Below, in pieces: positions 1 through 28,963 of a DNA stretch of 28,963 nucleotides. A program made the translations under genes and the position numbers. Within the stretch, counting starts at the first letter, position 1. The number at the start of each line of letters is the position of its first letter. Under the pieces are notes generated by a model. The model did not search any database. It was given only the letters and a program-made list of their open reading frames with translations, and was not told the origin of the DNA. This DNA comes from a virus. The stretch covers positions 1 through 28,963 of the IMG/VR virus record IMGVR_UViG_3300020410_000048; one strand, written 5' to 3'.

Positions 1-31
1 TGGGTTTTCATTTTTTATATCCAAAATGAAA

Positions 32-58
32 GGGAGGGGGGGTATGAACTTCAGGGGG
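32..58. other. G-rich left-end element, possible part of cos region
   Basis: Three G tracts (3 G, 7 G after one A, and 5 G) occur within 27 nt of an otherwise very AT-rich sequence, between the window start and the small terminase gene. A near copy (GGGAGGGGGGT) lies at the other end of the window at 28923-28933. HNH endonuclease, cos region and terminase genes are commonly adjacent in HK97-like cos phages, so a packaging-recognition role is plausible. The cleavage site itself is not visible. The rest of 1-98 shows no gene and no TAnnTTTG promoter. Confidence 0.4.
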
Positions 59-98
59 ATATATAGAAGATATATCTGTATTAATTAATAATAATAAA

Positions 99-581
99 AT
101 GGTAGGTAGAAAAAAAATACCCACAGAATTAAAAAAAGCAAGAGGTACACTCCGAAAGAGTAGAGAATTAGATACTCCTATGGAGGTAGATAAAATATCT
201 AAATTACCATCTACTCCTAAATGGTTATCAGAGATTGGTAAAGAGCAATTTGAATTAGTGGTAAAACAACTAAATGATCTTGATATGTTATATAAAGTAG
301 ATCTAAAATTGATAGAGGCATATGCAAATTCTATTGCATTGCATATTGAAGCAGAGCAAAGTTTGAGAACTCATGGTAGGATCATGGTTTATAAAGATGA
401 TGAAGGTAATCCTAAACATTCTCAAATAGTACCTATGCAAACTATTAGTAAACAAAGTTTAGAGAGTGCATTAAAAATTGCACAGAATTTTGGTTTAACT
501 CCATCTGCAAGAACAAAAATATCTGCACCTGTAAAAAGTTTAGAAATAAAAGATAATGAGTTTAATTTTTTTAATGATTAA
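99..581 (+). CDS. Terminase small subunit, P27-like
   Basis: A 160-residue DNA-recognition subunit of the packaging motor, expected to bind the packaging site and load the large terminase in the infected cell. The N-terminus is basic (GRKKIPTELKKARGT) and the C-terminal half holds the pattern GLTPSARTKI, typical of the P27 family of small terminases. Length fits the family. It sits at the start of the packaging operon, with the large terminase two genes downstream rather than directly after it, because a methyltransferase gene intervenes. The ATG at 99 follows an A-rich leader and has no Shine-Dalgarno sequence, as usual in Bacteroidota. Confidence 0.85.
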   Translation: MVGRKKIPTELKKARGTLRKSRELDTPMEVDKISKLPSTPKWLSEIGKEQFELVVKQLNDLDMLYKVDLKLIEAYANSIALHIEAEQSLRTHGRIMVYKDDEGNPKHSQIVPMQTISKQSLESALKIAQNFGLTPSARTKISAPVKSLEIKDNEFNFFND

Positions 582-583
582 TT

Positions 584-1423
584 ATGAATGTATTGAGTTT
601 ATTTGATGGTATGTCATGTGGTCAAATTGCATTGAATAGAGCAGGTATAAAATATAATAAATACTATGCATCAGAAATAAAACAACATGCAATAGAATGT
701 ACTCAATATAATTACCCTAATACTATCCAATTAGGAGATGTATGTAAAATAAAAAGTAGTGATATAGATAAAATAGATTTACTAATAGGAGGATCACCAT
801 GTCAAGATTTTAGTAGAGCAAATAAAGAGAGGAAGGGAGTAGATGGTGAAAAAAGTAAATTATTTTTTGAGTTTGTAAGATTATTAAAAGAATGTAAACC
901 TAAATACTTCCTATTAGAAAATGTAGTAATGACAGATTACAATTATTGGTTTATTTGTAATGAATTAAATTGTGAGCCTGTTAGAATTTGTGGAAGTAAA
1001 GTATCTGCGGCATTAAGAGATAGATTATATTGGACTAATATACCTCCTTACTCCTATGATATGTTAGGTAGATTATATAGTTGTATAAAACAACCTAAAG
1101 ATAAAGGGATTACATTACAAAGTATATTAGATAGTGGTATAGTAAAAAAAACTAAACATTCATGTTTAAATACTTTGACAGGATGTTTTAGATCAGAAAA
1201 ATCATTAATACATAGAAATAAAACTACAGGGATGGTTACAATAATATATGAAGATGATGGATCTGTTAGAAAAGTAAATCAAAATGAAATGGAAAAACTA
1301 CATAACATACCTACAGGATATACTAAAATGTTAAGTAAAAGAAAAGCAGGAGATTTAATTGGTGATGGGTGGACTATAGATGTAATAGTACATATATTTA
1401 AAGGATTAAAAAATGGGCAATAA
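584..1423 (+). CDS. C5-cytosine-specific DNA methyltransferase
   Basis: A 279-residue enzyme predicted to transfer a methyl group from S-adenosylmethionine to C5 of cytosine in DNA. Motif I is FDGMSCG (residues 7-13), motif IV GSPCQDFS with catalytic Cys73, motif VI LENV with Glu112, motif VIII RDRLYW (Arg145, Arg147), and motif X near the C-terminus (GDGWTIDVI). The target-recognition region lies between about 160 and 235. It is short for the family but has all catalytic motifs, so it is probably active. It starts 2 nt after the small terminase stop and lies inside the packaging operon, so it should be expressed with packaging genes. Likely role: protecting phage DNA against host restriction. 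No partner restriction enzyme is visible. Confidence 0.93.
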   Translation: MNVLSLFDGMSCGQIALNRAGIKYNKYYASEIKQHAIECTQYNYPNTIQLGDVCKIKSSDIDKIDLLIGGSPCQDFSRANKERKGVDGEKSKLFFEFVRLLKECKPKYFLLENVVMTDYNYWFICNELNCEPVRICGSKVSAALRDRLYWTNIPPYSYDMLGRLYSCIKQPKDKGITLQSILDSGIVKKTKHSCLNTLTGCFRSEKSLIHRNKTTGMVTIIYEDDGSVRKVNQNEMEKLHNIPTGYTKMLSKRKAGDLIGDGWTIDVIVHIFKGLKNGQ

Positions 1424-1550
1424 AAAAAATGTATGGAGATATACTCCTAATAAAAGAAAAAAAAGAAAAGGAATACATAGTAAAAATAAACAAAGTAGAT
1501 CTAAAAATTCTGATAATTATTTTAAAAAATATAGAGGGCAGGGAAGATGA
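1413..1550 (+). CDS. Small very basic protein between methyltransferase and large terminase
   Basis: A 45-residue ORF that reads MGNKKNVWRYTPNKRKKRKG at its start and ends in YRGQGR. It overlaps the methyltransferase end by 11 nt and shares an ATGA stop-start overlap with the large terminase, so its translation is probably coupled to the latter. About 40% of residues are Lys or Arg, with only one acidic residue, which suggests nucleic-acid binding. I do not recognise a named family. Its exact fit between two overlapping genes and the lack of any other gene in this gap argue that it is real. A packaging accessory role is only inference from position. Confidence 0.65.
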   Translation: MGNKKNVWRYTPNKRKKRKGIHSKNKQSRSKNSDNYFKKYRGQGR

Positions 1551-3106
1551 AATATATATATGATAAAAAAAAGGCGGATAGAGCAGTAGTATTTATAGAA
1601 AAATTTATTACACATACTAAAGGTGAATTAGGTGGTAAACCTTTTTTATTAGAGGAGTTTCAAAAGGATCAAATTATTAGACCTTTATTTGGGTGGGTAG
1701 ATAAAGAAGGTAATAGAAAATACAGAACATGTTATATAGAAATACCACGAAAAAATGGTAAATCTAATTTATCGGCCGCTATTGCATTATATCAATTATT
1801 TGCAGGTGGTGAAATGGGTGGTGAAATTATTTCTGCGGCGGCAGATAGATCACAGGCATCTATAGTATTTGGGATTGCTAAACAGATGGTATTAAATAAT
1901 CCTGAATTAAGTAAGAGAGCAAAGGTATTTAGAAATGCAATAACAATAGAAAATACAGGATCATTTTATAAAGCAATATCAAGTGAAAGTAATACTGCAC
2001 ATGGATTAAATATATCTACATTAATTTTTGATGAACTCCATACACAAAAATCTGCAGAATTATGGGAAACATTAATTACCGCCACAGGTGCGAGAAGGCA
2101 ACCATTAATAATTGCAATAACTACTGCAGGATATGATAAAAATTCTATATGTTATCAGATGTCAGAATATGCAACAAAGGTTAGGGATGGAGTAATTAAA
2201 GATGATACATTTTTACCTGTATTATACAGAGCAGAAATGGAGGATGATTGGACTTCAGAGGATGTATGGAAAAAATCTAATCCTGCATATGGTACGATTA
2301 TTAAAGAAGATTATTTTAAAACTCAATTTAAAAAAGCAAAATTAACTCCATCATTCAGAAATACATTCAAGAGATTACATTTAAATATGTGGGTAGGATC
2401 AGAAGGTGCATTATGGATAACAGATGAGGATTATATGAAGTGTAATATATCACCTATAGATCCTGAAAAATTAAAAGGTAAAGAATGTTATGCAGGTTTA
2501 GATCTTGCATCAACAAGAGATATAAGTGCATTAGTTTTAATTTTTCCTGATGAAGATGAAAATTTTGATGTGTTACCATTCTTTTTTTTACCTGAAGAAA
2601 AAGTAAAAGCAGATAAATTAGAAGCAGGTGGGCAGTATCAGGCATGGGTAGATGAGGGATATATAATAGAAACAGAGGGTAATGTACAGGATTATAAATA
2701 TATAGAAGAAAAATTTAAAGAATTAGCAGAGCAATATAATATAATCTCTACTGCATTTGATAGGTGGAATTCATCACAGATAGTAGTAAATTTAATAAAT
2801 GATGGTGCAAAAATGTCGCCTATAGGAATGGGTTTTGTATCTCTATCTACACCTACAAAATTTTGTGAGAAGATAATTTTAAATAGACAGGTTAATCATG
2901 GTGGTAATCCTGTTTTGAGATGGATGTTTAATAATGTGCATATATCAGAAGATCCTGCAGGAAACATAAAACCTAATAAAGGTAAAAGTGGTAGTAAGGG
3001 TAAAATAGATGGAGTAATATCATTAATAATAGCATTAGCAGAATATCTAAATACTGATAATGATCCATCATCTATATATCAGGATAGAGGATTAAGGTTT
3101 ATATAA
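1547..3106 (+). CDS. Terminase large subunit
   Basis: A 519-residue packaging motor combining an ATPase that drives DNA into the procapsid and a nuclease that cuts concatemers. ATPase domain: Walker A-type RKNGKS at residues 68-73, Walker B LIFDELH with Asp162/Glu163, and coupling motif ITTAG at about 191-195. The nuclease domain begins near residue 312 with YAGLDLAS, where Asp319 is the expected first metal ligand; further acidic residues follow around AFDRW and in the C-terminal KIDGVISL stretch. Length and order match the Terminase_1 (HK97/P27-partner) type. The start overlaps the preceding small ORF by 4 nt. Confidence 0.95.
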   Translation: MKYIYDKKKADRAVVFIEKFITHTKGELGGKPFLLEEFQKDQIIRPLFGWVDKEGNRKYRTCYIEIPRKNGKSNLSAAIALYQLFAGGEMGGEIISAAADRSQASIVFGIAKQMVLNNPELSKRAKVFRNAITIENTGSFYKAISSESNTAHGLNISTLIFDELHTQKSAELWETLITATGARRQPLIIAITTAGYDKNSICYQMSEYATKVRDGVIKDDTFLPVLYRAEMEDDWTSEDVWKKSNPAYGTIIKEDYFKTQFKKAKLTPSFRNTFKRLHLNMWVGSEGALWITDEDYMKCNISPIDPEKLKGKECYAGLDLASTRDISALVLIFPDEDENFDVLPFFFLPEEKVKADKLEAGGQYQAWVDEGYIIETEGNVQDYKYIEEKFKELAEQYNIISTAFDRWNSSQIVVNLINDGAKMSPIGMGFVSLSTPTKFCEKIILNRQVNHGGNPVLRWMFNNVHISEDPAGNIKPNKGKSGSKGKIDGVISLIIALAEYLNTDNDPSSIYQDRGLRFI

Positions 3107-3130
3107 ACACATCATTGTTAATAAGTTGTA

Positions 3131-3160
3131 TTGTTATTTTAAAAAAAAATTGTATATTTG
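3131..3160 (+). promoter_or_regulatory. Bacteroidota-type promoter
   Basis: TTG at 3131-3133 is followed after exactly 19 nt by TATATTTG at 3153-3160. This matches the known Bacteroidota consensus TTG-N19-TAnnTTTG. It lies in the gap after the large terminase and drives the ORF starting at 3188, leaving a leader of roughly 20-25 nt. It is the best promoter match in the window. Confidence 0.8.
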
Positions 3161-3187
3161 TTACAGAAACAATTAAAAAACTTTATC

Positions 3188-3436
3188 ATGAAAAATAATA
3201 CAATAGATTTACAAGTAAAAGGAATTACATATTTTAAAACAAATAGGGGAGTAGGATATAATTGTCTTACTAATATAGAACATATACATATATTAAATGA
3301 TGGTGTAGGGGGAGAAACTTATTTATATAATTATGGTGAAAAATATAAAATTCTAAATAAATTAGAAACACAATATGATGAGTTTCAGTTAGAAAGTTTA
3401 ATAGATAAATATGAAAATGTAGATAGAAAATTTTAA
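3188..3436 (+). CDS. Small protein of unknown function in a promoter-terminator unit
   Basis: An 82-residue protein with no family I recognise. It reads MKNNTIDLQVKGITYF at the start, with a glycine-rich middle and an acidic C-terminus; no signal peptide or membrane segment is visible. An in-frame TTG at 3158 would extend it by ten residues, but that codon falls inside the -7 promoter box, so the ATG at 3188 must be the start. The gene has its own promoter upstream and a perfect terminator 10 nt after its stop. This is the classic layout of an independently expressed accessory gene (moron) inserted between late genes, perhaps acting early on the host. Confidence 0.7.
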   Translation: MKNNTIDLQVKGITYFKTNRGVGYNCLTNIEHIHILNDGVGGETYLYNYGEKYKILNKLETQYDEFQLESLIDKYENVDRKF

Positions 3437-3446
3437 ATGAAACAAT

Positions 3447-3478
3447 AAAGGGAGGTATTTTTACCTCCCTTTTTTTTT
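3447..3478 (+). terminator. Rho-independent terminator
   Basis: A perfect stem AGGGAGGTA (3449-3457) and TACCTCCCT (3462-3470) with a TTTT loop is followed by a run of T to 3478. The GC-rich stem stands out from the AT-rich surroundings. It closes the unit that begins at the 3131 promoter and may also limit large-terminase transcription reaching the head genes. Confidence 0.92.
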
Positions 3479-3506
3479 ACAACAAACAGAAATAAAACAA
3501 ATTAAA

Positions 3507-3794
3507 ATGAACACTAAAATGAATTATTATAACATTAAAAAATTAATATCAGGGTATAAAGTTTGTCCTGAATTAAAATCTAAAACATTAATTGCAGTAC
3601 CACAAAAAAAGGTGTATAGTAAATATGGATTAATACCTACAAGAGTAGTATTTAGAGATAAAAAAATGGATATAACATCTAATACACCTTTACTCCATAA
3701 AGACCAATTTAGAGATAGATTTAATAGGGGTACATTTTATACTTTATTATACTATGAATGGATGCCTAATAAACAACAATTATCATTATTTTAG
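3507..3794 (+). CDS. Small protein with C-terminal sliding-clamp-binding motif
   Basis: A 95-residue basic protein of no recognised family. Its last five residues are QLSLF (91-95), identical to the consensus for peptides that dock into the bacterial beta sliding clamp (QL[SD]LF), and they form a free C-terminal tail after a basic YEWMPNKQ stretch. This suggests that the protein binds the host replication clamp, either to recruit host polymerase to phage DNA or to block host replication; that is inference. It lies just after the terminator at 3447-3478, and I see no promoter of its own, so it depends on read-through or an unrecognised promoter. No signal peptide or membrane segment. Confidence 0.65.
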   Translation: MNTKMNYYNIKKLISGYKVCPELKSKTLIAVPQKKVYSKYGLIPTRVVFRDKKMDITSNTPLLHKDQFRDRFNRGTFYTLLYYEWMPNKQQLSLF

Positions 3795-3822
3795 GGGGGT
3801 ATAATAATAGTTTTTTTTTATG

Positions 3823-3830
3823 TATATTTG
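3823..3830 (+). promoter_or_regulatory. Putative promoter -7 box for head genes
   Basis: TATATTTG is an exact match to the Bacteroidota -7 box TAnnTTTG and is located 33 nt before the portal start codon. No TTG -33 element is found at 17-23 nt upstream; a T run and a G run (six G at 3794-3799) lie there instead. Probably the late promoter for portal, protease and capsid. Confidence 0.5.
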
Positions 3831-3862
3831 TAAATTAAATATACTCTAAAAAATATATACCT

Positions 3863-5056
3863 TTGGGATTATTAGATTTTCTATACAAATCATCTGAAAA
3901 AAGATCTGCAAATAATTTTACATTAGGATCAGTTGGTACAAGTAATTCAGGGGTCAGAGTTAGCGAGATCAATTCTATAGGACTACCTGCAGTATGGGCG
4001 GCAGTTAGATTACTATCTGAAACTATATCATCATTACCTTTAAATGTCTATAGAAATGATAAAGATGGATCTAAATATGTAGATGAGAAAAATAATATAA
4101 ATCTACTATTATCCACATCTCCTAACTCTAAATATACATCCTTCACATGGAGAAATGCATTAATGAATAGTTTATTATTATGGGGTAATGGATATTCACT
4201 AATAAAGAGAAATGGAGGAGGCAGACCTATAGAATTAGAATTATTAGATCCTGCAAAAGTAGATCCATTATTAGGTGATGATAATGAATTATATTATAAA
4301 GTAAAAGATAGAGGTAATTTTAACTCTATGGAGATACTTCATATAGTAGGATTATCATTTAATGGATTAATAGGTAAATCACCAATACAAGCATGTAAAG
4401 AGGCAGTAGGTTTTGGTTTAGCAACACAAAAATATGGATCAAATTTTTTTCAGGGTGCAAATTTATCAGGAGTTTTAGAAGTAAGTGGAGTATTAACTGA
4501 TGATGCGGCAAACAGATTAAGACAATCATGGAATAGTAGGTATAGTGGATTATCTAATTCACATAGTACTGCAGTATTAGAAAATGGTACTACATTTAAA
4601 CCTATATCCATGCCTTTAGCAGATGCAGAATTTGTTAATGCTTCTAATTTTTCTGTGGCCCAAGTTGCCCGTATATTTAGAGTGCCGCCACATATGATAG
4701 GTGATTTAAGTAAAGCAACCTATAGTAATATAGAACAACAATCATTAGAGTTTGCAAAATACTCACTCACTCCATATCTAATTAATATAGAACAGGAATT
4801 AAATAGGAAATTATTAAGTACTAAAGAACAAAATACTCATTTTTGTAAATTTAGAACTACTGAACTATTGCGATCAGATGCTAATAGTAGAGCAGATTAT
4901 TATAGAAAATTATTTGAAGTAGGTGCATTATCACCTAATGATATAAGATCTGCAGAAAATATGAACAAAATACCTAATGGAGATGATTATTTTGTACCAT
5001 TAAATTTAGGAGAATTAGGTAAAACAAATAATGAAAATAATAATCAAGATGGATAA
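3863..5056 (+). CDS. Portal protein, HK97 family
   Basis: A 397-residue subunit of the dodecameric ring at the capsid vertex through which DNA enters and leaves. The N-terminus MGLLDFL, the early GLPAVWAAVRLLSETISSLP segment, GKSPIQACKEA and the VARIFRVPPHMIGDL region are typical of the Phage_portal HK97 type. The start is TTG at 3863, supported by the family-typical N-terminus; no ATG is close by. The stretch around residues 265-270 uses GCC, GCC and CGT codons that are rare elsewhere in the window. The C-terminal Asn-rich tail overlaps the protease gene. Confidence 0.92.
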   Translation: MGLLDFLYKSSEKRSANNFTLGSVGTSNSGVRVSEINSIGLPAVWAAVRLLSETISSLPLNVYRNDKDGSKYVDEKNNINLLLSTSPNSKYTSFTWRNALMNSLLLWGNGYSLIKRNGGGRPIELELLDPAKVDPLLGDDNELYYKVKDRGNFNSMEILHIVGLSFNGLIGKSPIQACKEAVGFGLATQKYGSNFFQGANLSGVLEVSGVLTDDAANRLRQSWNSRYSGLSNSHSTAVLENGTTFKPISMPLADAEFVNASNFSVAQVARIFRVPPHMIGDLSKATYSNIEQQSLEFAKYSLTPYLINIEQELNRKLLSTKEQNTHFCKFRTTELLRSDANSRADYYRKLFEVGALSPNDIRSAENMNKIPNGDDYFVPLNLGELGKTNNENNNQDG

Positions 5057-5693
5057 AAATAAAAATAATATAGAAGGATTAGAGAGAAGAAACTATACAA
5101 CTGAATTAAGAGTAGAAAATTCAGAAAATAGACAGGTAGTAGGATATGCATCTGTGTTTAAAGATGCAGAAGGTAATAGTGCATTATCAGAAAATTTAGG
5201 AGGGTTTAGAGAAAAAATAGATCCTAATGCATTTAATGATGTATTAAAAGATGATGTAAGAGCATTATTTAATCATGATCCTAATTATATTATAGGTAGA
5301 AGTACATCAGGTACATTATCATTATCAGTAGATGAGAGAGGTTTAAAGTATTCAGTAAATATACCTGAAACTACATATGGTGATGATTTAATGGTAAGTT
5401 TAAAAAGAGGTGATATTACTCAAAATTCATTTGGGTTTATAGTAGAGGATGATAGTTGGGATGAAGATGAAGATGGTAATACTATTAGAACTATTAATAA
5501 AGTAGGTAGATTATTAGATGTATCTATGGTTACATACCCTGCATACCCTGATGCAGAAATAGGTAAAAGATCATTTTTAAATTATAGAACTGAAAAAGAA
5601 AAAGCAGAAAACAAAAAACAACAAGAATACGAAATAAAGAGAAATTTATTAGAGAGAAAAATTAAATTAATAAAAATCAAAAATAGTAAATAA
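5049..5693 (+). CDS. HK97-type prohead protease
   Basis: A 214-residue serine protease that cleaves the capsid N-terminal delta domain during head maturation. Core motifs: VVGYASVF near residue 31, ALFNHDPNYIIGR with catalytic His76, and TQNSFGF with catalytic Ser127, followed by LLDVSMVTYPAYPDA. The C-terminal 40 residues are Lys/Glu-rich and probably removed by self-cleavage. I chose ATG 5049, giving an 8-nt overlap with the portal gene; an in-frame ATG at 5031 would add six residues. Position between portal and capsid is the standard order. Confidence 0.93.
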   Translation: MDKNKNNIEGLERRNYTTELRVENSENRQVVGYASVFKDAEGNSALSENLGGFREKIDPNAFNDVLKDDVRALFNHDPNYIIGRSTSGTLSLSVDERGLKYSVNIPETTYGDDLMVSLKRGDITQNSFGFIVEDDSWDEDEDGNTIRTINKVGRLLDVSMVTYPAYPDAEIGKRSFLNYRTEKEKAENKKQQEYEIKRNLLERKIKLIKIKNSK

Positions 5694-5697
5694 AATT

Positions 5698-6948
5698 ATG
5701 AACTCAATTACTTTAAAAGAGCAGAGATCTGAAATGGTGGAAAATATGGAAACATTGTTAGATCATGCGAAATCAGAAGATAGAGATCTTACTGATGATG
5801 AAACAAAACAATGGGAAGGGTTTGATGCAGAAATCAAATCTATAGATAAAAAAATATCCATAGCAGAAAGACAGGAAGAACTGCGAAAATCAGTTGCAGT
5901 TAATATGTCTGTACAAACTGATCAGGAGGCGGCAACTAAAGAAATGAAATCATGGTCTTTATTTAAAGCAGTAAAGGAGGTTAATTCAGGTGGATTAACA
6001 GGAATAGAAAAGGAAATGCATCAAGAGGCAGAGAAGGAAAACAGATCATCTATGATGGGTATTGGATTACCTTCATTTATGACTAATAATGCAGAAAAAA
6101 GAGCAGTAATAGATCAGGGTACAAGTGCAATACAACCTGTATCTGTAAATGCATTTGCAGATGGATTAGTAGAAGGTGCATTATATAATGTAGTAGGTAT
6201 CAACAATTTAGGTACTTTGGCGGCAGATACTATTGTACCTATAACAGGTGCAAATACTCCTGTATGGGATGCAGAAAATGATGCGGCAACAGATGTAGGT
6301 AATGATTTTGCAAAAATTACTTTATCTCCTAATCGTATTACAGGATATGCAGATTTATCAAATCAGATCCTAATTCAAAATGGTACAGGTGCAGAGGCGG
6401 CAATAATGAGAGATATGGGTAGACAAATTGCAAAACAAATTGATGCAAATATGTTTGCTAATACAAGTGCGGCAAATGGCCCTGCAAGTATTGTAGGTGG
6501 TGCAAGTGTATTAACATTTACAGAAGCGGCAACATATTCATCTACATCAGTTGCAGAAGATTTATTAATGGCAATTCAAACTCTTGCAGATGATCATGGA
6601 TTAGATGGTAATTTAGGTTTTGTAAATTCTTTTGCAGGATATTCAGAAATTAAAAAATCTGCAATGGTAGGATCTGTATCACCATTATATAATGATAATA
6701 GATTAGCAGGATATAATGGATATTTTAGTAGTGCATGTGGTAGTACAGGTTCACCTGCAACTTCATTTAATGGATTATTTGGAGATTTCAGTAGAGTGTA
6801 TTTTGGTACATTTGGTGCGACTAATATATTAGTAGATCCTTATTCTGCATCAGGATCAGGTGCAGTTAGATTGATGGTAAATCAATACTATGATTGGGGA
6901 GTAGCTTCAGATGCATCATTTGTAAAATATACTTCTTTATTATCATAG
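5698..6948 (+). CDS. Major capsid protein, HK97 fold
   Basis: A 416-residue shell protein. Residues 1 to about 120 are charged and predicted helical coiled coil (LKEQRSEMVENMETLL..., ISIAERQEELRK), matching the delta/scaffold domain removed by the upstream protease. The shell domain follows from about residue 135 (VIDQGTSAIQPVSV, LSPNRITGYADLSNQIL, IDANMFAN, VNQYYDWGVASDASFVKYTSLLS). Cleavage probably falls near the AEKRAVIDQG region, but this is inferred. The gene is followed by a very strong terminator, consistent with high expression. Confidence 0.93.
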   Translation: MNSITLKEQRSEMVENMETLLDHAKSEDRDLTDDETKQWEGFDAEIKSIDKKISIAERQEELRKSVAVNMSVQTDQEAATKEMKSWSLFKAVKEVNSGGLTGIEKEMHQEAEKENRSSMMGIGLPSFMTNNAEKRAVIDQGTSAIQPVSVNAFADGLVEGALYNVVGINNLGTLAADTIVPITGANTPVWDAENDAATDVGNDFAKITLSPNRITGYADLSNQILIQNGTGAEAAIMRDMGRQIAKQIDANMFANTSAANGPASIVGGASVLTFTEAATYSSTSVAEDLLMAIQTLADDHGLDGNLGFVNSFAGYSEIKKSAMVGSVSPLYNDNRLAGYNGYFSSACGSTGSPATSFNGLFGDFSRVYFGTFGATNILVDPYSASGSGAVRLMVNQYYDWGVASDASFVKYTSLLS

Positions 6949-6972
6949 TATATTTTTTAATGAATTTTTTTT

Positions 6973-7007
6973 AAAAGGGAGGAGGATATAACACCTCCTC
7001 CTTTTTT
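6973..7007 (+). terminator. Rho-independent terminator after major capsid gene
   Basis: The left arm AAAAGGGAGGAGG (6973-6985) pairs with CCTCCTCC plus T run (6994-7007) across an 8-nt loop, giving a stem of 8 strong pairs extended by G-U and A-U pairs. It lies 24 nt after the capsid stop. No promoter is visible before the next gene, so it may be leaky and set the capsid-to-tail ratio. Confidence 0.9.
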
Positions 7008-7028
7008 ATTTTATACAGGTTTTATATA

Positions 7029-7694
7029 ATGGTGAAAGTAAATTTATATGGTACATTACCTACTGCAACAGGTGTAGTATCATTAGCAACTGCAAAAAGT
7101 TTTTTAAGAATTACACATAGTGCAGAAGATACATTAATTACTAATTTAATTACTGCATCTGTAGAAGTTGCACAAAATTATACTAATAGTAAATTTTTGA
7201 AACATGAATATGATTTAACTATGGAAACATGGGATGATGTTTATGTGAGTAATTTTTATAGACAAGATTTAACAGATGGTAGTTTTATTACGAGAGGTGG
7301 ATATGTGGGTAAAGATGGTTTAAATCAAATAGTATTACCATATCCTCCATTAATTAGTTTAGATCATATTAAATACTATGATGCATCTAATACATTAATT
7401 ACATGGGATAGTAGTAATTATAGATTACTAACCTATCTCAATCAAAAGGGATCAATAGAAATTAAAGATGGAGTAACATTACCTACATTAAAAGATAGGG
7501 GTGATGCAGTACAGATTAGATTTAAATGTGGATATACAAATTCTGATACAGATGGATCAGATATACCTGAAGCAATTAAAACTGCAATACTTTTGATTTT
7601 AGGTAGGATGTATGAATTAAGAGAGGATAGTGTAAGTAGATTACCAAAAGCATCAGAATATCTATTAGATCCATATAGATTTAAAACATTTTAA
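7029..7694 (+). CDS. Head-tail connector, gp6/phiE125 gp8-like
   Basis: A 221-residue adaptor expected to form a ring under the portal. N-terminal helical segment VSLATAKSFLRITHSAEDTLITNLITASVEVAQNYTNS is characteristic of the gp6-like head-tail connector (phage_gp6/YqbG) family, and the middle LPYPPLISLDHIKYYD with C-terminal IPEAIKTAILLILGRMYELRED is typical of the longer phiE125 gp8-type members. It begins the connector-tail gene run after the capsid terminator. Confidence 0.85.
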   Translation: MVKVNLYGTLPTATGVVSLATAKSFLRITHSAEDTLITNLITASVEVAQNYTNSKFLKHEYDLTMETWDDVYVSNFYRQDLTDGSFITRGGYVGKDGLNQIVLPYPPLISLDHIKYYDASNTLITWDSSNYRLLTYLNQKGSIEIKDGVTLPTLKDRGDAVQIRFKCGYTNSDTDGSDIPEAIKTAILLILGRMYELREDSVSRLPKASEYLLDPYRFKTF

Positions 7695-7696
7695 TA

Positions 7697-8068
7697 ATGA
7701 GTAAAGAATTTTTATCTGCAGGTGAATTAGATACACCTATAGAAATATATACTAATAGTAGTAGTCAAAATGATTTCGGTGAAATTATTAAATCTAAAAC
7801 ATTATTAAAAACTATATGGGCAAAATTAATGACTACAGGTACTAAAGGAAACGAAAAAACAGAAGATGATACAATAAGAGCAGAGAATAAAATGAATTTT
7901 TTAGTGAGATATGATGCAGATCTACAGATAGATAGTAGTACTATATCACCTCCTGATTATTTTGTAGTTAAGTATTTGAGTAAATTTTGGGATATAATCA
8001 GTATGGAGTATATGGGTAGAGGTAAGGGAGTAGTAATTAGATGTAAATATACTGATAATAATTTATAA
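7697..8068 (+). CDS. Head closure / head-tail joining protein
   Basis: A 123-residue protein matching the Phage_H_T_join type (SPP1 gp16-like): the start GELDTPIEIYT, the IWAKLMTTGTKGNE segment, and the C-terminal YFVVKYLSKFWDIISMEYMGRGKGVVIRCK strand pattern. It should form the ring that seals DNA in the capsid and meets the tail. It starts 2 nt after the previous gene and its TAA overlaps the next ATG by one base. Confidence 0.8.
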   Translation: MSKEFLSAGELDTPIEIYTNSSSQNDFGEIIKSKTLLKTIWAKLMTTGTKGNEKTEDDTIRAENKMNFLVRYDADLQIDSSTISPPDYFVVKYLSKFWDIISMEYMGRGKGVVIRCKYTDNNL

Positions 8069-8520
8069 TGAGTGCAACACATACTAATAGGGCAGTAGAA
8101 TTAAGTATAGATAAAAAAGATATGAGATCCTTAATACAGGGATTAGATCGTATTAAGGATAAATTTTCTGAAAAAAGAGCAAATACAGAAATAAATAAAA
8201 TAGTATTTAATGCGGCAAAACCTATGATGGTAGTAATGAAATCTCTTGCAACAGAAGATGAAACTAAAGTATTAAAAAAATCTATAGGTAGATGGAGGAC
8301 AAAAAGTGGTGTGAGAGTAGGTGCAAGATATAGACAAAAAGACAAAAATAAAGGGTGGTATGTGCATTTAGCGGCATATACACATAAAACAAGAGGTGAT
8401 ACAATGACTACCAAAAGTAATCCATTTTTATCAGATGCATTTGAAAGTACAAAAGGTATAACTGCAAAACTAATTATAGATGGAGTATCTAAATTAGTTG
8501 GTAAATTTTGGATGAGATAG
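8068..8520 (+). CDS. HK97 gp10-like tail/neck protein
   Basis: A 150-residue basic protein. The order after head closure and before the tail terminator, plus the pattern of an N-terminal helix (MRSLIQGLDRIKDKF), a central VVMKSLATEDETKVLKKSIGRW and a C-terminal NPFLSDAFESTKG, matches the HK97 gp10-like family of neck proteins. It shares a TAATG overlap with the head closure gene and ends immediately before the next start. Confidence 0.7.
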   Translation: MSATHTNRAVELSIDKKDMRSLIQGLDRIKDKFSEKRANTEINKIVFNAAKPMMVVMKSLATEDETKVLKKSIGRWRTKSGVRVGARYRQKDKNKGWYVHLAAYTHKTRGDTMTTKSNPFLSDAFESTKGITAKLIIDGVSKLVGKFWMR

Positions 8521-10035
8521 ATGGTAGGTCAAGCAATTAAATGGATGTTAATAGGGTATGGATCAGATGGTTATAATCCACAATATGATATATATAATAT
8601 AGTGGGTAATAATGTCTATCCTAATGTAGTACCTCAAAATGTTGGATTACCTGCAATAGTTTATAGAGTAGATAAAACTGATCCTGATAAAGTAAAAGAA
8701 GTAAGGGCATTAGATAATAGAGTATATGTAGAAATAGATGTAAAAGATAAATCATATTCAGTAGTCAATCAATTATCTACATTAATTATTAATCAATTAC
8801 ATAGATACAATAATACATTTAATAGTAATGATAGTGATAGTATAGGATATGGTACTAATGAAGGATCTAATCAATATGGTAAATTTGCACCTGCATCTAC
8901 AGGTACTACTCAATATGTAGGAGGAATACAAATTACATATTTAAGGTTTGAAAATTTAGTAGAAACTTATGATAAAAAATTAGATGTATATAATAATACT
9001 TTGACTTTTGAATTAGTGTATATAGATGATTTATCAGTATTAGGTGCAGATGTATATGTGAAGCTCACAGATTTAAATTTGATGAGTACTAATATAAATT
9101 CTACTGATGATCCATTATATACACAACCTATATCATTAAATCAGGGAGTAAATTATTTATTTACACCATCAGTATTATCATCAGATAATGCAGATATTAC
9201 TGATAATACATTAGATGGTATATATGAAAATTGGTATGATCCATCAGGTACAAGTAATACTAATAGACCTACTTTAAAACAAAGTGCAGACAATCCCCCT
9301 ATATATAATGAAAATAATTATTTAGAATTTAGTACTAATAATTTTTTATTATCATCAAAAGCATCAGATAGAATAAATAGAAAATATAAAAGGATGACTA
9401 TGTTTGGTGTATTTGAGATGCCTAATTCAGATACAGGTGCAGATGGTACAAAAAATATATCCTCATTTTTATTTAAAAAAAGTACTACTACAGATAATGT
9501 TTGTGGTATATATACAAAGGTAAATGTAGTAAATAATGCGTCAGGATTAATACAATATGAAGTAATAGGTACTGCATTAGAAGATGATGGATCAGGGGGT
9601 ACACAGATTAGAGGTTTTAGTATATCATTAGTTACAAAATGGGCAATGTTCGGTATTAACACTACATATAGTTGGGAAAAACCTACATATGTTTCAGTAA
9701 GTTATGATAAAACTGCACCTAATGTAGTAGGAGGTGAATTTGAATTAATTTTATCTAATGATTTTACAATGTATGGTGATAAAGATAATTTTGGATCATG
9801 GTCTGATACTGCATCTACATCATTTGCAAGTGGTTTATTTAATTTTGAAACATTAGCAAGTGATGTAACTAATTATGATACAAGAGGTGCAGGTATTATA
9901 GATGCAAATTACTCTATTAATATATATGATTTTGCATGTTTTTCTGAAAAAATGACATTTGGATCTAATAGATATAATCAGGTAAAAAGACAAATAATAG
10001 AAAAACATAATATGTTAAAAAGGATTACAAATTGA
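8521..10035 (+). CDS. Tail terminator (DUF3168-like) fused to lectin-like domain, copy A
   Basis: A 504-residue protein, about three times the usual length of a tail terminator. Residues 1 to about 170 carry the DUF3168/gp17-like pattern: a helix, then NNVYPNVVPQNVGLPAIVYRV, RVYVEIDVKDKSYSVVNQLS, and a final NTLTFELVY strand. Residues about 180-500 look like a concanavalin A/LamG-like jelly roll: IYENWYDPSG, then an NYLEFSTNNFLL strand, MTMFGVFEMPN, and a closing SINIYDFACFSEKMTF plus helix. The N-terminal part should cap the head-proximal end of the tail tube; the extra domain would project at the neck and may bind glycans. The next gene has the same layout. Fold of the second half is inferred from pattern only. 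Confidence 0.7.
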   Translation: MVGQAIKWMLIGYGSDGYNPQYDIYNIVGNNVYPNVVPQNVGLPAIVYRVDKTDPDKVKEVRALDNRVYVEIDVKDKSYSVVNQLSTLIINQLHRYNNTFNSNDSDSIGYGTNEGSNQYGKFAPASTGTTQYVGGIQITYLRFENLVETYDKKLDVYNNTLTFELVYIDDLSVLGADVYVKLTDLNLMSTNINSTDDPLYTQPISLNQGVNYLFTPSVLSSDNADITDNTLDGIYENWYDPSGTSNTNRPTLKQSADNPPIYNENNYLEFSTNNFLLSSKASDRINRKYKRMTMFGVFEMPNSDTGADGTKNISSFLFKKSTTTDNVCGIYTKVNVVNNASGLIQYEVIGTALEDDGSGGTQIRGFSISLVTKWAMFGINTTYSWEKPTYVSVSYDKTAPNVVGGEFELILSNDFTMYGDKDNFGSWSDTASTSFASGLFNFETLASDVTNYDTRGAGIIDANYSINIYDFACFSEKMTFGSNRYNQVKRQIIEKHNMLKRITN

Positions 10036-11489
10036 TAGGTAAAGCAGTACACATATTACTAACAGATAAAATTAAAGAAATTGCAACAGGTGAAGTATAT
10101 CCTGTAGTGATGCCTCAAAATGCAAATTTTAATTTAAATAATTTATCTAAATCTAATTATCCTGCAGTAATATATAATGTGTTTACTGAATATGAAACAT
10201 CAAAAGATCAACTACCTAATATAATCTATAGTAGATTAATGATACATGTAGTATCTAATTCATATAAAAGTACAGATACATTAAGTAAAAAAATTAGAGA
10301 TGTATTAGATCACTATGAAGATAAAAGTGCAAAAGGTTTAGTAAATGTACCATCATATAAAGATGGAGGTAATTTACACAATTTTATTAATAATGTAGAA
10401 ATATCTAAAATCTTCTATAATGAGGAGGAGGATGATTATTTAGAAAAATTAGATCTATATACGAGAAAAATAGAATATGATGTATATTATTTTGATAATG
10501 TTTTAAAATTTAGTTATGATTTAAAAAATTCAGATAATCTAACCCCTACTAATCCTCTATGTTTAAATTTTGATTTTACACAAAATTTATTAATGAGAGA
10601 AAATACTGCAGGTGTACCTAATTATTATTCAATACCTGATAATATGGATGGTGCAGATTTTATATTTAATAAATTAGGCAAAGTAAAATTAATAGAAGAT
10701 AAAGGAGTAAATGGTAAAGAATTACAAAACTATAAAGAATATATAAAATCTCCTGATGGTTTTACTTTATCACCTATATATAAAGATAATCCAAGATGTA
10801 TAGAATTTGTTGGATCTAAAAGTATAGAAATGGAAAATGAAGGATCATCATCATTATTATCTGATAAAATACCTTTACCCTATGGTGCAATGTTTATATA
10901 TGTATATAGACCACTATATACAGGAGGTGAGAATTATTTATCAGGAGATAATGGTGAAGCAGGAGATTTAGCACCCATGTTATTATCACATAAAAAAATA
11001 GGTAATGATATTACAATTCATTTTAATCCTAATGGAGGATCATTTAGTGGATCAAGAGTAATAACATTATTTACAACTTCTGATCCTACACAGGGAATAA
11101 ATTATTGGAATGCAGATTATCATTTTTTATGTGTATCTTTGGGGGGTAGTAAACAATATACAGGAGGCACATATAATCAGAGTGGATGGTTTGAGTATTT
11201 TAATAGTAATTATAATCCTAAACTTACTACAGGACAGATAATAAAAAATAATTCATTTACAGGTAATACTGATAATATGAGTGATGGTACAGGTAATAAT
11301 TTTACATTTAGTAGAATAGGATCAGGTACATCATCTGCAGGTTTTAGGATGTATGAACTTTTATTATTTATACCTAATGAGAAAAAAACACATGGAATAG
11401 ATGCAGATGCACCTCCATTTCAACCTACAGATATTATATACAAAAAAGTAAAAGAATATATATATAATAAATATACAACTTTAAAATAA
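10032..11489 (+). CDS. Tail terminator (DUF3168-like) fused to lectin-like domain, copy B
   Basis: A 485-residue relative of the preceding gene. The N-terminal 155 residues repeat the DUF3168 layout (MIGKAVHILLTDKIKEIATGEVYPVVMPQN, NYPAVIYNVF, SRLMIHVVSNSYKSTDTLSKKI, IEYDVYYFD). The remaining 330 residues are again beta-rich, with CIEFVGSKSIEM, AMFIYVYRP, a Gly/Ser-rich middle, and a closing FRMYELLLFIP followed by a helix ending KEYIYNKY, the usual end of LamG/ConA-like modules. The start is TTG at 10032 overlapping the preceding TGA; no ATG lies nearby. Sequence identity between A and B is low by eye, so the duplication is old or the C-terminal halves were swapped. Confidence 0.68.
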   Translation: MIGKAVHILLTDKIKEIATGEVYPVVMPQNANFNLNNLSKSNYPAVIYNVFTEYETSKDQLPNIIYSRLMIHVVSNSYKSTDTLSKKIRDVLDHYEDKSAKGLVNVPSYKDGGNLHNFINNVEISKIFYNEEEDDYLEKLDLYTRKIEYDVYYFDNVLKFSYDLKNSDNLTPTNPLCLNFDFTQNLLMRENTAGVPNYYSIPDNMDGADFIFNKLGKVKLIEDKGVNGKELQNYKEYIKSPDGFTLSPIYKDNPRCIEFVGSKSIEMENEGSSSLLSDKIPLPYGAMFIYVYRPLYTGGENYLSGDNGEAGDLAPMLLSHKKIGNDITIHFNPNGGSFSGSRVITLFTTSDPTQGINYWNADYHFLCVSLGGSKQYTGGTYNQSGWFEYFNSNYNPKLTTGQIIKNNSFTGNTDNMSDGTGNNFTFSRIGSGTSSAGFRMYELLLFIPNEKKTHGIDADAPPFQPTDIIYKKVKEYIYNKYTTLK

Positions 11490-11495
11490 TGAGAT

Positions 11496-11684
11496 ATGGA
11501 ATATAAACCTACTTTAATTAAAAATAAATTACCTAATGTCAAAGGAGAAAAATTTGGGCCTATTGATGAAGATACATATATAACTTTATTTAATAATGGA
11601 TATATAGATGATGAATATGGTATTATAAAAAAGAAAAAAAAGAATACAAAAAAAGATAAAGAGGAAACATTAGATAAAGAATAA
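11496..11684 (+). CDS. Small charged protein of unknown function in tail operon
   Basis: A 62-residue ORF that begins MEYKPTLIKNKLPNVKGEKF and ends in a Lys/Glu-rich tail (IIKKKKKNTKKDKEETLDKE). It contains no membrane segment or known motif. It fills the gap between tail terminator B and the first tail-tube gene and follows the same strand. The A-rich tail contains homopolymer runs but I see no reason to propose a frameshift into the next gene. I do not recognise a family. Confidence 0.5.
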   Translation: MEYKPTLIKNKLPNVKGEKFGPIDEDTYITLFNNGYIDDEYGIIKKKKKNTKKDKEETLDKE

Positions 11685-11709
11685 TCAATAATTAAAATAA
11701 TTTTAGAAT

Positions 11710-12165
11710 ATGGCGACAATAATTAATGGAACAAATATGGTAATTTCTGTTGATGAGAGTACATCACCATCTGCAGGTGGATTAACTGCAATTGCGGCGG
11801 CGACTTCATGCAGTTGTCAAATCACAATAGATGCAGGTGAGGTTACAGATAAATCATCAGGAGATCGTAAAGAGTTTGTAGGTTTATCTTCATCATGGAC
11901 TATTGATGCAGAAGCATTTTATAGTGAAGATGGATCAGGTGTACCTGATTTAAATAGTTTACTACCTGCGGCTTATGGTGATGCAAATGCATCTCAAAAT
12001 GGAGTTGCACAATATCCAAGAGAGGTAATGGTAAGATTTACAGGGGGTACTGATACATATACAGGTACAGGATATATTACTTCATTATCTGCATCAGGTG
12101 GTGTGGAAGATGCAGGTACATTATCAATCTCTATACAGGGTACAGGTGATTTAACTATAGCATAA
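11710..12165 (+). CDS. Major tail protein, copy 1 (TP901-1-like)
   Basis: A 151-residue tail-tube subunit. Pattern: MATIINGTNMVISVDE start, then CSCQITIDAGEVTDKSSGDRKEF, SSSWTIDAEAFYS, and a C-terminal GTGYITSLSASGGVEDAGTLSISIQGTGDLT, as expected for the TP901-1-type tube proteins that stack as hexamers around the tape measure protein. The next gene is a clear paralogue of the same length (shared SSWTIDAEAFY and GYITSLS...SISVQG). Location before the chaperone and tape measure genes fits. Confidence 0.85.
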   Translation: MATIINGTNMVISVDESTSPSAGGLTAIAAATSCSCQITIDAGEVTDKSSGDRKEFVGLSSSWTIDAEAFYSEDGSGVPDLNSLLPAAYGDANASQNGVAQYPREVMVRFTGGTDTYTGTGYITSLSASGGVEDAGTLSISIQGTGDLTIA

Positions 12166-12196
12166 ATAATATATAAATTTAAAAAAGTAAAAAAAA

Positions 12197-12652
12197 ATGG
12201 CGGTAAAAGTAATTTCAGGATCATCTTTAATTCTGCAAATGGATCAGAGTAATAATCCTGCATCAGGATCAGAAACATTTACTACATTAGGAGGTAGTAA
12301 TACCTGTAGTGTAAATATAACACAGGAGGCAATAGATACTACTAATAAAGATAGTGGTGGTAGAAAAGCATTTATTAATGGAGTTTCATCATGGACTATA
12401 GATGCAGAGGCATTTTATACAGATGGATCTTCAGATGGTGAAACTATAAGACCTTCTACACTTTATGATGCATTAGATGGTGGATATAGAATTGCAATTA
12501 AATTTTATACTGCAACAGGTCAAACAGGTGCAGTTAAATATACAGGATGGGGATATATAACATCTTTATCAGTTAATGCATCTGTAGGTGAGTGGAGTAG
12601 TTATAGTATTTCTGTACAGGGTGATGGTCAATTAACTAAAGCATCTGTATAG
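12197..12652 (+). CDS. Major tail protein, copy 2 (TP901-1-like)
   Basis: A 151-residue paralogue of the preceding tube protein. It shares the VSSWTIDAEAFYTDG core and the C-terminal GWGYITSLSVNASVGEWSSYSISVQGDGQLT block, with a diverged middle. Both copies keep the full fold pattern and neither looks decayed, so both are probably used. Possible roles are alternating subunits of a mixed tube, a specialised ring at one end, or a tube protein and a decoration protein. It is followed by a 53-nt gap with an AT-rich hairpin. Confidence 0.83.
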   Translation: MAVKVISGSSLILQMDQSNNPASGSETFTTLGGSNTCSVNITQEAIDTTNKDSGGRKAFINGVSSWTIDAEAFYTDGSSDGETIRPSTLYDALDGGYRIAIKFYTATGQTGAVKYTGWGYITSLSVNASVGEWSSYSISVQGDGQLTKASV

Positions 12653-12672
12653 TAGGGTATATATTATACAAT

Positions 12673-12696
12673 TTTTCTTTATATATTTAAAGAAAA
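12673..12696 (+). promoter_or_regulatory. AT-rich hairpin between tail-tube and chaperone genes
   Basis: TTTTCTTTA (12673-12681) and TAAAGAAAA (12688-12696) form a perfect 9-bp stem with a 6-nt loop. There is no GC core and no T tail, so it is not a standard terminator. It could be an RNA processing or attenuation element reducing chaperone expression relative to the tube. A TATATTTA inside it resembles, but does not match, the -7 box. Confidence 0.35.
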
Positions 12697-12705
12697 TTTA
12701 TAATT

Positions 12706-13044
12706 ATGAAAGAGAAACAAACTATTGCAATAGGTGGTAAAATGCGACCTATCCATTATGGTTTTTCTGCATTAGGTGAATGGTGTGATCTAACAGGATC
12801 AGGTCTAAATGATCTATCTAAATTAGGTGAAAATTTATCATTAACTGCGGCAATTCAGTTGATATGGTGTGGATTAAAACATGGTGCGAGAAGATCAAAA
12901 GTAGATTTTAATTATTCTATAGAAGATATAGGAGATTGGATAGATGATGAGGGGATGGATGTATTTAATTCATGCATGGATATATTTACTCAATCAATGG
13001 CTAAAATTTCACCTGATCAAAAAAAAAAGAAGGGGAAGAAGTAG
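12706..13044 (+). CDS. Tail assembly chaperone, gpG-like (zero frame)
   Basis: A 112-residue protein upstream of the tape measure gene. The reading FSALGEWCDLTGSGLNDLSKLGENLSLTAAIQLIWCGLKHGARR is typical of small tail assembly chaperones that coat the tape measure protein during tail building. Its 3' end carries a run of ten A and the zero-frame stop TAG at 13042 follows a slippery heptamer. A -1 shift at 13023-13029 joins it to the downstream ORF without any stop, making a 233-residue gpGT-type fusion. The short form ends in KKKKGKK. Confidence 0.85.
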   Translation: MKEKQTIAIGGKMRPIHYGFSALGEWCDLTGSGLNDLSKLGENLSLTAAIQLIWCGLKHGARRSKVDFNYSIEDIGDWIDDEGMDVFNSCMDIFTQSMAKISPDQKKKKGKK

Positions 13045-13059
13045 GTAATACTTCTCCCC
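13023..13059 (+). promoter_or_regulatory. Programmed -1 ribosomal frameshift site with hairpin
   Basis: In the zero frame the sequence reads A-AAA-AAG at 13023-13029, the canonical -1 slippery heptamer. Starting 2 nt later, GGGGAAGAAG (13032-13041) pairs with CTTCTCCCC (13051-13059) with a single bulged A, a GC-rich stem in an AT-rich genome; the zero-frame TAG lies at the edge of its loop. After slipping, reading continues from 13029 as Glu-Gly-Glu-Glu-Val-Gly-Asn with no stop into the ORF at 13077. The spacer is shorter than the usual 5-9 nt, so partial unwinding of the stem base is assumed. Confidence 0.88.
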
Positions 13060-13076
13060 ATACTTTTGATGATGTA

Positions 13077-13406
13077 ATGGGTATTGCATTAGGTTTTCTT
13101 AATATGCCTTTAAAGGAGTTTTGGGATATAACCCCAAGACAACTACAACTAAAAATAGATAGTAAAAAAGAGTATGAAGAAATGTTGCAGAGGGGTGAGT
13201 GGGAAAGAATGAGATTTCAAACAACTGCATTAATTAATAAAGATCGCAAAAGATCTGAACAAATAAAAATGCAGGATCTAATCACTTTTGAATGGGAAAA
13301 AAACAAAAGAAAAAAACATGAAAAAAGTGATAGAGATAAAGCAATGTATCTAATACATAAAGAAAAATTAAAGCAAAAGGAATTAGAAAAAAACAAAGAT
13401 AAATAA
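13077..13406 (+). CDS. Tail assembly chaperone, gpT-like part of frameshift fusion
   Basis: The open frame really begins at 13029 through the -1 shift from the upstream chaperone gene (join 12706-13029 and 13029-13406; 233 residues). An in-frame ATG lies at 13077, but independent initiation is unlikely because the upstream segment stays open to the slip site. The sequence MGIALGFLNMPLKEFWDITPRQLQLKID is typical of gpT-like parts (P-x-EFW-x-hydrophobic-TP). The C-terminal half is a highly charged helix, MYLIHKEKLKQKELEKNKDK. Its TAA overlaps the tape measure ATG. In lambda-like phages the fusion recruits tube subunits to the tape measure. Confidence 0.83.
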   Translation: MGIALGFLNMPLKEFWDITPRQLQLKIDSKKEYEEMLQRGEWERMRFQTTALINKDRKRSEQIKMQDLITFEWEKNKRKKHEKSDRDKAMYLIHKEKLKQKELEKNKDK

Positions 13407-15841
13407 TGAGTACTACCAAAACATTATCAGTATTTCTAAAACTAAATTCAAAGGCATTTACATCTTCATTAAAATCAATAGAAGGTAAATTAGGCAAATT
13501 CAGTAGAAAATTAGGAAGTATTGGATCATCAATGACTACTAATGTATCTATGCCCTTATTAGGTATAGGTGCAATGGCGGTTAAAACTGCATCAGAATTT
13601 GATGCATCAATGACAAAAATACAAACATTAGTAGGTGCATCTGCAGAGGAGGTAGATAGTTTAAAAAATAGTGTATTAGAATTAGCAGGAGAAACTGCAA
13701 CTGCACCCAAAGATTTAGCAGAAGGATTATTTTTTATACAATCTGCAGGGTTTAAAGGTGCAGAGAGTTTAGAGGCATTAGAAGTTGCATCTAAAGGTGC
13801 GGCAATGGGTATGGGTGAAATGGGTGATATATCCAATGCATTAACTTCAATAATGACAGGTTATGCAGATAGTGGAATGACCGCCACAAGAGCAGGAGAT
13901 TTATTACATGAAACACTAAAGCAGGGTAAATTTGAGGCAGGTGATTTTATGTCAAAATTAGGATCTGTTATACCTACTGCGGCGGCATTTGGAATATCAT
14001 TTGAACAATTAGGTGCATCTGTGGCGACAATGTCTAAACTATCAGGAGATGCGGCAGGATCATTAACGGCAGTAAATAAGTTGATGATGTCATTAAATGC
14101 ACCTGCAGAACAACAATCAGAAATTTTAAATAAAGTATTTGGATCATATGATAATTTGAGTAAATCATTAAAATCAGATTTTGCAGGTACATTAAGTACT
14201 ATTTTTACTTCATTAGAAGGTAATGATCAGGAATTAATTAAAGTTTTTGGATCTGTAAATGCAGTTAAAGCCGCATTTTCTACTGCAGGATTACAGGGAG
14301 ATACATATGCAGAGGTATTAGATGGAATGAATAATAGTTTGGGTAATGTCAATGAGGGGTTTGATGTTGCATCACAAACATCTGCATTTAAATTTAAACA
14401 GGCATTAGTAGATTTACAAGTTGCAGGAGTACAATTAGGTGAAAGTTTAATGCCCATAGCAACTAAAATTGCAGATAAATTATCTTCATTAGCAAAGGGT
14501 TTTAGTAGTATGAGTGAAGAAACAAGAGAAAAAATAATTAAAGTAGGATTAGCATTAGTGGCTATTGGCCCTGCATTAATGATAATTGCAAAATTAATTA
14601 AGTTGTTTCAATTTGTAGTAAAAGTAGTAAGGATTGCAGGTACTACTATAATTGCAGTAGGTAGAGCATTAAGATCATTAGGTAAAGGAGGATTAATAAT
14701 AGGTGCAATAGTTTTAGCAGTAGGATTACTTATAAAAAATTGGGAATGGACAAAAAAGAAAATGGTAGAAGTAATTAATTATTTTATAGATCTATATAAT
14801 GAAAGTACTATTTTTAAAATTGCAGTAGAGGGTATTAAATTTGGTTTTAAAGCATTATGGAATTATATACAATTTTGGTTTAAAAATGTAAAAGCAGTAT
14901 TTACAGGGTTAGGTAATGCAATAGTAGATTTAATTAATTTTAGATCTCCTGTAGATAGTATAAAACAAATAGGTAAAGATATAAAAGATGCGGCAAAAGA
15001 TTTTACAGAAAAAACTGCAAAAGATTTTGAAACTATGGTAGATAATATAAATTCTAAAGAAAAAGTAGAATTTATAACAGAGGATGATATACAGAAAAAA
15101 GTAGATGGGGTTAAAAATAAAGTAGGTGGATTAGTAGATAATTTAAAAGATATGACAGGGGGTGCATTAGATGATTTAGTATCTCCTGAAAGTACAGAGG
15201 TAGATGTAGATGCAACTGCAAATATAACAGATATAAATGTAGATACTACAGGTGGAGGTGATGGAGGTGGTGGAGGTGTTTCAACAGGTAAAGATGATAA
15301 TCCATTTCAAAGTGTATTAGATAAATGGAAGGAAACTATGGAAGGTATGCAGGAACAATTAGATAATTTTGTTTCAGATTTTGGTGAAGGTTTTGCAGAT
15401 ATGGTTAGTACTACAATTATGGAGGGTAATAATTTGAGAGAAGCATTTGCAGGTTTTATGAAGGATATGATAAAACAAGTAGGACAATTAATTGTAAAGA
15501 TGATGGTAATGAAGGCATTAATGGCTATTTTCAATCCTGCAGGTAGTGTAGGTGGATTATTTGGTGGTGGAGGATTAGGTGGATTATTTGGTGGTGGAGG
15601 TGGTGTAACTCCTTTTGCGAGTGGCGGATTAGTTAGTGGGCCTGTAATGGGTTTAGTTGGTGAGGCATCTACAAATAGTAATCCTGAAGTAATAGCACCA
15701 TTATCAGATTTACAGGGTATGTTAGGTGGTATTGGTAGTGGTAGATTAAGTGGTGAAATACAGGGAGGAGATATATTATTGAGTAGTGATAGAACAAGAA
15801 ATACACAATACAGAGTATCAGGAAGTAATACAGATTTTTAA
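13406..15841 (+). CDS. Tail tape measure protein
   Basis: An 811-residue protein that sets tail length and is ejected during infection. N-terminal FLKLNSKAFTSSLKSIEGKLGKFSRKLG, FDASMTKIQTLVGASAEEVDSLKNSVLELA, TATAPKDLAEGLFFIQSAGF and FGISFEQLGASVATMSK follow the TP901-type tape measure core. Hydrophobic segments lie at about 375-405 and 428-443, and the C-terminus holds the Gly-rich GGLFGGGGG repeat then FASGGLVSGPVMGLVGE, typical of this family. At about 0.15 nm per residue, the known rule, the tail would be near 120 nm. No lytic domain is seen. Confidence 0.93.
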   Translation: MSTTKTLSVFLKLNSKAFTSSLKSIEGKLGKFSRKLGSIGSSMTTNVSMPLLGIGAMAVKTASEFDASMTKIQTLVGASAEEVDSLKNSVLELAGETATAPKDLAEGLFFIQSAGFKGAESLEALEVASKGAAMGMGEMGDISNALTSIMTGYADSGMTATRAGDLLHETLKQGKFEAGDFMSKLGSVIPTAAAFGISFEQLGASVATMSKLSGDAAGSLTAVNKLMMSLNAPAEQQSEILNKVFGSYDNLSKSLKSDFAGTLSTIFTSLEGNDQELIKVFGSVNAVKAAFSTAGLQGDTYAEVLDGMNNSLGNVNEGFDVASQTSAFKFKQALVDLQVAGVQLGESLMPIATKIADKLSSLAKGFSSMSEETREKIIKVGLALVAIGPALMIIAKLIKLFQFVVKVVRIAGTTIIAVGRALRSLGKGGLIIGAIVLAVGLLIKNWEWTKKKMVEVINYFIDLYNESTIFKIAVEGIKFGFKALWNYIQFWFKNVKAVFTGLGNAIVDLINFRSPVDSIKQIGKDIKDAAKDFTEKTAKDFETMVDNINSKEKVEFITEDDIQKKVDGVKNKVGGLVDNLKDMTGGALDDLVSPESTEVDVDATANITDINVDTTGGGDGGGGGVSTGKDDNPFQSVLDKWKETMEGMQEQLDNFVSDFGEGFADMVSTTIMEGNNLREAFAGFMKDMIKQVGQLIVKMMVMKALMAIFNPAGSVGGLFGGGGLGGLFGGGGGVTPFASGGLVSGPVMGLVGEASTNSNPEVIAPLSDLQGMLGGIGSGRLSGEIQGGDILLSSDRTRNTQYRVSGSNTDF

Positions 15842-15862
15842 TAATTAAAAAATATATAAATT

Positions 15863-16036
15863 ATGAATTTTATTTTAGAAAATTGGTTAGAATTATTAAT
15901 AGGTTTAATGGCTTTTTTAAAAGTAATTGCAAACCTAACACCTACACAAAATGATAATATGGTTTTCAGTTGGATAGACAAAATTATTAATGTGTTTGTA
16001 CCTAATTATAATAAAAAAGGTGGTAAACATAAATAA
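15863..16036 (+). CDS. Small membrane protein after tape measure
   Basis: A 57-residue ORF starting at ATG 15863. One hydrophobic helix (about residues 9-26, LELLIGLMAFLKVIANL) is followed by TPTQNDN, an amphipathic segment IDKIINVFVPNY, and a basic tail KKGGKHK. It fills the 205-nt gap between tape measure and tail tip genes. I do not recognise a named family; a holin-like or DNA-entry role is possible but unproven. Coding is supported by the fit to the gap and an ATG in an A-rich leader. Confidence 0.6.
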   Translation: MNFILENWLELLIGLMAFLKVIANLTPTQNDNMVFSWIDKIINVFVPNYNKKGGKHK

Positions 16037-16046
16037 AATTAGGTAG

Positions 16047-18767
16047 GTGGCTTATAAAAAATATCAATGTAGATTTTATTCTGAAAATAAAGTAGGAGGT
16101 GCATATGTTTCACCTCCTTCTGCAGATCCTAATCAACAAAGATGGGAGATTGCAATATGGAAGGAAACAGGATCAGGTAGTACAACAGATTTTAAATGTA
16201 CATCATCTGCATTTACTTTAAAAATGGATGGTGGTGATGATAATTTAGCATCACCAATAAAAACTACTTCTGTAGAGTTTGATATGATTTTAGAAACTGC
16301 ATCACAAGAGCAGATAATAGATGATATATTATCAGTTGCAACAGGTAATGAGAATGAGTTTTGGGTGCAGATAGCAATGTATAATACTACTACTTCAACA
16401 TGGGAGAATTTTTGGAGAGGTGTATTATTAGGTGATCTTGTATCTGTGCAGGATGTAGGAATTAATAGAATTATAAAAGTACAGGCAACAGATGGATTAA
16501 CACAATTAAAATATAAATCTTTTGATCCTTCTACTTATGGTGGTTTAAAATCTTGTATGAATTTGATTAAAGTTTGTTTAGGTAGAATTAATCTAATTGC
16601 GGCAAGATATGGAGGATCTGATAGGATGATCGCACATACACCATTTTATTATTGTAAAGCAATGAGTGGAGGATTAACAGGTGCGGCAGGAGTTGATAGT
16701 GATACATGGAGGGAAAATGTTGATCATGATCCATTGTGTTTAACTAATGTAAATACAGAGATATTTAAATATGATGATGGTACATATTGGAGTTATTATG
16801 AGATATTAGAACAAGTTTTATCAACTTTTCAACTTCGTATAATGATGACAATGATAGAAGATGATGCAGGTAATGTAGGCCCTATGTGGTTATTACAATC
16901 TCCATTTGTATATCATGATTATAGTGGTAATCAAGATACAGATAATTTAACTTTTTTTCATCCTAATAATTTGACTACTGAAAGTGCATCAGGATATAAA
17001 GCAACATTTAGTACAAAATTAGTTAATCCTGCAGAGAGATTATCAGGAGGTATTACTACCTATTTACCTCCATTAAAACAATATAAAACAATCTACAATC
17101 ATAAAATAATGCAGAATTTAGCATTAGGCCCTTTATCATTTAATTCATCTGAATATAATGATGCTAACCTTACTGATTTAACTGATCATTATATTAATAC
17201 TCCTACTAATGGTTTTGTGTATAATTTATCTAAAAATACTGAAGATACACAGGTAGTAGGTTTTGGAGGTTTTGCAGAAAATTCTAATACTACTATACTA
17301 ATTACAGGGGATCTTGAATACTATCCTGAAGTATGGAGTGCATGGGATTGGTTTGAAGAAAATAATTTATCTGTAAGTTTTGGTAATATAACTAATGTTG
17401 CATGGTTAGATCAATTAGTATTTGCGAGGATGGGATTAATGGTAAGTAGTAGGAGTGAGTTTGTATCAGATGGTACACCTTCTATTTTTTATAATTACTA
17501 TTGGTATGGGATGAGTAGATTTGGTATTGCGGCAGGATCAATAGGGTGGATAGGCCCATCAGAAACATTAAATGGATCATATCCTGCATATTGGAATATC
17601 ACATATCCTGCAGTATGGTCTTATACTGAATTAGATACAGGTAATACTATATATCCATATGGTACTGATACAGGTGTAGATGGTGGATATTGGTATTCAA
17701 CTGCACAGACCATTGGTGCAATGGATCATTGGGCATGGTTTTCACCACATTTTCATCAAGTTGGAGGTAATAATGGTATGGTTTTAGGTAGTGCAGGTAG
17801 TGGTACAGATGAAAGTACATTTAATACAATGTGGAGTAATTATAATTATCAAAATGGATTGAGTACAGGCACAATATCATTTAGTAAAATTACACCATAT
17901 GTACCTATAGTAGGTGATCAATATGGTTTTGTGCCTACTACAGGAGGTTTTATACAAACATTGAGATTATATTATGCATTTAAAAGAGATAAATGGTACA
18001 CAGGAGATACTACAGGTGGTGGTAGTAACATTAGTAGATATTTATGTCATTTAGATTGGAGTAATCAGGGTGAAGCAGAGCATAAAAATAGAGGTATAGG
18101 TTTTGGATATAATCTAAATAATGTCAGGGTATATTTATTAGGTAATCAAAATGAGCAGGATGGATATTTTGATTATTCTATAGGATATTTTGAAAATAAT
18201 AATGGTACTCCATCAGAGAGTGAAACACAAGATCCTGAAATAATAATAGGTGATCAACCTGATTTTGATGCATCACAAAATTATGTGGGTACTGATAATA
18301 TAGGTGTATCACCTACTTATTTTGGTCAGTTTTGGATAACTAATACTAATGGTATTACATCACCTTCTTTACCTTATTATACAGGAGTAGATACAACAAG
18401 ATGGATATGCACATGGGAAAGTGATAATAGTGGTAATTGGTTAAAACTGCATGAAAAAAGATGTAAGATGCAGGTAACACATCATTATAAATTAAAAGAA
18501 AAATTAGATTTATTATTTAAAGATAGATCACCTACTACTTCATATGCAACTGATTTTAAAATGACTAAATATGGTTTTAGTGCAATATATAATTGGTATG
18601 GTGCAGGTAGTACAGAAAATACTACATGGATAGATAATTTATATATGGTATCAGGGGGTGAATTTATTGCAGGTACAATGGAATGGAAAGTACAATTAGT
18701 AGATTGTTTGACATTTTCACAAAGTAATATAGTAAACAATTCATATAGTAGTAATAATACTGATTAA
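16047..18767 (+). CDS. Large tail tip / baseplate protein
   Basis: A 906-residue protein directly after the tape measure region, where distal tail and tip proteins are encoded. The first 170 residues (CRFYSENKVGGAY, RWEIAIWKETGS, VEFDMILETASQEQIIDDILS, WENFWRGVLLGDLVSVQDVGINRIIKVQATDGL) look like a distal-tail/hub domain. The large remainder is rich in Trp, Tyr, Asn and Gly, in keeping with beta-rich tip or receptor-contact modules. The start is GTG at 16047 (Met-Ala-Tyr-Lys-Lys); no suitable ATG is near. No catalytic motif is seen. The exact structural role is inferred from position. Confidence 0.7.
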   Translation: MAYKKYQCRFYSENKVGGAYVSPPSADPNQQRWEIAIWKETGSGSTTDFKCTSSAFTLKMDGGDDNLASPIKTTSVEFDMILETASQEQIIDDILSVATGNENEFWVQIAMYNTTTSTWENFWRGVLLGDLVSVQDVGINRIIKVQATDGLTQLKYKSFDPSTYGGLKSCMNLIKVCLGRINLIAARYGGSDRMIAHTPFYYCKAMSGGLTGAAGVDSDTWRENVDHDPLCLTNVNTEIFKYDDGTYWSYYEILEQVLSTFQLRIMMTMIEDDAGNVGPMWLLQSPFVYHDYSGNQDTDNLTFFHPNNLTTESASGYKATFSTKLVNPAERLSGGITTYLPPLKQYKTIYNHKIMQNLALGPLSFNSSEYNDANLTDLTDHYINTPTNGFVYNLSKNTEDTQVVGFGGFAENSNTTILITGDLEYYPEVWSAWDWFEENNLSVSFGNITNVAWLDQLVFARMGLMVSSRSEFVSDGTPSIFYNYYWYGMSRFGIAAGSIGWIGPSETLNGSYPAYWNITYPAVWSYTELDTGNTIYPYGTDTGVDGGYWYSTAQTIGAMDHWAWFSPHFHQVGGNNGMVLGSAGSGTDESTFNTMWSNYNYQNGLSTGTISFSKITPYVPIVGDQYGFVPTTGGFIQTLRLYYAFKRDKWYTGDTTGGGSNISRYLCHLDWSNQGEAEHKNRGIGFGYNLNNVRVYLLGNQNEQDGYFDYSIGYFENNNGTPSESETQDPEIIIGDQPDFDASQNYVGTDNIGVSPTYFGQFWITNTNGITSPSLPYYTGVDTTRWICTWESDNSGNWLKLHEKRCKMQVTHHYKLKEKLDLLFKDRSPTTSYATDFKMTKYGFSAIYNWYGAGSTENTTWIDNLYMVSGGEFIAGTMEWKVQLVDCLTFSQSNIVNNSYSSNNTD

Positions 18768-19805
18768 ATGGCTATTAATAAAACAGGTAAAAGATTAAGA
18801 GTAAAAAATACTGCAAAAATACCTAAAACATTAGGGGGTAGTTTAAGTGGTAAATATAATGATATTAAGAATATCAAATATAGTAACAACTCATTAGATA
18901 GTAGAAGTGGTCAGGGTATAATAGGTGGTACAGGATCAGGAAGTATTACACATGCAACACCTAATACAGGACAATTAGATAGGGATAAAAATTTAAATTC
19001 ACCTTTTGGAGAATGGTTACGAAAAAATGCATTGACTACTACTTCTAATCCTATTAATGGTGGCGGTGGAACTTCATCTATTGCTATTAATCCCTCTACA
19101 TCAACATCACCTATAAGAGGTAAGGTATTATTTGAAGAACAATTATTTTATATATATGATAGATATACATTTAGATCTTATATATTTCAATGTTCTGCAG
19201 ATGTAGATGCAAGAGATACAACTATAAATATAGTATCTACTACATTAATAAAAAATAAACATAGATTTGCATCAGGATCATATATAATATCTGATTTTAA
19301 AAGATTACAAATTTATGCATTAAATAATGAATTTAGAGTAAATATAAAAAAGGGTAGAGAACTTTATTTAACAAGATTAAGTACTGCAAATCAGTGGGGA
19401 AACACAGGAGGATATTATGTGTTTAATGGTACAGGTACTAATCCATCATTTACATTTAATACTGCATTTAGAAGTGCATTTATTACAATATCAAATGTAT
19501 TTTTAAAATCAATAGATATTGCATATTATACTAATGTATCATGTGATTTAGAATTTAAAGTAGGTTTGATAGTTTGGAGAGATGGTTTTACTACTACTCC
19601 TACTTATGCAGATTTGCCTATGGTAACAGGAACAGATCCATCAGGAACACATACTGCAAATACTCAATATATAAAGACAATAGAATTAACAGGATTAGCA
19701 GGTATTGATACTCAATTAGGGGTAGGTTTATTTGTACGATCTGATACTTCTAATACATTAATATATGGTCATGGTAGTGCATCATTTAAAAATATACCTT
19801 CATGA
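18768..19805 (+). CDS. Tail fibre or tip-associated structural protein
   Basis: A 345-residue protein starting one base after the tail tip stop. Residues 1-110 are basic and rich in Gly, Ser, Asn and Thr with low-complexity linkers (GGTGSGS, NGGGGTSS), likely an extended shaft or anchor. Residues about 125-345 are beta-rich (KVLFEEQLFYIYDRYTF, SYIISDFKRLQIYAL, FRSAFITISNVFLKSIDIAYYTN, LEFKVGLIVWRDG). No family is recognised. Its place between tip gene and another small structural gene with 4-nt overlaps suggests a receptor-contacting part. Confidence 0.55.
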   Translation: MAINKTGKRLRVKNTAKIPKTLGGSLSGKYNDIKNIKYSNNSLDSRSGQGIIGGTGSGSITHATPNTGQLDRDKNLNSPFGEWLRKNALTTTSNPINGGGGTSSIAINPSTSTSPIRGKVLFEEQLFYIYDRYTFRSYIFQCSADVDARDTTINIVSTTLIKNKHRFASGSYIISDFKRLQIYALNNEFRVNIKKGRELYLTRLSTANQWGNTGGYYVFNGTGTNPSFTFNTAFRSAFITISNVFLKSIDIAYYTNVSCDLEFKVGLIVWRDGFTTTPTYADLPMVTGTDPSGTHTANTQYIKTIELTGLAGIDTQLGVGLFVRSDTSNTLIYGHGSASFKNIPS

Positions 19806-20221
19806 GTTTAGAAAATAAAAAATCAGGCATAATACATAGAAAATCAGGAGATGATTTAGATAAAATAAAAAAACATTATGATGATGGTTTAATGTTAGAT
19901 CCTACAGATAGGCCTGATGAATATCCACATCTATCTGCATTAATATATCAAATTGAATTAATGCAACAAGATATAGATGAATTAAGGAGATTTAGTGGTA
20001 CAGAAGAAAATAGAAGGATTACTAATAATACTGATTTAATAGATATAAATACTAAAAATATACCTCCTATTAAAGTATTATTACCTAATTCTAATGATGA
20101 AATAGGTTTACAAGTTGATCAGGGTTTAAGGGGTACTACTTTAATAATTAATTATACTAATGATAAAGGCACATTATACAAAGGGCAGATATTATTAGAA
20201 GAACAAATAAAAAAGAAATGA
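19802..20221 (+). CDS. Coiled-coil virion-associated protein, unknown
   Basis: A 139-residue protein whose ATG overlaps the previous stop (ATGA). Residues about 45-70 (ALIYQIELMQQDIDELRRFSG) form a short predicted coiled coil typical of trimerising fibre segments; the C-terminal half is beta-rich and ends with Lys residues. A fibre chaperone, trimerisation unit or fibre base is possible. No named family is recognised. It overlaps the next gene by 4 nt. Confidence 0.5.
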   Translation: MSLENKKSGIIHRKSGDDLDKIKKHYDDGLMLDPTDRPDEYPHLSALIYQIELMQQDIDELRRFSGTEENRRITNNTDLIDINTKNIPPIKVLLPNSNDEIGLQVDQGLRGTTLIINYTNDKGTLYKGQILLEEQIKKK

Positions 20222-21270
20222 GATCATTATTAGTATTTATATTCTTTGTATTGTTATTGTTTTTTTGCAGTAAATGTAATGCACAATTAGGTGTATTTAA
20301 ATACTCTACTATATATGCATCTGCAGGTTTTAATCAGGTATTAGATGAGGTAAATACATACACTATACAAAATGGAATACTAACAGAAACTACAAAAGAT
20401 AATAAATATAATTATAGATATGCATTAGGTATTAGGAGATTAGCAAGATTATCTATGGAAAATAGAAAATCATATAAAGATGGTACTGAAACTGAATTAG
20501 GTAAATTTAGATCTGCATTGATGAATGGTTTAGAGTATTTAGTATCATATGAAAATGTAAGGGATAGAGGTATTAATTATATTAATCAGGATTATTTTAT
20601 AAGATACATATCTAAAAATTATATTATAAAATTACAAAGTACTAATTTACAGGGCATTGATTTAAAATATAGAGAGTTAGATTTAAGATTAAAAAAAGAT
20701 GTTAAAGATTTTCAATTATCATTAGGCATCTCATATAGATTACATCCTGCATACTCTATTAATCCATTTAGTATTTTTAGTGGTAGTGATTATATAGAAG
20801 TTGCAAATAATTTAGGATATAATAGTGAGTATTATTATTTAGATATGAATAGTAACGGATATTTAGATAGATTTGAGATTTCTGATTATTATTGGTTTAA
20901 TTCTGATGGTGATACTATTGCTAATAGTAATACAGAATTTATGCAGTATCATTATTCAGATATAGTAAATACATATAATAATAATGAAATAAATAAATTA
21001 GGAATACAACATACTATATCATCAGTTATTGGAATTAATTATTATAAGCATAATAATAATAATCATTATTTATTGTGGACTAATATATTACCATATCATT
21101 ATAAACTTACTAAACATGGTTATAATGGATCTGTAGATTATGAAATTGGTGCAATAATACAAAGACCTATTAATAAATTTTTATCTGTATTTACAGAAGG
21201 GGTATATCTAAAGTATTTAGATAGAAGAAATTATAATATAAAAATAGGACTAAACATATTATTAAAATGA
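20218..21270 (+). CDS. Secreted putative outer-membrane beta-barrel protein with EF-hand loop
   Basis: A 350-residue protein with a clear signal peptide: MRS, a hydrophobic run LLVFIFFVLLLFF, then SKCNA-Q, the Bacteroidota signal peptidase I pattern. The mature part shows alternating short strands with aromatic residues (FKYSTIYASAGFNQV, YRYALGIRRLARL, YFIRYISKNYIIKLQS, FQLSLGISYRL) and ends in YNIKIGLNILLK, resembling an outer-membrane barrel. Residues 209-220, DMNSNGYLDRFE, form a canonical EF-hand calcium loop (ligands at 1, 3, 5, 9 and 12, Gly at 6). It sits between tail and endolysin genes. It could alter the host surface, block superinfection or help open the outer membrane. Barrel call is inference. 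Confidence 0.6.
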   Translation: MRSLLVFIFFVLLLFFCSKCNAQLGVFKYSTIYASAGFNQVLDEVNTYTIQNGILTETTKDNKYNYRYALGIRRLARLSMENRKSYKDGTETELGKFRSALMNGLEYLVSYENVRDRGINYINQDYFIRYISKNYIIKLQSTNLQGIDLKYRELDLRLKKDVKDFQLSLGISYRLHPAYSINPFSIFSGSDYIEVANNLGYNSEYYYLDMNSNGYLDRFEISDYYWFNSDGDTIANSNTEFMQYHYSDIVNTYNNNEINKLGIQHTISSVIGINYYKHNNNNHYLLWTNILPYHYKLTKHGYNGSVDYEIGAIIQRPINKFLSVFTEGVYLKYLDRRNYNIKIGLNILLK

Positions 21271-21542
21271 AAACATTGAATGAAAACACATTGATTAATT
21301 TAGATCTTAAAACATTATTTATAATTGTAGGTTTTGTAGTATCAATGGTGAGTATGTATGCTAAATTACAGGCGGATATAGAGGATGCAAAATTATTACC
21401 TAAACCTACATTATCTGCAACAGAATGGGAAATAAAAGATGAATTAATAAGGACTACTATTATGCAAAATGCAGTAGGTATTGATGAAATTAAAGATAAA
21501 TTAAATACCATTGAAAATAGATTATATGAAATCAATAAATAA
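21267..21542 (+). CDS. Membrane-anchored coiled-coil protein, spanin- or holin-like
   Basis: A 91-residue protein. A short polar N-terminus is followed by one membrane helix at about residues 15-33 (KTLFIIVGFVVSMVSMYAK), then a charged region with heptad-like spacing (AKLQADIEDAKLL; VGIDEIKDKLNTIENRLYEIN). That is the layout of inner-membrane spanins and of some holins. Its stop region overlaps the start of a secreted periplasmic protein by 17 nt, recalling overlapping spanin pairs, and the M15 endolysin follows. Function is inferred from topology and neighbours. Confidence 0.5.
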   Translation: MKTLNENTLINLDLKTLFIIVGFVVSMVSMYAKLQADIEDAKLLPKPTLSATEWEIKDELIRTTIMQNAVGIDEIKDKLNTIENRLYEINK

Positions 21543-21906
21543 AAAAGATATATCTAATTATATTTATGTCTTAATAATGATATTAGTATTTCTATTATCA
21601 TATAAAGTTAATGCACAAAGTTTTTTAAAAAATGATATATCTGTAGTAGAATTTAATACATCATGGAATGAAGATAATCATTTAAAAAATTTAGATAAGT
21701 TAAATAACTGCAAATACTATACCATAATACTATGTGATCACATAGAATACATGGATAAATATAATATAAAACAACCTACTATAATAGTATTTAATAATGG
21801 TAATGAAATTATAAGATTTAAAAGTACCATTATGTTAGATTTTGACATAACATACAAAGATTTACAAAAAGAGGTAGATGTATTATTGTTAAATAAATTT
21901 AATTAA
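21526..21906 (+). CDS. Secreted thioredoxin-fold protein lacking the CxxC active site
   Basis: A 126-residue protein from ATG 21526; an upstream in-frame ATG at 21511 would only add five residues and deepen the overlap. A signal peptide (YIYVLIMILVFLLSYKVNA-Q) predicts periplasmic export. The mature part follows the thioredoxin plan: VVEFNTSWNEDNHL where active members have a W-C-x-x-C site, and PTIIVFNNGNEIIRF with the conserved cis-Pro at residue 84. Neither active-site Cys is present (SWNEDN around Trp47), so it cannot be a disulfide reductase. Two other Cys (62 and 70) might pair. It lies between a membrane coiled-coil protein and the endolysin, so a lysis or periplasmic binding role is likely. 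Confidence 0.65.
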   Translation: MKSINKKDISNYIYVLIMILVFLLSYKVNAQSFLKNDISVVEFNTSWNEDNHLKNLDKLNNCKYYTIILCDHIEYMDKYNIKQPTIIVFNNGNEIIRFKSTIMLDFDITYKDLQKEVDVLLLNKFN

Positions 21907-21908
21907 AA

Positions 21909-22409
21909 ATGTTATTATCAAAAAATTTTAGTTTAAAAGAATTTTTAAAATCAAATGTTGCAAAAAGAAAAGGTATTGTATTAGATCCTCCAAAAGATCA
22001 TATATATAATATGCAGAAACTTTGCATGAAATTATTACAACCTGTTAGAGATGAATTAGGTAGGCCTATTAAAATAAATTCAGGATGGAGATCTATTGCA
22101 TTAAATAAAGCATTAGGAGGTGCATACAAAATAAAAGATGGTAAATATATTGCAACTTCACAACATTGTAAAGGACAGGCGGCAGATCTACATTATGTAG
22201 ATGGTAAAGGTAAAGCAAATAATAAATTATTATTTGATACTATTTTAGATATGGGATTAGAGTTTGATCAGATGATAAATGAATTTGATTATGCATGGAT
22301 ACATATTTCATTTAATGAAGGTAATAATAGATGTAAATTATTAGAAGCATATAAAGGAGAAAATGGTAGAACTGCATATAGAAAATATAAAAAAATAAAA
22401 TCATTATGA
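21909..22409 (+). CDS. Endolysin, peptidase M15A (D,D-/L,D-endopeptidase type)
   Basis: A 166-residue peptidoglycan peptidase that cuts cross-links at the end of infection. The N-terminus LSKNFSLKEFLKSNVA and LLQPVRDELGRPIKINSGWRS are typical of Peptidase_M15_3. The zinc site reads SQHCKGQAAD with ligands His86 and Asp93, plus WIHIS with His132. No signal peptide is present, so a holin is needed; the next gene encodes a candidate. It overlaps that gene by 4 nt. Two secreted or membrane proteins precede it. Confidence 0.92.
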   Translation: MLLSKNFSLKEFLKSNVAKRKGIVLDPPKDHIYNMQKLCMKLLQPVRDELGRPIKINSGWRSIALNKALGGAYKIKDGKYIATSQHCKGQAADLHYVDGKGKANNKLLFDTILDMGLEFDQMINEFDYAWIHISFNEGNNRCKLLEAYKGENGRTAYRKYKKIKSL

Positions 22410-22810
22410 GTATTATAGATAAATTATTTGGTGGTTTAAAATTAGATCTAAACAAAGCAATAGATGATCTTACTACTACTAAAGAAGAAAAAAGATCATT
22501 AAAAATACAAATGGATAAAGCATTGAGAAATCATAAAAAATCAATGTATGAATTAGAAGTAGAGGACAGAAAATCTGCAAGAGATATGTATAAAGATGAT
22601 AGTGTAATTCAAAAAATTTTAGCAACTATATTTACATTAGCATACTTTACATTATCATTTGTATTAGCAAGATATTTTTTATTAAAAGATATAAATTTAG
22701 GTGAATTTGAAATAAGTTTTATATCTACTTTATTTGGTGCAATGTCGGCAAAAATTAATACTATTATTGATTTTTACTATGGTACAGGATCTAATAAAGA
22801 TAATAAATAA
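22406..22810 (+). CDS. Holin-like membrane protein
   Basis: A 134-residue protein: an amphipathic start MSIIDKLFGGLKLDL, a charged helix KAIDDLTTTKEEKRSLKIQMDKALRNHKKSMYELEVEDRKSARDMYKDDSVIQK, then two hydrophobic helices (about 68-90, ILATIFTLAYFTLSFVLARYFLL, and about 103-123). The order TTTKEEK, then a soluble helix, then paired membrane segments and a FYYGTGS end resembles the 3TM holin family linked to gene-transfer-agent holins. It overlaps the endolysin gene and would release it across the inner membrane. Confidence 0.72.
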   Translation: MSIIDKLFGGLKLDLNKAIDDLTTTKEEKRSLKIQMDKALRNHKKSMYELEVEDRKSARDMYKDDSVIQKILATIFTLAYFTLSFVLARYFLLKDINLGEFEISFISTLFGAMSAKINTIIDFYYGTGSNKDNK

Positions 22811-22811
22811 A

Positions 22812-23561
22812 ATGACATATAGACCAAGATTAAATAAATATGTGTATGAGTTTATAAACCATCACAAACGATCTAATGTAGTAGGTATTATTAGTGATAC
22901 CCATTACCCATTTTCTCATAAAGATCATTTAAATTTTCTTTATGAAACTTTTAATAAATTTCAAGTAAATAGAATTGTACACATTGGTGATCTTGTTGAT
23001 GGTGCGGCATGGAATATGTGGGAAACTAACCCAGAACAACCATCAGGATCTAAAGAGGCAGAATTAGCACAAAAGGATATAGATAAATTATTTAAAACAT
23101 TCCCTAATGGAGATTTAACTATGGGTAATCATGATCAATTAATCAATAGGAGAATGTTAAAACATGCAATACCCAAAAAGTTTTATAGAACATTTGAGGA
23201 TAGTTGGAATTTTCCTAAAGGATGGAAAACACATGACTATTTAGAAATAGATAATGTATTATATATACATGGTACAGGTAAAAGTGGTCAAAATGCAACT
23301 ATTAATTTTATGACAGATTACAGGCAATCAGTAGTATCAGGTCATACTCATAGTAGTGGTGGAATAAATTATAGAGCATCATATAAAGATTTGACATTTG
23401 CATTAAATGTAGGATGCCTTATATCTACTAATGATATTGCATTTAATTATGGTAAGCATTTCAGTAAAAAACCTACATTAGGATGTGGGATAGTGGTAGA
23501 AGGTAAATATGGTTTTTTTATACCTATGAATTTAGGCAGTAAAATATCATATAAACAATGA
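22812..23561 (+). CDS. Calcineurin-like metallophosphoesterase
   Basis: A 249-residue enzyme with the complete two-metal phosphoesterase signature: SDTH (Asp29, His31), GDLVD (Asp60, Asp63), GNHD (Asn106, His107, Asp108), YIHG (His153) and SGHTH (His178, His180). Substrate is unknown; relatives act on nucleotides, nucleic acids or phosphoproteins. I chose ATG 22812, one base after the holin stop. A start at 22734 is in frame but lies inside the holin gene and would add a spurious 26-residue segment. No signal peptide, so cytoplasmic. Confidence 0.88.
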   Translation: MTYRPRLNKYVYEFINHHKRSNVVGIISDTHYPFSHKDHLNFLYETFNKFQVNRIVHIGDLVDGAAWNMWETNPEQPSGSKEAELAQKDIDKLFKTFPNGDLTMGNHDQLINRRMLKHAIPKKFYRTFEDSWNFPKGWKTHDYLEIDNVLYIHGTGKSGQNATINFMTDYRQSVVSGHTHSSGGINYRASYKDLTFALNVGCLISTNDIAFNYGKHFSKKPTLGCGIVVEGKYGFFIPMNLGSKISYKQ

Positions 23562-23611
23562 TGTGTTAATAACATTCAACTGAAAAATTTTCATATTTCA
23601 TTTATATTAAC

Positions 23612-23619
23612 AACATTTG
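23612..23619 (+). promoter_or_regulatory. Weak candidate -7 box before early block
   Basis: AACATTTG differs from TAnnTTTG at the first base only, and lies 20 nt before a 29-codon ORF. TTC occurs at the 19-nt spacing where TTG is expected. The gap after the metallophosphoesterase is one of the few long ones, so a promoter for the downstream early genes is expected somewhere here. Confidence 0.3.
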
Positions 23620-23639
23620 CATAGTAAAAAAACAATACT

Positions 23640-23729
23640 ATGAGTAAAAAAATATCAATTTTAATAATAGAATTATCTGCAATATATTTAATAGGCAGAT
23701 TTTTAGTAAGTATTATATTTAATGTTTAG
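23640..23729 (+). CDS. 29-residue membrane peptide
   Basis: A short ORF starting MSKKISILIIELSAIYLIGR, nearly all of it one hydrophobic helix after a SKK start. It is the only sizeable reading frame in the 211-nt gap before the replication block and has an A-rich leader. Functions such as host membrane interference are possible. Evidence for expression is only its position and composition. Confidence 0.4.
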   Translation: MSKKISILIIELSAIYLIGRFLVSIIFNV

Positions 23730-23757
23730 GGGGTAGGTGATATAGGATCTTCATTTA

Positions 23758-23765
23758 TATATTTG
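23758..23765 (+). promoter_or_regulatory. -7 box giving a nearly leaderless early transcript
   Basis: TATATTTG is an exact match to the Bacteroidota -7 box. It ends only 7 nt before the ATG at 23773, so transcription would start at or very close to the start codon. No TTG is seen at the -33 position. Likely drives the early/replication operon. Confidence 0.5.
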
Positions 23766-23772
23766 TTATATT

Positions 23773-24087
23773 ATGGAGGAACTATATCACCTATTAGATT
23801 TAAATGGAATTGCATTACATGATGAAAAAAAAGAGAGAGATGATGCAATTAGATTACTTTTAAAAGTTAAATCAATTAAAGCAAAAAAATATAAAAAAAA
23901 GGAATTAACAAATAAAGATATAATAGATGTTTACAGAAAAAAAGGAATGGAGGGGATTAAAAAATTCATTGATAGGAAGATATGTTATCTATATTCTACG
24001 ATTTTTGTATATGATATATTGTTTCATCATTATAAAAATGAATGGTCAAAAATAGAAAATTTAATAAAAAAAGAAATAAATGAATAA
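23773..24087 (+). CDS. Hypothetical basic protein, first gene of early block
   Basis: A 104-residue Lys-rich protein of no recognised family. It has a predicted helical N-terminus (MEELYHLLDLNGIAL), a basic middle (KAKKYKKKELTNKDIIDVYRKKG) and aromatic C-terminal helix (YLYSTIFVYDILFHHYKNEW). No membrane segment is long enough to call. It overlaps the next ORF by 8 nt and starts right after the -7 box, so it is probably the first protein made from this operon. Confidence 0.6.
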   Translation: MEELYHLLDLNGIALHDEKKERDDAIRLLLKVKSIKAKKYKKKELTNKDIIDVYRKKGMEGIKKFIDRKICYLYSTIFVYDILFHHYKNEWSKIENLIKKEINE

Positions 24088-24376
24088 ATTAGATAATCAA
24101 GTAAGGGAAGATATAATAAATCAAGCATTACAATTATTTGATAATTTACCCACAATAGGTAAAAAAACTATTTTTAAAGAATTAGGAATAGATAAAGAGA
24201 TAATAGAAGGTATGGATAAAAAAAAATACATTTCTATTTTAAAAAAAATGTATGAAATGGAGTTGAAGGATGTAGATTTAGATAATTTCAATCCTAATCC
24301 TAAATTTATTATAGTAAATGAGTATTTATCAGGAGATAAAAAAAATGAATTTGAAACAAAACAAAAAAATTATTAA
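24080..24376 (+). CDS. Hypothetical helical protein
   Basis: A 98-residue charged protein with no recognised family. The pattern NQALQLFDNLPTIGKKTIFKELGI followed by GMDKKKYISILKKMYEMEL suggests two helices with a helix-turn-helix-like break, but this is not specific. It overlaps the preceding gene by 8 nt and precedes a 50-residue helical ORF by 2 nt, so it belongs to the same operon. Confidence 0.6.
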   Translation: MNKLDNQVREDIINQALQLFDNLPTIGKKTIFKELGIDKEIIEGMDKKKYISILKKMYEMELKDVDLDNFNPNPKFIIVNEYLSGDKKNEFETKQKNY

Positions 24377-24378
24377 TT

Positions 24379-24531
24379 ATGGAAAAATTAGATAAACAGG
24401 ATTATAATTTATTATTAAATGTATTATTAAATAATAATTTAAAATTAAATGATAAAGATAAAGCATCTTTAGATCTTGTGAAATTGAAACTATTATATGA
24501 AACTAATAAATTAAAAACATTCTATGAATAA
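24379..24531 (+). CDS. Small helical protein, 50 residues
   Basis: An ORF starting MEKLDKQDYNLLLNVLLNNN and rich in Leu, Asn and Lys, predicted as two amphipathic helices. It begins 2 nt after the previous stop and overlaps the next gene by 8 nt, so it fills an otherwise empty gap and is probably translated. No family recognised. Confidence 0.6.
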   Translation: MEKLDKQDYNLLLNVLLNNNLKLNDKDKASLDLVKLKLLYETNKLKTFYE

Positions 24532-24934
24532 AGAAAATTTAAAACAGATATATGTAAAATATAATTTAGATAAAGAAGATATATTTACATTAAAATTTGG
24601 TAATACTGAAAAACATATTATTACGAGGAGTGGAGTAGAAAAAATACAAAATACATTAGGTATTGAGTGTAATTATAAAATAGAGAAATTATCAGAGGAT
24701 CATAAATCATGCATTATTTTAGCAACAGGATGTATATTTAAAATAGATGATAAAGGACAAAAAGTACCTGCAATGATGTTACAATCATTTGGAGAAGTAT
24801 CACCTAATAATAATAAATCTCCATATCCAATTTCAATCTGCGAAAAAAGAGCATTAGCAAGAGTGGTGATTAAAATGAGTGGATTGTATGGTATTCATTC
24901 AGAAGATGAAGCAGAAGATTTTAAAAAACAATAG
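24524..24934 (+). CDS. Conserved phage protein, possible recombination (Rad52-like) function
   Basis: A 136-residue protein. N-terminal KYNLDKEDIFTLKFGNTEKHIITRSGVEKIQNTLGI is followed by strands (NYKIEKLS, SCIILATGCIFKI), then GEVSPNNN, YPISICEKRALARVVIKMSGLYGIHSEDEAEDF. The last part resembles the KALAR...GLYxY..ED pattern of DUF1071/Sak-type single-strand annealing proteins, though the rest is not a clear match. Next to DnaA-like, SSB-like and initiator genes, a DNA-handling role is reasonable. This assignment is tentative. Confidence 0.55.
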   Translation: MNKENLKQIYVKYNLDKEDIFTLKFGNTEKHIITRSGVEKIQNTLGIECNYKIEKLSEDHKSCIILATGCIFKIDDKGQKVPAMMLQSFGEVSPNNNKSPYPISICEKRALARVVIKMSGLYGIHSEDEAEDFKKQ

Positions 24935-25150
24935 ATGAAACCATATCTCATATTATGTAATAATGCATCAGATATATTAGTAATGACTACTAAAGAAGAT
25001 TTATTAGATATATTACTAATGTTAAATAAAGATCCTGAAATAGAGGTAATAGATTTTATAGAGTATAGATCAGAGGAGTATAAAATGTTAATTTATGGAG
25101 ATGATTATATAGCAGAAGAAAATATAATAGATCATGCAATCAGTAAATAG
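24935..25150 (+). CDS. Small acidic protein of unknown function
   Basis: A 71-residue acidic protein (MKPYLILCNNASDILVMTTK start; DFIEYRSEEYKMLIYGDDYIAEEN late). It begins at the base after the preceding stop and overlaps the following gene by 17 nt, so translation is tightly coupled. Strand-helix-strand spacing hints at a small alpha/beta domain. The strong acidity could suit a DNA mimic or regulator. No family recognised. Confidence 0.55.
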   Translation: MKPYLILCNNASDILVMTTKEDLLDILLMLNKDPEIEVIDFIEYRSEEYKMLIYGDDYIAEENIIDHAISK

Positions 25151-25574
25151 ATTAGTTAGAATTTGTTGCTATTACAACAAAGTAAAATTTGCAGATTTTT
25201 ATAATCTATATAGCAATGTAAGAATAAAAGATACGAGATCTATAGTATATCATATATTAAAAACAGAATTAGGATTAAATACATATCAAATAAGCGAATT
25301 ATTTAATAAACCTGTAGAATATGTAGAGGATCATATAAAATATCATTATAAAGAATATGATATAATAAATCATTATAAAAAAATATATGAAAATACTATT
25401 ACTCAATTTAGAAATTGGAATAATACAGATTTAGATTTAGCATATAGTATAGTAAAATCAAAATATGATGTAGAGAGGGAAAATAAATATGAACAGATAT
25501 TGAATGATAATAATAGATTAGAGCATGAGATAGATATATTAAAAATTAAATTAAATAAAAAAAGTTATGTATAA
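25134..25574 (+). CDS. DnaA domain IV-like DNA-binding protein
   Basis: A 146-residue protein. Residues about 5-72 follow the plan of the DnaA C-terminal DNA-binding domain: VRICCYYNKVKFADFYN, RIKDTRSIVYHILKTELGLNTYQISELFNKPVEYVEDHIKYH, comparable to the region of DnaA that reads origin boxes. No AAA+ ATPase part exists. The C-terminal 50 residues form a coiled coil (KYEQILNDNNRLEHEIDILKIKL). It may recognise the phage origin or compete with host DnaA. It lies just before the SSB-like and initiator genes and overlaps the next gene by 8 nt. Confidence 0.6.
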   Translation: MQSVNRLVRICCYYNKVKFADFYNLYSNVRIKDTRSIVYHILKTELGLNTYQISELFNKPVEYVEDHIKYHYKEYDIINHYKKIYENTITQFRNWNNTDLDLAYSIVKSKYDVERENKYEQILNDNNRLEHEIDILKIKLNKKSYV

Positions 25575-25905
25575 AATTAGAGGTAAAATAATAGATAGTA
25601 GAAATGAAACTATAAAATTAAAAGATGGAGAAAATGCAAAAAAAATGTATATCACTATAGAAGAAACTGATACAGGTTTTAATCATAAACATCAATTTGA
25701 GATTTTTGGAGAAACAAAAATAAATTTATTTAAAGATAAAATAAAAAAGGATAGATATGTGAAGATAGATTTTTATATTAAATCAAATGCATGGAAAGAT
25801 AAATTTTTTAATACTTTAAATATAAAAGATATTAGATTAGAAGATGATATAGTAATACCTGAACAAGTATATGATAATACAGAAGAAAATGATACTCCAT
25901 TTTAA
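25567..25905 (+). CDS. SSB-like OB-fold protein (DUF3127-like)
   Basis: A 112-residue protein with the compact strand pattern of an OB fold (MYKIRGKIIDSRNETIKL, KKMYITIEETD, HKHQFEIFGETKINLF, RYVKIDFYIKSNAWKD, FNTLNIKDIRLED). It ends TEENDTPF, matching the acidic tip (D-x-PF) that bacterial single-stranded DNA-binding proteins use to recruit partners. This suits the DUF3127 family of Bacteroidota SSB-like proteins. It would coat single-stranded phage DNA during replication and lies 24 nt before the initiator gene. Confidence 0.78.
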   Translation: MYKIRGKIIDSRNETIKLKDGENAKKMYITIEETDTGFNHKHQFEIFGETKINLFKDKIKKDRYVKIDFYIKSNAWKDKFFNTLNIKDIRLEDDIVIPEQVYDNTEENDTPF

Positions 25906-25929
25906 AAATTAACCTTAAAATCAGAAACA

Positions 25930-26730
25930 ATGGCTAAATATAGACAAATACATACAACTTTTTGGAATGATCCATTAATTTTAGATCTAACTCCTGAACA
26001 GAAATACTTTTATTTATATCTACTTACTAATCCTAATGTAAAACAATGTGGAATATATGAGATTAGTATTAGGCAAATGACATACCATACAGGATATAAT
26101 ACAGAAACTATAGAAAAATTATTAGATATGTTTGTGAAGCTCAATAAAATAGTATTAAGTAAAAAAACTAATGAGATTGCATTAATTAATTTTTTAAAGT
26201 ATAATTATTCTGCATCTCCTAAAGTTAAAACATGTGTAGAGAAGGAATTAGATGAGGTGAAAAATAAAGACCTTATAAAGTATATATATAGTATAGATAC
26301 TTTAAATATAGAGTATGGTAATAATAATAAGAATAAGAATAAGAATAATAATAATAAAAAAGAAAATAATAATAATAAGAATGTTTTACCCACTACAGAA
26401 ATTTCTTTTAAAAATTATGTAAATGAATTAGATCATAAAGAACATCATCAAAATTTTATAGATTATTGGTGTGAAACTAATTCTGCAGGTAAAATGAGGT
26501 ATATGTTAGAAAAAACATTTAGTATAGAAAAAAGATTAAGTAGATGGGCTTCAAATCAATTTGCAACTAAAAAAAAGAATGGTATGCCTGATTTTTATGA
26601 TAATGCATATGTAAATAGGATAAAAGATGATCAAACCATGATGAGTAAATACAGAAAACATTTAATGAGTTTAGGATATGAACAAAAAATGTCCTATAAT
26701 GGATCTGCATCATGGGTATTAAAAAAATAA
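25930..26730 (+). CDS. Phage replication initiator / replisome organiser
   Basis: A 266-residue protein. The N-terminus KYRQIHTTFWNDPLILDLTPEQKYFYLYLLTNPNVKQCGIYEISIRQMTYHTG is the winged-helix domain typical of phage O-like/DnaD-like initiators. A low-complexity Asn/Lys linker (about residues 130-154) is encoded by an AAT/AAG repeat, and the C-terminal domain (FIDYWCETNSAGKMRYMLEKTFSIEKRLSRWASN) is the usual end of such proteins. It probably melts the phage origin and loads host helicase; no polymerase or helicase is encoded in the window. As in lambda, the origin may lie within the gene. Confidence 0.78.
   Translation: MAKYRQIHTTFWNDPLILDLTPEQKYFYLYLLTNPNVKQCGIYEISIRQMTYHTGYNTETIEKLLDMFVKLNKIVLSKKTNEIALINFLKYNYSASPKVKTCVEKELDEVKNKDLIKYIYSIDTLNIEYGNNNKNKNKNNNNKKENNNNKNVLPTTEISFKNYVNELDHKEHHQNFIDYWCETNSAGKMRYMLEKTFSIEKRLSRWASNQFATKKKNGMPDFYDNAYVNRIKDDQTMMSKYRKHLMSLGYEQKMSYNGSASWVLKK
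26320..26382. repeat. AAT/AAG trinucleotide repeat in the initiator gene
   Basis: About 63 nt made almost only of AAT and AAG units on the + strand, encoding the Asn/Lys linker. It has strong strand asymmetry (almost no C) and would melt easily. Possible DNA-unwinding element or origin component within the initiator gene; a neutral linker repeat is the alternative. Confidence 0.6.
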
Positions 26731-26733
26731 GAT

Positions 26734-27147
26734 ATGGATATAAGTAAACTACCAATAAAAGATATATATGATTTAGTAAAAGAGGGTGAAATAGATCCTA
26801 TTAAAGCATTTGTAGTATTAAAGGAGATAGAGAAAAAAAGTAAAGAGTATAAAAGTAAAATAGAAGATATTGCATTAGATGAATTATCTAAATATGGTAG
26901 AGAAGGATTAGAAATGGATGGTAATCAAATAAGTATTAAAAGATCTGCAGGTAGATGGAGTTTTAAACATATAAAGGAAGTAGTAGAGTTAGAAAATGAA
27001 TTAAAAGCATTAAAAGAAAAACATAAAGGATCATATAAACAAATACAATCTAATATCACTTCAATAGGTGAAGGTGGTGATGTAATAGATCCTGCAGAAT
27101 TTAAAGAAGGTAAAGAAATAATACAAATAAGACCAAAATGGATATAA
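26734..27147 (+). CDS. Hypothetical helical protein, possible nuclease-inhibitor-like coiled coil
   Basis: A 137-residue charged protein: N-terminal helices (IYDLVKEGEIDPIKAFVVLKEIEKKSKEYKSKIEDIALDEL), then EMDGNQISIKRSAGRWSFKHIKEVVELENELKALKEK. The central KRSAGRWSFKHI and following coiled coil are the most distinctive parts. I do not recognise a confirmed family; a role in DNA protection or replication is inferred only from its place after the initiator. Its end overlaps a 32-residue membrane peptide ORF by 10 nt. Confidence 0.6.
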   Translation: MDISKLPIKDIYDLVKEGEIDPIKAFVVLKEIEKKSKEYKSKIEDIALDELSKYGREGLEMDGNQISIKRSAGRWSFKHIKEVVELENELKALKEKHKGSYKQIQSNITSIGEGGDVIDPAEFKEGKEIIQIRPKWI

Positions 27148-27236
27148 TAATAATAGCATTTATGGTAGGATTAGCAATAGGTATATATATAGTTAGTCAA
27201 ATATCAGAATGGATAGATAAAAACATAAATAAATGA
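27138..27236 (+). CDS. 32-residue membrane peptide
   Basis: An ORF starting MDIIIIAFMVGLAIGIYIVS and ending SEWIDKNINK: one membrane helix and a short polar tail. It overlaps the previous gene by 10 nt and the next gene by an ATGA junction, so translation coupling is likely. The exact fit into the gap makes it credible despite its length. Function unknown. Confidence 0.55.
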   Translation: MDIIIIAFMVGLAIGIYIVSQISEWIDKNINK

Positions 27237-27583
27237 TAAAACATAAAAAAGTATATTGTGATTTCTTTGGATATAATGAAGGTGATTTAATTCTATGTGA
27301 AGCATGTGTATCAGATTTTGAACACAATATATTATATCCATATAATAAAGTAGAAAATAGAGTAGTAAGAGAGGCGGTAGATATTCATCATTTAACTGCG
27401 AGAGGTATGGGATCTACTAAATGTTGTAATATAAATGAAATACCTAATCTTATTGCATTGTGTAGAGAACATCATATTAAAGCAGAAGGATGTAAAGAAA
27501 CTAATAAAAAATATAGAATTATACATTTAAAAAATATAATTAAAAGATTAGAAGATGAAGATTTAAATAAAATAAAATGGTAA
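27233..27583 (+). CDS. HNH-type zinc nuclease-like protein
   Basis: A 116-residue protein. CEAC (Cys22, Cys25) begins a zinc knuckle; the core is VDIHHLTARGMGS (His52, His53), then NLIALCREHH (Asn72, Cys77, His80, His81). This is the His-Asn-His order of HNH endonucleases, in a form often found in phage replication regions and recalling NinG-like recombination nucleases. It probably cuts or repairs DNA during phage replication. It overlaps the membrane peptide gene by 4 nt and the methyltransferase gene by 1 nt. Confidence 0.75.
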   Translation: MIKHKKVYCDFFGYNEGDLILCEACVSDFEHNILYPYNKVENRVVREAVDIHHLTARGMGSTKCCNINEIPNLIALCREHHIKAEGCKETNKKYRIIHLKNIIKRLEDEDLNKIKW

Positions 27584-27996
27584 TGAAAAATAGAAATTTA
27601 ATACATAATGATAGTTGGAAAACCCCTAAAGAATTTTATGATAAATTAGATAATGAATTTAATTTTAATTTTGATCCATGTCCTTATATGCATGATATGA
27701 GTTGGGATGGATTAGAAATAGAATGGAAAGAGAGAAATTTTATTAATCCTCCATATAGTAGAAAATTAAAAGAGGCCTTTATAATGAAAGCAATAGAACA
27801 ATCTAAAAAAGGTAAATTATGTGTAATGTTATTACCTGTATCTACAAGTACTAATATATTTCATGATTATATATTACCTAATAAAAAAGAAATAAGATTT
27901 ATTAAAAGAAGATTAAAATTTATTGGATATAATACTAAAGGAGAATATGTAGATAATAAGTGTGGTATGCATGATAGTATGATAGTAATCTTTTAA
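27583..27996 (+). CDS. Dam-like DNA N6-adenine methyltransferase (phage type)
   Basis: A 137-residue enzyme from ATG 27583, sharing a TAATG overlap with the preceding stop; an in-frame ATG 6 nt upstream is less likely. It has SWKTPKEFYDKLDNEFNFNFDPC (residues 11-33) and the catalytic NPPYS motif (Asn55), then LLPVSTST and IRFIKRRLKFIGYN, as in the phage DNA_N-6-adenine-Mtase family. It should methylate adenine, often in GATC, using S-adenosylmethionine. GATC is frequent in this window. This is the second methyltransferase here, so the phage can protect both adenine and cytosine. Confidence 0.88.
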   Translation: MKNRNLIHNDSWKTPKEFYDKLDNEFNFNFDPCPYMHDMSWDGLEIEWKERNFINPPYSRKLKEAFIMKAIEQSKKGKLCVMLLPVSTSTNIFHDYILPNKKEIRFIKRRLKFIGYNTKGEYVDNKCGMHDSMIVIF

Positions 27997-28006
27997 AATT
28001 AATATA

Positions 28007-28213
28007 ATGACTAAACTATATATAGATAAGAATAAAGAAGTAAAGATAGAAGATACATCTATTACTGAATATTTTACCCATATAGGTGAGAGAGCAGTAA
28101 TATATAATAAAAGAATTAATAAAGAGATAGAAGGGTTAGATAAATTTAATAAAGAACAAAAAAAGATAATAAAAGAATTTTTTATACATCTTCTAAAGGA
28201 GTTAGATAAGTAA
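28007..28213 (+). CDS. Small hypothetical protein
   Basis: A 68-residue charged protein starting MTKLYIDKNKEVKIEDTSIT and ending in a helix IIKEFFIHLLKELDK. No recognised family or membrane segment. It follows the adenine methyltransferase by 10 nt and precedes a promoter-like sequence by 12 nt, so it probably ends the operon. Confidence 0.55.
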   Translation: MTKLYIDKNKEVKIEDTSITEYFTHIGERAVIYNKRINKEIEGLDKFNKEQKKIIKEFFIHLLKELDK

Positions 28214-28224
28214 AATAAATTGAT

Positions 28225-28232
28225 TATCTTTG
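28225..28232 (+). promoter_or_regulatory. Putative -7 box before the terminal gene pair
   Basis: TATCTTTG matches TAnnTTTG exactly. It lies about 95 nt before the next ATG, in the longest untranslated gap of the early block. No TTG is seen at the -33 spacing, so the match rests on the -7 box and location. A long structured leader follows. Confidence 0.45.
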
Positions 28233-28237
28233 TATAT

Positions 28238-28307
28238 CCTCTTTATGAGGTTTTTGTATTGTTTCTGTGTAAACCCTTCTTTGTTTTTATTACATTGAGG
28301 GGTTTAC
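28238..28307 (+). promoter_or_regulatory. Structured leader with two inverted repeats
   Basis: First, CCTC-TTTAT-GAGG followed by five T (28238-28255) resembles a very short attenuator. Second, GTAAACCC (28269-28276) is the exact reverse complement of GGGTTTAC (28300-28307), extendable by three pairs including one G-U. Both lie in the leader between the -7 box at 28225 and the ATG at 28328. They might form an attenuator, RNA-binding site or protein operator controlling the final genes. Confidence 0.45.
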
Positions 28308-28327
28308 TATTTATAAGTAATTGTAAT

Positions 28328-28555
28328 ATGAAAAATGAAATAAGCATTACAGATTTATTAGATATGTGTGGTAATAATGTATATGATACAGAGTATTCAC
28401 ATAAATTAACTATATCATGTAAACATAGTACTCATAGAATGTTTAAGGAATTAAAAGAGAAATTAAAGATGATGGATATAAAAGTAAATAATGCACAATT
28501 ATTTGAGTATATGGTAGTGGAGTTATATAATAGTAATCTAAAGAGTTTAATATAA
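28328..28555 (+). CDS. Hypothetical protein upstream of HNH endonuclease
   Basis: A 75-residue protein starting MKNEISITDLLDMCG, with SHKLTISCKHSTHRMFKELKEKLKMM and NAQLFEYMVVELYNSN. The LTISCKHSTHRMFKELKEKL followed by a helix is reminiscent of ribbon-helix-helix-type small regulators, but this is not certain. ATG 28328 is preferred over a TTG at 28220, which falls in the promoter region and would give an unlikely hydrophobic extension. It shares a TAATG overlap with the HNH gene. Confidence 0.6.
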   Translation: MKNEISITDLLDMCGNNVYDTEYSHKLTISCKHSTHRMFKELKEKLKMMDIKVNNAQLFEYMVVELYNSNLKSLI

Positions 28556-28908
28556 TGCCTTACTTACCTACATCAACTAAATACAAATGGATGAGGAAGA
28601 TAGTGAAGGTAGAGGATAATAGATCCTATAGTAAACCTGAACATGCAAAGTTGTATAATACAACAAGATGGAGGAAGATGAGAAACATGCACATCAAACA
28701 CAATCCTCTGTGTGTAGTATGTAAAAAAAATAATAGAATAAAAGTTGCAGATGTAGTTGATCATATAGTAGAGGTAGCAGATGGTGGTAATATGTATGAC
28801 TATACTAACCTTCAATCTTTATGTGATTATCATCATAGATCCAAGACCTCCTATGCAGTACATAGAAGAAAAAAAAATAAAAAAGATGTCAATAGTGAAA
28901 AAAAATAA
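28555..28908 (+). CDS. HNH endonuclease, packaging-associated
   Basis: A 117-residue nuclease. HNH core: CVVC (Cys53, Cys56), VVDHIVEV with His70, NLQSLCDYHH (Asn85, Cys90, His93, His94), ending in a Lys/Arg-rich tail. The preceding YNTTRWRKMRNMHIKHNPLC is typical of HNH proteins encoded next to terminases in HK97-like cos phages, where they work with the large terminase in cutting at cos. If the ends are joined, the small terminase gene follows after about 150 nt, matching that arrangement. Confidence 0.88.
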   Translation: MPYLPTSTKYKWMRKIVKVEDNRSYSKPEHAKLYNTTRWRKMRNMHIKHNPLCVVCKKNNRIKVADVVDHIVEVADGGNMYDYTNLQSLCDYHHRSKTSYAVHRRKKNKKDVNSEKK

Positions 28909-28922
28909 ATATCAGAGGTAAT

Positions 28923-28933
28923 GGGAGGGGGGT
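28923..28933. repeat. G-rich right-end motif matching the left-end element
   Basis: GGGAGGGGGGT, followed by GTTT, differs from the left-end copy at 32-43 only in having six rather than seven G in the second run. The rest of 28909-28963 is A-rich and shows no gene. The paired motifs flank the natural or assembled genome end. Confidence 0.5.
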
Positions 28934-28963
28934 GTTTATCACAAAAAACAAAAAACTCTAAAA

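Follow-up and report, generated by a model that had tools for sequence, protein, structure and literature searches.

The tail terminators of siphophages are normally encoded by one gene of 110-160 aa. For T5 a hexameric terminator ring seated on the last ring of the tube was described, with a C3/pseudo-C6 symmetry like that of the tube (PMC11784142). Neck modules have been studied in lactococcal phages, where the 936 neck-passage protein occurs in seven C-terminal classes, with weak binding to host cells demonstrated for one of them, and where the NPS of TP901-1 is non-essential (PMC6669499). In our study we analyzed a stretch of 28,963 bases from an uncultured marine phage (IMG/VR virus record IMGVR_UViG_3300020410_000048), hereafter called the window. 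Unlike the normal arrangement with a single short gene, TT1 and TT2 of the window are two paralogues in the tail-terminator slot, each of which carries a lectin-type head of about 330 aa. We conclude that the neck of this phage, in addition to the tail tip, is a probable site for the display of sugar-binding domains.

The window contains a siphophage structural module with terminase, portal, protease, capsid, adaptor, head closure, gp10-like Neck1, TT1 and TT2, followed 3' of TT2 by a small ORF, two tail-tube proteins, two small tail proteins and the tape measure. The upstream neighbour of the pair is the head closure (stopper) protein (7697..8068; PF05521 E 2e-10, phrog_25), and the Neck1 / HK97 gp10-like protein (8068..8520; phrog_5 E 1e-7) lies directly upstream of TT1. 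TT1 (8521..10035, 504 aa, ATG start) comprises a terminator domain of about aa 1-172 (8521..9036, an approximate boundary taken from the fold match of residues 1-170 and the N-domain tree) and a ConA-like jelly-roll head of about aa 173-504 (9037..10032, fold match of residues 167-503) that ends in a conserved closing helix. TT2 (10032..11489, 485 aa, TTG start) is likewise composed of a terminator domain (about aa 1-157) and a ConA-like head (about aa 158-485). Its start overlaps the TT1 stop by 4 nt (10032..10035), and in 13 of the 15 complete pairs the spacing between the two genes is -4 to +1 nt. This overlapping or abutting arrangement makes translational coupling of TT1 and TT2 probable. 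Downstream follow the small ORF of 62 aa (11496..11684) and the tail-tube paralogues MTP1 (11710..12165; PF06199 E 1.6e-8) and MTP2 (12197..12652; PF06199 E 1.5e-16) with 151 aa each. All of these features are on the + strand. The pair thus sits between Neck1/gp10 and the tail-tube gene, which is the slot of canonical terminators. The small ORF gave no match in a Pfam search and is conserved in position, as ORFs of similar size are found there in the loci L002, L005, L031, L035 and L043 and in the single-head relatives L065 and L093. Besides, a cytosine-C5 DNA methylase, of which only profile positions 1-111 were matched, is located at 584-1423 between the genes of the small and large terminase subunits. 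The large tail-end proteins (906, 345 and 350 aa; window 16047-21270) had no PHROG or Pfam match, and no tail-tip adhesion device was recognised among them with these profiles.

A preliminary description of the window had claimed that both neighbouring genes begin with a terminator domain. In a profile search residues 26-110 of TT1 matched PHROG 347 'tail terminator' (E 4e-7). The window TT2 alone gave no match to this profile; its orthologue in L002 did (E 4e-6), and the TT2 N-domain profile was aligned by hhalign to that of the TT1 N-domain (probability 98.8) and to those of the canonical, plain terminators (97.8). Profile comparison therefore recovered a terminator in both N-terminal halves, by PHROG 347 for TT1 and by hhalign for TT2. 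AlphaFold (AF2) models of the single chains, built on 20 (TT1) and 24 (TT2) window-and-locus sequences, reached a pLDDT of 82.3 and a pTM of 0.82 for TT1 and values of 82.8 and 0.86 for TT2. In VIA-align comparisons the TT1 N-domain matched the terminators of phiXacJX1 (9lbn_K; Z 13.8, rmsd 2.5, 114 aa) and RcGTA (6tba_4A; Z 13.8). The TT2 N-domain was closest to the terminator of mycobacteriophage Douge (8zdj_m; Z 13.4), followed by those of RcGTA (6tba_4A; Z 12.8), phiCD508 (9gb5_H; Z 12.5), phiXacJX1 (9lbn_K; Z 12.2) and T5 (Z 11.7). The terminator fold of two helices and a four-stranded sheet lining the lumen is present in both N-domains, in agreement with the terminator assignment of the preliminary description.

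The TT1/TT2 pair was found in the same order in 21 further IMG/VR contigs, some of them cut by the contig end, and no loss of TT1 or TT2 was observed among the paired loci extending far enough. Since the layout is conserved in these contigs, the pair is neither a chance arrangement nor an assembly artefact, and the two ORFs stand with the positions and lengths first read from the window. In a tree of the N-domains based on the non-identical complete members (20 TT1 and 17 TT2) both proteins form separate clades with support of 100/98 and 100/100. Sisterhood of TT1 and TT2 could not be taken as proven: the free tree groups TT1 with the single-head terminators described below (91/60), and a tree forcing TT1 and TT2 together was not rejected (AU p 0.756). 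The distances of the TT1 and TT2 N-domains correlated with 0.71 after background removal in nine taxa, which is among the highest values between different genes. This is suggestive of coevolution, and linkage alone can yield the same value. Among the INPHARED phages, tblastn at E 0.1 gave no match for TT1, TT2 or a single-head terminator, and therefore we know of neither a cultured relative nor a host. Genome-contig scans with the TT2 and tube-protein alignments also remained without matches, and a PDB sequence profile search revealed nothing useful.

A parallel duplication is seen in the tail tube. Every TT1/TT2 locus that reaches the tube genes carries two paralogous tube proteins, and in a tree of 22 pairs MTP1 and MTP2 are each monophyletic. 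MTP1 has a short middle insertion at about residues 90-103 that is absent from MTP2. The terminator and tube duplications mark one clade, that of the window. Strict coupling of both duplications was rejected, as a single terminator goes along with two tube genes in L200 and the partial locus L193, and with a second tube-like ORF in L104. In L200 (2817-3757) and L193 (3281-4114, second copy cut by the contig end) the duplicated tube gene accompanies a single LamG-headed terminator. In L104 (2210-3067), a phage with a canonical terminator, the tube gene is directly followed by this tube-like ORF, which is very divergent. JBD30 was dismissed as a precedent for 'two major tail proteins', since the phrase refers there to two copies of one protein.

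We propose that the terminator domains of TT1 and TT2 would form a hexameric ring that caps the tube beneath the head-closure protein. Because of the gene slot and the terminator fold, we infer that the heads would stick out around the neck. Their role there would be an auxiliary binding of polysaccharide, either extracellular or on the host surface, for a loose capture before the tail tip binds, and by analogy with the lactococcal neck modules this binding would be of low affinity and high avidity. For this model as a whole, with duplicated headed terminators, a hexameric neck ring, auxiliary lectin heads and perhaps a 3+3 arrangement, we estimate a probability of about 0.58. A mixed A/B ring, which the preliminary description had already considered, is plausible in view of the co-retention of both genes, their overlap and the tube duplication in the same clade. 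A 3+3 ring of TT1 and TT2 matching an MTP1/MTP2 tube would be the most economical assembly, and the paired genes could give a T5-like pseudo-sixfold symmetry with separate chains. Our more specific picture of such a ring on a two-protein tube, with alternating paralogues in both and with two head types, one of them having a conserved site and the other being variable, each displayed threefold at the capsid-tail junction, is tentative and we would place it clearly below even odds.

An alternative that concerns the arrangement and not the domains is a division of labour without mixing, in which either TT1 or TT2 would make up the terminator ring, while its paralogue would form a further ring stacked on it or a collar around it. 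This is a serious possibility and falls only slightly short of even odds. In its favour, the two N-domain profiles share only about 26% identity, and the stem branches leading to them in the tree are long. The heads also differ in conservation, with a variable middle part in TT1 and a conserved distal half in TT2. Against separate rings, both N-domains have kept the full terminator fold, the abutting or overlapping genes suggest a similar output, and the parallel pair of tube proteins is most simply explained by pseudo-sixfold rings.

Regarding the C-terminal domains, a resemblance to ConA/LamG modules had been suggested from strand spacing and the closing helix. Structure prediction and fold search found a jelly roll in each of the two halves. 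Both domains are concanavalin-A-like (AlphaFold models, Z 14-17), so that this part of the preliminary description was borne out. The best solved match of both heads was chain 9vyh_p of the cyanopodophage Pan3 (TT1: Z 15.4, rmsd 3.8, 236 aa; TT2: Z 17.3, 246 residues), which is a tailspike and not a terminator. Second were GH54 arabinofuranosidases (1wd3) with Z 14.1 for TT1 and 14.7 for TT2, and further matches comprised clostridial neurotoxin HcN domains and domain 4 of the GH43 AbnA. Since these matches are at 5-15% identity (9-11% for the Pan3 chain), they assign a fold and not a specificity. A toxin reading of the HcN matches was rejected, as they reflect a generic ConA-like jelly roll, with identities of 5-10% and of up to 15% in related non-toxic proteins. 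By sequence, the Pfam lectin families including Laminin_G_3 (PF13385) gave no match at E 1 for the window TT1 or TT2. This counts against the lectin reading, and a jelly roll by itself does not demonstrate that sugar is bound.

The origin of the heads can be followed in outgroups, which were gathered via scans with head-closure and tube-protein alignments and of which every locus was profile-annotated. The plain state, found in most of L103-L140, is one terminator of about 133-156 aa (typically about 136) and one tube gene. In the single-head state (L061-L070 and L089-L102) the terminator, still a single gene, has about 400 aa and carries a homologous head of about 250 aa, again with one tube gene. 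In the window clade the headed terminator and the tube gene are each present twice. Homology to the head of the single-head relatives was found for that of TT1 (hhalign 98.9) as well as for that of TT2 (96.6). The ancestor of TT1 and TT2 would accordingly be a terminator that already had a C-terminal ConA-like head, and this two-domain gene would then have been duplicated in tandem in a lineage with a duplicated tail-tube gene.

In the single-head group, pairs of loci such as L064/L065 share terminator halves that are 93-95% identical (95% in L064/L065) with heads that are 42% identical. In DNA alignments about 80-97% of the positions are identical as far as the domain boundary. Over the head the value drops to 38-62%, with sharp edges, and at the closing helix and the tube gene it is again about 80-95%. 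As judged from these alignments, this is a block replacement as in host-recognition modules, the heads being swapped as cassettes. In the window clade the contrast between both halves is milder than in the single-head group, with a mean identity of 0.53 in the N-terminal vs 0.45 in the C-terminal part of TT1 and of 0.51 vs 0.46 in TT2.

A second type of headed terminator was revealed by the IMG/VR scan. These LamG-headed terminators (L154-L207), an abundant marine group, have 360-364 aa and are represented by 41 distinct complete proteins. Four members were tested, and they matched PF11367 tail completion with E 3e-8 to 2e-10, above the cut-off, and PF13385 Laminin_G_3 with E 2e-21 to 1e-27. 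In this group the N-terminal halves have a mean identity of 91% vs 68% for the heads, and N exceeds C in 99.8% of the pairs. No detectable homology was found between the LamG heads and the window-type heads (hhalign probability <=3). The LamG head was likely gained independently of the window-type head; this case rests on the lack of detectable homology between the heads and not on the tree. In the tree of the terminator domains the LamG-headed group joins the plain terminators (99/98), and a constraint to one head-bearing clade was not rejected (AU p 0.49). That a lectin-type head occurs again at this position is our strongest evidence that the terminator C-terminus may be a favoured display site. 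Taken with the fold and the cassette exchange in relatives, this LamG head at the same place elsewhere makes sugar binding by the TT1 and TT2 heads likely by analogy.

The conservation of the TT2 head bears on a structural explanation, in which the heads would brace the neck and pack against the vertex of the capsid or the first ring of the tube, without any binding of host sugars. In TT2 the distal half of the head is exceptionally conserved, more than the terminator domain, and is the most conserved part of the protein, whereas the proximal part of the head is the least conserved (mean pairwise identity of 0.67-0.79 in the distal blocks vs 0.16-0.30 for aa 181-280). The most conserved stretch, aa 363-404 (YHFL...GWFEYFNSNYNPKLTTGQI; 11118..11243, + strand), shows invariant columns in 24 sequences. 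This conservation may point to a fixed ligand or to a structural contact; as a pattern it is unlike a fast-changing adhesin and counts against the adhesin reading. Moreover, C-terminal extensions are used structurally in solved myophage terminators such as gp53 of phiCD508, which holds the sheath (PMC11948020). However, braces would be expected to be conserved, and in the single-head and LamG-headed relatives the ring domain changes much more slowly than the head, which is replaced en bloc. Besides, a lectin-type head unrelated in sequence occupies the same site elsewhere. We therefore regard purely structural heads as unlikely. The GH54 matches at Z 14-15 would speak for heads that are enzymes, namely glycan depolymerases of the ConA-like glycoside hydrolase type instead of passive lectins. 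This is improbable, since many non-catalytic lectins and binding domains belong to the same fold space, and no glycoside hydrolase family of Pfam was matched by the sequences of the window heads.

With auxiliary lectin heads on a terminator ring as the preferred reading, the tail terminator, usually treated as a plain structural cap, appears to be used repeatedly by marine siphophages to mount lectin-type heads. Such heads may have been acquired on more than one occasion and exchanged in the manner of receptor-binding cassettes, and their position at the neck implies a testable second site of host contact at a distance from the tail tip. With terminator and tube both duplicated in one clade, there is further a natural case in which to ask whether two alternating subunits can build a sixfold tail.

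The preliminary description had called the neck an unusual place for an adhesin. There is precedent in the lactococcal 936 phages, where the module is part of a separate neck-passage protein (PMC6669499); for a fusion to the terminator no description was found. In the open-access titles and abstracts searched, no terminator or tail completion protein fused to a LamG, lectin, carbohydrate-binding or ConA domain was reported. The PHROG 347 profile has 394 positions, and therefore extended terminators are probably already present in databases, unremarked. Neck sugar-binding modules as such are already known, and the fusion to the terminator would be the new element. With the NPS of the lactococcal 936/P335 phages, TT1 and TT2 have in common probable sugar-binding modules at the neck and a constant N-terminal part with exchangeable C-terminal classes. 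The NPS, however, is a collar protein of its own, in which a BppU-like ring domain is often combined with a coiled-coil stalk (PMC6669499), whereas here the module is fused to the terminator, and the N-domain of TT1 and TT2 is a tail terminator and not a BppU-like beta-sandwich. Gp53 of phiCD508 is similar in having a functional C-terminal extension outside the ring; this extension is a linker and a strand holding the contractile sheath (PMC11948020), in contrast to the jelly-roll head described here. T5 with pb6 and p142 shares the duplicated tube domain and a pseudo-sixfold tube under a terminator ring (PMC11784142). However, in T5 the two tube domains are fused in one chain and there is one terminator gene, whereas the window phage has separate paralogous pairs, MTP1 and MTP2 being individual genes. 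With the canonical siphophage terminators (lambda gpU, T5 p142, RcGTA; PHROG 347 / PF11367), TT1 and TT2 share the fold, the gene slot and the N-domain profile.

Follow-up and report, generated by a model that had tools for sequence, protein, structure and literature searches.

A predicted outer-membrane barrel encoded beside phage lysis genes, and its two conserved envelope partners

The barrel protein

The window, i.e., the whole 28,963-nucleotide stretch of DNA analysed here (IMG/VR record IMGVR_UViG_3300020410_000048), contains an open reading frame that runs from an ATG at 20218 to a stop codon at 21268–21270. A preliminary description, made from the letters alone, had named exactly this interval (20218–21270) as a secreted beta-barrel candidate lying directly before the endolysin genes. 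The interval is correct; the position needs amending, as two genes (21267–21542 and 21526–21906) intervene, and there is a single M15 endolysin gene (21909–22409), followed by a holin-like gene. The features of the locus are as follows.

20218–21270, plus strand: phage outer-membrane beta-barrel protein of 350 aa with 12 strands, as predicted from fold and family
20218–20283, plus strand: predicted signal peptide of the barrel protein (residues 1–22), signal peptidase I type, cleavage NA↓Q, no lipobox
20746–21006, plus strand: long loop of about 85 residues (177–263) between barrel strands 7 and 8, in both models
20842–20877, plus strand: EF-hand-type calcium loop DMNSNGYLDRFE (residues 209–220) at a beta-hairpin tip, from pattern and models
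21267–21542, plus strand: cassette member, predicted inner-membrane-anchored protein of 91 aa with an N-terminal transmembrane (TM) segment and a coiled-coil-like C-terminal tail (the coil protein)
21526–21906, plus strand: cassette member, secreted thioredoxin-fold protein of 126 aa without CxxC
21909–22409, plus strand: M15 peptidase endolysin (PF08291, phrog_894)
22406–22810, plus strand: probable holin of 134 aa with a hydrophobic C-terminal half, from a weak match and its occupying the place of the 3TM holin in relatives

The first 22 residues of the barrel protein are hydrophobic and end in NA↓Q. The aligned relatives (11 of 11) are invariant from the cleavage-site glutamine on and variable upstream, and the same boundary between variable and conserved sequence falls at this glutamine in alignments of 4, 7 and 11 homologues. 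In the wider family, a signal-like N-terminus is present in 83 of 95 aligned members, 78 of which have an AxA↓Q-type site. The A↓Q junction, kept in all 11 relatives, agrees with the signal peptide proposed in the preliminary description, and export of the protein with a signal peptidase I-type signal peptide is well supported by prediction.

Two AlphaFold2 models, of the full-length protein with 7 sequences (pLDDT 62, pTM 0.58) and of the mature protein with 11 sequences (pLDDT 71, pTM 0.65), are of moderate confidence, and both contain 12 long antiparallel transmembrane strands. Outer-membrane barrels are the top matches of both models among PDB structures: EstA (Z 16.1), Tsx (15.6), KdgM (15.5) and NalP (15.3) for the first, and Tsx (15.2) and EstA (13.6) for the second. 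In a viral structure library, one uncharacterised viral protein shares 39% identity with the barrel, and many phage proteins labelled as outer-membrane barrels are among the matches. The strand pattern read from the sequence thus reappears as 12 strands in two models that match known outer-membrane barrels; the predicted structure is such a barrel and not a globular virion protein, and the suggested insertion into the outer membrane is well supported by prediction. On these models, the window protein is very probably an outer-membrane barrel. Since both ends of a barrel are periplasmic by rule, the loop of residues 177–263 would be extracellular.

The architecture is like that of other 12-stranded barrels (Tsx, KdgM/NanC, autotransporter translocators and the outer membrane phospholipase OMPLA; Z about 10–16), to which, however, the window barrel has 4–15% identity, with no sequence-family match and no known active site identified. 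For OMPLA, the likeness is one of fold alone (Z about 11–12), with no Pfam match of the window barrel up to E 10. That Tsx, KdgM, NanC and FapF channels are among the nearest folds might suggest a porin-like or transport barrel, altering the envelope during infection by nutrient uptake or by export of a partner protein. But barrel fold likeness says nothing of function, the window barrel has no sequence match to a channel family, and the link to lysis genes described below would be left unexplained; we regard such a role as quite unlikely.

Within the long loop, residues 209–220 form a 12-residue segment with acidic or amide ligands at positions 1, 3, 5, 9 and 12, as in an EF-hand loop. When the mature protein is shuffled, the PROSITE-type EF pattern arises in 0.35% of the shuffles and the strict form D.[DN].[DN]G.hD..E in 3e-5 of them. 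The five usual side-chain ligand positions (Asp209, Asn211, Asn213, Asp217 and Glu220) are invariant in 11 of 11 homologues while the non-ligand positions 2, 4, 7 and 11 vary, which argues for a real metal site. In both models the segment lies between two short beta strands, with low to moderate local confidence, flanking helices are absent, and Pfam returned no EF-hand family match for the protein up to E 10. What remains of the "canonical EF-hand" first described is therefore the loop pattern, whereas the helix-loop-helix does not hold; we rejected a canonical EF-hand protein because only the loop fits, in a hairpin context and in a limited clade. Other EF-hand-type loops outside helix-loop-helix folds share DxNxNGxhDxxE with the window loop, which differs from them in its position at the tip of a membrane-barrel beta-hairpin and in being clade-specific.

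Among the 95 aligned family members, the calcium pattern is confined to the window clade, where it has 8 strict matches, apart from a similar loop in one distant member, L055 (DFDLDGVVDNFD); most of the others have a short turn, e.g., TDENGN..YDWYW, at the tip of this hairpin. Calcium binding would be a local addition in the family, as far as the alignment tells. The calcium concentration of seawater is about 10 mM, so that a site facing outside, as the predicted topology has it, would be kept filled. A calcium-sensitive regulator of lysis could be argued from the invariant ligands of the 11 close relatives, but the loop is missing from most of the family though its gene neighbours are kept, the exposed hairpin would be saturated, and the models have no helix-loop-helix. 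The calcium control suggested initially is accordingly unsupported as a general property, and a regulator of this kind is very improbable; the loop is probably a structural, clade-specific ornament of an exposed region.

The barrel family and its two partner genes

Queries with the window protein, and with alignments of it, returned ten close relatives in IMG/VR, and scans with the middle part of the window-clade barrel, with its C-terminal part and with the thioredoxin-fold protein returned the same small clade alone. A profile search of endolysin-seeded contigs detected distant barrels in four loci (L053, L055, L067 and L070; E 1e-38 to 1e-57) and a barrel fragment in L063, and a scan with the distant members gave at least 546 confirmed barrel relatives in IMG/VR, 80 loci of which were kept and read closely. 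By these sequence relationships, the window protein lies at the periphery of a very large family of phage proteins. With at least 546 members, and with the many barrels matched in the viral structure library, such a protein can hardly be called uncommon for a phage, as had been supposed.

The family has no Pfam or PHROG entry, and nothing useful was found for it in Pfam, PHROGs, NCBIfam or the PDB sequences. A tblastn search of INPHARED with window-clade and distant barrels gave no relative among the phages tested, and none of the annotated collections searched describes the barrel-bearing phages. A scan of genome contigs by barrel patterns found none, but barrels were present in endolysin-seeded loci, so that an empty pattern scan does not prove absence. 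No barrel turned up when 46 genomes of one order and 395 of one phylum were searched by profile, an empty answer that is not evidence of absence. Three of the contigs (L053, L063 and L070) are binned in metagenome-assembled genomes named Maricaulis, Woesearchaeota and Alphaproteobacteria; given their links to Flavobacteriia, they are probably misbinned phages.

Profiles of the two genes located 3' of the window barrel were searched in the 80 barrel-seeded loci. The coil partner and the thioredoxin-fold partner are each present in 78 of them, on the strand of the barrel, and the trio is incomplete in three loci (L163, L187 and L192), all at contig ends. In 90 of 90 loci the coil gene comes before the thioredoxin-fold gene, and in 89 the two are adjacent; the barrel is on either side of the pair, depending on the locus. 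A distant relative of the 126-aa protein, in L070, scores above the Pfam Thioredoxin threshold. Reciprocal seeding from the thioredoxin-fold gene recovered the barrel in 69 of 80 loci, and 9 of the other 11 have contig ends close by; in two loci the pair is truly without a barrel (L218:3669-4420 and L220:3662-4375), and in L220 no recognised endolysin lies near the pair. The three genes form a conserved envelope cassette, with the barrel as its putative outer-membrane component; we found no description of such a barrel/coil/thioredoxin cassette in the literature.

Endolysin, holin and phage context

An endolysin gene lies beside the trio in 74 of the 80 barrel loci, the outcome of a search for homologues next to endolysins that the preliminary description had proposed. 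The enzyme is of the M15 type in 62 loci, in two of which (L195 and L201) its gene overlaps the upstream end of the barrel gene, and in 12 further loci M15 is replaced by Amidase_2, directly after the barrel and with a 3TM holin next. Contig ends account for five of the other six, which leaves L143 alone without a recognised endolysin in reach. Because the trio is kept where M15 is swapped for the unrelated Amidase_2, it follows the lysis genes across endolysin types. It is likewise kept across phages with differing packaging and structural genes: the window has an HK97-type portal and a tape measure, the amidase group has a phrog_6681 terminase, and L067 and L070 have other, unassigned large proteins. 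Barrel distances and M15 distances are strongly correlated (r 0.91), and the co-inheritance of the two genes partly reflects shared phage ancestry. Of the calcium-sensitive outer-membrane lysis protein proposed earlier, the lysis role has gained strong genomic support from the retention of the trio when the endolysin type changes, while the calcium sensitivity has not been borne out.

A relative of the amidase group, MW202828 (TerL 74%), has no trio, and a different TM protein lies beside its M15 endolysin. The trio-less deposited relatives MW202828, Cellulophaga phi38:1 and Tenacibaculum Gundel_1 all have another, uncharacterised protein of about 200 aa next to the endolysin (L209:15470-16093, L211:21585-22184 and L213:32342-32989), with an N-terminal TM segment and, as judged by eye, a beta-strand-like C-terminal stretch; that of phi38:1 is phrog_25644. 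This pattern would fit an exchange in which one means of outer-membrane lysis gave way to another.

The place of the barrel gene directly after the tail-region genes of the window might instead indicate a structural protein of the virion tail. The conserved signal peptide, with an AxA↓Q-type site in most members, the outer-membrane barrel fold, and the identity of the fixed neighbours across phage groups, which are lysis genes and two envelope genes, make this reading scarcely credible. The close relatives share this location, and lambda Lom, an outer-membrane barrel, is encoded between tail genes (PMC12309495). In the manner of Lom or of a phage porin, a barrel inserted late would mask or alter the receptor; released virions would then escape capture by cell debris, and other phages would be excluded. 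Known phage outer-membrane barrels exist, and the long loop differs between clades; however, surface modification or superinfection exclusion would explain neither the fixed inner-membrane coil and periplasmic thioredoxin-fold partners nor the tie to two unrelated endolysin types, and long-term protection is disfavoured by the late position and by the lack of an integrase among the window proteins scanned. Like the Lom and PHROG 557 barrels, the window barrel is phage-encoded, carries a signal peptide and lies near tail genes, but it differs from them in its 12 strands, its 85-residue loop, its fixed partners and endolysin, and its lack of a PHROG match (none at E up to 1, and none convincing for its relatives). 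A Lom-like role is unlikely on balance, and Lom itself, beside tail genes and with no known lysis role (PMC12309495), is a caution for a lysis reading of the barrel.

The terminase of the amidase group has 87 INPHARED matches, all but one from phages of Flavobacterium, Cellulophaga, Tenacibaculum and Maribacter. Of the window's gene starts, 41 were checked and 39 are without a Shine-Dalgarno match; such starts and signal peptides ending in A↓Q are both usual in Bacteroidota. From the terminase relatives, the gene starts and the signal peptides together, the hosts are probably Flavobacteriia, and that of the window phage a marine flavobacterium. The window's own terminase was rejected as a host indicator, its matches being spread over many unrelated phages, and no evidence on the host comes from the Bacteroidota promoter motif TTTG-N17-21-TANNTTTG, of which the window has no copy.

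Comparison with spanins and a proposed role

Taking the genomic association and the predicted fold as the established part, we infer that the barrel is located in the outer membrane, that the three proteins are in contact, and that they are expressed late and take part in lysis. We give a probability of about one half to the barrel being a member of a lysis cassette that acts at the outer membrane, within a late lysis module with endolysin and holin. After the holin has opened the inner membrane and the endolysin has cut the wall, the outer membrane would be the remaining barrier. The trio would supply a protein to every compartment: the coil held by its anchor in the inner membrane, the thioredoxin-fold protein free in the periplasmic space, and the barrel in the outer membrane. 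Joined to one another, the three would destabilise the outer membrane or open it. In its simplest form, the model would be a spanin-like bridge with the barrel as its outer anchor. On the other side, the coil protein is short for a bridge across the periplasm (about 90–105 aa), and the barrel-less pair in L218 and L220 speaks against a lysis cassette.

Like the two-component spanins of the lambda Rz/Rz1 type, the cassette is envelope-spanning and lies beside endolysin and holin genes, and its inner-membrane protein resembles an i-spanin in having an N-terminal TM segment and a coiled-coil-like tail; an N-in topology is weakly favoured, from a weak charge bias. Unlike in Rz/Rz1, the outer-membrane member is a beta-barrel instead of a lipoprotein, and nearly every locus has, in addition, a third protein, which is periplasmic and of thioredoxin fold. 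The barrel has no lipobox, neither the window nor the examined stretches of its 10 close relatives yielded a plausible lipobox ORF, and in the window no ORF was found for a unimolecular spanin (a lipoprotein with a C-terminal TM segment), the only spanin type that a 2025 survey reports for Bacteroidetes phages (PMC12596118). Because the o-spanin lipoprotein is absent, the cassette is not a spanin by definition; by analogy, it may be spanin-like in role.

Elsewhere in the family, a lipoprotein ORF lies near the trio in 35 of 80 loci. Most of these lipoproteins belong to one family (L123, L126, L128 and others), are about 120–157 aa long and tyrosine-rich, are mostly encoded just after the M15 endolysin, and have the core ITHVLAxTExGDTLxIPIxxIKPNVxYN. 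The trio-linked lipoprotein is a candidate o-spanin or other lysis protein and could be the true spanin there, and its presence implies that the barrel may work jointly with a lipoprotein or that the two may serve separate steps. That a lipoprotein-free system of barrel, thioredoxin-fold linker and coiled coil stands in for spanins across a large group of marine phages of Flavobacteriia is a tentative proposal, against which these 35 loci count and which we hold to be possible rather than probable.

For the breakage of the outer membrane by Gram-negative phages, the barrel family offers a concrete candidate that is very widespread and has defined partner genes. In its treatment of spanin-less phages, the survey of Kongari et al. 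(PMC6139136) names the possibility of an outer-membrane protein acting as o-spanin, counts about 13% of 677 phages as without a recognised spanin, and includes among them Bacteroides phage B124-14 and Croceibacter phages P2559S and P2559Y. The barrel family makes this idea directly testable.

The genes around the cassette vary within the window clade. Some members have an extra gene of 100–139 aa before the barrel (window 19802-20221; L009:5696-6001; L012:5696-5998), which is missing in L001–L003. Further upstream in the window, two tail-region proteins of 906 aa (16047-18767) and 345 aa (18768-19805) have no PHROG match, the larger also having no INPHARED match; they are probable novel tail-tip or receptor-binding proteins. 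The holin-like proteins (window 22406-22810; L009:8195-8575; L010:8141-8515) have an N-terminal part common within the clade, and the membrane half differs in L009 and L010, with 24% identity overall, as if a domain had been swapped. After the holin, a metallophosphoesterase-like gene (window 22812-23561; L010:8516-9238; L012:8563-9285; L013:8546-9268) exists in this small clade as two clearly distinct variants that take the same position.
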